NCBI GenBank assembly: GCA_013373595.1
Contig: JABXHO010000038.1
Location: 1 to 64,000, forward strand
DNA from: Flavobacteriales bacterium
GTDB lineage: Bacteria; Bacteroidota; Bacteroidia; Flavobacteriales_D; Crocinitomicaceae
Direction: 5' to 3'
Length of the DNA stretch: 64,000 nucleotides
Position numbers and translations under genes: made by a program. The notes beneath the pieces are model-generated. The model was not told the origin of the DNA. It saw only the letters and a program-made list of their open reading frames with translations, and did no database searches. Shown in pieces: positions 1 through 64,000 of this stretch (position 1 is the first letter of the stretch; the number at the start of each line of letters is the position of its first letter).

Positions 1-1023
1 AACAGTTGGGTGTACGCTGGTTTCGATGAAACGTACAAAGCGATGGGAGTCGATTTTGATAAGTTGTATTACGAATCGGATACTTTCCTACTCGGAAAAG
101 ACCTCGTTGCAGACGGACTTTCAAAGGGTATTTTCTTCAAAAAGGAAGATGGTTCTGTTTGGATCGATCTAACGGATGAAGGATTGGACGAGAAATTGGT
201 ACTTCGTTCGGACGGAACAGCGGTTTACATGACGCAAGATTTAGGAACAGCTGTCGATCGTTACAATGATTATTCTGATTTAGAAGGAATTATTTACACG
301 GTTGGAAATGAGCAAGATTACCACTTCAAAGTGTTATTCCTCATCTTGAAAAAATTAGGATACGCTTGGGCAGATAATTGTCATCATCTTTCCTACGGAA
401 TGGTCGAACTTCCGAAAGGAATGGGACGAATGAAGTCGCGTGAAGGAACAGTTGTTGATGCCGACGATTTAATGGAAGATATCGTTGAATCGGCGAAGGA
501 AATGACGCAGGAGCGCGGACACATCGAAGGGATGTCGGAGGAGGAAAAGCATGCCTTGTACGAATTGATCGGAATGGGAGGACTGAAATATTATTTATTG
601 AAAGTTGATCCCAAGAAGAAGTTGGTTTTCAATCCGAATGAGTCAATTGAGTTGAATGGTAACACAGGGCCATTTATTCAATATACGCACGCTCGAATCA
701 AATCATTGATGGCAAAAGCGGAAAGTGCAGGAGCACTAGAAGGTGTGTCTGAGTTGTTGCCTGAAGAGAAATCCATTGTGAAGCAATTGGTAGAATTTGA
801 AAGTGTCGTGGCTGAGGCAGGAGCGAATCATTCTCCAGCCCTAATCGCGAATTATACCTACGAATTGGTAAAACAGTACAACCATTTCTACCAAAGCGTA
901 ACAATTTTGAAAGAAGAAAATGCAGAGCTCCGCGCCATGCGTTTATTATTGAGTGAAAATGTAGCGAAAGTGATCTCGCTTGCTATGCGTTTGCTTGGTG
1001 TACAAGTACCAGAAAGAATGTAA
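1..1023 (+). CDS. argS: Arginyl-tRNA synthetase, C-terminal part (5' truncated by window edge)
   Basis: Charges tRNA-Arg with arginine in the cytoplasm. The reading frame is open from base 1, so the N-terminal part (with the HIGH motif) lies outside the window; 340 codons remain. Visible class I features are the catalytic segment around VLRSDGTAVYMTQDLGTA, the KMSKS-like loop GRMKSREGTVV, and the anticodon-binding DALR region beginning near NTGPFIQYTHARIKSL and ending LLGVQVPERM. The DUF389 gene starts 4 nt after the stop, so the two are probably co-transcribed. Identity is secure; only the true start is missing. Confidence 0.95.
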   Translation, partial: NSWVYAGFDETYKAMGVDFDKLYYESDTFLLGKDLVADGLSKGIFFKKEDGSVWIDLTDEGLDEKLVLRSDGTAVYMTQDLGTAVDRYNDYSDLEGIIYTVGNEQDYHFKVLFLILKKLGYAWADNCHHLSYGMVELPKGMGRMKSREGTVVDADDLMEDIVESAKEMTQERGHIEGMSEEEKHALYELIGMGGLKYYLLKVDPKKKLVFNPNESIELNGNTGPFIQYTHARIKSLMAKAESAGALEGVSELLPEEKSIVKQLVEFESVVAEAGANHSPALIANYTYELVKQYNHFYQSVTILKEENAELRAMRLLLSENVAKVISLAMRLLGVQVPERM

Positions 1024-1027
1024 CAGC

Positions 1028-2377
1028 ATGAGCTCACAGATAGAAGAAGGATACGAGTGGATAAAGAAGGTCTTCAATTTTATGCGATTATCGTATGAAA
1101 AGGAAGATAGCCAACTGATTCATGAATCAATTGAAAAGGCAATTGTCTTTCGAGGAACCAATTTTTGGATTCTCATCTTCGCCATTTTTATCGCTTCGGT
1201 TGGGTTGAACATGAACTCGACAGCTGTGGTTATTGGAGCCATGCTTATTTCACCACTTATGGGACCAATTAACGGAATTGGATACAGTGTGGCGACTTAT
1301 AATTTTGATCTACTCAAACGATCCCTGAAGAATTACAGCTTTGCGGTGTTAGGTGGATTGTCCGCTTCTACAATCTACTTCTATCTTTCTCCGATTCACG
1401 CTGAGCATTCTGAACTATTATCGAGAACGAGTCCAACAATCTACGATGTCTTCATCGCTATGTTTGGTGGTTTGGCAGGAATTGTAGCCATTTGCAGTAA
1501 GAACAAAGGAAACGTTATTCCAGGTGTGGCAATTGCAACTGCTTTGATGCCACCGTTGTGTACCGCTGGATATGGAATTGCAGAAGGAAATATGAATTTC
1601 TTCCTCGGTGCGATGTATTTGTTCTTGATCAATTCGGTGTTTATTGCACTGGCAGCGATGTTGGTGTCTCAAGTTTTGAAACTGCCAAAACGAAGCTTTT
1701 TGCTCTCGCGTGAAATCAAGAATACAAATATCTTGGTGGGAATTGTGATCTTATTGACAGTGATTCCTAGTGTTTACCTTGGAATCACTTTGGTGCGCAA
1801 AGAAAAGTTCACCAAAGCCGCGGAAGAGTTTGTTACAGATGTGGCAAATTGGGAAGGTAATTATTTATTGAAGGACGAGGTAAATGGTGACATGAGAACA
1901 ATTAAGTTGGCTTATGTCGGAAATGAAATCGATAAAACTTCTCTGAAACGTTTACAAGACAAAGCCAAAGATAAAGGATTGGGGGATGCGAAGATTACCG
2001 TAGAACAAGGTTTCCAGTCTGGATTAATGGAATCGGATCGCGATAACAAAAAGCAAATTGAACGACTTCAATCGGAGGTGGTTCATGTGCGTGAATCAAT
2101 TCAAAACAGTGAATCAAAACTTGATAGTTTGTCGCGCGTTCCAAGTGAAGGAAAAGATATTTTGAAGGAAATCAATGCATTTTTGCCACAAATTAAAGGT
2201 TGCTCCATTAGTTCTTCACCGTATTTCTCATTGGAGTCGGAAAAAGAACAACACATCCCATCAGTTCTCTTAGCACACGACAAAGATATATCGGATACTG
2301 AGAGAGAAGGAATCCGACGTTGGTTAAAGCAAAGGCTGAAGGCAGACTACGTCATTCTCAATTTTCGTCGTCTGTAA
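1028..2377 (+). CDS. DUF389 / TIGR00341-type membrane protein
   Basis: Predicted polytopic inner-membrane protein of 449 aa. The DUF389 signature is the segment STAVVIGAMLISPLMGPING, followed by further hydrophobic helices (AMFGGLAGIVAICSKNKGN, ALMPPLCTAGYGIAEGN) up to about residue 260. The C-terminal half is soluble, with a predicted coiled coil (about residues 335-375, rich in E, S, Q and L) and a globular tail ending VILNFRRL. I chose the ATG at 1028, 4 nt after argS, because an upstream in-frame ATG lies inside argS. No transport substrate can be inferred. Its 3' end overlaps the convergent small gene by 31 nt. Confidence 0.8.
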   Translation: MSSQIEEGYEWIKKVFNFMRLSYEKEDSQLIHESIEKAIVFRGTNFWILIFAIFIASVGLNMNSTAVVIGAMLISPLMGPINGIGYSVATYNFDLLKRSLKNYSFAVLGGLSASTIYFYLSPIHAEHSELLSRTSPTIYDVFIAMFGGLAGIVAICSKNKGNVIPGVAIATALMPPLCTAGYGIAEGNMNFFLGAMYLFLINSVFIALAAMLVSQVLKLPKRSFLLSREIKNTNILVGIVILLTVIPSVYLGITLVRKEKFTKAAEEFVTDVANWEGNYLLKDEVNGDMRTIKLAYVGNEIDKTSLKRLQDKAKDKGLGDAKITVEQGFQSGLMESDRDNKKQIERLQSEVVHVRESIQNSESKLDSLSRVPSEGKDILKEINAFLPQIKGCSISSSPYFSLESEKEQHIPSVLLAHDKDISDTEREGIRRWLKQRLKADYVILNFRRL

Positions 2378-2685
2378 TTCCACAGCTTCAACAGGAGAAA
2401 TACGTTCAAAATAAAACTGAAGAAGAGGAGGGAATAGGTTCCCACAACTGTCCATCTGTCGTTGGCAATAAATGCCGACGTAGGGTCTGAAGTGCCAAAA
2501 AATCCAAGGGAATAATTCGCACCAGAGGCGGCATCATTGTGCTCTGGATTTTGGTCTGCAACAGATGGGTTCAATAGGCTTTCCTTTTCAAAAGATAGAT
2601 CAGAGAATTCTTTAGAACCCATCTGTTGCGCCTGACCAAAAACCGAGACAATTAAAAAAAAGAAAAATGTCAAGGTTCGAAACAT
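2347..2685 (-). CDS. Small secreted/membrane protein of unknown function
   Basis: Not recognised. The 112-aa product starts with a strong signal peptide (MFRTLTFFFFLIVSVFGQAQ) and ends with a second hydrophobic helix (about 20 residues, YSLLFFSFILNVFLLLKLW) followed by a basic cytoplasmic tail (NYRRRKLRMT). This gives a periplasmic domain of about 55 residues anchored by its C-terminus. The ATG at 2685 is preferred over one 16 codons upstream because it puts the signal peptide at the N-terminus. It lies 99 nt downstream of maf and overlaps the convergent DUF389 gene tail by 31 nt, so annotation of either 3' end could be wrong, although both look coding. Confidence 0.6.
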   Translation of the reverse strand: MFRTLTFFFFLIVSVFGQAQQMGSKEFSDLSFEKESLLNPSVADQNPEHNDAASGANYSLGFFGTSDPTSAFIANDRWTVVGTYSLLFFSFILNVFLLLKLWNYRRRKLRMT

Positions 2686-2784
2686 ATATGAGTAGTATAG
2701 TTCGTACTCATAAGAACGCACGTCACTTTTCATTGGTTGGAAAAAAAGTGAAAAAAAAGTGAAGTTTTTAGTTAATGATCTTTT

Positions 2785-3357
2785 TTACAGGAAGTTGCTT
2801 TTTAGAGACGTGTACAAGTCGTGAAGTGGAAGTCCCATGACGTTGTAATAACAACCTTCAATTTTCGAAACACCGATGTAGCCAATCCATTCTTGAATTC
2901 CGTACGATCCTGCCTTATCAAAGGGCTCGAATTTTTCAATGTAATGCTCAATTTCAGCTAAAGTGAGTTCGCTGAAAAATACTTCCGTACGTGTGGAAAA
3001 GGTGAGTTGTTTCTGGTTCGATGTTAAACAAACACCTGTTATAACGGAATGCGTATTCCCTGAAAGTCTGGAAAGCATTTCTTTTGATTCTTCAGCACCA
3101 GCTGGTTTACCTAGCACTTCATCACCCAAAACAACAATGGTATCTGAAGTCACGAGAATTTCATTCTCTACCAATTGATCCTTTAATGGAGCAGCTTTCA
3201 ATTTTGCAAGGTATTCTGGAACATCCTCTGCCGCTAATGTCTCTGGATAAACTTCTTCGACTTCTTTGGTGCGAATTTCAACGGGAAAACCGAGTTCTTG
3301 AATAAGGGCTTGTCGTCTTGGTGATTTCGATCCAAGAATCAATTTTATATTAGACAT
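2785..3357 (-). CDS. maf: Maf-family nucleotide pyrophosphatase
   Basis: House-cleaning nucleoside triphosphate pyrophosphatase (Maf/YhdE family; dTTP/UTP or modified nucleotides), cytoplasmic. The 190-aa product is normal length. It has the N-terminal phosphate-binding motif LGSKSPRRQAL (residues 8-18), the acidic SDTIV segment with GKP (metal and base binding), and the C-terminal DKAGSYGIQ and GCYYNVMGLPL blocks. Its start overlaps the 3' end of the UbiA gene by 8 nt, indicating translational coupling in the queE-ompA-ubiA-maf operon. Confidence 0.92.
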   Translation of the reverse strand: MSNIKLILGSKSPRRQALIQELGFPVEIRTKEVEEVYPETLAAEDVPEYLAKLKAAPLKDQLVENEILVTSDTIVVLGDEVLGKPAGAEESKEMLSRLSGNTHSVITGVCLTSNQKQLTFSTRTEVFFSELTLAEIEHYIEKFEPFDKAGSYGIQEWIGYIGVSKIEGCYYNVMGLPLHDLYTSLKSNFL

Positions 3358-4306
3358 AAGTCATTATTATTTTCCAGTAAACGGGCGTCAATAATCCAAC
3401 GGTCATTGCCAATTTAATGCAATGATTGACGCGTCGAAAGTCTTTCTTTGTTTTTGCTGATAGGGCAAGCACAATTGTTAATAGAATGATGGCACCTGCG
3501 GCAATTCCCGGTGCGATATTCGTAAAAGTAAACGATTCAATGAGGTAGAAGAGTGCTCCTGCTGTTCCCATTGCAATCAACAATACGAGTACCGTGAACC
3601 ATTTACTTTTCGCAATTCCCCAAGTGATGGGAAGCGTTTTGGCATGCAGTTTTTTGTCTCCCTCGACATCTTCCATGTCTTTAATCACTTCTCGTGCTAA
3701 GTTCAAAAGGAAAGCAAACACGGCCAATCCGGTGGAAATATACAAGATCATTTTAGGCGTGCTCCCCTCCATATTGAAAGGAAATAATTGCACATTGTAC
3801 CATTCAGGATTTGTCTGATTGTGTTGAAAGAAGAAAATTCCAACAAGCACTGGAACCAATGCTGTTAATGCTGCAATGAAAATATTACCGATTAAAAAAC
3901 GGCGTTTCAAGTAGAGTGAATAAAACCACAGCACGTTGATAGAAAAGAGGTGGATGAATAGGTACCAAAACGAATCCATAATCCACGAAAGATAAATCGC
4001 AATGCTGAATGCAATGATATTAATGGTCCAGTGCATGAAAATTGCCGATCGTTTCTTGATGTGTCGCGTAATGATCAATCGTTCGGGTTTGTTCACACGG
4101 TCCGCACGTACATCAAAGTAATCATTGATGATATTTCCTCCAGCGGCGATCAAAACGGTCGAAAAAACCAACCAAAAGAACGGCCAATCGGTTACGATGA
4201 ACGTACAACTGCAACCTTCCATTGGATCAAAATACCATCCTAAGCCATACATTGTCAATGCAATGATGATTAGGTTAAGTGGTCGTGTTAGTCGCAGTAA
4301 GTGCAT
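3350..4306 (-). CDS. UbiA-family prenyltransferase (geranylgeranylglycerol-phosphate transferase-like)
   Basis: Integral membrane prenyltransferase of 318 aa. The first Asp-rich Mg/diphosphate motif is NIINDYFDVRADRVNKPER (about residues 60-78) and the second is DMEDVEGDKKLHAKTLP (about residues 210-226). About eight hydrophobic helices follow the family layout. Bacteroidota proteins of this type next to maf are usually annotated as (geranylgeranyl)glycerol-phosphate geranylgeranyltransferase; menaquinone-type substrates are an alternative, and the exact substrate is inference. Its ATG directly abuts the stop codon of the upstream ompA-type gene (0 nt gap), and it overlaps maf. Confidence 0.82.
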   Translation of the reverse strand: MHLLRLTRPLNLIIIALTMYGLGWYFDPMEGCSCTFIVTDWPFFWLVFSTVLIAAGGNIINDYFDVRADRVNKPERLIITRHIKKRSAIFMHWTINIIAFSIAIYLSWIMDSFWYLFIHLFSINVLWFYSLYLKRRFLIGNIFIAALTALVPVLVGIFFFQHNQTNPEWYNVQLFPFNMEGSTPKMILYISTGLAVFAFLLNLAREVIKDMEDVEGDKKLHAKTLPITWGIAKSKWFTVLVLLIAMGTAGALFYLIESFTFTNIAPGIAAGAIILLTIVLALSAKTKKDFRRVNHCIKLAMTVGLLTPVYWKIIMTYV

Positions 4307-6334
4307 TTATTTCAATGTTTTGTACTCTGTTCTACGGTTTTTCTGATGTGCTGCATTTCGTTCAGCTTCCGTTGGTAATTTCGCAATTTCTTCATCTGAA
4401 ATAATCGGTTGCGTTTCACCATATCCTTTGTATGCCAATCGACTTTCGTCAATTCCTTTCTCGATGAGATACAGGTATACAGATTTCGCACGAGCTTCAG
4501 ATAATTGTTGGTTTTCGTCCGCATCACCGCGTGTATCGGTATGACCGCCTAATTCAATTTTCAAGCTTGGATTATTTTCCAAAAATGCCACCAACTTATC
4601 TAATTCTACAAACGATTCTGGTCGTAGTTTCGATTTGTTCAAGTCGAAGAAGACATTTTCCAATGAAACTGGAGTGTCTATCGTTAACGGAACCATGGGA
4701 ACATCCATATGAACAGCATCCAGTCCTTCGGGCTGCGTCATGTTGAAATTCTTTGAGAAAAATGAGTAACCGGGGTAACTCACATTCAAGGCATAATCTC
4801 GGTTAACAGGCAATGAAACCATGAATTCTCCTGTTAAGTTATCCGCTTCTGAATACACCACTTCTTTGCCTGTTTTCAGGTCGATAAGTTGGAATTTTCC
4901 TGGAATTGGACGTCGTGTTGTAATGTCGTATACCACTCCTTCAAAGTAAAGTGTACGTGTTGGGCGCAAATGCTCAGGCATTACGAAGTAATAAATGTCT
5001 AAATCACCATATCCACCCTCACGATTCGATGCAAAAAATGCAATTTCACCTTCTGGTGATACCATCAATGAATTCTCGTCGTATGGAGTGTTAATTGGAT
5101 AACCGAGGTTGATTGGTTTCCCCCACGTTCCGTCATCTTGCAAACGCGACATAAATAAATCAGATCCTCCCATCCCCACATGCCCGTGAGAAGCGAAGTA
5201 CAAGGTTTTTCCATCAGGGTGAATCAATACAGATTCTTCTTTTTTCGGTGTGTTGATGTAATCGGGAAGTCGTTCTGCTTTTCCCCACGTTCCGTCCTCT
5301 TGAAGACGTGTAACGTAGATGTCAGAATTGTCCGTCGCATTTCTTCCACGAAGTCCGCGGATGAAGTACATCGTTTTCCCATCCGATGAAAGTGAAGGCT
5401 GAGATTCCCAATGAAACGAGTTCACATTTCCAGGTAAGTTGATGGGATCACTCCAACGCGAGCCTAATTTCTTCGTGTAGAATAAATCACAACTCCCATG
5501 TCCCATTCGATTCTCACCGTAATCAATTCCTGTAGCATCTGGACACGCGACAAATACGAGAGATCGACCATCGGCTCCAAGGGTTGGTGCTCCTTCGTTG
5601 TTAACGGTATTTACATTTTCAGGCATTGCAATTGCTTTTCCCCAAATGTTGTTGTCGCCTAGATTGGAAACATAAAAGTCTTCTTGTTCTTGGAATTTTC
5701 CTCTAACGCGACCATCTTCGATACGTCGAGTAAATAAGATTGTTTTTCCGTCGACAGTAATGGTTGGGAAATATTCAGGATCTTCCGTGTTGATACCAGG
5801 TCCAATGTTAATCGGATTGAAATCGATTGGATTTTCCAACGCTTCTTTAGCAAAAACACAACTAGCGCGCATTTCTCGAGCTTGCGCCTGTAAATCTTCA
5901 TGTCCGTGTCTATTTGCGAGGAAAATATCTAAGTTTTTTATAGCGCCACTGTAGTCACCGGTTGCTTGCTGTAAGTTCGCCAAGTAGAAGTTCGTACTAT
6001 TCGAATAACTATGCCCAGGGTTGATTTCTAAGGCGCGCTTGTAGTGCTTAATGGCTTCGTCATATTCTCTCAAATATTCAGCAAATTCTCCAGCAAAGAG
6101 GTGTGCTTCCAGAAAATTTGGATCTTTCTCAATTGCCTGATTCATCAATTTCAATCCAGTTCGATAATCAGGACCGTTTGTTTTAGGATCAATTGATTGG
6201 CGTGGGGCTTCCTTTCCTTGTTCAAAGAGTTTAATTGCTTTTTTGCTCTTTGTGGAATAGCCACCATTACGAGGTTGAGCAGTACTGCAAGCAACCAATG
6301 AGAAAATAGAAATAAAGAGAATGATGTATTTCAT
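4307..6334 (-). CDS. PorE-like OmpA-family lipoprotein (TPR, beta-propeller, CRD, OmpA)
   Basis: Outer-membrane-associated, peptidoglycan-binding lipoprotein of 675 aa. A lipobox-type signal (FSLVACSTAQ, Cys at about residue 16) is followed by TPR repeats (about 45-165), a PD40/WD40-like beta-propeller (about 185-455), a carboxypeptidase-regulatory-like domain (about 465-545, FEGVVYDITTRRPIPGKFQL) and a C-terminal OmpA domain (about 560-675, GGHTDTRGDADENQQLSEAR). This order and length match PorE, the peptidoglycan-anchored T9SS component known from Porphyromonas. Flavobacteria encode several similar OmpA/PD40 paralogues, so a role as core T9SS part is inference. It lies 2 nt downstream of queE. 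Confidence 0.8.
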   Translation of the reverse strand: MKYIILFISIFSLVACSTAQPRNGGYSTKSKKAIKLFEQGKEAPRQSIDPKTNGPDYRTGLKLMNQAIEKDPNFLEAHLFAGEFAEYLREYDEAIKHYKRALEINPGHSYSNSTNFYLANLQQATGDYSGAIKNLDIFLANRHGHEDLQAQAREMRASCVFAKEALENPIDFNPINIGPGINTEDPEYFPTITVDGKTILFTRRIEDGRVRGKFQEQEDFYVSNLGDNNIWGKAIAMPENVNTVNNEGAPTLGADGRSLVFVACPDATGIDYGENRMGHGSCDLFYTKKLGSRWSDPINLPGNVNSFHWESQPSLSSDGKTMYFIRGLRGRNATDNSDIYVTRLQEDGTWGKAERLPDYINTPKKEESVLIHPDGKTLYFASHGHVGMGGSDLFMSRLQDDGTWGKPINLGYPINTPYDENSLMVSPEGEIAFFASNREGGYGDLDIYYFVMPEHLRPTRTLYFEGVVYDITTRRPIPGKFQLIDLKTGKEVVYSEADNLTGEFMVSLPVNRDYALNVSYPGYSFFSKNFNMTQPEGLDAVHMDVPMVPLTIDTPVSLENVFFDLNKSKLRPESFVELDKLVAFLENNPSLKIELGGHTDTRGDADENQQLSEARAKSVYLYLIEKGIDESRLAYKGYGETQPIISDEEIAKLPTEAERNAAHQKNRRTEYKTLK

Positions 6335-6336
6335 AG

Positions 6337-6960
6337 CTATGGAATATTCATGAATTTATGCGTTTGTAAAGAAACCTTCCACTGCGGATGATTTTTTACA
6401 TACTCGATTATCAAAGGCAAAAACCGTTCCTGTTTTGACCATTCGGGCTGTAAGTACAACATACAATCCGACGGAACTTTTGCTGCGTGCCCTTCTGCCC
6501 ATTCGAAATCGGAGGGATGTGCAATCACAACTTTCAGTTCATTGGCCTTTTGATACGCTTCTTCATTTGGAGCCTTGAATTTTTTCGGCGAAAAGCAATA
6601 CCAGTCTATCGCGCCACGAAGTGGATAACATCCCGATGTTTCAATGGCCGTTTCGATTCCGTTCGATTTCAACTCGTCAATGAGTCGCGTTAAATCATAC
6701 ATGGCAGGCTCTCCTCCTGTAATCACACAAAAGTCTGTTTCGGCGTTTACCACCTGTTGAACAATGTCATCAATGGACATGATTTCATGTAATTCAGCGT
6801 CCCAACTTTCTTTGACGTCGCACCATACGCAACCTACATCGCATCCTGCAATTCGCACGAAGTACGCTGCACGACCGCTGTGTCTTCCTTCACCCTGAAT
6901 GGTGTAAAAATGCTCCATAATGGGCAATTCAACAGAACTGTTTACCTGAGATCGATTCAT
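6337..6960 (-). CDS. queE: 7-carboxy-7-deazaguanine synthase
   Basis: Radical-SAM enzyme of queuosine (preQ0) biosynthesis, converting 6-carboxytetrahydropterin to 7-carboxy-7-deazaguanine. The 207-aa product has the iron-sulfur ligand motif CDVGCVWC (C-x3-C-x2-C, about residues 40-47), the substrate-binding EHFYTIQGEGRHSGR segment near the N-terminus, and the SAM-binding ITGGEPAMYDL. It is the first gene of the minus-strand run queE-ompA-ubiA-maf. No other queuosine genes are in the window. Confidence 0.92.
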   Translation of the reverse strand: MNRSQVNSSVELPIMEHFYTIQGEGRHSGRAAYFVRIAGCDVGCVWCDVKESWDAELHEIMSIDDIVQQVVNAETDFCVITGGEPAMYDLTRLIDELKSNGIETAIETSGCYPLRGAIDWYCFSPKKFKAPNEEAYQKANELKVVIAHPSDFEWAEGHAAKVPSDCMLYLQPEWSKQERFLPLIIEYVKNHPQWKVSLQTHKFMNIP

Positions 6961-7028
6961 CGTAGTAAAGATAGATTAAATCATAGAATGCGCGTGAATT
7001 TCGAATGAGAATTCAGCATAAATCAACC

Positions 7029-7925
7029 TTAAATCGCCTCAACTTCGTCGATTTCATTCAATCGGAGCTCGATCTCGCCTTTTTCATTCGGGGAGAAGTT
7101 TCGCTTGAATTTCATGCCTTCAATCCATTGGCTGCCAGCGAAGGAACATTTTTCAATGACATTTTGAGCGAAGGTTTCGTCGAAGGCTTCCACCATTACC
7201 AACAATTCTGCTTCCCTTGCTTTGATTTCCTCAGCGTTGAGCTGATAAAACGGAGAATCTTCCGTGATCTTGTGCACAACAGTCCATGTTAAAGGGAAGA
7301 ATTGAATGTAATCAAGTTCAAGTGGAATTCGGTGAAAGGATCGATTTTGACTCGCGTCGTTCATCAATAATGTGCAATTTACACTTGCCTTGAGGAGAAC
7401 AGAATTCCGCATGTTGACCATTTTGAACATGATCGCTTTGCCGTCTTCAAAATCCGTTAAGATAATGTTTTTTGCGAAGGAAATTTTACTAGATGGTTTG
7501 GAGAATCTACCGTAGAGCAAACCTGTTATCAAAGCGAAATACATCAATCCAATAAAGGCTTCGATGGTTGAAATAATTCCTGCTGTTGGACCAACTGGTG
7601 CTAAAAAACCGTATCCAACTGTGGTAAATGTTTGAACGGAGAAGAAAAAAGCATTTAAAAAGTAGTTTGATTTTTGATTGATCCCTGAAATATCTTCGAT
7701 TCCGCCAGCCATATAGAAAGCGGCAAAGAGAATATTGATGAGTAAATAGGTAGAAATCGTCCAAAGGAAAAAGGTACCCCAACGAATCTCCGTCAGGTAC
7801 TTGTACATGTCGCGAAAGCTGTGCATGCCACCCAATCGTTTGATGTTGTAACTACCATCTTCATTGATAATTCTGGAAACGTTACCGTATTTGGAACCAA
7901 CACCTGGATCTTTTGCTTCACTCAT
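7029..7925 (-). CDS. Inward-rectifier potassium channel (KirBac-type)
   Basis: Tetrameric K+ channel subunit of 298 aa. Two membrane helices (about residues 53-75 and 122-145) flank a pore loop with the selectivity filter in FSVQTFTTVGYGFLAPVG. The C-terminal half (about 150-285) is the immunoglobulin-like cytoplasmic Kir domain. I chose the start at 7925 (MSEAKDPGVG) over an ATG 8 codons upstream: a -7 promoter match (7930-7937) lies between the two, which would make the mRNA almost leaderless. It stands alone between queE and a small unknown gene. Confidence 0.88.
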   Translation of the reverse strand: MSEAKDPGVGSKYGNVSRIINEDGSYNIKRLGGMHSFRDMYKYLTEIRWGTFFLWTISTYLLINILFAAFYMAGGIEDISGINQKSNYFLNAFFFSVQTFTTVGYGFLAPVGPTAGIISTIEAFIGLMYFALITGLLYGRFSKPSSKISFAKNIILTDFEDGKAIMFKMVNMRNSVLLKASVNCTLLMNDASQNRSFHRIPLELDYIQFFPLTWTVVHKITEDSPFYQLNAEEIKAREAELLVMVEAFDETFAQNVIEKCSFAGSQWIEGMKFKRNFSPNEKGEIELRLNEIDEVEAI

Positions 7926-7929
7926 GAAA

Positions 7930-7937
7930 CAAAAATA
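7930..7937 (-). promoter_or_regulatory. Predicted -7 element upstream of the K+ channel gene
   Basis: The minus strand reads TATTTTTG, a full match to the Bacteroidota TAnnTTTG element. Its last base is only 4 nt before the ATG at 7925, so the transcript would have almost no leader. No -33 TTTG is seen at the usual 19-20 nt spacing, so support is the -7 match and its position only. Confidence 0.4.
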
Positions 7938-7981
7938 CGAAAGTTTCAATCAGAATAATAGGTACTAAGCTGAGGGAGTGT

Positions 7982-8359
7982 TCAATTCGCAAGCGTAGCT
8001 CTCCACTTATTCCGGAGTCTCCTTTGTTCGGTAATGAATCGCTTAAGTGCTTGGTCATATTCTTTTTTATCAGAACCTGACTGCACGTTGGACAGTGATT
8101 GAAATGATTCCTTGATGAGTTGCAGAATATTCGAGCCAATGAGAATTTCAGATGTCTCGGTACTGAATCGGTAGTTTTTGTACACATCAATAATGCGTTG
8201 TTTGTCAATTTCCTCCTTTTCAGTCGGCTGTTCAATCTGCTGAAGATCTGCCAATAAGGGGAGAAGACGTGAACTCAGGTTGATAAAATGTTTCAAGACG
8301 AGAAGTGCCTGATTCACATTCTGAATGTCATTAACCGATATGTTGACCGTTTGTCGCAT
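7982..8359 (-). CDS. Small alpha-helical protein of unknown function
   Basis: Not recognised. The 125-aa product has no signal peptide or membrane segment and looks almost wholly helical and charged, with heptad-like stretches (VNQALLVLKHFINLSSRLL, and a Lys/Arg/Glu-rich C-terminus ITEQRRLRNKWRATLAN). It starts MRQTVNISVND and could form a coiled-coil dimer. It sits 56 nt upstream of the K+ channel gene on the same strand. Another frame over part of the region is open for 105 codons but is rich in rare residue combinations and is judged a shadow. Confidence 0.6.
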   Translation of the reverse strand: MRQTVNISVNDIQNVNQALLVLKHFINLSSRLLPLLADLQQIEQPTEKEEIDKQRIIDVYKNYRFSTETSEILIGSNILQLIKESFQSLSNVQSGSDKKEYDQALKRFITEQRRLRNKWRATLAN

Positions 8360-8492
8360 CTAATTCTAAGACGTACGTAAGAATGTAAGCGTTGGATTTC
8401 ATCCTCCTTCAATGAATATTCCGTAGGGTTTGTTGAGTGAACGGATTTTCCTTCTGAAGAAATGGTTTTCGAAATACAATCGTGTTTTTAGA

Positions 8493-8500
8493 TATATTTG
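8493..8500 (+). promoter_or_regulatory. Predicted -7 element of the T9SS protein gene
   Basis: TATATTTG matches TAnnTTTG exactly and lies 22 nt before the ATG at 8523, giving a predicted leader of about 19 nt. The upstream region at the -33 distance shows only a T-rich GGTTTTCG, not a clean TTTG. Confidence 0.5.
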
Positions 8501-8522
8501 CAACAACCTTATTATAGATTGT

Positions 8523-9470
8523 ATGAAGAGAGTTTTACTTTTTGCATTTTCGGCTGTATTGGCTGGAAATGTTTCTGCCCAAGGGCAAATTGAAAATTCC
8601 GATTTGGAATTATGGGAATCGGTTTCAAGTGATTCCGAACCTGTGAACTGGAACAGTTTCTTGTCTGCGCAGGGCTCATTGACGTGGGCGGCAGCAAATC
8701 AAATTGAGCAATCCTCAGATGTGCACGCTGGATCACCAGGAACGTCGAGTGCGCGAATTTGGACGAGAAATGCTGGTTTCGGAGTGAAAGCGAATGGAAA
8801 CATGACGCTTGGTAGAATCAACATGGGGTCAACAACAGCGAGTGATCCTGCGAACCACAATATTTCGTTAACGGCAGATCCGAACTTTTCGGAGGCATTG
8901 ACAGATACACCAGATTCAATTGTGTTCTGGGTAAAATACAACGCTGCCAACAGTTCGAGTGAAGCAAGAATGAAGGCAACATTGCACGATGATTACGATT
9001 ACCGCGATCCAGAAGATGCGGCATCATCAGATCACGTAGTTGCAACTGCGGAATTAAACTACAGCCCAACAAACGGATGGGTGAGAATGTCGGTTCCTTT
9101 TAACTACACCGGACCAGCAACAGTAAATTCGTTTATTTTGGTAACGTTTGCGTCGAATGCAACTCCAGGTGGAGGAGATGTGGATGATGAAGTGTACATC
9201 GATGACATCGAGTTGATTTACAATGCAAACTCTACGCAGGAAATTACGCAGAACGAACTGTACGTATCGATGGATAACACATCAAATGTGATCAAGGTGT
9301 ACGCTCCAAACAAGTTGGATGGAGAATATGCTATTTACAATGCCGTTGGTCAAAAAGTTCAAACAGGAGCGTTGAGTTCATCAATTGATTTTGATGCAAA
9401 TCCTGGAATTTACTTTGTACACATCTCTACGGCGAAAGGAAGCCACAAATTCGAGATTTACAAGAAGTAA
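8523..9470 (+). CDS. Secreted protein with T9SS type A sorting domain
   Basis: The 315-aa product has a signal peptide (MKRVLLFAFSAVLAGNVSAQ), a central beta-rich, Asp/Ser/Asn-rich domain with the look of a carbohydrate-binding jelly roll (starting IENSDLELWESVSS and including DVDDEVYIDDIELIYNA), and a C-terminal T9SS type A domain of about 70 residues (VYAPNKLDGEYAIYNAVGQK ... GIYFVHIS ... FEIYKK). It should be exported across the outer membrane and released or attached through the T9SS. The ATG at 8523 is chosen for the signal peptide and the promoter. A strong terminator follows, with a TonB-dependent receptor gene 6 nt behind it. The central domain's ligand is unknown. Confidence 0.8.
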   Translation: MKRVLLFAFSAVLAGNVSAQGQIENSDLELWESVSSDSEPVNWNSFLSAQGSLTWAAANQIEQSSDVHAGSPGTSSARIWTRNAGFGVKANGNMTLGRINMGSTTASDPANHNISLTADPNFSEALTDTPDSIVFWVKYNAANSSSEARMKATLHDDYDYRDPEDAASSDHVVATAELNYSPTNGWVRMSVPFNYTGPATVNSFILVTFASNATPGGGDVDDEVYIDDIELIYNANSTQEITQNELYVSMDNTSNVIKVYAPNKLDGEYAIYNAVGQKVQTGALSSSIDFDANPGIYFVHISTAKGSHKFEIYKK

Positions 9471-9487
9471 AAGATTACTATTTTTAG

Positions 9488-9529
9488 AAGCTGATTCTGT
9501 TCCATTGTGAGCGAATCAGCTTTTTTTTT
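9488..9529 (+). terminator. Strong rho-independent terminator between T9SS gene and TonB receptor
   Basis: A perfect 10-bp inverted repeat (AAGCTGATTC at 9488-9497 and GAATCAGCTT at 9513-9522) with a 15-nt loop leads into a run of nine T (9521-9529). The start codon of the next gene is only 6 nt beyond, leaving no room for a separate promoter after it. Confidence 0.85.
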
Positions 9530-9535
9530 GTGCCT

Positions 9536-11941
9536 ATGAAGACAATCGTTTTGATATTCGTTAGTATCTGCTTGACATCTAATTTATGGAGTCAATCTGA
9601 AGGAACAATTAATGGGTTTGTTCGCGACGAAAAAGGAAATCCTATTATTGATGCTGCGGTTATCTACAAGAAAGATATCACACAAGGCGCACTTGCGGAT
9701 GAGAATGGCTTCTACGAAATGACGGTTCCTGCTGGCGAAGCAAAGTTGATTTGTCGTTATTCGGGTATGGTTCCTGATACGATTACTGTTGTCATTGTGG
9801 CTGGAGAAACGTTAACCAAAGACATCATTCTGAAACCGATCATTACAGATATCGAAGGGGTTGATGTGAAAGTAGGGAAGTTCGATAAACCGCTCGAAGA
9901 TCAAACAGTATCAATGGAAATTATCCGTCCTGAATTGATCGAGAATAAAAACACGCGAAGCATTGAGACCGCTTTGGATCAAACACCTGGGTTAAATATT
10001 TTGGATGGAGAGCCACAAATCCGTGGAGGAAGTGGATTCACCTTCGGTGTAGGTTCGAAAGTAGCAGTAATTGTGGATGATATGCCTATGCTGTCGGGAG
10101 ATGCAGGACGTCCTGAATGGGGATTTATTCCTGTAGAAAACATTCACCAAATTGAAGTGATTAAAGGAGCATCTTCCGTACTTTCTGGTAGTTCAGCATT
10201 GTCTGGAGCCGTTCACATTCGTACGAAGTACCCAGGATTAAAACCACTGACAAAAGTGAATGTGTACTCTGGTTTTTATTCGAAGCCAAGTATCGAAGGA
10301 GCAACTTGGTGGACGGGAACTCCACTTATTTCAGGAGCGAACTTTTTACATTCTCGACAAGTCGGAAATTTGGACGTGGTGTTAGGGGCTAATGTAAACT
10401 ATGATCACGGATATATTGGGCCACCCAAAACGGATAGCTTGGTGTACGAAGACACGATTTCGTCATTCAATGAACAACAAATGGCTTCGAAACGAGCGCG
10501 TTTCAATTTCAATCTGCGTTACCGATCAAAGAAACTCAAAGGATTGAACTACGGGATTAATGGGAATGTTATGTTGGCCCAATCGAATTTGGCATTTGCA
10601 TGGCTCAACGATTCATCAGGATTGTACCAAGCATATCCTGGAGCAGTCTTTTTACAAGATCAATTCATCTTCAATATTGATCCATTTTTGAACTTCCTAA
10701 CCGATACCGATGGCAAGCATCATTTCCGCATGCGTGTGCTCCATGCAGACAATGAAATGACGGCCAATCAATCGAATCGCTCTACAACGATTTATGGAGA
10801 TTACATGTTCAAGCGCTCGTACGCAAGTCTCAAAGGATTTGATTTCATCGGAGGACTGACTAGCACTTACACCAGTTCTTACGCCAATCTATATGCTGGA
10901 GGAGGAAGTCCATACAATGACATCCTGAATGTTTCGGCGTATTCTCAAATTGAAAAGAAATTCCAAAAGATTTTGAACCTGTCACTCGGTGGAAGAATGG
11001 AGTATTTTCAATTGAACGATACGATAACAGCCATCAAGCCCGTTTTTAGAGCAGGAACAAGTTTAAAATTGTATCAAGCGACTTTCTTGCGCGCTTCGTA
11101 TGGGCAAGGTTACCGTTTCCCGACCATTACCGAACGCTACATTCGAACAGGAGTGGGGAATTTTGGTGTATTTCCAAACCCAAATATTCTACCCGAAAGT
11201 AGTTGGAACGCCGAGGTGGGGATTAAGCAAGGAATCAAGTTTGGGAACATCATGGGGTATTTCGACATTGCTGGATTCTGGCAAGAGTACGAAAATACCA
11301 TCGAGTATTTGTTCGGTTTTTGGGGAGATCCCGCAGTTGACCCCAATCAATTATTCGGATTTAAGTTCGTAAACACAGGGAACTCACGCGTGCTCGGTTT
11401 GGATGTTTCGTTTTCGGGAAAAGCGAAGATTGGAAAAAGCATTGACTTGACCTTTATGACTGGGTACAACTACATTGTTCCGAAAACATTGAATCCTGAT
11501 TACGTCTATGCCATCGACGAGTTGGATCGACCTTACAGTTACAACTCAACTTCGCTGGATTCTACTTCGCAAATTCTAAAATACCGCTTCTTGCACAACG
11601 TAAAAGGAGATTTTGAAATCACCGTGAAAAAGAAGTTCTCAATTGGATTCAGCGTGAAATACTTCAGTAAAATTGTCAACATGGACGGTGTGATTGAAGA
11701 GTTTGAAATCGCGACAGTTGGACCTTATATCCAAAACATCCGCTATATGGATTACTTCGCGGAACATCGCTTTGGAAACTGGATTTTTGATGCGCGTGTG
11801 TCCTACAAGATCAATGAAAAACACAAAATTGCTGTGATCAGTGCGAATCTCACGAATCGATCATATTCGTTGCGTCCGCTTAAAATTGAAGCGCCTCGAA
11901 CGGTAATGCTTCAGTATACGTATAAATTGGATCGGAATTAG
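9536..11941 (+). CDS. TonB-dependent outer membrane receptor
   Basis: Ligand-gated outer-membrane beta-barrel of 801 aa. Signal peptide MKTIVLIFVSICLTSNLWSQ, then a carboxypeptidase-D regulatory-like domain (about residues 25-110, GFVRDEKGNPIIDAAVIYKK), the plug (about 115-240; LDQTPGLNILDGEPQIRGGSG region and VEVIKGASSVLSGSSALSGAV-type signature) and the barrel, ending in the aromatic terminus MLQYTYKLDRN. The ATG at 9536 is used; a GTG two codons earlier overlaps the terminator's T-run. The cargo cannot be told from sequence; the preceding T9SS gene may be functionally linked. Confidence 0.88.
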   Translation: MKTIVLIFVSICLTSNLWSQSEGTINGFVRDEKGNPIIDAAVIYKKDITQGALADENGFYEMTVPAGEAKLICRYSGMVPDTITVVIVAGETLTKDIILKPIITDIEGVDVKVGKFDKPLEDQTVSMEIIRPELIENKNTRSIETALDQTPGLNILDGEPQIRGGSGFTFGVGSKVAVIVDDMPMLSGDAGRPEWGFIPVENIHQIEVIKGASSVLSGSSALSGAVHIRTKYPGLKPLTKVNVYSGFYSKPSIEGATWWTGTPLISGANFLHSRQVGNLDVVLGANVNYDHGYIGPPKTDSLVYEDTISSFNEQQMASKRARFNFNLRYRSKKLKGLNYGINGNVMLAQSNLAFAWLNDSSGLYQAYPGAVFLQDQFIFNIDPFLNFLTDTDGKHHFRMRVLHADNEMTANQSNRSTTIYGDYMFKRSYASLKGFDFIGGLTSTYTSSYANLYAGGGSPYNDILNVSAYSQIEKKFQKILNLSLGGRMEYFQLNDTITAIKPVFRAGTSLKLYQATFLRASYGQGYRFPTITERYIRTGVGNFGVFPNPNILPESSWNAEVGIKQGIKFGNIMGYFDIAGFWQEYENTIEYLFGFWGDPAVDPNQLFGFKFVNTGNSRVLGLDVSFSGKAKIGKSIDLTFMTGYNYIVPKTLNPDYVYAIDELDRPYSYNSTSLDSTSQILKYRFLHNVKGDFEITVKKKFSIGFSVKYFSKIVNMDGVIEEFEIATVGPYIQNIRYMDYFAEHRFGNWIFDARVSYKINEKHKIAVISANLTNRSYSLRPLKIEAPRTVMLQYTYKLDRN

Positions 11942-11968
11942 CGCATTACACATTATTATTTACTTTTG
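11938..11968 (+). promoter_or_regulatory. Predicted promoter of the decayed T9SS gene
   Basis: TTAG (11938-11941), 19 nt spacer, then TACTTTTG (11961-11968), a full -7 match. Predicted start of transcription is about 20 nt before the ATG at 11993. The same TTAG variant occurs at the riboswitch promoter. Confidence 0.5.
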
Positions 11969-11992
11969 ATAAAATTTTCAAATCACCTTGGT

Positions 11993-12191
11993 ATGAAAAA
12001 ACTTGCTTTTGGCGGAACTTTTTTCTTTTGTTTTTCATGAAAATATATCAATTAGCATCGTTGATCGTTTTGGAAATACAATACGCAGTAGTAGAGGAGA
12101 AACGAGTATCGATGTTTCAGATTTAGAGCAAGGGATGTATTTGATTATAGTTTGTGATTCGACGGAAATGATAGTTGAGAAAGTGGTATAA
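11993..12191 (+). pseudogene. Remnant of a T9SS-exported protein (signal start plus sorting domain, frameshifted)
   Basis: An ATG at 11993 opens a signal-peptide-like start (MKKLAFGGTFFFCFS) that stops after 15 codons. The +1 frame from about 12003 is open to 12191 and encodes a typical T9SS type A tail: SISIVDRFGNTIRSS, then ETSIDVSDLEQGMYLIIV and the final MIVEKVV. Removing one A from the A6 run after the ATG would join the two into one ORF of about 65 residues with start, hydrophobic stretch and sorting domain but no cargo domain. I read this as a gene that lost its middle by deletion and then frameshifted. A slippage-decoded mini-protein is possible but less likely. Confidence 0.6.
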
Positions 12192-12236
12192 GAATAATGT
12201 TGACCATTTATTCGTTTATTAGCCCCCCTGTTATCT

Positions 12237-13673
12237 ATGTTGTTTAATTCACTGGACTTCGCGTTTTTTTTACCTATTGTTTTTGTACTCTATTGGTTTG
12301 TCACGAACAAGAACTTGGCTATTCAAAATGCACTCGTAGTAGTTGCTAGTTATGTATTCTACGGTTGGTGGGATTGGAAATTTCTTGGGCTCATCATATT
12401 AAGCACACTAATCGACTATACGGTTGGAACTCTTTTAGACGGTACAGATAAAAAAGGTACGCGTAAAACGCTTCTTGCGATTAGTATTGTCGCCAACCTC
12501 GGCTTTCTAGGCTTTTTTAAGTACTACAATTTCTTCGTGGATAGTTTTATCGAGGCATTCTCTTTATTTGGAGTAGAGTTGAGTGCAGGAACCCTCAATA
12601 TTATACTGCCAGTTGGAATTAGCTTTTATACCTTTCAAACGATGAGTTACTCGATTGATGTGTATCGTGGAAACCTCAAAGCAACGAGAGACCTTACGGC
12701 ATTTGCTGCTTTCGTGAGCTTTTTCCCTCAGCTCGTAGCAGGTCCAATTGAACGCGCGACCCACTTGCTTCCGCAATTTACTAGAAAACGCTCATTCGAT
12801 GCTGTGAAAGCAGTGGATGGATTAAAACAAATTCTCTGGGGACTCTTTAAGAAAATGGTGGTTGCTGATACCTGCGCTCATCAAGCAAATTTGGCATTCA
12901 ATAGTATTGATGACTACTCTGGAAGTGGCTTGTTGGTAGGCGCCATCTATTTTGCCTTCCAGATTTACGGAGATTTTTCGGGATACTCGGATATCGCAAT
13001 TGGAACGGCGCGTCTTTTCGGCTTCGATCTGAAGCAGAATTTTGCATTTCCTTATTTCTCGAGAGATATCGCTGAGTTCTGGCGACGTTGGCACATTTCA
13101 CTCTCAACTTGGTTTCGGGATTATCTCTATATTCCTCTCGGTGGAAGCAGGGAAGGGACCTATAAAAAGATTCGTAACACCTTTATTATTTTCCTAGTGA
13201 GTGGTTTTTGGCACGGGGCAAATTGGACCTTCATTGTTTGGGGCGCGCTGCATGCATTATATTTTCTTCCACTTTTGCTCACAAATAGAAATAGACGAAA
13301 CATGACAATAGTTGCAGAAGGACGCGTTTTTCCAACGTTTTCGAACTTTATCAAGATTGCAATTACATTTTTATTGGTTGTTTTAGCGTGGGTGTTTTTC
13401 AGAGCAGAAAATGTAGGAGTGGCGTTTCATTATATCGGAGAGATGTTCTCATCCAGTTTGCTTTCGATTCCTGAAAACGGCTATGCGGATAAACTTATTC
13501 TGGTCGTAATTTTACTGACATTTGAATGGTTCGGAAGAAAGAACCAATATGCGATTGCTACGTTGGGAGCAAAATGGCCGCGACTACTGCGATGGTTGTT
13601 TTATTATTTATTGATTGTTTCTATTTTTCTGTTTGCAGGAGAGGAGCAAGAATTCATTTACTTTCAATTTTAG
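12237..13673 (+). CDS. MBOAT-family O-acyltransferase (AlgI-like)
   Basis: Polytopic membrane O-acyltransferase of 478 aa that would move acetyl or other acyl groups onto an extracytoplasmic polysaccharide or other acceptor. Family features are the N-terminal MLFNSLDFAFFLPIVFVLYW, the segment FPQLVAGPIERATHLLPQF, FRDYLYIPLGGSREGTYKK, and the catalytic-His region SGFWHGANWTFIVWGALHAL (about residues 320-340). About ten hydrophobic helices are visible. An SGNH-like partner starts 5 nt after its stop, the usual two-gene layout for O-acetylation modules. Confidence 0.9.
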   Translation: MLFNSLDFAFFLPIVFVLYWFVTNKNLAIQNALVVVASYVFYGWWDWKFLGLIILSTLIDYTVGTLLDGTDKKGTRKTLLAISIVANLGFLGFFKYYNFFVDSFIEAFSLFGVELSAGTLNIILPVGISFYTFQTMSYSIDVYRGNLKATRDLTAFAAFVSFFPQLVAGPIERATHLLPQFTRKRSFDAVKAVDGLKQILWGLFKKMVVADTCAHQANLAFNSIDDYSGSGLLVGAIYFAFQIYGDFSGYSDIAIGTARLFGFDLKQNFAFPYFSRDIAEFWRRWHISLSTWFRDYLYIPLGGSREGTYKKIRNTFIIFLVSGFWHGANWTFIVWGALHALYFLPLLLTNRNRRNMTIVAEGRVFPTFSNFIKIAITFLLVVLAWVFFRAENVGVAFHYIGEMFSSSLLSIPENGYADKLILVVILLTFEWFGRKNQYAIATLGAKWPRLLRWLFYYLLIVSIFLFAGEEQEFIYFQF

Positions 13674-13678
13674 TCAAG

Positions 13679-14572
13679 ATGAAAAAGTTTCTACTTCGTG
13701 TTGTTATCTTTTCTACGTTAACCTTAATTATTTCATTTGGACTTATTGCATTACTGAACTCGCTTGTTCAAAAAGATGGATTTTACCACGTGAATGAGGA
13801 TATCAGTTCCATTGTTGTAGGAGATTCTCACCCCGAGTGTGCATTTAATGATAGCCTGATTGATTCCATGAAGAATTTTGCACAATCTGGAGAGTCATAT
13901 TTCTATACCTACGTAAAATTGAAAAGAATTCTTGAACATAATTCACATATCGATCGGGTGTTCGTTGAGTTTAACAATGGTCAGATGATCAAAAACATGG
14001 ATTCAAGTATTTGGGATGATAAACATGTTTCATCAAAATTCCCGAAGTATGGTTTTGCGATGGAATACAAGGAACTTTATCTTTTGGGAAGTCATAATTT
14101 ATCAGCACTGATCAACGCTCAATCCATATCAGTTCTATGGAATGTTGATTTGCTTCAGAAGGAAAACAGAACAATGTACATGTTGGATTGGGGAGGGTAC
14201 AAACGATTAACCAATGATGGAGAGGAACTGATTGATTCAGCGGCATCTATACTAAAATCGGACTCGATGGTCGTTGAACATTCAACTGTAAACCTCGAAT
14301 ACCTACTGAAATTGGTGAAGCTGTGCAAGGAGAAAAAGGTTGAAGTAGTCTTTGTCAGGTCTCCCGTGCATCAAAAGTATTATGGAAGAAAGAATGAAGT
14401 AACTTTTCGATATATCCAGAAAAAGTACTTTAGCGAAATTCCATTTTTAGACTATCAAGACATGAAGCTTGAAGATAAAGACTTTGCAGATTTACACCAT
14501 CTCAATTATATGGGAGCTAAGAAGTTTTCTATATATTTCAATAATGAACTCAAACAATCACAGCTGAAATAA
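13679..14572 (+). CDS. SGNH-hydrolase-like partner of the O-acyltransferase
   Basis: The 297-aa product has one N-terminal membrane anchor (about residues 5-27) and a periplasmic domain. A SGNH block I-like motif IVVGDSHPECAF (candidate catalytic Ser at about residue 44) and a C-terminal ADLHHLNYMGAKKFS segment (Asp-x-x-His) form a plausible catalytic set, as in DltD/AlgX/AlgJ-type partners of MBOAT proteins. The start at 13679 (MKKFLLRVVIF) follows the MBOAT stop by 5 nt; a longer in-frame extension lies inside the MBOAT gene. Specific substrate unknown. Confidence 0.75.
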   Translation: MKKFLLRVVIFSTLTLIISFGLIALLNSLVQKDGFYHVNEDISSIVVGDSHPECAFNDSLIDSMKNFAQSGESYFYTYVKLKRILEHNSHIDRVFVEFNNGQMIKNMDSSIWDDKHVSSKFPKYGFAMEYKELYLLGSHNLSALINAQSISVLWNVDLLQKENRTMYMLDWGGYKRLTNDGEELIDSAASILKSDSMVVEHSTVNLEYLLKLVKLCKEKKVEVVFVRSPVHQKYYGRKNEVTFRYIQKKYFSEIPFLDYQDMKLEDKDFADLHHLNYMGAKKFSIYFNNELKQSQLK

Positions 14573-14600
14573 GAAGGATTGCATCTATTCTGATAAGGAA

Positions 14601-14632
14601 TTAGTACTATTCCAAAACTCCTCGTATCTTTG
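14601..14632 (+). promoter_or_regulatory. Predicted promoter of the B12 operon
   Basis: TTAG (14601-14604), 20 nt spacer, then TATCTTTG (14625-14632), a full match to TAnnTTTG. Transcription would start near 14636, two bases before the P1 strand of the cobalamin aptamer, so the RNA begins almost exactly with the riboswitch. Confidence 0.65.
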
Positions 14633-14637
14633 CCCCA

Positions 14638-14800
14638 ACTTCAGGTGCCATCTTTGATGGATTAAAAAGGAATCTGGTGAGAATCCAGAACTGTATCTGC
14701 AGCTGTAAGCGTTTTACGCTGAAATATCAACGTCACTGTTCGTGATCAACGAATGGGAAGGCAATTTCAGTATGGCGCGAGTCAGAATACTTGCCGAAGT
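14638..14800 (+). ncRNA. Cobalamin (B12) riboswitch aptamer
   Basis: All conserved blocks of the cobalamin aptamer can be read in order: AGGTGCC (14643-14649), AAAAAGGAATCTGGTGAGA followed by ATCCAGAACTGT (about 14664-14693), TGCAGCTGTAAGC (14698-14710), and the B12-box-like GTCAGAATACTTGCC (14781-14795). P1 closes with ACTTC (14638-14642) against GAAGT (14796-14800). The downstream gene start is 118 nt past the aptamer. Known biology: B12 binding represses import genes by blocking translation or ending transcription; which one applies here is not clear from the sequence. Confidence 0.93.
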
Positions 14801-14917
14801 AAATAGTATTGAAGACTTCAGATTAAAGTCCGAGATTGGTGTCCACACATTGTGTGCGTCTTTTCGATTTTCAACTGATCTTCTTCATTTAATTTTTTAA
14901 CCCTTAACAGGAAAGTT
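14801..14917 (+). promoter_or_regulatory. Riboswitch expression platform / 5' leader
   Basis: Non-coding leader between the aptamer and the DUF4465 gene. It repeats the P1 5' strand as ACTTCAG (14815-14821, identical to 14638-14644), has a short hairpin GACTT/AAGTC (from 14814 region) and a CACAC-ATT-GTGTG hairpin (about 14844-14856). No intrinsic terminator with a T-run is seen, so control of translation seems more likely than termination. The start codon region reads AACAGGAAAGTTATG. Confidence 0.5.
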
Positions 14918-15895
14918 ATGAAGAAAATCTACACTTTGGTAGCAGCGTTTGCAGTCGCTGGAACAATTACTGCTCAAACCACAATTGATTTTGAAAACCA
15001 TCCATTAGCCGGAGCGGAAACGCACGATAACGGAAACGATGGAGTGGGAGCGTTTGATTTTGGAGGGACAACCTTCGATTACAATTACAACGCTGCTGGA
15101 AGTTATTTCAGTGGATTTGCGATTTCAAATCACACGGATGTGACAACAGCTGGATTCACGAATCAGTACAGTGCATATCCAGGAAGCGGAGCGGATGCAT
15201 CTTCCAATTTTGCCATCTTCTACGATTTCTACAACGGTGGAATCAATACAAATGATGCCGCGGTAAGAATTGACAGTTTTGAGTTAACAAATACAACCTA
15301 TGCCTATCTTTCGATGAGAGACGGTGATGGATACGGAAAGCAGTTTGGTTCGATTTACGATGCGGATGGATTGGAAGACGGAACGAACGGAGAAGATTTC
15401 TTCATGGTAACCATTTATGCTGAAAACTTTGACCAGACGGAAATTGATTCAGTTGAATTTTACTTGGCAGATTACCGTTTCACGGATAACACAATGGATT
15501 ACATTGTAGATGATTGGAACACGATCGACCTTACAGGATTCGGATTTGACGTTTCAACCATTCGGTTTGCCTTTGCTTCGTCCGATGTGAACTCGTGGGG
15601 AATCAAAACACCAGCGTACATTGCAATAGACAACGTTTCGACGCAATCCGTAAGTGGAGTGAAAACGCTGTTGGCAGACAATTTCTCAATGTATCCAAAC
15701 CCAGCTGTTGACGTGGTGAACGTAACTGGTGGAAATGGAACAATTGAAGTACGTAACGCTATGGGACAGTTGATCTCGACAAGCGCGCACAACACAAACA
15801 GTCAAATTGACGTTAGCAAATTTCAAAGTGGTGTTTATTTCATCACCTTAAAAGATGACAACGGTGTTCGGACGCAACAATTTGTGAAACAATAA
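14918..15895 (+). CDS. DUF4465 protein with T9SS type A tail (BtuH-like B12 surface binder)
   Basis: The 325-aa product has signal peptide MKKIYTLVAAFAVAGTITAQ, a DUF4465 domain (about residues 25-245; marker segments FSGFAISNHTDVTTAGF, NQYSAYPGSG, SFELTNTTYAYLSM, VEFYLADYRF and NSWGIKTPAYIAIDNV), and a T9SS type A sorting domain (about 255-325, NFSMYPNPAVDVVNVTGGNG ... SGVYFITLK ... FVKQ). In Bacteroides the B12-binding surface protein BtuH is, to my knowledge, of the DUF4465 type but lipid anchored. First gene after the cobalamin riboswitch, so a role in capturing cobalamin at the surface is a strong inference. A terminator-like hairpin follows its stop. Confidence 0.85.
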   Translation: MKKIYTLVAAFAVAGTITAQTTIDFENHPLAGAETHDNGNDGVGAFDFGGTTFDYNYNAAGSYFSGFAISNHTDVTTAGFTNQYSAYPGSGADASSNFAIFYDFYNGGINTNDAAVRIDSFELTNTTYAYLSMRDGDGYGKQFGSIYDADGLEDGTNGEDFFMVTIYAENFDQTEIDSVEFYLADYRFTDNTMDYIVDDWNTIDLTGFGFDVSTIRFAFASSDVNSWGIKTPAYIAIDNVSTQSVSGVKTLLADNFSMYPNPAVDVVNVTGGNGTIEVRNAMGQLISTSAHNTNSQIDVSKFQSGVYFITLKDDNGVRTQQFVKQ

Positions 15896-15902
15896 TGAAA
15901 TC

Positions 15903-15927
15903 GGGGATGTTATTGCATCCCCTTTTT
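15903..15927 (+). terminator. Terminator-like hairpin abutting the BtuB-like start codon
   Basis: Perfect 7-bp stem GGGGATG (15903-15909) and CATCCCC (15916-15922), 6-nt loop, then T5 (15923-15927). The next bases are the ATG at 15928. It lies 8 nt after the DUF4465 stop. It probably lowers expression of the receptor relative to the DUF4465 protein by partial termination. Confidence 0.75.
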
Positions 15928-17952
15928 ATGCGCTCTATTCTTCTCATATCGTTTTTTTACTGCTTCCAAGCTTTGGGACAGGACACGACTGCCGTCAAAA
16001 GTGACTCAATTCCAATCCTGAATTTGGTATCGGTAGATGTTATTATGCCTCCACGATTAAGAAGGGTACTTCCACGGAACTCCATAATTGGGAAGCAACA
16101 AATTGATGAAATTCAAGCGAATGATGTGGGCGAAATCCTACAGAAAGTACAAGGCGTCAATTTGAAATCTTACGGAGGATTGGGAGGACTCAAAACGATT
16201 TCTGTGAGAAGCTTGGGAAGTCAACATTCAGCGATTTCCATCGATGGTTTTTCCATTCAAAACAGCCAAACTGGACAGGTCAATTTAGCGCAAATTCAAA
16301 CAAACAATTTGCAATCAATTTCGATTGGAGTAGGAGAGTACGCGGGCTATCTTATTCCTGTTTCATCGCAGATTGCAGGAAATAACGTATCGCTGCAAAC
16401 CTTCGAGATGACATTTCCGAATTATGATGATACGCTTCAAATTCGGTCGAACATTCGATATGGATCATTTGTTCAAGTGAGCGGGTATGCATCGGCAAAA
16501 GTCAAGATCAAAAATGGTTTTGTGAGTGGATTTGGAAATTACCGTACGTCAAATGGTTTGTACCCTTTTGATATTCAAAATGGAGCTCAAAATTACACAG
16601 GAGTACGAAGTAACAATGATTATCAAGATCAGTACTTCGGAGGAGTGTTGGGGTATCGTTTCGGACGAGATGCCATGATGCGTATATCGTATAAACAATC
16701 GTCGATCGATCAAGGTTTGCCCGGAGCAATTATTTTGTACAATCATCACGCAGACGAGCGATTATCGACCAATGACAACCTGCTGAATGCCGATTTTCGC
16801 TTTCGAATTACAGAAGGGATTCATGCACGAGCATACGCCAATGGGAATGTCAATTCCATGCGTTATTTAGATCCAACTTACTTCAACAGTGCCGGTTTTG
16901 TTGATGTTACATACGACAATCGCAATGCGAATGTAGGTATCGTTGCAGATGGTCACATGGTGAAGAACGGTGCTCACAATTACAAAAGAGCGATGTATTT
17001 CGGTGTTGAAGGCGGAGTAAGTGATTTGTCGAGCTCTGACAGTCTTTTTTCTTCTCCCATTCGTAAACAAGTTTCAGCCATTTTAGGAGCGAGACTTATG
17101 TTTAAATGGATGAGATTTCGAGGACACCTCTCTACACAATATGTGAATGAATCCAACCGTACTTCAGATGATGGGAAAGATGTTTTTGGTTTGAACCCGT
17201 ATGTAAGCTTGGAGTCTAAAGAAATTGGGAAAAAGAGTATTCGCCATCGTATCTGGTATCGAAATTCACTACGTGTTCCTAGTTTCAACGAATTGTATTA
17301 CAATAACATTGGTAACAACGAGTTGAATCCCGAAAAGGCCAACCAATTTGGTTATGATATCAATTTGATTCCATTTCAGAAGCAACAGCATGAGGTATAT
17401 GTCAAATTGGGCACGTATTTTAATCGTGTAACCGATAAAATTGTTGCAATTCCTACTCAAAACTTGTTTACATGGTCTATTCAAAATGTGGGAATCGTCC
17501 ACGCGTACGGCGCTGAAATTAGTGTAGGAACGCATGTTGTTTTCGGCAAAGAAGATCGTTGGAAGTTGAACGGTTTGGGGAATTATTCGTTCCAGCGATC
17601 AATGAACATGACCGATCCAAATCATTCTTCGTACGGACATCAAATTGCCTATATACCGATGCATACGGGGAATTTTGATCTTTCTTTGAGCTACAAGAAA
17701 CTCGGTTTAAAAACAACAAATTATTTGGTTTCAAAGCGTTACTCGCTGAATGAAAACACGGCTTCGAATGAAGTGGCTGGATTCTTAGTGACAGATTTCA
17801 GTGTTTTCTATTCCTTCGAACGATGGAAAAAGCAATCCATTCGTTTTCAATTTCAAGTGAAGAATGCGTTCAACAAATCGTATTCGTATATTCGTTCTTT
17901 CATCATGCCTGGAAGAAATTACTTAATATCCATTCAATATGCGCTTAATTAG
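15928..17952 (+). CDS. btuB: BtuB-like TonB-dependent cobalamin receptor
   Basis: Outer-membrane receptor of 674 aa, predicted to import cobalamin. Signal peptide MRSILLISFFYCFQALGQ, plug domain (about residues 45-165; DEIQANDVGEILQKVQGVNL, then SVRSLGSQHSAISIDGFSIQ), and barrel ending YLISIQYALN. No carboxypeptidase-like N-terminal domain is present. I chose ATG 15928 instead of one at 15895: the longer form overlaps the DUF4465 stop (TAATG) and would place the terminator hairpin inside the ORF and bury the signal peptide. Riboswitch control and the BtuG-like neighbour give the B12 assignment; sequence alone shows only the TonB-receptor family. Confidence 0.85.
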   Translation: MRSILLISFFYCFQALGQDTTAVKSDSIPILNLVSVDVIMPPRLRRVLPRNSIIGKQQIDEIQANDVGEILQKVQGVNLKSYGGLGGLKTISVRSLGSQHSAISIDGFSIQNSQTGQVNLAQIQTNNLQSISIGVGEYAGYLIPVSSQIAGNNVSLQTFEMTFPNYDDTLQIRSNIRYGSFVQVSGYASAKVKIKNGFVSGFGNYRTSNGLYPFDIQNGAQNYTGVRSNNDYQDQYFGGVLGYRFGRDAMMRISYKQSSIDQGLPGAIILYNHHADERLSTNDNLLNADFRFRITEGIHARAYANGNVNSMRYLDPTYFNSAGFVDVTYDNRNANVGIVADGHMVKNGAHNYKRAMYFGVEGGVSDLSSSDSLFSSPIRKQVSAILGARLMFKWMRFRGHLSTQYVNESNRTSDDGKDVFGLNPYVSLESKEIGKKSIRHRIWYRNSLRVPSFNELYYNNIGNNELNPEKANQFGYDINLIPFQKQQHEVYVKLGTYFNRVTDKIVAIPTQNLFTWSIQNVGIVHAYGAEISVGTHVVFGKEDRWKLNGLGNYSFQRSMNMTDPNHSSYGHQIAYIPMHTGNFDLSLSYKKLGLKTTNYLVSKRYSLNENTASNEVAGFLVTDFSVFYSFERWKKQSIRFQFQVKNAFNKSYSYIRSFIMPGRNYLISIQYALN

Positions 17953-18991
17953 TTCTATTCTACTTCTTACTCTTCTTTTTTCATCGTGTAAAAAGGATGA
18001 TCCGACAACTTCGGGGAATGTTCAGTTATCTAACGGGATGATGGTCTTGTGTGAAGGGTTGTTTCAACAGAATAACTCATCCATTTCCTATGTGAATTTC
18101 AATAATGGAGTGGTCATTAATGATTTCTTTTTCAAAACATCAGAGCGCGTTTTGGGAGATACAGGGAACGATTTACAACGATACGGTGGAAAGATTTATG
18201 CTGTTGTGAATGGATCGAGTACAATCGAAGTGATTTCGGGCGTAACGGGGATTTCAATCAAGCAAATTCCAATGGTGGAAGGTGGAGTTCCGAAACAACC
18301 ACGCTCAATGGCATTTTATCAAGATAAAATTTTGGTCTCCTGCTACGATGGCTATGTGGATGTGATCGACACGACTTCACTCGAAGTACAACAACGAATT
18401 TTGGTCGGAAGTAATCCAGAAGGATTGGCTGTGTCGAATGATTATTTATACGTTGCAAATTCGGGCGGATTAAACTTCCCCAATGTCGATTCTACCGTTT
18501 CCGTAGTGAATTTAACGACCTTTTCTGAAGAGTTGAAAGTAACTGTGGGTAAGAATCCATCGGATGTTGAAGTGGATGCTGCGGGAGATATTTACGTGAT
18601 TACGCGAGGAGATTACGCAAGTATTCCGTCACGATTAAATAAAATCAACCCGAACACGTATCAAGTGACGCACTTTTCGTTTGATGCATCGAGTATCACG
18701 CGTATGAACGGGAATTTTCTAATTGGCTATGCTGACTTTGCGACTGGAGATAGCCAGGTTGGTTTGTTCGATCCCGTGGGAGATGTGTTAACAGCAACGA
18801 CATACCTTGATGTAAGTTCGGTGCAAAACCTATACGGGATCACATATAACTCAGCATTGGACAAAATTTATATTTGCGATGCGAAAGATTTCGTAACCAC
18901 AGGTGATGTTTTTGAGTTTGATGGTTCTGGTGCATTTTTGACCAGTTATCATGTAGGACTTAACCCTTCAAAAGTGGTTTTTTATGAGTGA
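17939..18991 (+). CDS. BtuG-like beta-propeller surface lipoprotein
   Basis: The 350-aa product starts with a lipoprotein signal (ISSILLLTLLFSSCKKDD, lipid Cys at about residue 17) followed by a YncE/DUF5074-type beta-propeller: repeated blades such as GGKIYAVVNGSSTIEVIS, YQDKILVSCYDGYVDVID, SNDYLYVANSGG and AAGDIYVITRGDY. In Bacteroides, BtuG is a seven-bladed propeller lipoprotein that caps BtuB and binds B12 with extreme affinity. Same fold, same lipid anchor and position right after btuB (14-nt overlap) make this a BtuG equivalent; direct B12 binding is inferred. Confidence 0.82.
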   Translation: MRLISSILLLTLLFSSCKKDDPTTSGNVQLSNGMMVLCEGLFQQNNSSISYVNFNNGVVINDFFFKTSERVLGDTGNDLQRYGGKIYAVVNGSSTIEVISGVTGISIKQIPMVEGGVPKQPRSMAFYQDKILVSCYDGYVDVIDTTSLEVQQRILVGSNPEGLAVSNDYLYVANSGGLNFPNVDSTVSVVNLTTFSEELKVTVGKNPSDVEVDAAGDIYVITRGDYASIPSRLNKINPNTYQVTHFSFDASSITRMNGNFLIGYADFATGDSQVGLFDPVGDVLTATTYLDVSSVQNLYGITYNSALDKIYICDAKDFVTTGDVFEFDGSGAFLTSYHVGLNPSKVVFYE

Positions 18992-19565
18992 TTTTTTATC
19001 AAGCTCTTTCTGGAATCAGCGTTATGTTGATGGTTCAACTGGTTGGGATTTAGGAAAGGTTTCTCCGCCGATCAAGGCGTATATTGATCAATTGGAGAAC
19101 AAAGAGCTGAAAATTCTGATTCCTGGGGCAGGGAATGGACACGAAGCAGCGTATCTTCATTCATGTGGCTTCACAGACGTTCATGTGTTGGATTTTGCCC
19201 CATTGGCCATTGAATCCTTCTTGAAAGAAAATCCAACATTTCCTTCAGAGCACACACACGCTGTTAACTTCTTTGAATTTGAAGGAACCTTTGATTTGAT
19301 TTTGGAGCAAACGTTATTCTGTGCGATTGACCCTTCCTTACGTTCAAGCTATGCTGAGCAAGCTAGTTCCTTACTGCGTAATGGTGGTAAATTGGTAGGC
19401 GTTTTATTCAACCGAGAATTTGAATCAGGTCCTCCTTTTGGCGGAAATAAAATGGAATATGTGAAGACCTTTGCACCTCACTTTTCTTCAGTATCCATGA
19501 AAGAATGCTACAATTCGATTGAACCAAGAATGGGTACGGAGCTCTTTATTCTGTTAGAGAAATAG
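18984..19565 (+). CDS. TPMT-family SAM-dependent methyltransferase
   Basis: Cytoplasmic class I methyltransferase of 193 aa of the thiopurine S-methyltransferase type. Markers are FWNQRYVDGSTGWDLGKVSP near the N-terminus, the SAM-binding ILIPGAGNGHEAAYLHSCG (about residues 42-60), and VHVLDFAPLAIESF. Its start overlaps the BtuG-like gene by 8 nt, so it is translated from the B12 operon. No cobalamin-related function is known to me for this family; it may methylate a small thiol or selenium compound, and linkage to B12 (SAM regeneration by MetH) is speculation. Confidence 0.82.
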   Translation: MSDFLSSSFWNQRYVDGSTGWDLGKVSPPIKAYIDQLENKELKILIPGAGNGHEAAYLHSCGFTDVHVLDFAPLAIESFLKENPTFPSEHTHAVNFFEFEGTFDLILEQTLFCAIDPSLRSSYAEQASSLLRNGGKLVGVLFNREFESGPPFGGNKMEYVKTFAPHFSSVSMKECYNSIEPRMGTELFILLEK

Positions 19566-19572
19566 GCGGTTC

Positions 19573-20268
19573 TTATCTTCCACCTTTTTGCTTGAAGCGT
19601 CTTCCACCTTTGTGAACCCACTTATTTTTTCGCTTATTGAAATTCTTGTTCGGATTGCTTTTTCCACCTTTTGTACGAAGTACAAGTCCTGCTGAATGAT
19701 GAAGGTAATTTTCAGGAGTATCCCAGAAACCGGGATATACACCGAGTTTTGCTGAGCTATTCAAACGAATTCCAAATCCCTTGTAGATCCAAAAATTAAC
19801 TCCGCCACCAATATTCACCGTCGGAGCATGTGTTGCCGCTCCTTCTTCGCGATACGTGTAGCCAACTCCAGCAATCAGATAAGGATCGATCCATTGGGCA
19901 GATGGTGCATACAAGTTTGAAAAACTGTATTTCGCGTTTACATCAAAATTGAAGAAAGTCCCCTCGTAATTCGTGGAATCGTTGATGAGTGTTCCCAATT
20001 CATACTTCGTATAGCTTGCACCAAACTCCATGCTCCAACCATATTTGAAGTATCGATCTACAGTAAGCGTAGTTGGATAGGGGAGAACATTCCACGAGTT
20101 GTTTACGTCGAAGAGTTGACCAAATTTATTCCCGTTATCATCAATGGCTGTCCAACTCACTCCAAACATCCATTTGTACGGTTTGTACACACCGATTGTT
20201 TTGTAGGGTTGAGCACTAGCTGTTTGAGCTATAAAAACAAAAGCGATAATTGTGAAAAGATGTTTCAT
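19573..20268 (-). CDS. Outer-membrane beta-barrel protein with a basic C-terminal tail
   Basis: Secreted 231-aa product (signal MKHLFTIIAFVFIAQTASAQ) with alternating aromatic beta strands (YFKYGWSMEFGASYTKYELG, FFNFDVNAKYSF, YLIAGVGYTYREE, VNIGGGVNFWIYKGFGIRLN) typical of an 8-stranded OMP/porin-like barrel. After the last strand (HHSAGLVLRTK) comes an unusual tail of about 28 residues very rich in Lys, Arg, Gly and Asn. The tail is not part of a normal barrel and could bind LPS, peptidoglycan or nucleic acid; this is speculation. It converges with the methyltransferase gene, 7 nt apart. Confidence 0.75.
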   Translation of the reverse strand: MKHLFTIIAFVFIAQTASAQPYKTIGVYKPYKWMFGVSWTAIDDNGNKFGQLFDVNNSWNVLPYPTTLTVDRYFKYGWSMEFGASYTKYELGTLINDSTNYEGTFFNFDVNAKYSFSNLYAPSAQWIDPYLIAGVGYTYREEGAATHAPTVNIGGGVNFWIYKGFGIRLNSSAKLGVYPGFWDTPENYLHHSAGLVLRTKGGKSNPNKNFNKRKNKWVHKGGRRFKQKGGR

Positions 20269-20284
20269 GTTGTAGACAATACAT

Positions 20285-20292
20285 CAAATATA
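20285..20292 (-). promoter_or_regulatory. Predicted -7 element of the outer-membrane protein gene
   Basis: Minus strand TATATTTG, a full match, 16 nt before the ATG at 20268 (predicted leader about 13 nt). No good -33 box at the usual spacing. Confidence 0.45.
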
Positions 20293-20320
20293 AGCGAAAA
20301 TGCAAGAAATAGTAACAGGA

Positions 20321-20914
20321 TTAGTGGTCAAGTGGTGTTTTCTCTCCTGCTAAAATGGGAACAGAGAGCGTATTTACCTCTGGAGGTATGGGACAAGAAG
20401 CATTGTAGGTGTACGCACAATAGGGATTGTAGGCGAAATTAAAATCAACGAGAAGTTGATCACCTTCTGGAATTGTTAGGTCCAAATATCGGCCTCCACC
20501 ATACGTTAATTCTCTGGTTGTTGCATCTCGAAAGGGAACGAAGAGGTGTCGTTTATCCTTTTTGCGATAGCTTAAACTTTGATATACTTCCAATCGGCAC
20601 AGAGAATCTCCAATTTTGAAATCAATAAATCCATATCTTCTGTACACTGGAAGTCGATCTGTGGAAGTTGGCATCTTGAATTTTCTTCCTTTGTCCTTGG
20701 TGATTTTTGCCATGACTTGATAGGTCGAATCGAAATCGAAGTAATCCAATCCTCCAAAATCTTCAACCTCCTGCTGATTGAGCCAACCTGATGTCGTGTC
20801 CAGTAGATAAGCAAGATGATCTGCTCGGTGTTTTTCGATTTCCTCCTCTGTTGCTTGAGCGTAAACAGATGAACAGGCTAGGAGTAGGAAGAGTAAAGAA
20901 GTGAAGTGCTTCAT
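20321..20914 (-). CDS. DUF1684 family secreted protein
   Basis: The 197-aa product has signal peptide MKHFTSLLFLLLACSSVYAQ and the DUF1684 hallmark near its end: YGGGRYLDLTIPEGDQLLVD, DFNFAYNPYCAYTYNASCPI and PPEVNTLSVPILAGEK. The biochemical role of this family is unknown; it is widespread in Bacteroidota and Actinobacteria. The start at 20914 is chosen for the signal peptide; an in-frame ATG 19 codons upstream would overlap yggS. It is 22 nt downstream of yggS on the same strand. Confidence 0.85.
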   Translation of the reverse strand: MKHFTSLLFLLLACSSVYAQATEEEIEKHRADHLAYLLDTTSGWLNQQEVEDFGGLDYFDFDSTYQVMAKITKDKGRKFKMPTSTDRLPVYRRYGFIDFKIGDSLCRLEVYQSLSYRKKDKRHLFVPFRDATTRELTYGGGRYLDLTIPEGDQLLVDFNFAYNPYCAYTYNASCPIPPEVNTLSVPILAGEKTPLDH

Positions 20915-20936
20915 CGTAGAGGGTTGAATTCTGTCA

Positions 20937-21599
20937 TTAGTCTCTAGCTCCAAAGATAGAGCTTCCAACACGAATCATTGTACTTCCTTCCTCGACGGCA
21001 ATTGGGTAATCACCAGACATTCCCATGGAAATTTCTTTAAATGCATCGTTGTATTTGAAGAAGTGACTTTTGAGAACGTTGAAGTAGTTTTCGAGTGTTC
21101 TGAATTCGTCTCGAACTTGTTCCGTATCGTCGGTAAATGTTGCCATTCCCATCACGCCAACGATGGATATGTTGTGTAACTCGATGAACTCATTGGAAGA
21201 AAGTATGTTTTGTGCTTCTTCCAGATTGAGTCCAAATTTCGACGATTCATCCGCAATATGAAATTGGAGCAAACACGAAATAACCCGATCGTGCTTTTTG
21301 GCTTGCTTATCGATTTCTTTCAATAGTTTGAAGCTATCCACAGCGTGAATCAGTGAAACGAAAGGCGCCATGTATTTCACCTTGTTGCGCTGTAAGTGCC
21401 CGATAAAATGCCATTCAATATCTTTCGGAAGAACTTCATGTTTATCCGTCAATTCTTGAACTTTATTTTCTCCAAAAATACGTTGTCCAGCGTCGTAAGC
21501 TGTTTGGATATCTGCAACAGGTTTCGTTTTAGATACGGCAACCAACGTTACATCTTCGGGTAGCTCTTTGCGTATTTTTTCTAGTGATGCTGCAATCAT
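20937..21599 (-). CDS. YggS-type PLP homeostasis protein
   Basis: Cytoplasmic pyridoxal-5'-phosphate-binding protein (PLPBP/YggS) of 220 aa. The PLP lysine is in VAVSKTKPVADIQTAYDAG; further family blocks are FGENKVQELTDKHEVL, WHFIGHLQRNKVKYM, SSKFGLN and SMGMSGDYPIAVEEGSTMIR. The ATG at 21599 overlaps the DUF1015 stop as ATGA (21596-21599), which decides the start and implies translational coupling. Confidence 0.92.
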   Translation of the reverse strand: MIAASLEKIRKELPEDVTLVAVSKTKPVADIQTAYDAGQRIFGENKVQELTDKHEVLPKDIEWHFIGHLQRNKVKYMAPFVSLIHAVDSFKLLKEIDKQAKKHDRVISCLLQFHIADESSKFGLNLEEAQNILSSNEFIELHNISIVGVMGMATFTDDTEQVRDEFRTLENYFNVLKSHFFKYNDAFKEISMGMSGDYPIAVEEGSTMIRVGSSIFGARD

Positions 21600-22828
21600 T
21601 CGTTGATGTTGTAAATTGTGAGACCACTTCTTAGTTTCGGTTCTACCCACGTTGATTTTGGTGGCATAATCATCTGATGATCCGCTACGCGTTTGACTTG
21701 ATCCATGGTTGGTGGATAAAGAATAAATGCCATTTTATATCGACCCGAGTGTACTTTTTCTTCTAGTTTTTCAATAGGTTCCGCACCGCTCACAAACGAA
21801 ACGTTTTCATCCGATTTTAAGTCGTGAATGCCTAAAATAGGGGATAAGACGTACTGCGTTAAGATCTCAGCATCCAGACAATTAACGGGGTGTGAATCAT
21901 CAATGATTTCTGGTTTGCACGACACACGGTACCAGTTTTCATCTAAACAAAGTGTAAACTGATGATTTTTTACAGGTTTAGCACATCCATCAATCTTCTC
22001 GATGATAAAATGCTGTGAAATCAATTCCAAAAACGCTTCTTGGCTCAATCCGTTCATGGTTTTCACCAAGCGATTAAACTCAAGAATGTCCAGTTGTGCT
22101 TCATCAATGATATAAGCTAAAAATGAATTTTCATTCGTGAATTGAGAGCCTTCTTTTTTGCGTTGTTGCTGAAGACGAACAGAAGAAGCTGAGCGATGAT
22201 GTCCATCGGCAATGTACAACTCGCTCAGCTTTTCAAATGCTTGTTGAATGGCCTCAGCTTCAGCTTGAGGTAATTTCCAAAGCTCATGCGTCACCAAATC
22301 GGTAGTTGTGAACTCATATTCAGGTCGCACAGAGACGAATGAACTCAGAAGATCTGAAATTTCTTTCGATGATTTGTGCGCTAGAAGAACGGGTTCAGCA
22401 TTATATCCAACCACATTCAGATAGTCTGTAAACATTTGCTCACGTGATGTAAGCGTAGCTTCGTGTTTTTTGATGGAGTCATTCAGGTATTCCTCAACAC
22501 TCGCTCCACAGATCAAGCCGGTAAAAACATGTCCTGGTTTCGACTGGCGATACACGTAGAAAGTGGGAACATCTTCCTGAATCAAAATCCCCTTATCGAT
22601 GAATTCTTTATACCTCTCAGAAACGAGTTCAAATCGTTCTATACTATTTGGTTTGGTTGTGATTTTACTTCCAAACTCAGGATTAATGATGTGCAAAAAA
22701 GTAAAAGGGTTGTCCTCTAACTTTGCTTCGAGCACGTTCTTTTTATACGAATAGAACGGTCTTGCCGCAACAAGATGAACCTTATCACGAGTCGGTCGAA
22801 TTGCACGAAAAGGTTGAATTTTTGTCAT
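21596..22828 (-). CDS. DUF1015 family protein
   Basis: The 410-aa cytoplasmic protein starts MTKIQPFRAIRPTRDKVHLV, the family N-terminus, and has the conserved YIADGHHRSASSVRLQQQ segment (about residues 210-227) and DLKSDENVSFVSGAEPIE. Function of DUF1015 is not established. In many Flavobacteria it lies, as here, between serA and yggS in the serC-serA gene group, which points to a link with PLP enzymes or serine metabolism by context only. Confidence 0.88.
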   Translation of the reverse strand: MTKIQPFRAIRPTRDKVHLVAARPFYSYKKNVLEAKLEDNPFTFLHIINPEFGSKITTKPNSIERFELVSERYKEFIDKGILIQEDVPTFYVYRQSKPGHVFTGLICGASVEEYLNDSIKKHEATLTSREQMFTDYLNVVGYNAEPVLLAHKSSKEISDLLSSFVSVRPEYEFTTTDLVTHELWKLPQAEAEAIQQAFEKLSELYIADGHHRSASSVRLQQQRKKEGSQFTNENSFLAYIIDEAQLDILEFNRLVKTMNGLSQEAFLELISQHFIIEKIDGCAKPVKNHQFTLCLDENWYRVSCKPEIIDDSHPVNCLDAEILTQYVLSPILGIHDLKSDENVSFVSGAEPIEKLEEKVHSGRYKMAFILYPPTMDQVKRVADHQMIMPPKSTWVEPKLRSGLTIYNINE

Positions 22829-22840
22829 CAGAATTTCAAA

Positions 22841-23800
22841 CTAAGCGTGTACTCCAAATTTTTCAATAATGGCACTTGCCAACTCTGTTCCAATTCGATC
22901 TTGTGCTTCTAATGTTGCAGCTCCGATATGTGGTGTACATGCAATTTTTGGGTGACTCAAAAGATCTTTTCTTGGATTTGGTTCGTTTTCAAAAACATCC
23001 AATGCTGCCGCAGCTACTTTTCCAGAGTTCAATGCCTCTAGAAGGGCATCTTCGTCGATAACACCACCACGAGCGGCGTTCACAATTCTTACGCCATCTT
23101 TCATTGCTTCGAATTCTTTCTGTCCAAATACCGCCGATCCATCAGCTTGTTTTGGAACGTGAACAGAGATGAAGTCAGCTTGAGAAATTGCTTGAATTAG
23201 ATCTGTTGTCGGTGCAATTTCCACTTTCGTAGAAATTCCATTCCCGAGCTCAAGGTTGATCGTGCGCACATCTCCTGTTTGATCCACTGCCAATACGTTC
23301 ATACCACAACCAATTGCGTATGAAGCTAAACTTTGTCCAATGCGACCGAAACCAACGATAGTCAACGTTTTTCCGCGAAGTTCAGCACCTTTTCCGTATT
23401 GCTTCTTCAGTGTTTTGAAATCTCCCGTTTCCATGTTTTTGTATGAGTCATGTAGCGAGCGAGAGATGGCTAAAAGGTGTCCAAGCACTAACTCGGCAAC
23501 AGATTGAGAAGAAGCTGCGGGTGTGTTGACAACCGTGCGACCAATTTCTCTGGCGTAGGCAACATCAATATTATCCATTCCAACACCACCTCTTCCGATT
23601 AAGTCAAGGTTTGGACATGCGTCGATTAAATCCTTTCGAACAGTTGTTGCGCTTCTCACGAGTAATACACGGATGTCTTCACGATTGATTGTTTCAACCA
23701 AATCATCCTGTGCTACTTTTTCTGTAAGTACCGTAAATCCTGCTTGCTCTAAAGCATCAATTCCTGCTTGAGATATTCCGTCGTTTGCTAATACCTTCAT
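22841..23800 (-). CDS. serA: D-3-phosphoglycerate dehydrogenase (2-hydroxyacid dehydrogenase family)
   Basis: First step of serine synthesis: 3-phosphoglycerate to 3-phosphohydroxypyruvate with NAD. The 319-aa product is the short form without an ACT domain. Rossmann motif VGFGRIGQSLASYAIGCG (about residues 150-167), catalytic Arg and Glu in NAARGGVIDEDALLEAL and the region near NEPNPRKDL, catalytic His in ACTPHIGAATLEAQDR. It follows serC with no gap (ATG at 23800, serC stop at 23801), which supports the SerA role over other hydroxyacid substrates. Confidence 0.9.
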   Translation of the reverse strand: MKVLANDGISQAGIDALEQAGFTVLTEKVAQDDLVETINREDIRVLLVRSATTVRKDLIDACPNLDLIGRGGVGMDNIDVAYAREIGRTVVNTPAASSQSVAELVLGHLLAISRSLHDSYKNMETGDFKTLKKQYGKGAELRGKTLTIVGFGRIGQSLASYAIGCGMNVLAVDQTGDVRTINLELGNGISTKVEIAPTTDLIQAISQADFISVHVPKQADGSAVFGQKEFEAMKDGVRIVNAARGGVIDEDALLEALNSGKVAAAALDVFENEPNPRKDLLSHPKIACTPHIGAATLEAQDRIGTELASAIIEKFGVHA

Positions 23801-24868
23801 TTATCCGTTTTTTCTTGTAAATTCTTTCATAACATCAACCAATACCTGAACGCTATCGATGCTCAAGGCATTGTACATAGAAGCTCTGTATCCTCCTACT
23901 GATCTGTGTCCTTTGATCCCAACAATATTTGCGTCATTCCACATTTTATTGAAGATTTCAGTTGGTGCGTCATCCTTAAGAAGGAACGTCACATTCATAT
24001 TCGATCTATCTTCTTTCGCTACTGTTCCGTGGAAAAGTGGATTGTTATCGATTTCAGAATAGAGCAGGTTTGCCTTAGCTTCGTTTCTTGTTTTAGCAGC
24101 CTCAACACCACCAGTACTCAATAAATTGTTCAAGTTCAATAGTGACACGTATACAGAAAATACAGGAGGAGTATTCATCATTGAATCTTTATCAGCGTGC
24201 TTCTTGAGGTCTAAATAACTTGGAAGAAAATCGGATGTTGATTTACCAAGGATTTCATCCTTCACGATGTATAAAGTTGCTCCCGCAGGTCCGAGATTTT
24301 TCTGTGCACCAGCATAGATTAGATCAAATTTTGATACGTCTACTGGTTTTGAGAAAATATCAGACGACATGTCACAAATGAGCGGGAGGTCGGTTTTAAC
24401 AACATCTTGAAACTGCGTACCGCAAATTGTGTTGTTTGATGTGTAGTGTAAAAAGTCGAAATCAGATGACAAGTTTAAATCCTTTGGGATGTATGTGAAG
24501 CCTTTGTCTTCTGAAGACGCAGCGGTAACAGCATCGATTCCAACACTTTTAGCCTCTTTTATAGCTTTCGTTGCCCACGTTCCCGTGTTGATGTAACCAG
24601 CTTTCTTATTCTCACGCATCATGTTTAATGCAGAAATTGTGAATCCAAGTGAAGCTCCACCTTGAAGATAGAGTACAGAATATCCGTCAGGAACATTCAA
24701 TGCTTCTTTCACTTTTTGTCGTGCTTCTTCCATCACCTTCACGAAGTCAGCACTTCTATGTGAGATTTCTAGAATTGATAATCCGTTAAAGTCGAGAACT
24801 GCTTTAGAGGCCTCTTTAAATACATCTTGCGGAAGGATACATGGTCCCGCACCAAAATTATGTTTCAT
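23801..24868 (-). CDS. serC: Phosphoserine aminotransferase
   Basis: PLP enzyme converting 3-phosphohydroxypyruvate and glutamate to phosphoserine. 355 aa, normal length. Start MKHNFGAGPCILPQDVFKEA is typical; the PLP lysine lies in YAGAQKNLGPAGATLYIVKD; C-terminal IVGIKGHRSVGGYRASMYNA binds substrate phosphate. The gene heads a tightly packed run serC-serA-DUF1015-yggS-DUF1684. Its ATG is 9 nt after the T-run of the THX terminator, so it must depend on read-through or on a promoter further upstream. Confidence 0.95.
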   Translation of the reverse strand: MKHNFGAGPCILPQDVFKEASKAVLDFNGLSILEISHRSADFVKVMEEARQKVKEALNVPDGYSVLYLQGGASLGFTISALNMMRENKKAGYINTGTWATKAIKEAKSVGIDAVTAASSEDKGFTYIPKDLNLSSDFDFLHYTSNNTICGTQFQDVVKTDLPLICDMSSDIFSKPVDVSKFDLIYAGAQKNLGPAGATLYIVKDEILGKSTSDFLPSYLDLKKHADKDSMMNTPPVFSVYVSLLNLNNLLSTGGVEAAKTRNEAKANLLYSEIDNNPLFHGTVAKEDRSNMNVTFLLKDDAPTEIFNKMWNDANIVGIKGHRSVGGYRASMYNALSIDSVQVLVDVMKEFTRKNG

Positions 24869-24877
24869 ATCTGTTGT

Positions 24878-24902
24878 AAAAAAAAAGCTGCCGATTGGCA
24901 GC
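24878..24902 (-). terminator. Intrinsic terminator after THX, just before serC
   Basis: On the minus strand a 6-bp stem GGCAGC... reads GCTGCC/GGCAGC (24902-24897 and 24892-24887) with a 4-nt loop, followed by nine T (24886-24878). It starts 6 nt after the THX stop. serC begins 9 nt beyond the T-run. Confidence 0.8.
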
Positions 24903-24908
24903 CATTGA

Positions 24909-25133
24909 TTATTTTTCTTTCGCCTCTTTTGTTTTTGAAGCTGTTGTTTTCTTAGTCGTAGACTTTTTAGTAGTTTTTTTCTTAGCCGCTGGTTCTTTAT
25001 CTGATTCAGCTGATGTTTTGGCTTTTTTCTTTTTTGTTACTACGATAGGTGCGGAGGCTTTTCTTTTACGGCTGTTTCCGTACGTCCCCATAATTCTTTT
25101 TCCTCTTTTGGATCTTTTATCTCCTTTTCCCAT
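24909..25133 (-). CDS. 30S ribosomal protein THX with Lys-rich tail
   Basis: Small subunit protein THX (bTHX), first known from Thermus and common in Bacteroidota. The first 27 residues carry the family core (MGKGDKRSKRGKRIMGTYGN, then SRKRK). The remaining 45 or so residues are a low-complexity Lys/Thr/Ala/Ser tail (KKKTTKKSTTKKTTASKTK) like histone-H1 or HU C-terminal tails, making this 74-aa form much longer than the Thermus protein. ATG 25133 is chosen because it gives the canonical MGKGDK start; an in-frame ATG lies 12 codons upstream. Confidence 0.88.
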   Translation of the reverse strand: MGKGDKRSKRGKRIMGTYGNSRKRKASAPIVVTKKKKAKTSAESDKEPAAKKKTTKKSTTKKTTASKTKEAKEK

Positions 25134-25168
25134 ATATGAACAAATTAGATTTTTATTTAAACTTGACA

Positions 25169-25176
25169 CAAATATA
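25169..25176 (-). promoter_or_regulatory. Predicted -7 element of the THX gene
   Basis: Minus strand TATATTTG, a full match, directly after the trmH stop codon (25177-25179) and 36 nt before the THX ATG. The -33 region would lie in the trmH 3' end and shows no clear TTTG. Confidence 0.5.
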
Positions 25177-25854
25177 TTATTCTTTTTCGAGAATTCTACG
25201 TCTGATCTCAGCTTCTACTACTTTACCATTGTTAATAATGTGGGTGCACCATTGAATTTTAAGTTTTGTCTGTTCTTCATCAGACAATTTCCAACTCAAA
25301 TCGGATTTTTCCAGTTTATTGCGCAGCTGGTTCATAATAATTGCTGCAGAGACGCTGATGTTAAAACTTTCGGTAAAACCATACATTGGAATTTTAACAA
25401 CTTCATCAACGTGTTCTAAAAGAGTGGGAGATATTCCATGTCTTTCTGTACCGAATACCAAAGCGATTGGGTCTTCGATTGGTATTTCATCGATTGTTTT
25501 TTCCGCATGAGGGCTAGTTGCTACGATCTTGTAGCCTTTCCCTTTTAGGTCATTAATTGCTTGAGTTGTTGGAGAGTCGTTCCCTGCATATGCATGAACA
25601 TCAACCCAATTACTTGAGCCCTTAGCGATTTCCCGCTGGATCTCAAACTTTTGATTCTCTGCAATTATGTACACATCTTGGATCCCAAAACAGTCACATG
25701 ACCTTATTACAGCAGAAGAATTAAACTCTTTGACGATATCCTCTAAAACTACTGTAATGTGTCTTGTGCGTTCTTTTGAAACGCGATTAATGATTTCCCG
25801 TTTACTATCGGTTATCATTTTAATCAAGTCATCAAGTACTTTCTTATCAATCAT
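25177..25854 (-). CDS. trmH: TrmH-like tRNA (guanosine-2'-O)-methyltransferase
   Basis: SPOUT-class methyltransferase of 225 aa, most likely making Gm18 in tRNA. Motif 1 is VLEDIVKEFNSSAVIRSCDC (Asn and Arg conserved), motif 2 is ALVFGTERHGISPTLL, motif 3 is MYGFTESFNISVSAAI. The C-terminal extension ending RRRILEKE is TrmH-like. I start at ATG 25854 (MIDKKVLDDL); an ATG six codons upstream falls inside the terminator of the HU gene. The gene is 3 nt beyond that terminator's T-run. Confidence 0.88.
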   Translation of the reverse strand: MIDKKVLDDLIKMITDSKREIINRVSKERTRHITVVLEDIVKEFNSSAVIRSCDCFGIQDVYIIAENQKFEIQREIAKGSSNWVDVHAYAGNDSPTTQAINDLKGKGYKIVATSPHAEKTIDEIPIEDPIALVFGTERHGISPTLLEHVDEVVKIPMYGFTESFNISVSAAIIMNQLRNKLEKSDLSWKLSDEEQTKLKIQWCTHIINNGKVVEAEIRRRILEKE

Positions 25855-25892
25855 AACAAAAAAGGGAATCAACTCAAATGAGGATTCCCTTT
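25855..25892 (-). terminator. Intrinsic terminator after the HU gene, just before trmH
   Basis: Perfect 10-bp inverted repeat AAAGGGAATC / GATTCCCTTT (25892-25883 and 25870-25861 on the minus strand), 12-nt loop, then the T-rich TTTGTT. The trmH ATG (25854) follows at once. Confidence 0.8.
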
Positions 25893-25916
25893 CTATCTTT
25901 TAGAGATTTTATGCTC

Positions 25917-26189
25917 TTAGTTTACTTTGTCTGATAGATCAGAACCAGCTTTGAAACGAACAACGTTTTTCGCTGCAATTTTAATTTCTTTACCAGTCTG
26001 TGGGTTACGTCCTGTTCTAGCTGCTCTTTTTGATACAGAAAATGATCCGAATCCAACTAGAGAACAACGATCACCTTTTTTAAGGCATCCTGTGATTGCA
26101 TCTTGAAATGCTTCTAATGCTCTTTTAGCATCAGCTTTTGAAAGATCAGCTCCAGAAGCCATTGCTTCAATCAACTCTGCTTTGTTCAT
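25917..26189 (-). CDS. HU-family DNA-binding protein
   Basis: Nucleoid protein of 90 aa, normal length, acting as a dimer that bends DNA. Start [20 protein letters not shown], helix-turn-helix-like dimer core [17 protein letters not shown], and the DNA-binding arm [20 protein letters not shown] with the Pro-containing NPQTG tip, then [17 protein letters not shown]. It has its own promoter and a strong terminator. Confidence 0.95.
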
Positions 26190-26228
26190 AGTCTCTGTTT
26201 TTAGTTTGTGTTAATAATTTTACCGAGA

Positions 26229-26258
26229 CAAATATATTCTAATATCCCTGTCACACAA
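26229..26258 (-). promoter_or_regulatory. Predicted promoter of the HU gene
   Basis: On the minus strand TTG (26258-26256), 19-nt spacer, TATATTTG (26236-26229). Both elements fit the Bacteroidota consensus. Predicted leader about 36 nt. The rest of the gap up to fmt (26259-26367) has two hairpins (CTACCT/AGGTAG at 26317-26334; AAAACGC/GCGTTTT at 26344-26368), the latter possibly a weak fmt terminator. Confidence 0.65.
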
Positions 26259-26367
26259 GGCATGTGCGTTGAAAATGGGGTTTTATGTGGAAAACTAGAG
26301 TTATTTGTTAATAAAGCTACCTCTATTTAGGTAGAATTACTGCAAAACGCCTATGATACTTGCGTTT

Positions 26368-27321
26368 TCACAAGTTAAAATCAGTTATTTCATGTCCAAG
26401 TAAAAAATCTTTGAAGTTCATTCTTCGCTTTCCTTCTAATTGAATTTCACAAACTCTTAAATAATAATCAGAGCAGGCGATCAATATTCCATTCGAATCC
26501 GAGTCTAGTTTTTTGATCTCATTTACGGGGATATCTGTTTTGTATGTCTGAAATAACTTTAAGATCTTTTCTTCACCACTTTTTGTTTTTACAATCGTCC
26601 ACGCACCAGGGTAAGGATCTAGGCCACGACAAAAATCATGAACCTTTTGTACTTCTTGGTCAAAATCAATCTGGCAAGTTGACTTAAAAATCTTCGGAGC
26701 AGACTTTAACTTGTCAGTTCCTATAATATTGTTTTGTGCAATTCCTGTTGCTTCACCTTTCATTATCGATTTAACGGTTGATAAGCTTGCTTCTGCTCCG
26801 AGGTGCATCAGCTCGTTGTATAACTCGCCGACATTCATGTTTTCCTCAATTTCAATTTTTCGCTGTTCGATGATGGCTCCGGTATCGATTTCTTTTTCAA
26901 TAAAAAAGGTTGTAACTCCTGTTTCTTTCTCACCATTGATGATTGCCCAGTTAATAGGTGCAGCTCCACGGTATTGGGGAAGGATTGAAGCGTGTAAATT
27001 TATAGTTCCCATCTTTGGCATACTCCATACTACTTCTGGTAGCATACGGAAGGCAACGACAACAAAAAGTTGAGCATTTAGATTTTCTAACTCGGTTACA
27101 AAACCTGGATCTTTTAAGCTTGTAGGTTGAAGGATTGTTAAATCTTTCGATGACGCATAGTCCTTTACAGCACTGGATTGAATCTTTCGTCCTCTTCCCG
27201 CAGGTTTGTCGGGTGCCGTTACAACTCCTACTATATTAATAGTATCGTCTTGGTAAAGCTTATCAAGAATGGTTACAGCAAATTCGGGCGTCCCCATGAA
27301 TACAATGTCGATTTTCTTCAT
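26368..27321 (-). CDS. fmt: Methionyl-tRNA formyltransferase
   Basis: Formylates initiator Met-tRNA using 10-formyl-THF. 317 aa, normal length. N-terminal IVFMGTPEFAVTILDKLYQD, the catalytic block INLHASILPQYRGAAPINWA (Asn-His...Asp type) with TGVTTFFIEKEIDTGAII behind it, and a C-terminal OB-like domain from about residue 205 ending FKDFLLGHEITDFNL. It is 1 nt downstream of the MATE gene, so it is co-transcribed with it. Confidence 0.95.
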   Translation of the reverse strand: MKKIDIVFMGTPEFAVTILDKLYQDDTINIVGVVTAPDKPAGRGRKIQSSAVKDYASSKDLTILQPTSLKDPGFVTELENLNAQLFVVVAFRMLPEVVWSMPKMGTINLHASILPQYRGAAPINWAIINGEKETGVTTFFIEKEIDTGAIIEQRKIEIEENMNVGELYNELMHLGAEASLSTVKSIMKGEATGIAQNNIIGTDKLKSAPKIFKSTCQIDFDQEVQKVHDFCRGLDPYPGAWTIVKTKSGEEKILKLFQTYKTDIPVNEIKKLDSDSNGILIACSDYYLRVCEIQLEGKRRMNFKDFLLGHEITDFNL

Positions 27322-27322
27322 T

Positions 27323-28651
27323 TTAAATTTGTTTCTTTTTCCAATTAAAAAAACGCAAGTAGATAATAGATAAACTACAAATCACTCCGAAATAAATATA
27401 TTCTACCGTCCACACATAATAGATATCCCAATTCAAGACTTTTATGAAAAGAAAGGCAAAGAACAGATAGAGTATAACAGAAATCAGTTCAATTATAAAT
27501 GAATAACGAGTGTTTCCGCTACCAGCTATCGTATAAAAGTAAATACTTCCAAATCCATATAACAATATCGAACCAAAAAGGAATTGTAAAGTGGAAGCGC
27601 TAGTCTCAATGAACTCTTCATTTGGATTAACGAATTCAATTAGTTTCTCAGGGTAAAGAATTGCTCCGTGAAAAATGGCAATGAGAAAGACCATTGTGAG
27701 AAGTTGAATCCTTCGTGTCGCAATGGCAATCGATTGGAAATCCTTTTTTCCCATGTACTGACTTACGTATGTTTTGGTCGTAGCTCCGAATCCCCAAATG
27801 GGTACGAAGGCTAAGAAATATAATGAGCGTATGTTTTGAGATACGGTTAACTCAAAAATTCCCATTTGCTCAATCCAAAAGAAGAATATAGTCCATGTAA
27901 GCAGAGCAGTTAGACCTTGGAGCATTATTGGGGAGCCAACTTTGAGAACACGACTTATTCGTGACCAATTTACTTTTAGATCAGTTAAGACTTTTTTGCC
28001 ATTCAGTTTTGGTAAAAAGAAAACAGCAATTATCAAAATGATCAATCCAACGAAATCAGCAATGGCCGATGCTAGTGCAGCACCTTCCAACCCCATTTCA
28101 GGTAATCCGAGGTTTCCAAAAATCAATGCGTAGTCCAGTGCAATATTCGTTACAGCCACAAGAATGGCATTCACAAATATGAGGGCGGTTTTACCAGATG
28201 CGGTGAGGTAGGCCAAAATGGCGAGTGAAACTACTGATGGAATAAACCCCAAGCTTCGCACATTTAGGTAACTCAGTTGAAGCTGTCCTAGTTCTTGACT
28301 GTTTACGCTATGGTCAATTATTTGTGGAATAATTAGCCAAGTAATGGCGAATAGAATCAGCGCTATGAATAAATTGATCAATACTGAACTAGCAAAAATA
28401 CTCCCCAAAACAGATTCTTTCTCTTCTCCAATTCTTCGAGCCATCAAGATTTGAGTCCCTTCATTCAGTCCTGCGAGTATCATGAAAAGAGTAATATAAA
28501 TCAATCCTCCGTTACCTGAAGCATCAAATGCGAGTGTATCGTATCGACTTAAAAAAGAGGAGTCCGTGAGAAGTACAATCGATTGAATGAATGAAGATCC
28601 CATCAATGGGATAGCAATTGACAGGATTGTTTTATAACTCAGACTTAACAT
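27323..28651 (-). CDS. MATE-family efflux transporter
   Basis: Cation-coupled drug/metabolite exporter of 442 aa with about 12 hydrophobic helices in two similar halves. Typical segments are IPLMGSSFIQSIVLLTDSSF at the N-terminus, ILAGLNEGTQILMARRIGE, and TKTYVSQYMGKKDFQSIAIA. Substrate not predictable. Its ATG overlaps the last base of the RlmI-like gene region (28651 shared), forming a chain rlmI-mate-fmt. Confidence 0.88.
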   Translation of the reverse strand: MLSLSYKTILSIAIPLMGSSFIQSIVLLTDSSFLSRYDTLAFDASGNGGLIYITLFMILAGLNEGTQILMARRIGEEKESVLGSIFASSVLINLFIALILFAITWLIIPQIIDHSVNSQELGQLQLSYLNVRSLGFIPSVVSLAILAYLTASGKTALIFVNAILVAVTNIALDYALIFGNLGLPEMGLEGAALASAIADFVGLIILIIAVFFLPKLNGKKVLTDLKVNWSRISRVLKVGSPIMLQGLTALLTWTIFFFWIEQMGIFELTVSQNIRSLYFLAFVPIWGFGATTKTYVSQYMGKKDFQSIAIATRRIQLLTMVFLIAIFHGAILYPEKLIEFVNPNEEFIETSASTLQFLFGSILLYGFGSIYFYTIAGSGNTRYSFIIELISVILYLFFAFLFIKVLNWDIYYVWTVEYIYFGVICSLSIIYLRFFNWKKKQI

Positions 28652-29820
28652 TATTCTACATGAATCACGAGTCCTTTCAAATATTCACCCTCAGGATGAA
28701 ATGCATTGATTGGATGATCTGATGGTTGATGAAGTTGTTCAAGAATACGCACGTTTCTTCCAGATTCAATAGCCGCAGCGATTACCGTATTAGTGAAAAG
28801 TTTTTTGTCAACAACTTGCGAGCAAGAAAAGGTGAAAATGATTCCTCCGGGTTTAATTTGTCGAATTGCATGAGCATTTAATCGCTTATAGCCTTGAATG
28901 GCTTTGTGACGTTTGTCTCTATGCTTAGCAAATGCAGGCGGGTCGAGCACAATAATATCGTATTCGGAGCCGAGTTCTTTCAGGTGAACCATAGCGTCAG
29001 CAACAATAGAAGTGTGTTTGTCCTCAAATTGATTCAACTCAATGTTGGCATCAGTCAATTCGATTGCTTTTTTTGAACTGTCCAATGAATCTACGTGCAA
29101 TGCACCGTTTTGAAGTGCCAAAAGACTAAATCCACCTGAATAACAAAAGGTGTTGAGTACTTTCTTTCCTTTCGAATATTTGGCAAGGAGAAGTCGATTT
29201 TCTCGTTGGTCAATAAAGAATCCAGTCTTCTGACCGTTGATCCAGTCAATATTGATCTTTACTCCATTTTCTATGGCAATATGAGGTGTTGCGCACTCTC
29301 CGTATACATAACCGTCTTCTGCTTCAATTCGCTTGGGAAGTGTTTCTGAAGATTTTGAGTAAACCGCAATCAACTTATCTCCGAGTGCTTGAACAAGTGC
29401 TGAAGTAATGTCTTTTAAGGAGTGATACATGCCGATACTATGACATTGCACAACGGCAACTCCAGCGTAATAATCTACAATCAAACCAGGTAGACTATCT
29501 CCTTCGCCATGTACGAGGCGACAAATATTGTTGTTTTCGCCAATTAATCCTTGCTGAATTCGTACGTCAACGGCATCTTGGATGCGGTATCGAAAAAACG
29601 TGTCATCGATCGGTTCATCATGAAATGTGAGAATTCTTACGGCAATTGTTGCATGCTGAAAGTGCCCTCTCGCGATGAAATAGTTTTCATGATCTGTTAT
29701 TGTGACTAAATCACCATCTTTGAGATGATCAGTTTCAGTAGCAATTGCTCCAGAAAATATCCAGGGATGTCTTCTCTCAATGGAGTGACTTTTATTCTTT
29801 CTTACGGCTAAGATGTTCAT
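28651..29820 (-). CDS. RlmI-like 23S rRNA (cytosine-5)-methyltransferase
   Basis: Class I SAM-dependent rRNA methyltransferase of 389 aa with an N-terminal PUA domain (MNILAVRKNKSHSIERRHPW, IFSGAIATET, about residues 1-75), an EEHEE-like middle region, and a Rossmann domain with SAM motif LNTFCYSGGFSLLALQNGAL, acidic SLDSSKKAIELTD, and the catalytic-loop IIVLDPPAFAKHRDKR plus Cys in FTFSCSQVV. This architecture is that of RlmI/YccW. The exact rRNA position in this lineage is inference. Confidence 0.87.
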   Translation of the reverse strand: MNILAVRKNKSHSIERRHPWIFSGAIATETDHLKDGDLVTITDHENYFIARGHFQHATIAVRILTFHDEPIDDTFFRYRIQDAVDVRIQQGLIGENNNICRLVHGEGDSLPGLIVDYYAGVAVVQCHSIGMYHSLKDITSALVQALGDKLIAVYSKSSETLPKRIEAEDGYVYGECATPHIAIENGVKINIDWINGQKTGFFIDQRENRLLLAKYSKGKKVLNTFCYSGGFSLLALQNGALHVDSLDSSKKAIELTDANIELNQFEDKHTSIVADAMVHLKELGSEYDIIVLDPPAFAKHRDKRHKAIQGYKRLNAHAIRQIKPGGIIFTFSCSQVVDKKLFTNTVIAAAIESGRNVRILEQLHQPSDHPINAFHPEGEYLKGLVIHVE

Positions 29821-29839
29821 GACCTTCTTTGTTCGACGT

Positions 29840-29869
29840 CAAAAATACGTCTACTTCTACATCTGCCAA
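29840..29869 (-). promoter_or_regulatory. Predicted promoter of the rlmI-mate-fmt run
   Basis: Minus strand TTG (29869-29867), 19-nt spacer, TATTTTTG (29847-29840). Predicted leader about 16 nt to the ATG at 29820. It overlaps the upstream region of the divergent promoter at 29882. Confidence 0.6.
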
Positions 29870-29881
29870 CAGGAAAGTTGA

Positions 29882-29889
29882 TATTTTTG
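29882..29889 (+). promoter_or_regulatory. Predicted -7 element of the divergent unknown/ABC/YihY operon
   Basis: TATTTTTG, full match, 17 nt before the ATG at 29907 (predicted leader about 14 nt). The -33 position falls on the -33 box of the opposite promoter; no clean TTTG. Confidence 0.5.
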
Positions 29890-29906
29890 CGCATAAATAA
29901 CGAATT

Positions 29907-30326
29907 ATGAACTGTAAGGTGCACTTTTTTCTGTTGAACGACGATTTTTCCATTGAACATGCAGAAGCAAATCACGGAGGAGAAGAATCTGAAAACAATC
30001 GTCTACACGAGTGGGAAGATGAATTGGAGATCACAACGGATGTGACAGGCATGGTTATGCACGAAGGAGCATCATTTCCGCTTCAGGGACAATTTCCAGA
30101 TGGGAAAGATTTCAATTTCGAAATAGAAAACATGCGCTTATTCGAACTGACTGGCGAGCAGAGAACAATTGTTGGCTGCTCTGAAATGTTGCTAGATTCG
30201 TATGAATGGTCCGAGGAAGATCAAGCAACACTGAAGGTGTACCTGAAAGATTATGAGCCACTAACGAATCCAGTTCCCGGGCTTTACATTGCAGTTCAGG
30301 AATTCCCAAAAGAGTTGATATTCTAA
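29907..30326 (+). CDS. Conserved-looking acidic protein of unknown function
   Basis: Not recognised. 139 aa, no signal peptide, very acidic (many Glu/Asp), beginning MNCKVHFFLLNDDFSIEHAE and ending IAVQEFPKELIF. It looks like a single alpha/beta domain. Its stop overlaps the ABC ATPase start as TAATG (30324-30328), and a promoter precedes it, so it is a real gene translationally coupled to the ATPase. A regulatory or partner role for that ATPase is inference. Confidence 0.65.
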   Translation: MNCKVHFFLLNDDFSIEHAEANHGGEESENNRLHEWEDELEITTDVTGMVMHEGASFPLQGQFPDGKDFNFEIENMRLFELTGEQRTIVGCSEMLLDSYEWSEEDQATLKVYLKDYEPLTNPVPGLYIAVQEFPKELIF

Positions 30327-31258
30327 TGCTTGAATTAAAAAACATAAATCTAAAATTTGGTGACAAGGTCATTTTGAACGATGTTTCACTTACGATTAAG
30401 CAAGGCGAGATTGTAGGAATCATTGGAAAAAGTGGGATGGGCAAAACAACATTACTAAAAGTGATGTCGGCGCATGTGCAAGTTGATTCTGGTAGCGTTA
30501 TTCACAATAGTAAACGGTTAATAGGTCCAAACGAAAAACTAGTTCCTGGTTATGAAGATCTGCAAATAGTGGATCAGGATTTTGCACTCGACCCATATCA
30601 TACCGTGGAGGAAAACGTCCGCGAAAAAGTACTTCATCTTCCCAAAGCCGATCAAGAAGTATTAATTGATGAGGTACTTGATTTAGTTGAATTGTCGAGA
30701 TTGCGATTGCAAAAAGCACATTTGTTGTCGGGAGGAGAGCAGCAGCGATTAGCCATGGCAAGAGCGCTTGCATGTGAACCTGCATTTTTATTTTTGGATG
30801 AGCCGTTTGTGCATTTGGATCAGGCCTTGCGTTTTCGAATCATGAATTACCTCATTCGATTGAATGAAATTCGCAATACATCGATGGTTTTAGTATCGCA
30901 CGATGGAACGGAGTTGATGGGATTGGTGAATCGATTATTACACCTTGAGAACGGACGAATTATCCGCGATGATATTCCTGAAAAACTATTTTACAATCCT
31001 ACAAATGTTGAACAAGGAGAGTTGCTTGGTACAATTAATCAGATCAAGATTGAAGGGAAGGAGTGGTTGTTTCGCCCCAATGAGTATTCATTAACTGACG
31101 GATCGGCAAAAGTGGAAGTTCAATTTTCGCGATCCCTAAATACAGGTTTGATCATACTGAACTACTTCGAAACGCCAGAAGGTGAAAATGTTGTACTTTC
31201 AAGCAAAGATGAAATGAGAAATGTTGATCATTTCTTTATTGAAAAGAAATATGTTTAG
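30326..31258 (+). CDS. ABC transporter ATP-binding protein (no permease nearby)
   Basis: ATPase subunit of 310 aa. Walker A GIIGKSGMGKTTLLKVMSA (about residues 31-49), Q-loop VDQDFAL, signature LLSGGEQQRLAMARAL (about 137-152), Walker B AFLFLDEPFVHLDQ, and switch His in VLVSHDGTELM. A C-terminal extension of about 90 residues (from ENGRIIRDDIPEKLFYNPTN) resembles the regulatory/TOBE-like tail of importers. No membrane subunit of the usual kind follows; the next gene is a YihY protein whose start overlaps this gene's end by 8 nt. Confidence 0.85.
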   Translation: MLELKNINLKFGDKVILNDVSLTIKQGEIVGIIGKSGMGKTTLLKVMSAHVQVDSGSVIHNSKRLIGPNEKLVPGYEDLQIVDQDFALDPYHTVEENVREKVLHLPKADQEVLIDEVLDLVELSRLRLQKAHLLSGGEQQRLAMARALACEPAFLFLDEPFVHLDQALRFRIMNYLIRLNEIRNTSMVLVSHDGTELMGLVNRLLHLENGRIIRDDIPEKLFYNPTNVEQGELLGTINQIKIEGKEWLFRPNEYSLTDGSAKVEVQFSRSLNTGLIILNYFETPEGENVVLSSKDEMRNVDHFFIEKKYV

Positions 31259-32117
31259 TGAAAAAAAGCACTTAGTGATTACCTTGATGAAGGAGTTCAT
31301 TGCTGAACGTTCTTTTCTTCACGGTGCTGCGCTTGCGTATTATGCTGTTTTCGCCTTGGTTCCAATTCTTTATTTGAGTGTCGCGATTTTTGGGCGAGTT
31401 GTTGGACATGATACGATGGTGGATATCATCACCGATTTTCTAACAAAACAGGTTGGACTCACCGATGTTTCTGGAATTATCGATTTTTTGAGCCAAATGG
31501 ATCTCGGAGGAGGAAATGTATTTATGGAAATTGTCGGGATGATTGCCCTGCTGTTTTCGTCAACTGCGTTAATTAATTCCTTGCGCCGTAGCATGAATGA
31601 TTTCTATGATTTGGACAAACTTGAAGGTTCAAGAAAGAAATTGATTGTAAGAGACGCACTTTTTCGACTATTGTCAATGCTTTTTATAACAGGTACAACC
31701 GTGCTTCTCGTGGCTATCTACTTCGCTGAAACGGTCTTTTTGTCATTGGGAAACAAATTTTTATCCGAATACGATTTACTCAACTCGATTTTTACCTACG
31801 TGGCGCAGCATGGGTTCCCACTAATTGCCAATGGAGTTATATTCGCTTTCGTATTTAAGTACTTGCACGATGGAGTAGTGGTCTGGAAAAGAGCCATTCA
31901 AGGAGCTGTGGTGACGAGTATACTTCTTTATGTAGGACAGCTACTTATCCAATTCTACTTATCCAATTATTTCTTTGCAGCGAAAGGAGGAGTAGCGGGA
32001 ACTGTTTTAATCATTTTGGTTTGGGTTTATTATTCGTCGCAGATTATCTTTCTGGGAGCCAAGTATGTTGCGGTGAAATCTCGCTTAAACGGACAAGAAA
32101 TTGTTCTGAGAGATTAA
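31251..32117 (+). CDS. YihY/BrkB-family membrane protein
   Basis: Inner membrane protein of 288 aa with about six helices. Family markers are the N-terminal FLHGAALAYYAVFALVPILY, a middle SSTALINSLRRSMNDFYDLD, and the C-terminal GTVLIILVWVYYSSQIIFLG. It is often called ribonuclease BN in old annotations, which is wrong for this family; its function is unsettled (possibly lipid or envelope related). I start at ATG 31251 (MFSEKKHLV), which overlaps the ABC gene's stop. Confidence 0.85.
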   Translation: MFSEKKHLVITLMKEFIAERSFLHGAALAYYAVFALVPILYLSVAIFGRVVGHDTMVDIITDFLTKQVGLTDVSGIIDFLSQMDLGGGNVFMEIVGMIALLFSSTALINSLRRSMNDFYDLDKLEGSRKKLIVRDALFRLLSMLFITGTTVLLVAIYFAETVFLSLGNKFLSEYDLLNSIFTYVAQHGFPLIANGVIFAFVFKYLHDGVVVWKRAIQGAVVTSILLYVGQLLIQFYLSNYFFAAKGGVAGTVLIILVWVYYSSQIIFLGAKYVAVKSRLNGQEIVLRD

Positions 32118-32132
32118 AAAATCATCATTTTA

Positions 32133-32163
32133 TTGATTACTTCCTAAGAATTGATTATATTTC
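32133..32163 (+). promoter_or_regulatory. Predicted promoter of the S24-type repressor gene
   Basis: TTG (32133-32135), 20-nt spacer, TATATTTC (32156-32163; last base C instead of G). Predicted leader about 24 nt to the ATG at 32191. Confidence 0.4.
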
Positions 32164-32190
32164 CAACGGAATTATGATTAAAATATAAAC

Positions 32191-32991
32191 ATGGCGATTG
32201 GAATCAACCTCAAATTATTGCGTAAGCGACTAGGTAAATCACAGGGAGAAGTGGCGAATGACTTAGGTCTCACGAGAAGTTCTTACTCGGGATATGAGAA
32301 TAATGTGGCTCAACCGAATCTCGATAGTCTGATTTTATTCAGTGATTATTACCGCGTTTCAATTGACGATCTTGTTCGTAAAGATTTCATGGAATACAAA
32401 GAGTCTGATTGGGAGAAGATCGATAAAGGACTTTCTGTGGATGTGAAAGGTCAGAAGCTACGTGTATTAACGGCAATGGTGGATGAAACCAATGAAGATG
32501 TTATTGAAATGATACCAGCGAAGGCGAGTGCAGGATATACGTCTGGATATGCTGATCCTGATTACATTAAGGTTTTACCAACATTCCACTTGCCTTTTCT
32601 TTCAAAGGATAGAAAGTACCGTTCATTTCCAATCAAAGGTGATTCGATGCCGCCTGTAGTTGAAGGTTCGTATGTAGTGGCTGAGTTTGTTCAAAACTGG
32701 ATGTCTATTCGTAGCGGAACACCGTGTATCGTGGTAACCAAGGATGATGGTATTGTATTTAAAGTTGTCCATAACCTCTTGAGTTCGGAGCAATCATTTC
32801 AGCTATGTTCTACCAATACTTTCTATGAACCGTACATCGTACATGCAAATGATGTTTTGGAAATTTGGAAATTCGTGAATTACATCTCTCCAGAGTTGCC
32901 AGAAGTTCGAATGGATGATAAAGATTTGTCCAAAACACTTCAGGGATTACAACGTGATGTGCAAGCACTCAAAACAATGGTGAAGAACTAA
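32191..32991 (+). CDS. XRE-family regulator with LexA/S24 peptidase-like domain
   Basis: The 266-aa protein has an N-terminal helix-turn-helix (residues 1-65; KLLRKRLGKSQGEVANDLGL, SRSSYSGYENNVAQPN-like recognition part) and a C-terminal S24 domain (about 110-235). A candidate self-cleavage Ala-Gly lies in PAKASAGYTSGY, the catalytic Ser in IKGDSMPPVVEGSYVV, and the general-base Lys in GIVFKVVHN. A short helical tail follows. Such proteins can lose repression by RecA- or stress-triggered self-cleavage. It converges with recQ (4-nt overlap of 3' ends). Confidence 0.85.
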   Translation: MAIGINLKLLRKRLGKSQGEVANDLGLTRSSYSGYENNVAQPNLDSLILFSDYYRVSIDDLVRKDFMEYKESDWEKIDKGLSVDVKGQKLRVLTAMVDETNEDVIEMIPAKASAGYTSGYADPDYIKVLPTFHLPFLSKDRKYRSFPIKGDSMPPVVEGSYVVAEFVQNWMSIRSGTPCIVVTKDDGIVFKVVHNLLSSEQSFQLCSTNTFYEPYIVHANDVLEIWKFVNYISPELPEVRMDDKDLSKTLQGLQRDVQALKTMVKN

Positions 32992-34862
32992 AGGTGATAT
33001 TCTCCTTCGCTAAATTTAATTTCTTCTTCGAGCATTAAGTGACGAAGGGCGCGCATAAGCATCTCTTTGCTGACGTCAAGCCGATTGATCATTACATCAA
33101 GTGACGCGGGAAGCAGAGTAGGGATTAGCTCCAGTAGTTCGTCAAAGGTGTAGTTTCCTTTGGATTGCTCCCTGCAGAAATCACAATTACCACAATTTTC
33201 ATCATCACCACCAAAATAGCTTGAAATCATACTCATTCTGCACTTGTTAGCGCGAACATATTGTATCATCGCATCCAGCTTCGATAATTCTAGATTTCTA
33301 CGATTTTCATACACATGTACATCCAATTTTAGGTAATTGTCAGGTAGACGTTCGTGTAGAAGAGTTATTTTCGGGAGAGATGTTCTGAAGTTGATGTCAA
33401 TCACTCCATACTGCTCAAGATATTCTAATTGTCGCGTTAATTCCTGAGTGCTAACCTTCAGTCGTTTGGCTAATTCGTTTTCGTGAATTGAGACGAAGCG
33501 ATCAAAAATGCCAGAATGAGAACGTGATAATAGCGTAATAAGGCTTGATACTGAATCATGTCCAACTTGAAACTTATACAAGGCAGAATTCCCAACGGCA
33601 TACTTCAAACGTGTAGGTTGAAAATTACTCTCCGAAAAATAGATGTCACCATTATTTTGAAGGAGTTTCAGCGCATGAAACACTTCAACAATGGAGAATT
33701 GGAAGGATTTGGTGAAAGCACGTAGGTCGAGCGGATAGGTTTCATTTTCTCCTGAACCAATGGCAATCTTTAAGAAATTACATACGCTCGCGTAAATCTG
33801 TTTGATTCGATCTTTCGCTGGGTATTTCGCAGCAAGTTGCTCTTGCATGGTTTGCAGATCTTTCTCTTCCCAAAAGGCAATCGCATCGGCAGCAGCGCCG
33901 TCTCTTCCTGCACGTCCTGCTTCTTGGTAATAGGCTTCTAGTGTTGTTGGGATTTCATAATGCAGCACATAGCGTACATCGGATTTGTCGATGCCCATCC
34001 CAAATGCATTTGTTGCGACCATTACTTTCAATCGACCTTTCATCCAATTTTCCAACATGTACGATCGATCCTCAGCACTAAGTCCCCCGTGATAAAAACC
34101 AGCGTTGATATTTTTCGCGCGCAGCTGACGAACAACTTCCTTTACGCTTTTTCGCGTTTGACAGTAGACAATTCCTGTATCTTGACCCCGATTTTGGCAA
34201 TAACTAATAATGGAACCGAGTTTATTCTCACTCGATCGAACGTGATAGCTCAGGTTTTCCCGTTTGAGTGAAGCCTCGTACTGACTGGGAGAATGCAGTG
34301 CAAGTAACTCAATGATATCATTTTGCGTTTTTGGAGTGGCAGACGCCGTAAATGCAGCAACTGGAACTTCGGGATGCAGTGCTCGAATCGCTGAAATTTC
34401 TTGGTATGCTGGTCGAAAATCATGTCCCCATTCCGATATACAGTGCGCTTCGTCTACAACAATTAAACTAACGGGCATTTCCTTGAAACGCTCAATGAAT
34501 AACTCCGACTTCAAGCGTTCGGGACTTGTGTACAAGAATTTTACGCCTCCGAATCGACAGTTGTCCAAAGCAATATCAATTTCGCGATAACTCATGGTGC
34601 TTGTGATCACCTGCGCCTTAATGTTGCGCGACATGAGTTGTTCAACTTGATCGTGCATCAAAGCAATGAGGGGAGAAATCACCAAGGTGAGTCCGTCTAA
34701 CGCCATGCCTGGTACCTGAAAGCAAATCGATTTTCCTCCACCTGTGGGAAGAATAGCAAGTGTATCCTGACCATAGATGATGCCATCAACGATGTCTTCC
34801 TGAAGGGGACGAAAGGAATCGTATCCCCAGTACTTCTTCAGTATTTCTCTGCTTCGCTCCAA
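32988..34862 (-). CDS. recQ: ATP-dependent DNA helicase RecQ (short form)
   Basis: 3'-5' DNA helicase of 624 aa. Motif 0 FRPLQEDIVDGIIYGQ, Walker A ILPTGGGKSICFQVP, DEAH box VVDEAHCISEWGHDFRP (with the RecQ aromatic loop), motif III AFTASATPKTQ, motif VI YYQEAGRAGRDG. The RQC zinc ligands are the four Cys in KCRMSM...ENCGNCDFC (about residues 520-545), then a winged helix. No HRDC domain is visible. It is divergent from ilvE. Confidence 0.95.
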   Translation of the reverse strand: MERSREILKKYWGYDSFRPLQEDIVDGIIYGQDTLAILPTGGGKSICFQVPGMALDGLTLVISPLIALMHDQVEQLMSRNIKAQVITSTMSYREIDIALDNCRFGGVKFLYTSPERLKSELFIERFKEMPVSLIVVDEAHCISEWGHDFRPAYQEISAIRALHPEVPVAAFTASATPKTQNDIIELLALHSPSQYEASLKRENLSYHVRSSENKLGSIISYCQNRGQDTGIVYCQTRKSVKEVVRQLRAKNINAGFYHGGLSAEDRSYMLENWMKGRLKVMVATNAFGMGIDKSDVRYVLHYEIPTTLEAYYQEAGRAGRDGAAADAIAFWEEKDLQTMQEQLAAKYPAKDRIKQIYASVCNFLKIAIGSGENETYPLDLRAFTKSFQFSIVEVFHALKLLQNNGDIYFSESNFQPTRLKYAVGNSALYKFQVGHDSVSSLITLLSRSHSGIFDRFVSIHENELAKRLKVSTQELTRQLEYLEQYGVIDINFRTSLPKITLLHERLPDNYLKLDVHVYENRRNLELSKLDAMIQYVRANKCRMSMISSYFGGDDENCGNCDFCREQSKGNYTFDELLELIPTLLPASLDVMINRLDVSKEMLMRALRHLMLEEEIKFSEGEYHL

Positions 34863-34880
34863 TTATGCTTAGGGTTTAGT

Positions 34881-34888
34881 CAAAATTA
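34881..34888 (-). promoter_or_regulatory. Predicted -7 element of recQ
   Basis: Minus strand TAATTTTG, a full TAnnTTTG match, 18 nt before the recQ ATG (34862). The nearest TTG upstream is too far (27 nt) to be a standard -33. Confidence 0.4.
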
Positions 34889-34931
34889 AACAATTTTAGC
34901 AGCTTATAATTCAGGCAATCTAGTTTACTGC

Positions 34932-34962
34932 TTTGATTTGTGTTAGATTCTACGTACTTTTG
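34932..34962 (+). promoter_or_regulatory. Predicted promoter of ilvE
   Basis: TTTG (34932-34935), 19-nt spacer, TACTTTTG (34955-34962): both boxes match the Bacteroidota consensus exactly. Predicted leader about 15 nt to the ATG at 34981. This is the best promoter in the window. Confidence 0.7.
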
Positions 34963-34980
34963 CGCTTCAGAAAGACGCCT

Positions 34981-36051
34981 ATGTTACACGATGAGCTTAC
35001 CTTAAAAATCACTCCCACAACCACTTCAAGAATTGATAGTGTTGATTGGGATAACCTACCATTCGGAAAAGTATTTTCAGACCACATGTTGGTAATGGAT
35101 TACAAAGATGGTGAGTGGCAGCAACCGGAAATCATGCCGTTTGGTAAGTTGGAATTACACCCTGCGACTTCGGCAATTCATTACGGCCAATCGATTTTTG
35201 AAGGAATGAAAGCAACCAAGGATGCAGAAGGAAATGTACTCATATTTCGTCCTGACTTGAATGCGAAACGCTTTCACGAATCATGTGAGCGCATGTGCAT
35301 GCCAACAATTCCTGAATCAATTTTTATCGATTTGATTCAAAAAACGGTTGATTTGGATCGTGCTTGGGTTCCTTCGAAAGATGGATACGCCCTTTACATT
35401 CGTCCATACATGTTCGCTACCGATGATTTCATTGGTATTAAACCTTCCGATACATACAAATTCATCATCTTCACTTGTCCTGTTGGAGCTTACTACTCTC
35501 AGCCGGTAAACGTGAAAATCGAAGAGTACTATACGCGTGCTGCCCAAGGTGGAGTTGGTCGTGCGAAAACTGCAGGAAACTACGCAGCTTCTCTTTATCC
35601 AGCAAAGTTGGCGAAAGATGAAGGTTTCGATCAATTGGTTTGGACAGATGCGAAAGAACACAAGTACATCGAGGAATCTGGAACAATGAATATTGTTTTT
35701 GAAATCGATGGAAAGTTGGTGACGCCAGCCGAAGATGCTGATACGATTCTTCGAGGGGTTACGAAACGTTCTGTAGTTGACGTAGCGAAAAGCTGGGGAA
35801 TTCCAGTTGAAGAGCGACAAGTCTCAGTGGAGGAGGTTGTTCAGGCTTTGAGAGAAGGTCGAGTGACGGATGCTTTTGGTGCAGGGACAGCGGCTACAAT
35901 CGCGCAGATCGCTAAAATTGGTTTCCGCGACGAGCTTTTTGAACTTCCAGATCCAAGCTCAAGAACTTTATCGAATAAAATCGGTGAATTCTTGAATGAC
36001 TTAAAAGCAGGAAGAATCAAGGATGAATTTGGGTGGCTACTCAAGTTCTAA
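34981..36051 (+). CDS. ilvE: Branched-chain amino acid aminotransferase
   Basis: PLP fold type IV transaminase of 356 aa for Leu, Ile and Val. The PLP lysine (about residue 196) is in GGVGRAKTAGNYAASLYPAK; other family blocks are HPATSAIHYGQSIFEGMKAT, EESGTMNIVFEIDG and GRVTDAFGAGTAATI. Length and motifs fit the BCAT2/eukaryote-like group (about 350-360 aa). ATG 34981 is used: an in-frame ORF extension upstream covers the promoter. It is monocistronic as far as can be seen. Confidence 0.93.
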   Translation: MLHDELTLKITPTTTSRIDSVDWDNLPFGKVFSDHMLVMDYKDGEWQQPEIMPFGKLELHPATSAIHYGQSIFEGMKATKDAEGNVLIFRPDLNAKRFHESCERMCMPTIPESIFIDLIQKTVDLDRAWVPSKDGYALYIRPYMFATDDFIGIKPSDTYKFIIFTCPVGAYYSQPVNVKIEEYYTRAAQGGVGRAKTAGNYAASLYPAKLAKDEGFDQLVWTDAKEHKYIEESGTMNIVFEIDGKLVTPAEDADTILRGVTKRSVVDVAKSWGIPVEERQVSVEEVVQALREGRVTDAFGAGTAATIAQIAKIGFRDELFELPDPSSRTLSNKIGEFLNDLKAGRIKDEFGWLLKF

Positions 36052-36198
36052 TTCCTACACGATTTCTTACTCCAAATTTCGGTTTTTAATGCAATTTGAA
36101 TGATTGTGTTATACGACGAAATGCGTCTTTAATTTTATTCAATTTTCATTGTGAAAAGCTTTTTATGCGATTCATGAATCATCATTGATCAATATGTT

Positions 36199-36206
36199 TA
36201 TATTTG
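36199..36206 (+). promoter_or_regulatory. Predicted -7 element of the response regulator gene
   Basis: TATATTTG, full match, 25 nt before the ATG at 36231. The -33 region is A/T-rich with no clean TTTG at standard distance. The rest of 36052-36198 is A/T-rich and shows nothing else I can name. Confidence 0.45.
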
Positions 36207-36230
36207 TATTATCTAAAATGATTCTAAATA

Positions 36231-36911
36231 ATGAAGATTGTTCTCGCAGATAGTAATGAGCTAGTACGTTTGGGAATACGTTCTGCGTTGAAAAATGATC
36301 TCGAAGTAGAATTAGTAGGGGAGGCGACCAACAGTAAAGACTTAATTGAACTAGTCAAGAGTTTTGAAACAGATGTCGTAGTAGTAGATTATACTGCCGA
36401 CGGTTTCTCTATTGATGTGGTTGTTGAATTACGAGGGCTTCGAAAGGGAGTCAATATTCTGGCAATTACACCTGAACAATCGGCGCAAACTGTCGTAGAT
36501 GCTCTGAGATCTGGCGTGATGAGCTATGTGAAAAAGGATTGTTCCATCGCAGAGATCGTTGATGCCGTTCGTGAAACAGGAAAAGGAAGTAAATTCTTTT
36601 GCGGTCAAATCCTCGAAACCATTCAAGTAGCAAATTTAGATGTAGATGATATCGATTTCGAAGCGTTTTCGTGCGAACCTGTCGTGTTGTCTGAACGAGA
36701 ATCTGAAATTATCGTCTTGATTGCAGAGGGACACACCAACTCTCAAATTGCCGATATGCTATTTTTGAGCAATCATACGGTTGGTACACACCGAAAAAAC
36801 ATCATGGCGAAGCTCGGTGTACGCAATACAGCAGGGATTGTGATGTATGCGGTGAAAACAAACTTAATCTCTCCCAATAAGTTTCTCTTTGCTGGAGACA
36901 CGGGAGCCTAA
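36231..36911 (+). CDS. NarL/LuxR-type response regulator (orphan)
   Basis: 226-aa two-domain regulator. Receiver (residues 1-120): acidic start is reduced (LADSNELVRLGI, one Asp where two acids are usual), phospho-Asp in VVVVDYTADG (about residue 54), Thr in LAITPEQS and Lys in SYVKKDCS are kept. LuxR HTH (about 155-210): LSERESEIIVLIAEGHTNSQ, then IADMLFLSNHTVGTHRKNIM. No sensor kinase gene adjoins it. The TPR/sigma operon begins about 75 nt downstream on the same strand. The missing acid could weaken Mg binding and phosphorylation. Confidence 0.88.
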   Translation: MKIVLADSNELVRLGIRSALKNDLEVELVGEATNSKDLIELVKSFETDVVVVDYTADGFSIDVVVELRGLRKGVNILAITPEQSAQTVVDALRSGVMSYVKKDCSIAEIVDAVRETGKGSKFFCGQILETIQVANLDVDDIDFEAFSCEPVVLSERESEIIVLIAEGHTNSQIADMLFLSNHTVGTHRKNIMAKLGVRNTAGIVMYAVKTNLISPNKFLFAGDTGA

Positions 36912-36987
36912 CTTTTTCTCAAAAAAAATGTAAATTGAGTGAACCTTACTTGAAGTGAGGTGTACTAGAATGCAAATCCGTGAAATT

Positions 36988-38307
36988 ATGCGCGTAGTAT
37001 TATACATATTTATGATTGTATCCTCAGGGACGCTTTTCGGACAGCAAGTAAATGAAAACCTGAATAATACAACGAACTCGCCAGCAACAAATACCAATGT
37101 TTCTCCAACAATTACCTTGGAAGAATCTGTAGTGATTGATTCAACAGCGAATGAAATGGTGCCTCAAACAACGGAGGATCTTGAATCAATTCAGGTGAAG
37201 AAAGCTCCTGGGGCAAAAAGGTTCCGTTTCAATGGAAAAAGTAAAATGCAAGATGCAGCTCCAGCGTCACCCGCGAAGGATATTGAAGTGAAGGAAAAAG
37301 AAACCTTGTACGATGAAGGTTATGGGGCGTCTTCCGTCGAATCGAGCAAATCATTGAAGATGCAAAGTGTGTCGGTTGAATTTTCAAACTCGTACTCTTC
37401 CTCAGATTTACAACGGACAAGTCGATCTCCTTCAGATTTGCAACAACTGCAAATGGACCAAGCGGTCAATTATTTTGAAGTGAATGCTCCAGGATCGTTT
37501 GAATCACACTATTTCAAATACGTTGCAGGGAACTATAACACAGATTTATATCCTGACTTGAAAGCGGCAGAGCAGCTTCGACCTCAAAACTCAGACGTTC
37601 ATGTTCAAATGGCAGGTTATTTCATGATCGAAAATGATGTGGATTCTGCATTGATATACATGAATAAATTGAAAGAGTCCAATCGATTAACGTCGGATGT
37701 GGTTGCGTATGCAGGAGATATTTTGCGCTCTGCTCCAGAGAATGGCACGTTGATAACACACGGATTTGATGATAGCTATGGAAGCTACTACGCTCAAAAT
37801 AGCGATGGAGTTCGGTCTGATGTTACACTTGTTTCGCTCGATTTCCTCCAAAGTGATACCTATCAAGAAGAACTCGAAGCGAAGGGATTTGAATTGCCAA
37901 AATCAGATGTTGTAGATGTTGATTACCTCACGGAGTTTTGTGTTCTCAATGTCGATAAAAACTTGAGTATCTCAATGACCACTCCGAAGGAGTATTTTCA
38001 AGCGATTCAAGACAAGCTGTACGTAGCAGGGTTGGTCTTCGAATACCACGAAGATGACTTCAATAATTTCCAACGAAATGATTTTTTATGGAATAATTCT
38101 ATGAAAAAGACGGTCATTACGCATCCTACTGACGAGAAGGCGAAACAATTATCCGCCAATTACTTACCCATGCTTTTACATTTGCGAAGGGCATATCGGG
38201 CAACGGGTGATAATGAGAAATTAAATGAAGTCGACGAGGTGAGCGACCATATTGGCGTCCAATGTCGAAAATACGAACAAGTACAAAAGGTGAAATCGAG
38301 CTATTAA
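36988..38307 (+). CDS. Secreted TPR-like protein of unknown function, first gene of sigma operon
   Basis: Not assigned. 439 aa: signal peptide MRVVLYIFMIVSSGTLFGQ, a long Ser/Thr/Glu-rich disordered region (to about residue 150), then a helical repeat region (QMDQAVNYFEVNAPGSFESH ... DSALIYMNKLKESN) and a domain with LITHGFDDSYGSYYAQNSDG / VRSDVTLVSLDFLQ. That motif resembles the ITNGDNDTYP...EG(I/V)R.DV signature seen in the soluble tail of DUF2723-type proteins. An ATG 6 codons upstream (36970) is an alternative start. The sigma factor gene begins on the next base after its stop. Confidence 0.6.
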   Translation: MRVVLYIFMIVSSGTLFGQQVNENLNNTTNSPATNTNVSPTITLEESVVIDSTANEMVPQTTEDLESIQVKKAPGAKRFRFNGKSKMQDAAPASPAKDIEVKEKETLYDEGYGASSVESSKSLKMQSVSVEFSNSYSSSDLQRTSRSPSDLQQLQMDQAVNYFEVNAPGSFESHYFKYVAGNYNTDLYPDLKAAEQLRPQNSDVHVQMAGYFMIENDVDSALIYMNKLKESNRLTSDVVAYAGDILRSAPENGTLITHGFDDSYGSYYAQNSDGVRSDVTLVSLDFLQSDTYQEELEAKGFELPKSDVVDVDYLTEFCVLNVDKNLSISMTTPKEYFQAIQDKLYVAGLVFEYHEDDFNNFQRNDFLWNNSMKKTVITHPTDEKAKQLSANYLPMLLHLRRAYRATGDNEKLNEVDEVSDHIGVQCRKYEQVQKVKSSY

Positions 38308-38898
38308 ATGCGGTTGATTCGACCACAATATAAAACGCTATCGGATGAAGATTTGATGATCGCGGTTGGAAAAGGAGACCAGCGCGCTTTCGATGAAATC
38401 TATCATCGCTATTCAGGTCCTCTCTTGGGCTACTTCATGCGCATGCTCTGGAAAGACAGAGAAAAGGCTGAAGATTTCATGCATGATATTTTCGCGAAAA
38501 TTGTACGAAAGCCAGAGTTGTTTGATCCTTCCAGAAAGTTCAAGACGTGGTTGTATTCCGTTGCCAACAATATGTGTAAGAACGAGTACAAAAAGCAAGA
38601 AGTACGTAAGAATACTTCCAATGGTTTGGATGAACACTACGCGATTGGAGATTCGAACACAGATGTATTTTCGGATGTGCAAGATCGGTTTTTCAAGGAA
38701 GAATTCGACCGCTGTTTGGATGCTCTCGATCAAAAGCACAGCGAGGTGTTCAAATTGAGGCACATTGAAGGACTTTCAATTAAAGAAATTGCGGAAGTGC
38801 TGGAGATTAGCGACGGTACGGTGAAATCAAGATTATTCTACGCCACCAAATACCTCGCGGAAAGTTTAAAAGAATTTAATCCTGTAATAAATAGATGA
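38308..38898 (+). CDS. ECF-type RNA polymerase sigma factor
   Basis: 196-aa sigma-70 family (ECF) factor. Region 2 (residues 15-85): GDQRAFDEIYHRYSGPLLGY, KAEDFMHDIFAKIVRKPELF, FKTWLYSVANNMCKNEYKK. Region 4 (about 130-185): LDALDQKHSEVFKLRHIEGL, SIKEIAEVLEISDGTVKSRL. Start ATG abuts the stop of the upstream TPR-like gene (TAAATG). The next gene, 1 nt after its stop, is a membrane protein in the position of an anti-sigma factor. Confidence 0.93.
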   Translation: MRLIRPQYKTLSDEDLMIAVGKGDQRAFDEIYHRYSGPLLGYFMRMLWKDREKAEDFMHDIFAKIVRKPELFDPSRKFKTWLYSVANNMCKNEYKKQEVRKNTSNGLDEHYAIGDSNTDVFSDVQDRFFKEEFDRCLDALDQKHSEVFKLRHIEGLSIKEIAEVLEISDGTVKSRLFYATKYLAESLKEFNPVINR

Positions 38899-38899
38899 T

Positions 38900-39691
38900 A
38901 TGGAAAGGGATGTAATGGATATTGTGAAAGAGAAGGAATTCATCGAGTTGACAGCTGAAGATCGCGCTGAATTGGGCGAACTATGTGCTTCTGAGGATGA
39001 ATACAACCAGATCAAAAGTATGTTTGTTGGGATGAGCACCATGGATTGGTCGAATCCTACTCCAAAGGCGGAAACAAAAGCAAGCTTGGATGCATTATTT
39101 GCTCAAACACATCCGAAAGCAGCTCCCATTTGGTACAATGCACCATTGGCAGTCCTTGTGCCAAAAGGAAAACCATTTTACCGTCAACCCTTGGTCCAAG
39201 TTGCGGCCGTTGGTTTGTTGATGTTATTGGCATACCCATTCATCAATTCAACTTCGTTGGAAACAAAATCGGATCAAATTGCTGCTGTGGAGGACGAAAT
39301 GACTACTTCAGAAAGTGAACCGACCGAAACAAAAAATGAGATAAGTGAAGAGGATGTTTTGGTAGAGACGACTTCACAGAATCAAGCGAAGGTGGAGGAA
39401 GACGAAAAGGTTGAGATGCCAATTCCTGCCGCTCCACCTAGTCCAAGACCGCTTTCGGCGAGTTCAACCCTTCCGAAAGATGTTTCAGGAATGAATTTCT
39501 CTGGTGTGGTGGGGGAAACATTGGAAGAAGTAGAGCTGATTCGAGGAAGTGCATGGAGTACTTCTGTAGCGTCTTCAACTCCAGTTTCTACGCATCCGGA
39601 TGGTGTGTTCATTGGAGATAACAAAGAAGTTTTCTCTGTGCCTGCGAGTCAAGAACCTGAAGTATTCGACTTGTTAACGGCAACGTTCTAA
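38900..39691 (+). CDS. Membrane protein in anti-sigma position
   Basis: 263 aa. N-terminal cytoplasmic region of about 90 residues (MERDVMDIVKEKEFIELTAE, charged, helical), one transmembrane helix at about residues 96-113 (VQVAAVGLLMLLAYPFI), and an extracytoplasmic, Glu/Thr/Pro/Ser-rich disordered region (including PIPAAPPSPRPLSASSTLP) ending with a short VFDLLTATF. Topology and position one base after the ECF sigma gene suggest an anti-sigma factor, but no canonical ZAS Cys/His motif is present, so this is inference. Confidence 0.6.
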   Translation: MERDVMDIVKEKEFIELTAEDRAELGELCASEDEYNQIKSMFVGMSTMDWSNPTPKAETKASLDALFAQTHPKAAPIWYNAPLAVLVPKGKPFYRQPLVQVAAVGLLMLLAYPFINSTSLETKSDQIAAVEDEMTTSESEPTETKNEISEEDVLVETTSQNQAKVEEDEKVEMPIPAAPPSPRPLSASSTLPKDVSGMNFSGVVGETLEEVELIRGSAWSTSVASSTPVSTHPDGVFIGDNKEVFSVPASQEPEVFDLLTATF

Positions 39692-39726
39692 TCGAAGCAG
39701 TTTGTAATCTAAGTCTTAGACGCTTA

Positions 39727-41484
39727 CTATTGATTCAAAACTTTTTGTAAAAAGACATGCTCTCCGTTTTGCACTCTCACGAGAAGTAATCCTTTCGGTA
39801 AAGTGCTTAGATCAACACGATCATTTTCCGTTAACACCGAATTATTTAAAATCAAAACGCCTAGACTGTTGTATACGGAAATGGAAAATTCGTTCGGAAT
39901 TCCTTTCACGTAGAAATAAGTGGAAGAAGGATTGGGGTAGATGGAAATTGCCTCGCTTTCGTCGATAAGTTCAGTCGCTGCGTATGAAGACGAGCAAATA
40001 TTCGTGAATAACATCCCGTTGTGAAAGCGATCATACGCAGGAATTGATTTCGATCCCATAACATTTGGTGAGCCAATTCCAGCCCATTCTGAATTGGCCA
40101 GAAAATCAGGTTTTTGAGCGTAAGCATAACTTACATCTGGAAGGAGTTCTGTCCCCGAAGGATGAATAATTCCTTTGTTGTTGTTCCCGTGGATGAAATG
40201 TCCAGAGCCTAAAATGGTATAATTCACCAAACTGTATGGAAAGGAAGAATTGGTGACTTCATTTCCGAGGAAATTTTGATCCGGTGAATTGTTCGAACTG
40301 AAAAAAATGCCATATCCTTCCGAGCGATTCCGAAACATGGTGTTGAACGGACCATTTGGTCCATGCGAATTGTCGATTACGATATTTTGACAAATGTTCT
40401 GTTCAAAAAGGTTTGCATAGGTATAGTTTCCATGAAGGACGATATCTCCAGCGGAATTACTCGGTGTTGATTCCCAGTAGGGATCAAGCGAATAGTTGTA
40501 CGCGAATACATTCCCATTGGCGCCGGCCTGAACGATCATTGAATGGCGTAGATGCTCGAAAATGTTGTTTTCTACCAAACATTCATTTGTTGTAATATGA
40601 AGCATAACCCCATATGCGCGTCCATTTCCTCCATATTCAAAGGCATGATGAAAATAGGAATTCGATACGTGAATGTTGGAAGATCGTCGAGCTTGAACAT
40701 GACTAAAGGTGCAGTTTTCCGATTCGATTCCGTTTACCCAACAATTGACAGTGTAGGAGAAATAGACATTGCTAGTTTGAGAGGGAGCGGTGTTGTCAAT
40801 TCGGTGGATTTTCAAGCACTCAATTCCCACGTTTTTAGCAGGGGACATACGAACAATGTAAGGCAGTTGGGCGGTGTGATAATCCATACGTAGTGGTGAC
40901 TTCAGAACCAATTTGTCGTTTTCGATGGCAAGAATCTGAACAACTTGGCCTACTGTTTTGTAAGCCCATGATGACGTAACAAGACTGCTATCATTCAGCA
41001 AAACTCGAACCCAGTCTCCAGGAGCGAAGATGGAGGGATCGTCCACAACGATAAAGTCATTGTCTTTCCATGCGTCGTTAATAATGGATGTAGTTGAGCC
41101 ATTGTCATTATCTCCTTGAATGTCAAAAGAGTGTCCAGAACCATCGAGATCAAAGTGAAAGGTAGTCGATTCTGCACCTGCACCGCGAATAACAATATTG
41201 TTGGGGAGATGAATTGTTTGTTCAAAGAGAAAATCTCCTTCCGGAAACGTTAAAATCGTTCCTTGATCACCAACTTCATTCAGAACACTGTCCAGTAAAA
41301 GGTCATTCGAGATGATTCCATTGTCATTAAGCCCCAGTAATTGCATGTCGATTTCCACGAAGCCGATTGTGGACGTGTCTTTTAATCCCGCTAATTTCCA
41401 ATCGACACTTCGATTTGTAGGAAGAGTTTGAGATTGACAGATAAAGGGAACCTGTAGAATGAGTAAGTAGATGATAGTGCGCAC
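39727..41484 (-). CDS. Secreted parallel beta-helix protein with T9SS type A tail
   Basis: 585 aa. Signal peptide MRTIIYLLILQVPFICQSQ, then an N-terminal capping region like pectate-lyase/glycosyl-hydrolase-28 type proteins (LTFPEGDFLFEQTIHLPNNI, VIRGAGAESTTFHFD), a right-handed beta-helix (about 150-430; turns such as ENCTFSHVQARRSSNIHVSN, NNIFEHLRHSMIVQAG), and a T9SS sorting domain (ISIYPNPSSTYFYVKGIPNE ... LPKGLLLVRV ... FLQKVLNQ). Probably a polysaccharide-active or -binding protein at the cell surface; catalytic residues cannot be fixed by eye. Confidence 0.82.
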   Translation of the reverse strand: MRTIIYLLILQVPFICQSQTLPTNRSVDWKLAGLKDTSTIGFVEIDMQLLGLNDNGIISNDLLLDSVLNEVGDQGTILTFPEGDFLFEQTIHLPNNIVIRGAGAESTTFHFDLDGSGHSFDIQGDNDNGSTTSIINDAWKDNDFIVVDDPSIFAPGDWVRVLLNDSSLVTSSWAYKTVGQVVQILAIENDKLVLKSPLRMDYHTAQLPYIVRMSPAKNVGIECLKIHRIDNTAPSQTSNVYFSYTVNCWVNGIESENCTFSHVQARRSSNIHVSNSYFHHAFEYGGNGRAYGVMLHITTNECLVENNIFEHLRHSMIVQAGANGNVFAYNYSLDPYWESTPSNSAGDIVLHGNYTYANLFEQNICQNIVIDNSHGPNGPFNTMFRNRSEGYGIFFSSNNSPDQNFLGNEVTNSSFPYSLVNYTILGSGHFIHGNNNKGIIHPSGTELLPDVSYAYAQKPDFLANSEWAGIGSPNVMGSKSIPAYDRFHNGMLFTNICSSSYAATELIDESEAISIYPNPSSTYFYVKGIPNEFSISVYNSLGVLILNNSVLTENDRVDLSTLPKGLLLVRVQNGEHVFLQKVLNQ

Positions 41485-41543
41485 TGAATAATGATTAGGT
41501 TGTCACGCCGAAATTACGAAAAAAGTGTCAGCAGAGATACTGA

Positions 41544-41858
41544 AAACGCTACACTTTAGTATTGTTCAAGGTCTATCATCCGGAATGGACGGATGCCACA
41601 GGAGAATTGGACATGGCAATCGATAAGGAACACAAAAAAGTATTGGCCGTAGCCATTGCAAACCAGTCCCTAAAAGTAATGGCCGAATCATTTGAAGCGG
41701 GAGACCATGATCGGGCAGAAGCGGTAATTCGCGAGTCGATGGAACAGATTAATCAGCTTTTCCCAAATGCTAAATCGGAGGAATTGTTGGCAGTAATGAA
41801 ACGGTTAACGGAATACGTCGAAGCGTTTGAGACGTTGAAATCGATCAAGCAGTATTAG
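41544..41858 (+). pseudogene. Possible C-terminal remnant of a von Willebrand A-domain protein
   Basis: The frame is open after a stop at 41541-41543, with no ATG until 41613 (a TTG at 41562 is the first start-like codon). The product reads like the C-terminal part of vWA (Ca-activated chloride channel-like) proteins: a beta strand VLFKVYHPEWTDATGELDMA and a helical hairpin KVLAVAIANQSLKVMAESFE, then AGDHDRAEAVIRESMEQINQ and LLAVMKRLTEYVEAFETL. No signal, no vWA fold and no promoter are seen upstream (41485-41543). It could also be a small real gene starting at 41613 (81 aa). Family assignment is by memory of pattern, moderate at best. Confidence 0.4.
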
Positions 41859-41908
41859 CGATCTTCTTTGGGATGTGAATAGAGAAGTCGAGTTGCTTGT
41901 GGCGGAAA

Positions 41909-42673
41909 CTAGTATCGAATCACAAAGTGTTCTTTCTGTTGATGCGATCTACGAGCAACAATTCCAACTCGAAATAAATCCATACTCAAATGGAAACGGG
42001 AATCTGCTACAATCTTTTCCCATGCGCTTACCATTGAGTTACTCCAGCGGATATCATCGAGAATGAAGAGGGTTTCGTCGTGGGCGTGCGCCTGTAATTG
42101 ATCGAGGTATTCCAATAAAGCAGCTCCGTCGTGATGTCCATCGATGAAAATTAAGTCAAATTGCTTTTCCTTCGGAAGATGAGCAATGAAGTCAGAAAAT
42201 GTGCTCAGAACACTCTCAATATTCTTTTTCTTGGACAACGATTCTTGGGCAATCGATCGAGTATTTTTGCAGGCCTCAACGGTTGTGAGAATCGATTCTG
42301 TGTTTCCAAGGTTGAGATAAGTCGAACCGATACCAAGCGAAGTGCCGAGCTCAAGAATGCTATCGGGGGCATAATGCTTGCTCAATCGATAGAGCAATTC
42401 ACCGTATTTCCCTCTGGAGGAACTCATTCTGAAAATCAGAGAGATTTTTCGAGTATTCCCGAGCTTTTTCGACCCTGCACCAAAATCTTGAATCTCAATT
42501 TCTCGCTGATCTCGTGCTAATGCTCTAAAGCGTTTGGAAAGTTCGTCTTTGTCTGCTTTTGATAGCTGGATGCGAAGGCAATTATCCGTGAAATCATAAA
42601 CGAACGGGGAATGAATCCCATGTCGCCCTTTAGCATTCCAACGATATTTTATATATTCGAGCGGCAAAAACAT
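41909..42673 (-). CDS. Class I SAM-dependent methyltransferase (O-methyltransferase-like)
   Basis: 254-aa cytoplasmic protein. SAM-binding motif SILELGTSLGIGSTYLNLGN (about residues 98-117), acidic TVEACKNTRSIAQES, and a later motif FDLIFIDGHHDGAALLEYLD (metal/catalytic Asp-His region as in caffeoyl-CoA/catechol O-methyltransferases). The N-terminus MFLPLEYIKYRWNAKGRHGI, HSPFVYDF is shared by a group of Bacteroidota methyltransferases. ATG 42673 is used; the longer frame upstream overlaps the divergent DUF4301 gene. Substrate unknown. Confidence 0.82.
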   Translation of the reverse strand: MFLPLEYIKYRWNAKGRHGIHSPFVYDFTDNCLRIQLSKADKDELSKRFRALARDQREIEIQDFGAGSKKLGNTRKISLIFRMSSSRGKYGELLYRLSKHYAPDSILELGTSLGIGSTYLNLGNTESILTTVEACKNTRSIAQESLSKKKNIESVLSTFSDFIAHLPKEKQFDLIFIDGHHDGAALLEYLDQLQAHAHDETLFILDDIRWSNSMVSAWEKIVADSRFHLSMDLFRVGIVARRSHQQKEHFVIRY

Positions 42674-42711
42674 TGACCCGAAAATTAAAGAAACTTTTAC
42701 AATAAACAGGT

Positions 42712-44079
42712 ATGGTTGAAACAACGAGTAGTTTGAAACAGAAAGCTCAGGTTTTCGACCGAAATCCGACAATGAATTTGATAGAGGCGTGCTCTCTGGA
42801 AAATGGAATTCTACGGTTCGATGATGCCCAACAATCCACCTTTGCTTCCAATGCGTTCTCAACGAATAAGAAGTGTGCTTTCTTCATTCCTGCTTCTGGG
42901 TCAGGTTCCCGCATGTTCGATGAATTATTTCGATTCATGAAATCTTCGGTCCATACGGAAGGTTCGCGTAAGTTTTTTGAGGTGTTTCGATCAATGGCAA
43001 TTTACGCGTCGTTGGAGGAGGAGCAAAAGCAGAAATTGGAAGATATGAGCGAGACGGAAATTGCCGAGTTGGTATTGAGTCCTGCTGAAATGAATTTATT
43101 GCAACGTCCAAAAGGATTAATCCCATTTCATATCGTTGATGATGGTATATTGAATGCGTTTCAAGAACATGTGCTGCAAGCGAAAGAACTCTTACCAAAC
43201 GAACCGTCGATTCATTTTACGCTTCAAGATGGATACCAAGAAGAAGTGAACGATTCCATTGCTGAGAGAGTAGATTTAAAGTCGATTCATGTGGAGTTTT
43301 CAACGCAAGACCGAGGAACGGATGCGTTTTGTTTTGATGAAAACCGAAATTTGATTGCATCAGATGGATTTCCACTTCGTCGACCAGCTGGTCACGGTTC
43401 GCTGTTGGTAAATTTGAACGATATTGACGCTGACCTAGTATTGATCAAGAACATTGATAATGTACAGCATATCTCGAAGAGTGCGCGTTCCAATGAAACC
43501 TGGAAAATTTTGGTGGGCGTTTTGGAACAATTCGAAAAGGAGGTGAAAAACCTACGCGAGAATTATTCGGATGAACGATTTGCTGAATTGAATGAGAATT
43601 ATAAGTTGTTTCCCTCAGGTGAAGTCTTGTCGCAAGAACTTTTGGAAAAAATGGTAGCCAGACCTACGCGTGTGTGTGGAATGGTGTTGAATCAAGGAGC
43701 ACCGGGAGGAGGACCGTTTTGGATTGAAAAATCGGGAGAAATCACCAAGCAAATTGTGGAGAAAGTTCAAATTTCAACGGTGGAAGACCAACAAAAAATC
43801 ATGACGGAGAGTAGTCATTTTAATCCGGTAATGATCGTTGCTTCGAAAAATGATATGGACGGGAATAGACTCAACTTGCACGATTTCTCCAACGATGAAC
43901 AATACTTGGTTGTAAAGAAACCCTACAACGGAAAAACCATTTATTACCGCGAATTACCTGGATTGTGGAATGGAGGAATGTACCATTGGAATACGTTATT
44001 TGTAGAAATTCCTTCGGAAGTATTCAGCCCCGTAAAAACCGTATTGGATTTAACAGCGAGTGAGCATCAAGCTGATTAA
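42712..44079 (+). CDS. DUF4301 family protein (nucleotidyltransferase-like)
   Basis: 455 aa, cytoplasmic. The N-terminal FFIPASGSGSRMFDELFRFM resembles the sugar-nucleotide pyrophosphorylase loop (G-x-G-x-R-M) and is a DUF4301 marker; others are FRSMAIYASLEEEQKQKLED, PKGLIPFH, PLRRPAGHGSLLVNLNDIDA, RPTRVCGMVLNQGAPGGGPF and NPVMIVASKNDMDG. The GHGSLLVNL and 'DLVLIKNIDN' parts look like an acceptor-sugar or nucleotide pocket. The enzyme activity of this family is not established; nucleotide-sugar transfer is inference. Divergent from the methyltransferase, 38 nt apart. Confidence 0.85.
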   Translation: MVETTSSLKQKAQVFDRNPTMNLIEACSLENGILRFDDAQQSTFASNAFSTNKKCAFFIPASGSGSRMFDELFRFMKSSVHTEGSRKFFEVFRSMAIYASLEEEQKQKLEDMSETEIAELVLSPAEMNLLQRPKGLIPFHIVDDGILNAFQEHVLQAKELLPNEPSIHFTLQDGYQEEVNDSIAERVDLKSIHVEFSTQDRGTDAFCFDENRNLIASDGFPLRRPAGHGSLLVNLNDIDADLVLIKNIDNVQHISKSARSNETWKILVGVLEQFEKEVKNLRENYSDERFAELNENYKLFPSGEVLSQELLEKMVARPTRVCGMVLNQGAPGGGPFWIEKSGEITKQIVEKVQISTVEDQQKIMTESSHFNPVMIVASKNDMDGNRLNLHDFSNDEQYLVVKKPYNGKTIYYRELPGLWNGGMYHWNTLFVEIPSEVFSPVKTVLDLTASEHQAD

Positions 44080-44130
44080 CGGGCTGTTGGCTTTTTTCAG
44101 TAACTTGTCAATCAATCAAAACCGAAAACG

Positions 44131-44637
44131 ATGAAACGATTTTTAGCAGTGGGAACGCTGTTCATCCTTCTTGTTGGAATCACTTCCTTAGCGCCCGCAC
44201 CTAAATACAAGTACACGGCCTCAGAAGTCAAAATGTCTGTAATGTTTCCCGCAGAATTTACCACCGAAAATAGCGGAAATGAAAATTATAAAATGGTGAA
44301 AACACAAGCCATTGATGGCGACATGGTGTTTTTCGTTACCTATTCCATTTATGATGATGATTTCGATGATTCACAGTCTAGTACGTTCTTGGATGTTTCG
44401 GTTGATGCATTTACAGAAGCACTTGGTGCTGACATTCAAAAGAGATCGGAATGGATCGTGAATAAAAAAGAAGGAGTTTCAGTCACGCTAAATTCGGATG
44501 AAAACGATTTGACAGGAGATTACAGAGTGATCTTCTTGAATAAAACGCAATTTCAAATTACCGCCATTTCAAAAAAGGAGGGATGGGACGCGAAAAAGGC
44601 GAAGAAATTCTTCAAATCATTCAAGGTAGGGAAGTAG
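44131..44637 (+). CDS. Secreted protein of unknown function
   Basis: 168 aa with signal peptide MKRFLAVGTLFILLVGITSL and one small alpha/beta domain (VKMSVMFPAEFTTENSGN, MVKTQAIDGDMVFFVTYSIY, then acidic DDDFDDSQSS and a C-terminal AKKFFKSFKVGK). The last motif, a helix ending in FFKSFK, is common in small Bacteroidota lipid- or stress-related periplasmic proteins; the 181-aa protein at 58844 has a comparable plan. Lies 51 nt after DUF4301 on the same strand. No function assigned. Confidence 0.65.
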   Translation: MKRFLAVGTLFILLVGITSLAPAPKYKYTASEVKMSVMFPAEFTTENSGNENYKMVKTQAIDGDMVFFVTYSIYDDDFDDSQSSTFLDVSVDAFTEALGADIQKRSEWIVNKKEGVSVTLNSDENDLTGDYRVIFLNKTQFQITAISKKEGWDAKKAKKFFKSFKVGK

Positions 44638-44697
44638 TTGGTGAAAACGTAGTCAACGAAACTTCTTTCTCCTCCTAGGAAATTGCAAGATGTACAG

Positions 44698-44705
44698 TAT
44701 CTTTG
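44698..44705 (+). promoter_or_regulatory. Predicted -7 element of the haloperoxidase-like gene
   Basis: TATCTTTG, full match, with the ATG at 44712 only 6 nt after it, implying an almost leaderless mRNA. No -33 TTTG at normal distance. Confidence 0.4.
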
Positions 44706-44711
44706 ATAGGT

Positions 44712-46049
44712 ATGAACAAACTGATAGTTTTTCTGAAAAGAAGTTCACTGATCCTTATTTTACTGAAGTCTTCCTTAAGCTTCAGTTGTGATAGCACGCA
44801 AACAAGACAGGAATGCCTTGATATTCATCACCATTGGCTGAATGAGGCTTATGTGCTTACGCAAAACTGTGTGGGATTTTCGGCACCTGTTAGCGGACGA
44901 GCTTACGGCTATTTTTCCATTGGAATGTACGAAAGTAACGTCGAGTTTCTGCCTGAAATGAAGTCGCTTAGTGGACAGTTAATCGGATATAATCGTACTG
45001 TTTGGTTGGATGAAACAGAAGATTTGAACTGGAAACTTGTCGTAAATAGTGCCGATCTTGAGTTACTGAAATACTTCTATCGAAATATGCCGCCAGCGAA
45101 TCTCGAACAACTCAATACCATGGGGGATTCCATTCAAAAAGTACATGGACGAAAAACGGCATCCAAAAAGAAGAAAAAATCCATTGCTTATGGTATAAAA
45201 ATCGCTCAAGAAATTATCGAATGGTCGAAGCTTGATGGCGCAGACACGGCTTTTCAAGATAATTATCCAGATGAATTTCAGCCGCCGCAGTGTAAATCAT
45301 GCTGGACGAAAACAACACCGGGTTATTTACCAGCGCTCTTGCCTTACTGGGGGAATAATAGTTCGTTGCTAGCTGGAGCTCAGGATGTCGCTCAATTATG
45401 CGAGGTGTTCACTTTTTCTACCGATTCCTCTTCGTTTATGTATGATCAGGCAATGATTGTCCTGAACAATTCAAAAGATGATGACCCGAAATATGAACGC
45501 ATTGCGGAATTTTGGGATGATGGAGCTGGATATTCGGGAACGCCGAGTGGACATTTCTTTTCGGTGGCGCAATCCTTGGTGATCCGTGAAAATCGACCCT
45601 TGGATGAAGCCTTGGAACTCTATGTAAAACTGGGAGTAGCGGTCAACGAAGCGTTTATTTCAGCGTTTGCATTGAAGTACAAATTCAATTTTATCCGCCC
45701 GATTTCGTACATACAAAAATACATTGATCCGCAGTTCAATACACGGATCGCAAGTCCTCCTTTCCCTGAGTTTCCTTCGGGACATTCGTTTCAATCTGGA
45801 GCGGCATCAGAGGTAATGAAATCAATACTTTCAGATACAATCCCGATTATAGACTCCACGCATGTGAATCGCTCAGACATTGACGGCACGCCGAGAAACT
45901 ACTCGTCCTTTACGGAGATGTCGGAAGAAATTTCGATTTCTCGCTTGTATGGAGGGATTCATTTTCGGGAAACCTTGGATATTAGTCTGGATTACGGACG
46001 AAGAATCGGACGATACGTCGCCCAAAATTTAAAGTGTAGAAATGAATAA
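44712..46049 (+). CDS. Vanadium-dependent haloperoxidase-type PAP2 phosphatase
   Basis: Secreted 445-aa protein (signal peptide MNKLIVFLKRSSLILILLKS, then LSFSCDS). It carries the vanadate/phosphate-binding triad of the PAP2/vHPO superfamily: KYKFNFIRPISYIQKYIDP (Lys and Arg), PPFPEFPSGHSFQSGAASEV (Ser-Gly-His) and SRLYGGIHFRETLDISLDYG (Arg, His). Whether it oxidises halides or acts as a phosphatase cannot be decided by eye. Its 3' end overlaps the CRTAC1-like gene by 8 nt, a pairing often seen in marine Bacteroidota. Confidence 0.88.
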   Translation: MNKLIVFLKRSSLILILLKSSLSFSCDSTQTRQECLDIHHHWLNEAYVLTQNCVGFSAPVSGRAYGYFSIGMYESNVEFLPEMKSLSGQLIGYNRTVWLDETEDLNWKLVVNSADLELLKYFYRNMPPANLEQLNTMGDSIQKVHGRKTASKKKKKSIAYGIKIAQEIIEWSKLDGADTAFQDNYPDEFQPPQCKSCWTKTTPGYLPALLPYWGNNSSLLAGAQDVAQLCEVFTFSTDSSSFMYDQAMIVLNNSKDDDPKYERIAEFWDDGAGYSGTPSGHFFSVAQSLVIRENRPLDEALELYVKLGVAVNEAFISAFALKYKFNFIRPISYIQKYIDPQFNTRIASPPFPEFPSGHSFQSGAASEVMKSILSDTIPIIDSTHVNRSDIDGTPRNYSSFTEMSEEISISRLYGGIHFRETLDISLDYGRRIGRYVAQNLKCRNE

Positions 46050-47676
46050 GCTTGCTTGGATCATTTTTGGCTTTGCTTTTTTTCTGTCGAATGAAAATCT
46101 AAGAGCGCAATACTTCGAGGAGGTAAGTGCGAAGGTGGGAGTCGATTATACGTATCCGGGAAACGATTTTCAAATGGTAGGCGGCGGACTCATGGTCATT
46201 GATGTCAACAATGATGGATGGGAAGATTTTTTTCAATCGGGCGGAGTATTTGACTCTAAACTCTGGTTGAATCAACATGGAACGTTCGTTGATGCCACCG
46301 AGAGATATGGATTGGATGCATTGAAAGGCTATTTTATTCAAGGAGCTTTTTGCGCGGATTTCAACAACGACGGATACCAAGATTTTTTCGTGGTGAATTA
46401 CGGAACAGGAATGAGTCGTGGAGACAAAAAATCACCTGCACTTTTGAAAAATATCAATGGATCTCATTTTGAAATTGTCGCGGTAGACGATGTATTACCA
46501 CCAGGGAATTTTTCATCAGCATGTCTGGGAGATGTGAATAATGATGGCTGGGTCGACATCTATCTGACCAACTACGTTGCTTCTATGGGAGCACGTTACG
46601 ATTCAAATGGCGTAGAAATTGGGTACAATCCAACCTGTTTCGAAAACAAGTTACTCATCAATAAGAAAGGGGAAGGTTTTGTTGAAATGGCGGAAAGCTA
46701 CGGGCTTGATGACGGTGGCTGCGGATTATCGGCGAGCTTCACGGATTTCGACCAAGACGGAGACGTTGATTTGTTGCTCTTGAATGATTTTGGTGAGTGG
46801 ACGGAACAAGGGAATCGCTGTTTTCGAAATGACTTTCCCAAAGAATCATTTACCGATGTTACAGATCAATATGGCTTTGGACGTGAAATGTATGGAATGG
46901 GAATCGGACAAGGTGACTACGATCAAGATGGCGACCTCGATTACTACATCACCAATATTGGAAGAAACTGCTTATTTCAAAACGAAGGGGATTCCTTCAA
47001 AGAAGTAGCGAGAGATTTGAACATTGATAACACCTACGCGTACGATTCGGTGTTTGGAACGAGTTGGAGTGGGCTGTTTTTCGACGCTGAATTTGATGGT
47101 GATCTCGATCTGTATCTTTCCAAAGGAAATGTAGCTACACTTGTTCCAAAAGCTGCGTTGAGTGATGCAAATCGCTTTTTCCTGAACAACGAAGGCTCAT
47201 TTGAAGATCATACAATGAAAAGTGGAGTAGGGGATGTTTTGTCCCATCGCGGTTCAATTCTATTTGATTACGATAAGGATGGCGATTTGGACATTGTTTC
47301 ATCGGTGGTAAAGTTGCCATGGAGTGCCTTCGCGAACAAGGATCAGAAAATCAAGGTGTACGAAAATCAGTTAAAGGCGAAGAACTGGATTGGCATTAAA
47401 TTGATTGGAACGGAACCGATTAATCGGGATGCATTCGGAAGCAGTGTGCTGTTCGAGCATCAATCGAAACGTATGCTACGCGAAGTAGATGCCGCAAGTG
47501 GATTGTCTTCCCAATCGTCGCGAATTGTTTACTTCGGATTAAATGACAGCAAGAAATTGGAAAAGCTAACCGTCAACTGGTCGAATGGAGAAAAGACGGA
47601 ATTAAAACGCCTTCGCGCCAACCGTGTGTACGAAGTCACCTTGAATGGTGGCGTACGTGTTCAAAAAGAGAAATAA
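46042..47676 (+). CDS. CRTAC1 family protein (FG-GAP/VCBS repeats plus ASPIC/UnbV)
   Basis: Secreted 544-aa beta-propeller protein. After the signal peptide (MNKLAWIIFGFAFFLSNENL RAQ), FG-GAP-type Ca-binding blades repeat, with DVNNDGWEDFFQSG, DFNNDGYQDFFVVNYG, DVNNDGWVDIYLTNYV, DFDQDGDVDLLLLND, DYDQDGDLDYYITNIG and DYDKDGDLDIVSSVV. The C-terminal ASPIC/UnbV domain is GIKLIGTEPINRDAFGSSVL and YFGLNDSKKLEKLTVNWSNG. Probably binds a surface glycan or partner enzyme. It is the coupled partner of the haloperoxidase-like protein. Confidence 0.9.
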   Translation: MNKLAWIIFGFAFFLSNENLRAQYFEEVSAKVGVDYTYPGNDFQMVGGGLMVIDVNNDGWEDFFQSGGVFDSKLWLNQHGTFVDATERYGLDALKGYFIQGAFCADFNNDGYQDFFVVNYGTGMSRGDKKSPALLKNINGSHFEIVAVDDVLPPGNFSSACLGDVNNDGWVDIYLTNYVASMGARYDSNGVEIGYNPTCFENKLLINKKGEGFVEMAESYGLDDGGCGLSASFTDFDQDGDVDLLLLNDFGEWTEQGNRCFRNDFPKESFTDVTDQYGFGREMYGMGIGQGDYDQDGDLDYYITNIGRNCLFQNEGDSFKEVARDLNIDNTYAYDSVFGTSWSGLFFDAEFDGDLDLYLSKGNVATLVPKAALSDANRFFLNNEGSFEDHTMKSGVGDVLSHRGSILFDYDKDGDLDIVSSVVKLPWSAFANKDQKIKVYENQLKAKNWIGIKLIGTEPINRDAFGSSVLFEHQSKRMLREVDAASGLSSQSSRIVYFGLNDSKKLEKLTVNWSNGEKTELKRLRANRVYEVTLNGGVRVQKEK

Positions 47677-47683
47677 CAGAGGA

Positions 47684-48331
47684 TTAGTTCTGTCCCAAGT
47701 CCTGCATGATCACATAACCTTCAGGAACTTTAGTGTAGAAGATGTTTTCTTTGTCTTCCAATGTGAATTCGATGTTCGATGCTGTAAAGTGCATTTCTAC
47801 TCCTTCAGCTACGGTAAAGAATTCCAAGGGGAATCCAGGAATCAGTGAATTTGAAATTTGCTGCCCACTGATGTCGATATCAACTTCTTCGGTGTACCAG
47901 TAAACCGATTTCATTCCGTTCACAGTAACAATTGCCTTCTTACAGTTGTAGCCAAGAATCACCTTTTCTTCGTCCACCAATTCAACCGAACTTTCAGGTT
48001 GTGGTTGAACGTTCGCAGTATCGACCGTTAACGTACGCGTTGCAAATTTCCCGATTGCTCCACTCATTAAACTCAAGGTTGTGTTTGTGGATAAATCAAC
48101 TACAGCGGAAAGTTTGTACAATCTACCCATCTCAAAATCAACACGTGAAAAGTTTTGGGTGAAGAAGATTTCCATTTTACTGTTGCGCAAAAGTCCAGCT
48201 TGTTGTTTCGCCTTCATTGTTGTGTCAACCGCCTTCACGTCGATTGAGTATTGAAGATAACCTTCTGTTTCTTGTGCAGAAGCCGAAAAAAGAACTGTAA
48301 AAACAGTAAAAAGCGTTAAAATGTGTTTCAT
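47684..48331 (-). CDS. Secreted DUF4412/GLPGLI-like protein
   Basis: 215 aa with signal peptide MKHILTLFTVFTVLFSASAQ. A beta-rich barrel-like domain with strands YLQYSIDVKAVDTTMKAKQQ, MEIFFTQNFSRVDFEMG, the segment VILGYNCKKAIVTVNGMKSV YWYTEEVDI, and VAEGVEMHFTASNIEFTLED resembles DUF4412/GLPGLI-type Bacteroidota proteins, whose function is unknown. It converges with the CRTAC1-like gene, 7 nt apart, and has a predicted leaderless promoter. Confidence 0.7.
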   Translation of the reverse strand: MKHILTLFTVFTVLFSASAQETEGYLQYSIDVKAVDTTMKAKQQAGLLRNSKMEIFFTQNFSRVDFEMGRLYKLSAVVDLSTNTTLSLMSGAIGKFATRTLTVDTANVQPQPESSVELVDEEKVILGYNCKKAIVTVNGMKSVYWYTEEVDIDISGQQISNSLIPGFPLEFFTVAEGVEMHFTASNIEFTLEDKENIFYTKVPEGYVIMQDLGQN

Positions 48332-48335
48332 AGAA

Positions 48336-48343
48336 CAAATATA
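48336..48343 (-). promoter_or_regulatory. Predicted -7 element of the DUF4412-like gene
   Basis: Minus strand TATATTTG, full match, 4 nt before the ATG at 48331, implying a leaderless message. No -33 TTTG at normal distance. Confidence 0.4.
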
Positions 48344-48406
48344 ATGAATTCTAAAACCAGTAATTTATATGGTTTTGTTTGAGCTTATTGAAAAAAGCAT
48401 GCCATT

Positions 48407-50041
48407 TTACTTCGCAATCAATTTGATGCGTGCGTACCTGTTCTGAGCGTGCATCTTTTCGGAGCACCAACCGCAGTCGTTTAGCGGTTGACTGTACCCA
48501 ATTCCAACAGTGTCAATTTGATCAGCAGCAATTCCTTTTTTAACGAGTGCCTCTTTAAGCGCCATTGCACGTTTCTCACTGAGTTTTAAGTTGTATTTCT
48601 TCGATCCACGCTTATCTGTATGACCTTCGATGACAATTCGACTTTGTTTGTTGTTGTTCAAAAAGGTAATTAATTGAGGTAACTTATCGAGGCTATCATT
48701 CAAGTTGTACTTGTCAAATTCGAAATAGAAAATAGGTACTTCAAATGAGTTCACGAAGGCGAAAAATTCCGATGAATCTGGTTTTTCTACTTCAATTACT
48801 TCTCGCTCGATGACGTATTCAATGAAATACATGTCATCATCTCCAGCTCCTCCCTTGCGATTCGATGTGTATCTGGCTGTACTATCAGAATAATACTGAA
48901 AGTTAAATTCGTCTCTCGGGCCATTTACAGGAGACAATACGTGCTCAATTTCTCCAAATCCATCGGCTGTAATTTTCGATTTGTAGACATCCAATCCTCC
49001 GAAACCGGGGAGACCGTCTGATGAGAAACTGAAAAGACTGTCATCGAGAAAGATAGGATACATTTCATCAGCGTCCGTATTGAACTTCGAGAGAGGAGTA
49101 GGCTTTGTCCAAGTTCCTCCATTCAATTGACTCATGTACAAGTCCGCTCCATTTGTTTTGGGACCAACTTTTGAAAAAATGAGTTGATTTCCTTCGCTGT
49201 TCAAAGCTCCGTGAGCGCACGAGGTGGTGTCTTCATATCCTGAGTACTTCCACGGTTGTAATTCACGAATGCTTAGCGTCGATTGATCGAAGATGCCTTT
49301 GTACAAGTGCGGAACCATGTCAATTGGCTCTCTTGAAAGTGGACGAGCAACTGTTACCCATACCTCGGAAGTCGTTTCGTTCAATGTAAATGACGTAATG
49401 GCCGCGTCTCTAAACTCTTCGTCGAGCGTAATGATGGTTGGCTCATTGTTGATGCGTACGAAAGGACGAGCAAGAACAAGTTCGGCATCGTTGATTTTTG
49501 ATGCTGTTACAAATGATCCGGTGCTGTCTTGTCCAACTTCGCTGAATTCAATGACACCTTGATCAAGGTACTTTTCTCCGGTGATATTCGCCTTTGCATT
49601 GTTTCCTTCAAGTAAACGATTCCGTACAATATCGGCAGGAATTTCTGAGGTCACCAAATCACAGGACGCAATTTTGTGCTTTACGTCGTACTCGTTATCC
49701 AAGGATTGATACTTCAAATAGGAGACACGAGCCTTGTCGTAATTTCCAACTCCAAAATTCGCTTCTCCATTCATGAAATAGAAGAATGGCTCTACTTTAG
49801 GCGTTTTCAGTAGCGAATCAGAAATGGGGAGACAATTTTTGAAATCTCCCGTGATGTAGTAACCATATCCCAAACGCTTATATTCTTCCAGAGGAAGAGG
49901 CATTTCTCGGGCGATCTCAGCAAACATTTCTGTTGATCGCTCATATTCGTATTTGAAGAACAACTTATTCGCTTCACGAATGGATTGTCCCCATGATGCC
50001 AGCGATATGCAGCAGGCAATAGTGAGCAGAGTGGTTTTCAT
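48407..50041 (-). CDS. OmpA-family protein with PD40 propeller and TPR (adhesin operon)
   Basis: 544 aa, envelope protein binding peptidoglycan. Signal peptide MKTTLLTIACCISLASWGQ, TPR-like helical repeats (about residues 20-140), PD40/WD40-like beta-propeller (about 190-400; FLDDSLFSFSSDGLPGFGGL), and C-terminal OmpA domain (about 430-544; IVIEGHTDKRGSKKYNLKLS, EKRAMALKEALVKKG). Unlike the 675-aa PorE-like protein it lacks the CRD. It is the last gene of the run SprB-like, SprB-like, PorP/SprF, OmpA, and would anchor the surface system to the cell wall. Confidence 0.87.
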   Translation of the reverse strand: MKTTLLTIACCISLASWGQSIREANKLFFKYEYERSTEMFAEIAREMPLPLEEYKRLGYGYYITGDFKNCLPISDSLLKTPKVEPFFYFMNGEANFGVGNYDKARVSYLKYQSLDNEYDVKHKIASCDLVTSEIPADIVRNRLLEGNNAKANITGEKYLDQGVIEFSEVGQDSTGSFVTASKINDAELVLARPFVRINNEPTIITLDEEFRDAAITSFTLNETTSEVWVTVARPLSREPIDMVPHLYKGIFDQSTLSIRELQPWKYSGYEDTTSCAHGALNSEGNQLIFSKVGPKTNGADLYMSQLNGGTWTKPTPLSKFNTDADEMYPIFLDDSLFSFSSDGLPGFGGLDVYKSKITADGFGEIEHVLSPVNGPRDEFNFQYYSDSTARYTSNRKGGAGDDDMYFIEYVIEREVIEVEKPDSSEFFAFVNSFEVPIFYFEFDKYNLNDSLDKLPQLITFLNNNKQSRIVIEGHTDKRGSKKYNLKLSEKRAMALKEALVKKGIAADQIDTVGIGYSQPLNDCGWCSEKMHAQNRYARIKLIAK

Positions 50042-50066
50042 ATGTGTGGAGGATTCGTGTCTAAAC

Positions 50067-51017
50067 TTAATAGCGTGGAGAGTAGATACGATTGCGTTTC
50101 AACCAAGGAGTTTTACTTCTTCTGTTCAAACGTGAAAATACTTGATATTCGAGGAACACTTCGTGCGATCCTGAAGAATAATCGCCGATGTCAGAAAGGG
50201 TATAATCATAAGAATATCCAATTCGCATCGGTCCAATTTGTCCTCCAATCATTGCTACGATAGCATCTTTATGTCGGTAAGAAGTTCCCATCCAGAAAAC
50301 GCGCTTGTATTCAAGAATCAATGAACCGTCTACTTGAAAGTTCGTTGTTTCAATCATTTGGGCGAGGGTAGAGGTCTTGAGCAAAAAGCGTTCGTTCAAA
50401 ACAAAATTGTATCCTGCCAAAAGGTAGTACGTTCTTACCAATGGGTTCGTAAATGGAATGTTGTAGTCGTACAAATCGCGTTTCAATTGAACGAGGTTGT
50501 GCGCTGAAATTCCTGCATATCCGCGGTTTTTGTAGTGATAATACACCCCAACATTCGCATCTGGTACCAATTGATTATTGAAACCACGAAGCACAGCTGG
50601 ATCTTCAGGTAGGTACGTCGTTAGCTGATTCACGTCAATCATGTGTTGCGTGAGCGAGATTCCCAGACCAAAACCAATCTGATGAGTTCTACGACTGTCC
50701 AATTTCAAATGATAGGCTGTATTGAAGTCGAAACCAGTTCTTCTGCTAGGTCCAGCAACATCGTTAAAGAACAATCCACCGATGGCCATTTCGTCGGAAA
50801 GCATGGCGTGACATGAAGCCGATTGAGTTGTTGGAGAGCCAGGATAGTTTACCCATTGCTTTCTGTAATTCAACTGGATTGGGATATAATCTTTGGCTCC
50901 AGTGGCACCCGGGTTCACGAGCATCTCATTGAACAAATATTGGGATGTAAGCGCAATTTGCTGTGCTGAAGCACTAGCAGTAAACCCAATAAAAATGATG
51001 AATAAATACGTTTTCAT
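50067..51017 (-). CDS. PorP/SprF family T9SS outer-membrane protein
   Basis: 316-aa beta-barrel with signal peptide MKTYLFIIFIGFTASASAQ. PorP/SprF hallmarks are ALTSQYLFNEMLVNPGATGA, RKQWVNYPGSPTTQSAS, MLSDEMAIGGLFFNDVAGPS and MRIGYSYDYTLSDIGDYSSG, SHEVFLEYQV. In Flavobacterium SprF is needed for delivery of the gliding adhesin SprB to the surface by T9SS; the two SprB-repeat genes directly upstream (6-nt and 4-nt gaps) make it their probable dedicated partner. Confidence 0.92.
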   Translation of the reverse strand: MKTYLFIIFIGFTASASAQQIALTSQYLFNEMLVNPGATGAKDYIPIQLNYRKQWVNYPGSPTTQSASCHAMLSDEMAIGGLFFNDVAGPSRRTGFDFNTAYHLKLDSRRTHQIGFGLGISLTQHMIDVNQLTTYLPEDPAVLRGFNNQLVPDANVGVYYHYKNRGYAGISAHNLVQLKRDLYDYNIPFTNPLVRTYYLLAGYNFVLNERFLLKTSTLAQMIETTNFQVDGSLILEYKRVFWMGTSYRHKDAIVAMIGGQIGPMRIGYSYDYTLSDIGDYSSGSHEVFLEYQVFSRLNRRSKTPWLKRNRIYSPRY

Positions 51018-51023
51018 TTTTTC

Positions 51024-54000
51024 TTATCTTAAGATTGTAATTGTTCCTTTTAAGTTTTCTCGATCTGGGACTCCGAGATTGATAACCCAGTAATAAACGG
51101 CAGCTGGTGATTCAGCTCCTTTTGATCTTCCATTCCATGGTTCGTATAAACCTTGTGAGTGGTAAACACGAGTTCCCCATTTGTTGAAGACTTGTACATC
51201 TGCATCTGGATAGAGCTCCATGTTGTCGATAACCCATGTGTCGTTGTAGTTGTCTCCATTTGGAGAAAATGCCGTCACAGGATCAATACATCCATTTTCG
51301 TCTTTTGATACAAACACCGAATCAACACCTGTACACCCAAGAACATCGGTAACGATAACGGAGTAGTACTGATTGGAAAGTTGAAGGTTCACATCTGAAA
51401 TATCACCATTCGACCATAAATAAGTGTACCCTTCATTTCCTCCGATAGGATAAACAAAAGCGATTCCGTCATTTTGGTCGATACATGTAACAGGTGTATG
51501 ATCAAAACTCATGGTGATCTCGTTCGGCTGTCCGAGTTCTACTGTAATCGAATCTTGACATCCTTTTGTATCCGTAGCAATGAGTGTATAAATATCGCTA
51601 GGCACATTGATAAGGTCTTCAGAGGTTGCTCCGTTCGACCAAAGTGTAGTATATCCAGGATTTCCTCCTGTAATGTCCACGTTGATGTTACCATCTGATC
51701 CTTGGAAACAACTTACTACGTTAAAGTCATAGTCGATAACCAATTCTTCTGGCTCAGGAAGAACAAGGAACATTTCGTAGAAACAGTTATTCGAATCAAG
51801 AATTTCTAATTGATATGTTTCGGCAGGGAATCCAACCAAATCTTCTGTTTGAGCAGACAATGCAAAGTTCGAATTGAACCATGAAAAGCTATATGGCGCT
51901 GTTCCTCCGATTGGAGAGATGTCGATAATTCCGTCGGATAAACCGAAGCATGTAACAGGCGTAATCGTTTCATTGAGCGTTACAGCGTCTGGCTCTTCCA
52001 CAAGAAGTACATCAGACAATTGACAACCGTTGAAATCCGTTGCTGTAAAAATGTATGTTCCTGCAGTAAGATCGATGATTGTGGAAACAGTATCTCCATT
52101 CGACCACTGATAGCTGTATGGAGAAGTACCACCATTCACGGTAAGATCAATTTCTCCATCCGTTCCATTTTTACAAAGAACATCAGTAACAACTGCTGAG
52201 TAAGAAAGACTTTCTAACGGTTCCGTTAGTTCCAAATTATCGTCGATCGTACACCCATTCGCATCAGTTACTGTTACAGAATACAATCCCGCGGTGAGCA
52301 AGTTAATATCTTGTGTAATGGCAGAAGTGTTCCAAGAATAAGTATAGTTCGGAACTCCACCCGTTACGGTTAAGTCAATTGATCCTGTATTGTCCCCGTG
52401 ACAAAGAATGTTAACTCCGTCCATTGTTGTAGCGAGTGCAGGAGGCTCGTTAATATCCACAGTATCAACAAACGTACATCCATTTTCATCCTCAATTTCG
52501 AAACGATACGAATCGGCAGGATATCCAACTAAATCTTCCGATTGAACACTCAAGTTAAAAGTTGAATTTGACCATACAAAGGTATAGGAACCTGTTCCTC
52601 CCGTTGGTGTTAAATCAATGATTCCGTTTGATTCGCCAAAGCAATTCACATCTGTAATTGTGCTCGTAGCCGTAAGTGGGGAAGTAGGTTCGTTGATCGT
52701 TACAGCATCGTTGTACAAACAACCGTTCGCGTCTGTCACAGTATAACCATAGGTTCCCGCAAGTAAATTTGTAATATCCTCAGTGGATTGACCCGAAGTC
52801 CATGATACAACGTAACTAGGTGTACCTCCAGAAATTGTTAGGTCGATTGATCCTGTATTGTCTCCGTGACACAAAACATCAACAGAGCTAAAGATGACCG
52901 TAATAGGTACGGGTGGTTCCGTAATTTCTTGAGATATTGAGGCAATACAGTTGTTTGCATCTTCAACAACACATGTGTATGTCTCAGCAACCAATCCACT
53001 CAGGTCTTCAGAAGTTCCAATTGATACTGAATTAGAATTGGTCCAAGCGAATGAATACGTTCCGACACCTGTTCCTCCGGAAACAGATAAATCAATTTCT
53101 CCATCATTTCCACCATTACAACTTACATGGGTTGGTATGGTAGATAAAGCCAAAGCAGGTGGTTGATTCACTGTTGTAACTGGAATATTGAGTTGACATC
53201 CTTTTGAATCTGTAACTGTTACCGAATAGTCGTCAGCAACTACATTGCTTAAGATCGGTCCAGACTCAGCAAATAGGGTCGTACTGTTCGACCACTGGTA
53301 TGTGTATCCAGGCGTTCCTCCAGAAGGTGTAAATTCCAAACTTCCTGTGGCATCACCGTTACACAAAACGTCTGTAGTACTAACAACTCCTGATAAAATG
53401 GTTGGTTGTGCGACGTTGTACGAATTGAAAGAAGTACAGCCGTTGGCATCTGTAACTGTGACATCATATACTCCTGCACCCAATCCAACAAGATCTTGGG
53501 TTGTTTGCGCATTACTCCAAGAATAGCTGTAAGACGTTGTACCACCTGAAACCGTAATGTCGATCGCTCCATTTGTTCCTCCAAAACAAGAAGGGTTCGA
53601 AATAGATGCTGATACCGCCATAGGTTCATTGGGCTGATCGATGATGAAGTCTTTACTTGCTGTACACAGATTTACATCAGTAACCGTCAATGTATAATTT
53701 CCGGCTAAGGCACTGGTTAAATTCTGAGCTGTAGAAGAGGTCGGACCTGTCCAATTGAATGAGTAATTTGGCGTTCCTCCGTTAATCGTTGTATTGATTT
53801 CTCCTGTTGCTTGAGTGGAGCAGAGGACATCGGTAACAGAACCACTAATGGAAATAGGATCTGGTGAATTGATAATCACTCCACCCGTAACAACACATCC
53901 TGTTGTTTCATCTTTGATGTTAACAGTATATCCGCCTGCAGGTAGATTTGAGATTGTACTCGAAGTTTGCGTACCACTTTGGATCACTCCATTTGACCAC

Positions 54001-54200
54001 GTGTATGTGTATGGACCAAAACTAGGCACAATGATCGAAATCGTTGCCTGTCCGTCAAAAGCTCCGTAACACGAAACGTGTTGCGCTGTTGCTTGAATCG
54101 TTGGACAGCCAGGAGGAGGTGTACTGCCATTATTTGCAGAAACAATTCCCGATAAAAATGACCCGAAAAAGAGAGTTAAAATTGCTTTTTTAATCATCAC
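51024..54200 (-). CDS. SprB-repeat surface protein with T9SS type B C-terminal domain (1058 aa)
   Basis: Secreted adhesin-like protein. Signal peptide MMIKKAILTLFFGSFLSG, then 12 SprB repeats of about 75-80 residues (from about residue 33), each with a pattern like VLCHGDNTGSIDLTISGGTP, an aromatic Y.W..G strand and a NGC loop. It ends in a gliding-motility-type (T9SS type B) domain of about 90 residues: DPVTAFSPNGDNYNDTWVID, ADVQVFNKWGTRVY, GTITILR. The family is exported through the T9SS and mediates surface attachment or gliding. Paralogue of the 1549-aa protein just upstream. Confidence 0.92.
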   Translation of the reverse strand: MMIKKAILTLFFGSFLSGIVSANNGSTPPPGCPTIQATAQHVSCYGAFDGQATISIIVPSFGPYTYTWSNGVIQSGTQTSSTISNLPAGGYTVNIKDETTGCVVTGGVIINSPDPISISGSVTDVLCSTQATGEINTTINGGTPNYSFNWTGPTSSTAQNLTSALAGNYTLTVTDVNLCTASKDFIIDQPNEPMAVSASISNPSCFGGTNGAIDITVSGGTTSYSYSWSNAQTTQDLVGLGAGVYDVTVTDANGCTSFNSYNVAQPTILSGVVSTTDVLCNGDATGSLEFTPSGGTPGYTYQWSNSTTLFAESGPILSNVVADDYSVTVTDSKGCQLNIPVTTVNQPPALALSTIPTHVSCNGGNDGEIDLSVSGGTGVGTYSFAWTNSNSVSIGTSEDLSGLVAETYTCVVEDANNCIASISQEITEPPVPITVIFSSVDVLCHGDNTGSIDLTISGGTPSYVVSWTSGQSTEDITNLLAGTYGYTVTDANGCLYNDAVTINEPTSPLTATSTITDVNCFGESNGIIDLTPTGGTGSYTFVWSNSTFNLSVQSEDLVGYPADSYRFEIEDENGCTFVDTVDINEPPALATTMDGVNILCHGDNTGSIDLTVTGGVPNYTYSWNTSAITQDINLLTAGLYSVTVTDANGCTIDDNLELTEPLESLSYSAVVTDVLCKNGTDGEIDLTVNGGTSPYSYQWSNGDTVSTIIDLTAGTYIFTATDFNGCQLSDVLLVEEPDAVTLNETITPVTCFGLSDGIIDISPIGGTAPYSFSWFNSNFALSAQTEDLVGFPAETYQLEILDSNNCFYEMFLVLPEPEELVIDYDFNVVSCFQGSDGNINVDITGGNPGYTTLWSNGATSEDLINVPSDIYTLIATDTKGCQDSITVELGQPNEITMSFDHTPVTCIDQNDGIAFVYPIGGNEGYTYLWSNGDISDVNLQLSNQYYSVIVTDVLGCTGVDSVFVSKDENGCIDPVTAFSPNGDNYNDTWVIDNMELYPDADVQVFNKWGTRVYHSQGLYEPWNGRSKGAESPAAVYYWVINLGVPDRENLKGTITILR
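51304..54104 (-). repeat. Array of 12 SprB repeats in the 1058-aa protein
   Basis: About 230-240 nt per unit, encoding roughly 75-80 residues. Units are similar at DNA level too: for example the segment GATTGATCCTGTATTGTC occurs in two units (near 52380 and 52850) with almost identical flanks. Good target for slippage and recombination; an assembly could collapse or add units here. Confidence 0.85.
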
Positions 54201-54204
54201 TAGC

Positions 54205-57200
54205 TTATCTTATAATTGTAATTGTTCCTGTGTATTCATCGTTTGCTTCATTTCCTAAAATGATAATGTAATAGTACACTGCTGAAGGGAGAGGGTTTCC
54301 GTTGTACGTTCCATCCCATGGCTCATACGGTATTTGCGTATCGTATACTTCATTACCCCATTTGTTGAAGACTTTAATTACTGCATCTGGATACAATTCA
54401 ATGTTTCGAATAACCCATGTGTCGTTGTAATTATCTCCGTTTGGTGTAAATGTGTTTGGTGTGTTGATACACTCATCTGGATTCATTTCTATCTCAAAAG
54501 AGAATGGCATTGTACAGCCGTTGTTATCCGTAATGATTACGTCATAAACTCCGGGTGGTACATCTTCCAAGAATTGTGATGTAGCTCCAGTTGACCAACT
54601 ATATGTGTACTGTGGAGTTCCACCGTAAGGGTAGACGAAAATATCACCGTCTGTTTGGTCAATACAACTCAAAGGATTGATTTCAAACTCAATTCCAATT
54701 TCACTTGGCTGATTGATGATGGCAGAATCTCTAACGATACACCCTTGATTATCGGTAACAGCATATGTGTATACTCCAGTTGTTAATCCTGTCAAGTCTT
54801 CCGTTGTTGCTCCCGTATTCCACAAGTACGTGTAAGCAGGAGATCCACCAGTCGTTGTCACATCGATTGCTCCATCTGCTCCGTCGAAACAAGAAGCATC
54901 GGTAACAACTGCACTCGTAAGGAATGGAGTAGGTTCACCTACCGTAATTGTTTGCTCAACAATACATCCGTTGTTGTCGCGCACTCGAATGAAATAGTCT
55001 TCAGCAATCAATGAGTCCAATAATTCACTTGGATTATTCAAGAAGATTGAGTTTTGATTCCCCCAATCAAAGCTGTATGGAGCCACACCGCCTGAAACAG
55101 TCATTTCAATCGATCCATCATCGTATCCATAGCAACTCGCGTCAACTACCACAAAAGAAGTGGTTAATGCTGTTGGTTCGGTAATGGTAGCTCCTGTAAA
55201 CGCTGTACAACCTTGTGCATCTGTTACGGTAAGTGTGTACGTTCCTGCAGGTGCACCGATTAAGTTCGGAGTAGAATCTCCATTCGACCAGTTGTATGTG
55301 TATGGTCCTGTTCCGCCTTGCACAGATGTTTCAATTTCACCATCTGATGTACCGTTACATTTCACATCGGTAACAAGTGTTGTAACCATCAATGGAGCAT
55401 TTGGTTCATCTACAGTGAAGGTCATTGAGTCGACACATGCATTGCCATCTGTGGCAGTAAGTGTGTAGTCTCCTGCAAGCAATCCACTGATATCTTCTGT
55501 TGTTGATCCATTTGACCAAGCGAAGTTATATGGGAAAGTACCTCCAGAAACCGTTGCGTCAATAGCGCCATCATTGATTTGGAAACAATTCGCATCGTCG
55601 ATAATTCCTGTTATCGATAATGGTGCGAGAGGCTCTGCGATTGTTGCGGAAATAGTGCTCTCACAACCGTGGTCATCCGTAACAATAACAGTATAAGTAT
55701 CGGCAAATTTATCCGAGATGTCTTGAGTGGTATCGGTCATTACGACGTTTGCTCCATTCGACCATAGTTGACTGTAAGGAGCAGTTCCTCCTGCAATTGT
55801 CAAGTCGATGGCTCCAGTGTTTGATCCGTGACAGTCAACATCTGTGACAACTGTACTCAAGGTTACTGGCGCTGTAGGCTGACTCAACGTTAAGTTGTCT
55901 GTAATGCTACATCCATGACTATCCGTAACCGTTAATTCGTAGTTTCCTACAGGTAGATTCGTGATGTCAGCTGTCGTTTGACCTCCGCCTGTCCATAGAT
56001 AATTGTACGGAGCGGTTCCTCCAGAAACAGCTGAAGAAATGCTTCCAGTTGATTCTCCAAAACATAGAATATCAACACCTGAAAGAGTCAGTGATAAATC
56101 TGCTAATGGTTCATCCAATTGATATGAATAAGTATCCGTACATCCGTTTGCATCCGTTACCGTCAGGTCGTAGTTGCCAGCAGTTACCGCTGAAAGAATA
56201 GAACCAGTTGTTCCGTTTGACCATGCGTACGAATAGTTTGGTGTACCTCCAGCAATTCCTGGATCAACTGCACCTGTTGCTTGACCGAAACACAAGATAT
56301 CCGTTACAAGTGGAGTAGAAGAAAGTGGAGATACTGGCTCACTGATCACTTGTGATATCGTTGCTTGACATCCTTTTGAGTCAGTAACAAGCAAGTTGTA
56401 GTTTTCAGCTACTAAGTTGGCGATATCTTCCGTTTGCATTGGAAGTACAATTCCTCCAGCGTTCGTCCAAGTGTATGAGTATCCTCCAGGAATATTTCCT
56501 CCTGTAGTTGTGATATTAATTGCTCCAGTATTCGATCCGTGGCAATCAACATCTGTGAAATTGTCTACCGTAAGGGCTAAAACATTTGCAGGTTCATTGA
56601 CTGTATAACTTTGGATACTTTGACATCCTTTACTATCCGTAATAGTGAGGGTATGAACTCCAGCTCCAATATTGATAATGTCTTCCGTAGTTTCTCCTGT
56701 ATCCCACAAGTAGGTGTATTGAGGAGTTCCACCAAAGGTTCCAACTTGAATGGCTCCAGTGAGGTTGTTTTTACAGTCAACATGAGTAATTGCTCCTGAT
56801 TGACCTAAGACATTTGGCTCTTCAATCACAAATGTTTGTGTAGCGATACAGCCGTTGTCATCAGAAACAGTCAAATCATAGGTTCCTGCTCCTAATGTAA
56901 ATTGGTCTTCCGCTCCAGGAACCAATCCAGTTCCGTTAGCCGTTGTCCATGTATAGGTATAGTTTCCAGATGTTGTTCCTCCAGAAACGGTAACATCAAT
57001 TACACCGTCTGCATTTCCGTTACATGAAGCGTCTTGCGTAGTGGATAAAATTTCAACCTTCGATGGCTCGGTAATGGTTGCCGCAGCAAAGTAATTACAT
57101 CCGTGAGAATCATGAAGGATAAGTGAGTATGTACCTGCTGTTAATCCTGTTGGGCTAGCTGCCGTTGAGCCATTTGACCAAACGTAGTTGAACGTTGCAG

Positions 57201-58854
57201 GATCATAAGTTGTTTGGATCATTTGTGTGTTGATCGCACCGTCATTTCCGTCAAAACAACTGACATCTGTAGTAGAGATAATACTCAAGTCAGGGATGGC
57301 TTCGGAGAACATCGAGAATTGGAAACTCGGATCTGAGAACGTACTAAATCCTTCCAAACTCCAAGTGTTATCGTACCAATCATAGGTAAAGTCGGCGAGA
57401 GGTAAACTCACATCCAACAATGGTCCGATTTGCAAGTTAAATCCACTGTATCCAACAGCAGGGATGGTAAATGATGGCGTACAAACCGTAGTTGAACACC
57501 ATTTGAATGGGTTACTCCATGATGGACATGGGTAAGGAATCGAAATACAAATCTCTGGTACTGTGATTGCAGGTGTTATTTCGATTGGTGGAATTTCTAA
57601 ACCGAATGCAAGTGCCTGCATTACTACTTCAATGGAAACAGAATCATAAGTATGGTTCCTGAAAATTCCGTCAATAGAATAGGTGGGTTGAATATCGATC
57701 TGGTTGTAATAACACGGATACCTATAAGTAAGTGTTCCTCCAATTTCTAGATTGATAATACTACTCGTTCCGGAAGGACCAGAGGTGCCATCGGGTAGGG
57801 TAGACGTGTATTCCACGGGGACAGGGAATTGATATTGTCCGTATACTTTAGGTGTAAAGTCGAAACACTGCTTGTTTTCAATTTTAAAAACAATTTCCGT
57901 TGAGAAAAAGTTCCAGCTAAGTGTTGCCAAACCTAATAGATCTTCAGAACCAGAAAGGTTTCCGAGTACAGGACCAACGGGTGGTGGCAAATTACCTAGT
58001 AAGGCAAAAACGGATAATGAAATGTTTAGGTACTCAGGATCTGGACCAACACCTCCACCACAAGCAAACATGTCTCCGGTAACAGGATCAACAAAATCAC
58101 TTGTTTCAACATAAGGCAAGTCCAATATTCCTTCCAATCCAAAGTTTCCTAGAGGATCATTTGGAATGATTGACGTACTGACAGGGAGTCCAGGAATGGA
58201 TTCAACTGGTCCAAAAGAAAGCGGTCCAGCAGAAATAGTCAAGAAATCTGCCTGAGTTTGATTGATGGTAAATATGTTAATGTTGATCAATCCCGTGTTA
58301 AAGCTAGGAATCACAGGGAAAGTCGTACATCCAAAGACACAAACGGTAGCGGATAAACCAAATCCCATCGAAAAATAGAAGTCTAAAGAGGCTTCCCCAG
58401 CGGTTGGGTATCCTGTTTCTAAACTTGCTCCAGGTAATACTTCGTAATCTGTTTCGATTAAAACTTCGTCTCCAGGATCGTATGTTCCATCGTCTGTTAC
58501 GGTGTTGGTGATATCAATCGGGTAATCGACCTCTACCGTTCCGGCAGAGAATCCATTCAAAGAGAAATCCATCCCGATGTTTCCGTTGATATGTCCGTTA
58601 ATTGCCGCACCAAAACTTTGTCCAAGTATCGTTACGATTCCCGCGTTTCCTGTACCAAAGGTTTCATTCCAACTGGTTCCAAAGAGATTAATCGTTTGAT
58701 CAATGGTAATGGCGTTGAAAGATGGACCGAACATGTTCTGTACACCACTTTGAAACGGAACCGTGTGTATTTCCTGCTGAGTTTGCCCGAAGCTATACGT
58801 TGAGAGTAGGAAAGTCAACGTAAACAAAAATCGAGCTGCTGTATTACTTTTCAT
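54205..58854 (-). CDS. SprB-repeat surface protein with unique N-terminal domain and T9SS type B tail (1549 aa)
   Basis: Secreted adhesin-like protein. Signal peptide (KSNTAARFLFTLTFLLSTYS), a unique beta-rich region of about 500 residues (contains paired Cys in CISIPYPCPSWSNPFKWCST and TVCTPSFTI), 12 SprB repeats from about residue 530, and a T9SS type B domain: NTPNTFTPNGDNYNDTWVIR, DAVIKVFNKWGNEVYDTQ, GTITIIR. Its start overlaps the upstream small gene by 11 nt and its stop is 4 nt from the second SprB gene. Probably exported together with that paralogue through the PorP/SprF protein. Confidence 0.92.
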   Translation of the reverse strand: MKSNTAARFLFTLTFLLSTYSFGQTQQEIHTVPFQSGVQNMFGPSFNAITIDQTINLFGTSWNETFGTGNAGIVTILGQSFGAAINGHINGNIGMDFSLNGFSAGTVEVDYPIDITNTVTDDGTYDPGDEVLIETDYEVLPGASLETGYPTAGEASLDFYFSMGFGLSATVCVFGCTTFPVIPSFNTGLININIFTINQTQADFLTISAGPLSFGPVESIPGLPVSTSIIPNDPLGNFGLEGILDLPYVETSDFVDPVTGDMFACGGGVGPDPEYLNISLSVFALLGNLPPPVGPVLGNLSGSEDLLGLATLSWNFFSTEIVFKIENKQCFDFTPKVYGQYQFPVPVEYTSTLPDGTSGPSGTSSIINLEIGGTLTYRYPCYYNQIDIQPTYSIDGIFRNHTYDSVSIEVVMQALAFGLEIPPIEITPAITVPEICISIPYPCPSWSNPFKWCSTTVCTPSFTIPAVGYSGFNLQIGPLLDVSLPLADFTYDWYDNTWSLEGFSTFSDPSFQFSMFSEAIPDLSIISTTDVSCFDGNDGAINTQMIQTTYDPATFNYVWSNGSTAASPTGLTAGTYSLILHDSHGCNYFAAATITEPSKVEILSTTQDASCNGNADGVIDVTVSGGTTSGNYTYTWTTANGTGLVPGAEDQFTLGAGTYDLTVSDDNGCIATQTFVIEEPNVLGQSGAITHVDCKNNLTGAIQVGTFGGTPQYTYLWDTGETTEDIINIGAGVHTLTITDSKGCQSIQSYTVNEPANVLALTVDNFTDVDCHGSNTGAINITTTGGNIPGGYSYTWTNAGGIVLPMQTEDIANLVAENYNLLVTDSKGCQATISQVISEPVSPLSSTPLVTDILCFGQATGAVDPGIAGGTPNYSYAWSNGTTGSILSAVTAGNYDLTVTDANGCTDTYSYQLDEPLADLSLTLSGVDILCFGESTGSISSAVSGGTAPYNYLWTGGGQTTADITNLPVGNYELTVTDSHGCSITDNLTLSQPTAPVTLSTVVTDVDCHGSNTGAIDLTIAGGTAPYSQLWSNGANVVMTDTTQDISDKFADTYTVIVTDDHGCESTISATIAEPLAPLSITGIIDDANCFQINDGAIDATVSGGTFPYNFAWSNGSTTEDISGLLAGDYTLTATDGNACVDSMTFTVDEPNAPLMVTTLVTDVKCNGTSDGEIETSVQGGTGPYTYNWSNGDSTPNLIGAPAGTYTLTVTDAQGCTAFTGATITEPTALTTSFVVVDASCYGYDDGSIEMTVSGGVAPYSFDWGNQNSIFLNNPSELLDSLIAEDYFIRVRDNNGCIVEQTITVGEPTPFLTSAVVTDASCFDGADGAIDVTTTGGSPAYTYLWNTGATTEDLTGLTTGVYTYAVTDNQGCIVRDSAIINQPSEIGIEFEINPLSCIDQTDGDIFVYPYGGTPQYTYSWSTGATSQFLEDVPPGVYDVIITDNNGCTMPFSFEIEMNPDECINTPNTFTPNGDNYNDTWVIRNIELYPDAVIKVFNKWGNEVYDTQIPYEPWDGTYNGNPLPSAVYYYIIILGNEANDEYTGTITIIR
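54490..57295 (-). repeat. Array of 12 SprB repeats in the 1549-aa protein
   Basis: Twelve units of about 75-80 codons, same consensus as the array in the neighbouring gene. The very last unit (SCIDQTDGDIFVYPYGGTPQ) is closer to the last unit of the paralogue (TCIDQNDGIAFVYPIGGNEG) than to other units in either protein. Confidence 0.85.
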
Positions 58855-59389
58855 CTTGATTGATGTTGAGTTGAATAGATTGGATGGTTGTTAGGATGTC
58901 AGACTCAATGAGTTCTTCCAATTTTGTTGGGTAGGTAATGTTTAACCAAAGCGTTTTGTTTAAATCTCCCGCGTATACCATGTATCGGATGAAATCAACA
59001 TCGCTTGTGACAAAAGACGATTTGTAGTAGATCCCTTTCACGCCATTATCGCTCACAAAACTTTGTTTCTCAATAAAAGTCAGACCGTTTTTTCGAAAAA
59101 AGTCGTCAGTCATGCCTTCACTAATTTTAATGTAGTTGGCATTGTCGATCATGGTCATGATGATACCACTGCTTGCTTCATAATGAATGTACCCATTGAA
59201 TTTATCCGTTGGCTCGAAACCTTCTGGTGGCGTGATCAACGACAAATTGGTTTCTACCTTTTCCGGGAGATTGACAACGAGTGAATCGCTATTGTTTTTA
59301 TTTTCAGGCTCTTGAGGATCGGTCGATTGTCCCAAAGAGATGTGAGGGGTCAAGAGCAATAATAGCCCAAAAAGTAGCGAGTTTTTCAT
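58844..59389 (-). CDS. Secreted protein of unknown function, first gene of adhesin operon
   Basis: 181 aa. Signal peptide MKNSLLFGLLLLLTPHISLG, a Pro/Glu/Asn/Ser linker, then one alpha/beta domain (LITPPEGFEPTDKFNGYIHY, EASSGIIMTMIDNANYIKIS, FIRYMVYAGDLNKTLWLNIT). The overall plan (hydrophobic strand pair plus a final helix with SIQLNI) is like the 168-aa protein at 44131 and other small periplasmic proteins. Function not assigned; position at the head of the SprB operon and overlap with the 1549-aa gene (11 nt) suggest a role in that export or surface system. Confidence 0.65.
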   Translation of the reverse strand: MKNSLLFGLLLLLTPHISLGQSTDPQEPENKNNSDSLVVNLPEKVETNLSLITPPEGFEPTDKFNGYIHYEASSGIIMTMIDNANYIKISEGMTDDFFRKNGLTFIEKQSFVSDNGVKGIYYKSSFVTSDVDFIRYMVYAGDLNKTLWLNITYPTKLEELIESDILTTIQSIQLNINQDEK

Positions 59390-59421
59390 AATATTAGTCA
59401 GTATTGCGCGATAGTAATGGA

Positions 59422-59429
59422 CAAAATTA
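59422..59429 (-). promoter_or_regulatory. Predicted -7 element of the SprB adhesin operon
   Basis: Minus strand TAATTTTG, a TAnnTTTG match, 33 nt before the ATG at 59389. No -33 TTTG at normal spacing (the nearest is 12 nt away, too close). The rest of the 201-nt divergent gap is A/T-rich; a TATATTTA at 59579-59586, just before the ATG at 59591, may serve the plus-strand gene. Confidence 0.4.
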
Positions 59430-59590
59430 GGACAAATTTGCCAAAGGGAAGGCTTTTTTTTAACATATTTTGGATTTTTATAAAAACGGTTTAATCAGAC
59501 TTGTATGTTTCGATTATTTCTCGTGTCTTTGTATCGCTTAATTTTTGCGTAAATTATGCATACCTAGTACTTATGAAATATATTTAACTG

Positions 59591-62500
59591 ATGAAGAGGT
59601 TTTTAAAAATAGCTGTACTTCAATTTTTTTCCATCTTAATTGTTGGGAACACTTTAGCTGCCGACCGATTTTGGGTAGGTGGTTCTGGAGACTGGAATGA
59701 TAACAACCATTGGTCAGCGACAAGTGCAGGTGGATCGGGAGTTTCTATTCCTGGACCTACCGATAATGTGATTTTTGATGCAGCTTCTGGTTTAACGGCT
59801 ACAAGCGTTGTCAATTTGAATGCTGCTATTACGGTTATCGACTTCGATTTTTCTGCGGTAACGACTTCATTCACATTTAATTCAAATGGATTGTCAATTG
59901 AATTTACTGGATCGGTTACTGGAAATACGGCAGGAGTATTATTTACAGGAACGTGGTTGCCAATCGACTTAAACACAACCCTTGTTGGGGAAACGTTTAC
60001 TTCAGGCGGAACAATTTGGGTGCAGGATTTCATTACAACGGGAGAGCAAATCACCTTCGTGGATGATTTCAGTAACGGAACAGGAATGGTTCAAGTTGAT
60101 TCGGGAGGAGTTGATCTTACTGGGATTAATTTTGAGTGTGGAGAGTTCTTGTCGTCATCCAACGGCACGAGAGCAATCGACCTAACAAACGCGACGATTA
60201 ATGTCAACTTGGGGGCTTGGACAATTGATTCTACGAATCTCACATGGACTGCTACAGGTTCAGAAATTATCCTAGGTAACAACGCAGGATTAGGGGCGTT
60301 TTCAGGTGGTTCGCTTCCGTATGGTTTTCTGCGTTCTGTTTCCGCAACCCTGTTAGAATATGATGGTAATAACTCATTCGGATTGTTTGAGTTAGTCCCT
60401 TCAAGTACCTTTGAAATAAATAACGGAGATACGCTTTCTACGGATTCATTGATTGCATCAGGATCTTGTGCTTCGCGGTTGATCATTAAAACAACTCATG
60501 GTGGACCAAATGGGTTCATTAATAAAACTGGATTTAACAGTTTATCTCTCACAGGTCTCGATATCGATAACGTTGATGCTGTAGCGCCTGCGACCTATAA
60601 TGTTAGCTTTTCGGCTGTGCAAAATGCAAGTGGATGGACGCTAAACTTTACTAAGTTCTTCTGGATTGGAGATAGTGGAGATTGGAACGATTTAAGTCAT
60701 TGGTCGTTCAGTTCTGGTGGAACAATTGCTGGATGTCTTCCTTATATTTCGGATTCGGTTTTCTTCGATGCGAATTCATTTACATCGACTGGACAAGAGG
60801 TTGTTGTAGACGATACGGCCTTTTTTGGAGCAATGCATTGGCAAAACATCGTGGGGAATCAAACGTTAAGTTTGGATTCGAGCATTTGGGCGTACGGTGA
60901 TGTGCGCTTGCATCCCAATTTGACACTTATTCGAAACACGATCACAAGTGCAGTTCAGTTTAATGATCAAGCTGATTTATTCCCGAATTCCGCAACAATA
61001 GATGCTTCCATTTCATTGGTGATGCCGTCACCATCTACCTCTCTGAATCTTCAAGGAGACCTCGTGATGAGCGATACATCTAGTATTATTCTATTCAATG
61101 GAAAGTTCGCTACACTCAATAATTCCTTGAAAACGGGAACGTTCTTTACGGCAAATGATCCGTCAACGGCTGTTGATAATCGAGAAGTAGATTTCGGTAG
61201 TTCAACGATTGAGTTGGTGTCACAGTTTAGTTCGCTTGGTGATACGTCGATTGTTTTTGATGCAGGGACATCGCATGTTCTAATTGGTGATACCATGAAT
61301 TTTGACAATGCTCTTTCTACGGAAGGATTGACTTTTCATGATGTAACCTTGAACTTTACACCGTTGAATATAGGACCATTTCCATTGTTGCAAGCTGTGA
61401 GAGGTTCAAATACGTTTAACAAATTGGAAATCATCAAGGGATCGCATGTGTATTTGCAAGAAAATGCAACACAAACCATTAATGATAGTTTGATCATGCA
61501 AGGAAATTGTCTGGATTCCATTTGGTTGCGCTCGCTTGACACAACAACGAATGTTCAGGCATTGATCAATAAAACGGTCAGTTCGGATGTCCTTTCGGAA
61601 TGTGTGAACCTCGGGGGAATTCGTTATGTGAACCCATCTGCCGTTACTTTCTTCTCGACAGATTTAGGAAATAACACCAATTGGGTATTTAGTTCCATCA
61701 CGCCAACAACTGCAGATTTCACCTTCTTTGGAGCATCTGGAAGTGTATGTTTCGGTGATACCGTCTTCTTTAATAATACTTCCACTGCATTCTCCGGAAA
61801 TCAAAACGACTTATTCATGCAATGGTCGTTTAACGATGATACACTTGGATTCGTTCCTGATACCAACGCACATATATTTAATGGTAGTGGCGATTTCAAC
61901 GTGACACTTCAAACGGAATACACCAACTTTTGTACGGATGAAATTACACAAGTTGTAACGGTAAATGAGCCTATCGTCTTTTTAGCTACAGATGAATTCG
62001 ACCTCGAAATTTGTGCAGGCGAAGAAGTAACTTTTGAAGCAAGTAGTCCAGTTGATGGAACGGAATTCGAATTTTTCGTAAACGGTACTTCTGTACTTGG
62101 TCCGGGTGTAAATGATACGCTCTTTGTCACGACAGGACTGGCGGATGGAGATACGGTGAGTGCCCAGAGTTTCTTGAGTGGATGTGCAAGTGATTCGATT
62201 CCACAGTTAGCGTTTGTGGTGAATGCACTACCTACGTTTACAATGGTATCGTCGGATAGTGACACAACGATTTGTGCGGGCGATTTTGTTTCATTTACAG
62301 GAATTGGCGGTGCTTCAACAGATTTGTACCAGTACCAAGTAAATGGTTCGAATGTGACGAGTATGACCTTGGATAGCACATACAGCACAGCTGCATTGAA
62401 CGATAATGACGTAGTAACATTGTTTAGCCAAACAACAGACGGTTGTATCGACTCTTCATTCATGACTTTTAACGTGGATGCTTTGCCAACAACGGCACTT

Positions 62501-64000
62501 ACGTCAACGGAATTGGGGACGATTATTTGTCAAGGAACAAACGTTACGTTTACGGCGAGTGGAGCTACAACGTATGAGTTCTTCATTAATGGAGCATCTC
62601 AAGGTGCAGCATCAACGACTACCACCTTCTCAACATCGTCGCTTACAGCTTCAGATACCGTTTCTGTGATGGGATATTTAGCTAACGGCTGTTCGTTCGA
62701 AGCACCTCAGAAATTCAGTTATAGCTTTATCGCAACACCAACAATTACTTTAACTTCTTCGGATAGTGATACAACAATCTGTAGTGGAGAAACAGTAAAC
62801 TTTAGTGCTTCGGGTGGTGCAAATTACGAGTTCTTTATTGATGGTGTTTCGCAAGGTACTCCTTCACCAGTTACCAACTTTTCTACATCGAGTTTAACCG
62901 ATGGACAGGTCGTTTTTGTAGTCGGTGACTTGGGTGGTTGTCCTGGAGTTTCTTCGAGTATGACGTTTACTGTAACACCGAGTCCAACAACGGTTCTTTC
63001 GAGTAGCGATGTGGATCATATTATTTGTCAAACCGACTTAGTAACCTTTACGGGAAGTGGTGCAACGAATTACGAATTTTTCATAGATGGAGTGTCACAA
63101 GGACCTGCTTCAACGAATAATACCTTTTCTACAAGTACCTTAATCAACGGGCAAACGATTGTTGTGAGTGGAGAGACAAACGGATGTGTGGTTCAGGATC
63201 AGTTGACGTATACCGTACTCAGTACGCCATCCATCAGTTTGTTTTCCGATGATGCTGACAATATTATATGTACGGCTGAACCGATTACCTTTACAACTGG
63301 AAATGGAGCTTCGTATCAATTATTCGTGAATGGGTCGCCATTTGGATCGCCTCAAACGTCTTCTACTTTTGTGAATCCGGCACTGCCTGTTGGAACGAAC
63401 TCAGTTTTTGTTGAGGGAACAGGAGCAAACGGATGTACATCAACGAGTTTACCGGCATTGTCGGTTACGGTGAATCCAATCCCAACGGTTACGATAACGA
63501 GTTCGGATGCAGATGATATTATTTGTGCTGGAGAATCAGTAACATTCACAGGGAACGGAAGTAACCAATTCCAGTTCTTCATTGATGGTGTGGCGCAAAC
63601 AACTTTATCAACAAATGCGACATTCACGACAACTTCATTGGCAAATGGAGAAGCGGTTGAAATTATCGGGTCTTCGCTCGGATGTACAGCTTCTTCAGGT
63701 GTTATTACCATGACAGTTAATCCTGTGCCAGTGGTAACAATGATCAATACTGATCCGAACAATATTTGGTGTGCTAACGAAGTTGTTGACTTCGAAGCAA
63801 ATGGCGCAGCGAACTATGAATTCTTCGTGGATGGTGTATCGCAAGGGGCTTCATCTCCAACGAACACAATCAATTCATCAAGTTTCCCTGTTGGAACATA
63901 TACGGTAGAAGTTGTGGGTGAGCAAACAAACTGTTTCGCATCAGCATCAATTGGCGTGATTGTTAATCCGCTTCCTGTTCCAACATTAGTTTCTTCAGAT
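59591..64000 (+). CDS. Giant secreted repeat protein, 3' truncated by window edge (at least 1470 aa)
   Basis: An open frame from ATG 59591 runs without a stop to the last base. Signal peptide MKRFLKIAVLQFFSILIVGN TLAAD. Two N-terminal modules begin with FWVGGSGDWNDNNHWSA (residues 27 on) and FFWIGDSGDWNDLSHWS (about residue 357), a pattern common in gliding-motility-type Bacteroidota surface proteins. A PKD-like domain follows at about 707-795 (TADFTFFGASGSVCFGDTVF, FNNTS). From about residue 795 comes a tandem Ig-like array. The tail is missing, but a T9SS type B domain is likely. Divergent from the SprB operon. Likely a surface adhesin. Confidence 0.88.
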   Translation, partial: MKRFLKIAVLQFFSILIVGNTLAADRFWVGGSGDWNDNNHWSATSAGGSGVSIPGPTDNVIFDAASGLTATSVVNLNAAITVIDFDFSAVTTSFTFNSNGLSIEFTGSVTGNTAGVLFTGTWLPIDLNTTLVGETFTSGGTIWVQDFITTGEQITFVDDFSNGTGMVQVDSGGVDLTGINFECGEFLSSSNGTRAIDLTNATINVNLGAWTIDSTNLTWTATGSEIILGNNAGLGAFSGGSLPYGFLRSVSATLLEYDGNNSFGLFELVPSSTFEINNGDTLSTDSLIASGSCASRLIIKTTHGGPNGFINKTGFNSLSLTGLDIDNVDAVAPATYNVSFSAVQNASGWTLNFTKFFWIGDSGDWNDLSHWSFSSGGTIAGCLPYISDSVFFDANSFTSTGQEVVVDDTAFFGAMHWQNIVGNQTLSLDSSIWAYGDVRLHPNLTLIRNTITSAVQFNDQADLFPNSATIDASISLVMPSPSTSLNLQGDLVMSDTSSIILFNGKFATLNNSLKTGTFFTANDPSTAVDNREVDFGSSTIELVSQFSSLGDTSIVFDAGTSHVLIGDTMNFDNALSTEGLTFHDVTLNFTPLNIGPFPLLQAVRGSNTFNKLEIIKGSHVYLQENATQTINDSLIMQGNCLDSIWLRSLDTTTNVQALINKTVSSDVLSECVNLGGIRYVNPSAVTFFSTDLGNNTNWVFSSITPTTADFTFFGASGSVCFGDTVFFNNTSTAFSGNQNDLFMQWSFNDDTLGFVPDTNAHIFNGSGDFNVTLQTEYTNFCTDEITQVVTVNEPIVFLATDEFDLEICAGEEVTFEASSPVDGTEFEFFVNGTSVLGPGVNDTLFVTTGLADGDTVSAQSFLSGCASDSIPQLAFVVNALPTFTMVSSDSDTTICAGDFVSFTGIGGASTDLYQYQVNGSNVTSMTLDSTYSTAALNDNDVVTLFSQTTDGCIDSSFMTFNVDALPTTALTSTELGTIICQGTNVTFTASGATTYEFFINGASQGAASTTTTFSTSSLTASDTVSVMGYLANGCSFEAPQKFSYSFIATPTITLTSSDSDTTICSGETVNFSASGGANYEFFIDGVSQGTPSPVTNFSTSSLTDGQVVFVVGDLGGCPGVSSSMTFTVTPSPTTVLSSSDVDHIICQTDLVTFTGSGATNYEFFIDGVSQGPASTNNTFSTSTLINGQTIVVSGETNGCVVQDQLTYTVLSTPSISLFSDDADNIICTAEPITFTTGNGASYQLFVNGSPFGSPQTSSTFVNPALPVGTNSVFVEGTGANGCTSTSLPALSVTVNPIPTVTITSSDADDIICAGESVTFTGNGSNQFQFFIDGVAQTTLSTNATFTTTSLANGEAVEIIGSSLGCTASSGVITMTVNPVPVVTMINTDPNNIWCANEVVDFEANGAANYEFFVDGVSQGASSPTNTINSSSFPVGTYTVEVVGEQTNCFASASIGVIVNPLPVPTLVSSD
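61970..64000 (+). repeat. Tandem Ig-like repeats in the giant protein (at least 8 full units)
   Basis: Units of about 80 codons (about 245 nt) with consensus SSDSDTTICAGETVTFTASG, then a strand NYEFFIDGVSQG, then SST..FSTSSL.DG and a Cys near the end of each unit. The Cys of the ICxGE motif and the later Cys likely form one disulfide per unit. The last unit is cut at the window edge, so the true number is larger. Confidence 0.82.

Follow-up and report, generated by a model that had tools for sequence, protein, structure and literature searches.

A riboswitch-preceded B12-acquisition locus with a T9SS-tailed DUF4465 protein as its predicted first product in a Crocinitomicaceae bacterium

Vitamin B12 in water is a scarce public good that most free-living Bacteroidota have to scavenge, and functional work on B12 catchers is based on the lipoproteins of gut Bacteroides. 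The locus described here raises the question of how such a catcher arrives at the surface in bacteria beyond the gut, where it seems to do so via the type IX secretion system (T9SS). The locus lies in a window of 64,000 nucleotides (the whole stretch of DNA that was analysed) from a member of the Crocinitomicaceae and consists of a cobalamin riboswitch followed, all on the plus strand, by a gene for a DUF4465 protein with a T9SS type A tail, btuB, btuG, and a TPMT-like gene (Table 1). Each part of this cluster, as it had been named in the original prediction, found its match in RF00174, Pfam, NCBIfam, or the PDB, and riboswitch, domains, tail, and gene order together support the claim of a B12-riboswitch acquisition locus with a T9SS-tailed surface protein as its first product. 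The locus is a known type of B12-acquisition operon in a T9SS-using version; this version has been counted in the literature, but we found no description of it as a system in open-access papers, and no open-access paper on T9SS together with cobalamin riboswitches beyond one transcriptome map. Very probably, the locus serves ordinary B12 scavenging with a catcher delivered by the T9SS, for which we infer B12 binding, export, hand-over of the ligand, and a role of an intergenic hairpin in stoichiometry.

Table 1. Features of the B12 locus in the window and first-slot proteins of DUF4465-free loci
Feature	Position	Strand	Evidence or context
Cobalamin riboswitch aptamer, model positions 1-189 (full length)	14625..14812	+	RF00174, 91.1 bits, E 3e-21
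Probable expression platform: conserved GAAGACTTCAGATTAAAGTC element and long hairpin, then T-rich tract	14813..14900	+	inferred
BtuJ-type (DUF4465) predicted B12-binding protein with T9SS tail, 325 aa	14918..15895	+	Pfam, NCBIfam, AF2 model, fold search
Sec signal, about residues 1-20	first protein	+	read from sequence; lipobox absent
DUF4465 domain, about residues 22-244	14981-15649	+	PF14717, 156.3 bits (cut-off 25), E 1.4e-45
T9SS type A tail, residues 258-325	15689-15892	+	TIGR04183, 59.3 bits (cut-off 23), E 2.7e-16; PF18962, 4e-14
Terminator-like hairpin GGGGATGTTATTGCATCCCC and TTTTT between catcher and btuB	15903..15927	+	junction survey
BtuB-type TonB-dependent B12 receptor	15928..17952 (ORF opens 15895)	+	BtuB1 8blw_A, E 8e-71
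BtuG-type beta-propeller surface lipoprotein	17939..18991	+	8blw_B, E 2.5e-61; 8ptf, 8ptd; DUF5074
TPMT-like methyltransferase, cytoplasmic	18984..19565	+	PF05724, 89.7 bits, E 2.7e-25
DUF4465-free first-slot proteins	L212:4290-5825, L217:12383-13909, L210:7558-8847, L208:9072-10448		3' of riboswitch

The host is best explained as a free-living, freshwater-type, Fluviicola-related member of the Crocinitomicaceae that is auxotrophic for B12. Its genome encodes MetH, methylmalonyl-CoA mutase, IcmF, and a B12-binding radical SAM protein as B12-using proteins, and only one TP_methylase; therefore, the de novo corrin ring pathway is absent. Judged by its gene content, the host is a B12 user that depends on import and has a T9SS, the presence of which was assessed by searching for the component SprA (full length, 2376.7 bits). 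The genome has one FecCD-type ABC importer, together with a Peripla_BP_2 periplasmic binding protein, which could serve siderophores instead.

The first protein combines a C-terminal TIGR04183/PF18962 match with an N-terminal Sec signal, as T9SS type A cargo does, and is predicted to be exported to the surface by this route. The original prediction that a DUF4465 domain bears the type A tail was borne out by both models, and it was also right in taking the DUF4465 proteins of gut Bacteroides for lipoproteins (L108, L109). Its further claim, that the B12 catcher comes to the surface differently here than in gut Bacteroides, is correct as a statement, but the arrangement is neither rare nor new: in the window's order, 75 of the 79 DUF4465 proteins that were inspected bear the tail, and among 824 family members in the literature, 229 have IPR026444 (T9SS) and 275 are lipoproteins, with zero overlap (PMC12751083). 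The four tail-less proteins of the order are lipoproteins, all from genus g14 (L086, L092, L094, and L098), and SprA is still found in those genomes; therefore, T9SS export is replaceable. Elsewhere in the class, the tail-less proteins L108, L109, L112, and L113 are lipoproteins, and L107, L110, and L111 are tailed. In a later paper of the same group, the non-lipoprotein members are called periplasmic (PMC13398666); since nearly all DUF4465 proteins of the window's order are T9SS-tailed, this term would mislead there.

The catcher might also be a released scavenger, its tail cut and the binder set free in the medium or on vesicles in the manner of a protein siderophore. T9SS type A tails can end in anchoring or in release, and a surplus production of the catcher brought about by the hairpin (see below) would fit shedding; however, most type A proteins studied so far are attached to lipopolysaccharide, and in open water a shed binder would be lost unless it is bound to vesicles. 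With BtuJ1 and BtuJ2, which bring B12 to cells on extracellular vesicles, as a precedent (PMC12751083), we regard release as possible, if rather unlikely.

In our model of T9SS-delivered scavenging, scarcity of cobalamin would lead the riboswitch to permit expression of the operon. The BtuJ-type protein would cross the inner membrane by Sec, its type A tail would be recognised for type IX export, and the exported protein, either anchored on the surface or freed after cleavage of the tail, would capture cobamides there and pass them to the lipoprotein BtuG, which forms a lid over BtuB on the surface; BtuB would then import them with TonB. The hairpin 5' of btuB would end part of the transcripts and thereby provide many catchers per transporter.

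The cobalamin model RF00174, run on the region 5' of the first gene, returned a full-length match, as had been predicted, and the genome has only two such riboswitches, this one included. In 39 of 41 genomes of the order searched, a riboswitch lies on the same strand 39 to 160 nt 5' of the DUF4465 start. The GAAGACTTCAGATTAAAGTC segment with its hairpin is kept in 12 loci of the same genus, with z-scores of −0.3 to −3.4 (window, −1.2); no covariation was detected for the hairpin of this platform, for which RNAalifold returns merely a 5-bp stem.

Gene overlaps had been put forward as a sign of an operon. Those of btuB with btuG (14 nt) and of btuG with the TPMT-like gene (8 nt) are real, but the 1-nt overlap of the DUF4465 gene with btuB is probably not, because the most likely start codon of btuB is the ATG of Met12 in its open reading frame, with a predicted signal peptide from MRSILLISFF onward, and the hairpin lies in between. 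Each of the 12 loci from the window's genus has a terminator-like hairpin with a T-run at this junction, although their stems are unrelated in sequence; overall, such a hairpin is found in 27 of 86 loci, compared to 1.8 expected from shuffles. The hairpin is probably a leaky terminator that would give a high ratio of catcher to transporter; alternatively, it could influence the translation of btuB instead of termination. A high catcher ratio fits the finding that, among the proteins of the B12 loci of Bacteroides thetaiotaomicron, Bt1491 (BtuJ1) is likely present in the largest amount (PMC10404256). If the hairpin were a full terminator, the riboswitch would govern the first gene alone and btuB, btuG, and the TPMT-like gene would have a promoter of their own. 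The strength of the hairpin and the T5 run just 3' of the DUF4465 stop codon speak for such an arrangement, as do internal promoters known from B12 operons of B. thetaiotaomicron (PMC12751083), but the gap of about 30 nt lacks room for a promoter, nothing promoter-like was seen in it (with the restriction that Bacteroidota promoters differ from the pattern sought), and the gene order is conserved throughout the order, all of which makes a separate promoter improbable. The leaky-terminator reading makes the junction hairpin a testable attenuator that would set the catcher dose. The hairpin in the same-genus loci is new here, as is the c2 family beside T9SS-tailed DUF4465 proteins that is described below.

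The receptor and the lid lipoprotein of the BtuB1-BtuG1 complex of B. thetaiotaomicron (8BLW; PMC10404256) are the best PDB matches of the second and third window proteins; BtuB aligns over its whole length (window residues 18-680 with BtuB1 residues 10-677), and the BtuB equivalog TIGR01779 is matched with a score under its cut-off. BtuG has the propeller and a lipobox, FSSC, followed by KKDD, in line with the lipoprotein export signal C-X-K-(D/E)2 (PMC5080379). BtuG1 of B. thetaiotaomicron carries a fused BtuH domain, whereas the window BtuG is a propeller only. The predicted TPMT methyltransferase holds at the level of PF05724, but the thiopurine equivalog TIGR03840 scores 50.5 bits against a cut-off of 223; by these profiles, the enzyme is TPMT-like in superfamily only. 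About 15 related loci have a TPMT-like gene as the last gene of the operon, in several cases 3' of c2, and there is no evidence for or against a role in B12 chemistry.

Does the first protein bind B12? The Pfam search found DUF4465 in it, as expected, but the label "DUF4465-type BtuH" of the original prediction was wrong, as DUF4465 proteins bear the name BtuJ (PMC12751083). BtuH is ruled out as the identity of the domain: the hhalign comparison of BtuH with DUF4465 gave an E value of 0.71, and no BtuH chain is among the 50 fold matches listed. The AF2 model of the domain (pLDDT 96.3) has an augmented beta-jellyroll fold and matched B12-bound structures, namely of BtuJ1 (9qpm, 9fct), BtuJ2 (9i2l), and D5EK51 (9hmu; E 3e-18, TM 0.80), with TM values of 0.79 to 0.80 for 9fct and 0.75 to 0.80 for 9hmu, 9qpm, and 9fct together. 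In the alignment with BtuJ1, the tyrosines Y146 (DE-loop) and Y245 (HI-loop) are kept as TNTTY and KTPAY, the latter in agreement with the family pattern (N)TPAY of the HI-loop. That the protein has a different ligand, such as a glycan, and shares just the jelly-roll fold with carbohydrate binders is highly improbable: weak similarity of its fold to carbohydrate-binding modules (E values of about 1e-3 or poorer) and the replacement of the third halo tyrosine (Y97 of BtuJ1) by Phe stand against matches to B12-bound DUF4465 structures at E 1e-15 to 1e-18, a cobalamin riboswitch directly 5' of the gene, and reported B12 binding by 8 of 8 family members, that is, six further proteins, all positive, plus BtuJ1 and BtuJ2 (PMC13398666).

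One of the proteins that bind B12 is Fluta (F2I9N3) of Fluviicola taffensis (PMC13398666), which belongs to the same bacterial family as the window organism. The locus L048 encodes the sole DUF4465 protein of its genome (G106), with signal peptide, domain, and T9SS tail laid out as in the window, and is presumably the gene of Fluta. Hence, a protein of the window's type has very likely already been shown to bind B12, and binding by the window protein appears well supported by family data. The two organisms differ in genus (g6 for F. taffensis and g1 for the window, by a computed grouping), and the F. taffensis operon retains c2, which the window operon lacks. BtuJ1 and BtuJ2 of B. thetaiotaomicron (IPR027828; PMC12751083) are like the window protein in domain family, fold (TM about 0.8 to BtuJ1), and riboswitch, and BtuB and BtuG are present in both loci. 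Those two are lipoproteins, whereas the window protein lacks a lipobox and combines its Sec signal with a T9SS type A tail. BtuH2 of B. thetaiotaomicron (7BIZ; PMC8941943) is alike as a surface B12 catcher beside BtuBG, but its B12-binding fold differs and was not matched by the window DUF4465 domain. One locus of the collection (L046:3656-5290) has a tandem DUF4465 duplication inside one T9SS-tailed protein.

The likeness to BtuH, seen in fold and profile, belongs to another protein in the operons of relatives and not to DUF4465. In 60 DUF4465 loci, a second T9SS-tailed protein of about 315 to 350 aa, c2, is encoded 3' of btuG or of the DUF4465 gene. The c2 family was seen in the sets L037-L106 and L121-L200, for example at L080:4295-5260 (minus strand) and L048:12599-13579 (plus strand). 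The 60 proteins form one homologous group with a highly conserved domain of about 220 residues that, apart from the tail, has no sequence match in Pfam, NCBIfam, or the PDB, which rules out a described family; a diverged DUF4465 was ruled out as well (hhalign E 0.27). The three g14 loci that have c2 (L086, L092, and L098) keep the T9SS tail on c2 while their DUF4465 protein is a lipoprotein. A scan of 84,980 species revealed at least 546 relatives of c2, the best 80 of which belong to Bacteroidota, Chlorobiota, Verrucomicrobiota, and Planctomycetota. A riboswitch model built for this analysis places a same-strand cobalamin riboswitch at 62 of these 80 loci; Rfam adds a Planctomycetota locus, L175, with the riboswitch directly 5' of c2 and confirms L157, L185, and L147. 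Among 299 genomes of the order, c2 is present in 91 of the 95 with DUF4465 and in 15 of the 204 without, counts that ignore kinship.

The c2 model (pLDDT 93.9) has as its top fold match the BtuG1 chain that holds the BtuH domain and as its next match BtuH2, at E values of 8e-4 and 2e-3 and TM values of merely 0.42 to 0.46. Profile comparison with BtuH gave an E value of 3e-4 and a score of 34.4, compared to at most 23.0 in 100 column-shuffled controls, and nothing was found with the profiles of BtuG, BtuB, TPMT, and DUF4465; a search of a viral fold library gave nothing useful. Profile and model together make it probable that c2 is distantly related to the domain with which BtuH binds B12, of which it would be a compact form. 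We consider it somewhat more probable than not that c2 is indeed a compact B12 binder of the BtuH type, within a two-catcher, T9SS-exported system whose first slot is swappable among DUF4465, DUF4430, and unnamed domains. This is the lead worth following; c2 and the alternative first-slot proteins make up a concrete candidate list for new B12-binding folds. In two loci, DUF4465, c2, and one T9SS tail are fused in a single protein (L154:6266-7924, assigned by Pfam, and L170:6284, by length and context).

In the window operon, the TPMT-like gene occupies the site that c2 and TPMT have in sister species and c2 has in most relatives. The genome does encode one c2 (C146:9085-10065, L202), a divergent, T9SS-tailed copy away from B12 genes, with no riboswitch found 5' of it; its neighbours are an M23 peptidase gene and alaS. 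In a quick tree, a 98% branch separates this copy, together with other solitary ones, from the operonic c2 genes of its own genus, which rules out that the operonic c2 was merely relocated; the operonic c2 was therefore lost and a different c2 retained.

The c2-only genomes examined mostly have riboswitch-btuB-btuG-c2 operons with another T9SS protein in first place. In genomes of the order without DUF4465, the first slot is taken by a T9SS-tailed protein of about 430 to 515 aa, the tail of which alone matches Pfam; the four such proteins in Table 1 are candidates for further B12 binders. In gut or rumen Bacteroidales, a protein with DUF4430, a domain that also occurs in the C-terminal region of transcobalamin, and a T9SS tail fills the first slot and is followed by c2 and btuG (L162:5328-6950 and L174:5739-6950). 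Three further first-slot T9SS-tailed proteins of 422 to 433 aa (L146:2596, L149:4486, and L192:5640) match the BtuG profile weakly; in that of L149, Pfam sees the tail alone.

The second cobalamin riboswitch of the genome (G000:C122:1250-1430, minus strand, L206; 101 bits) lies 5' of a gene for a short PAS protein and looks, from its sequence setting, like B12 control of a sensor-like gene. The PAS protein is LOV-like in appearance and has the motif NPRFLQG, in which Pro replaces the flavin-binding Cys of NCRFLQ.
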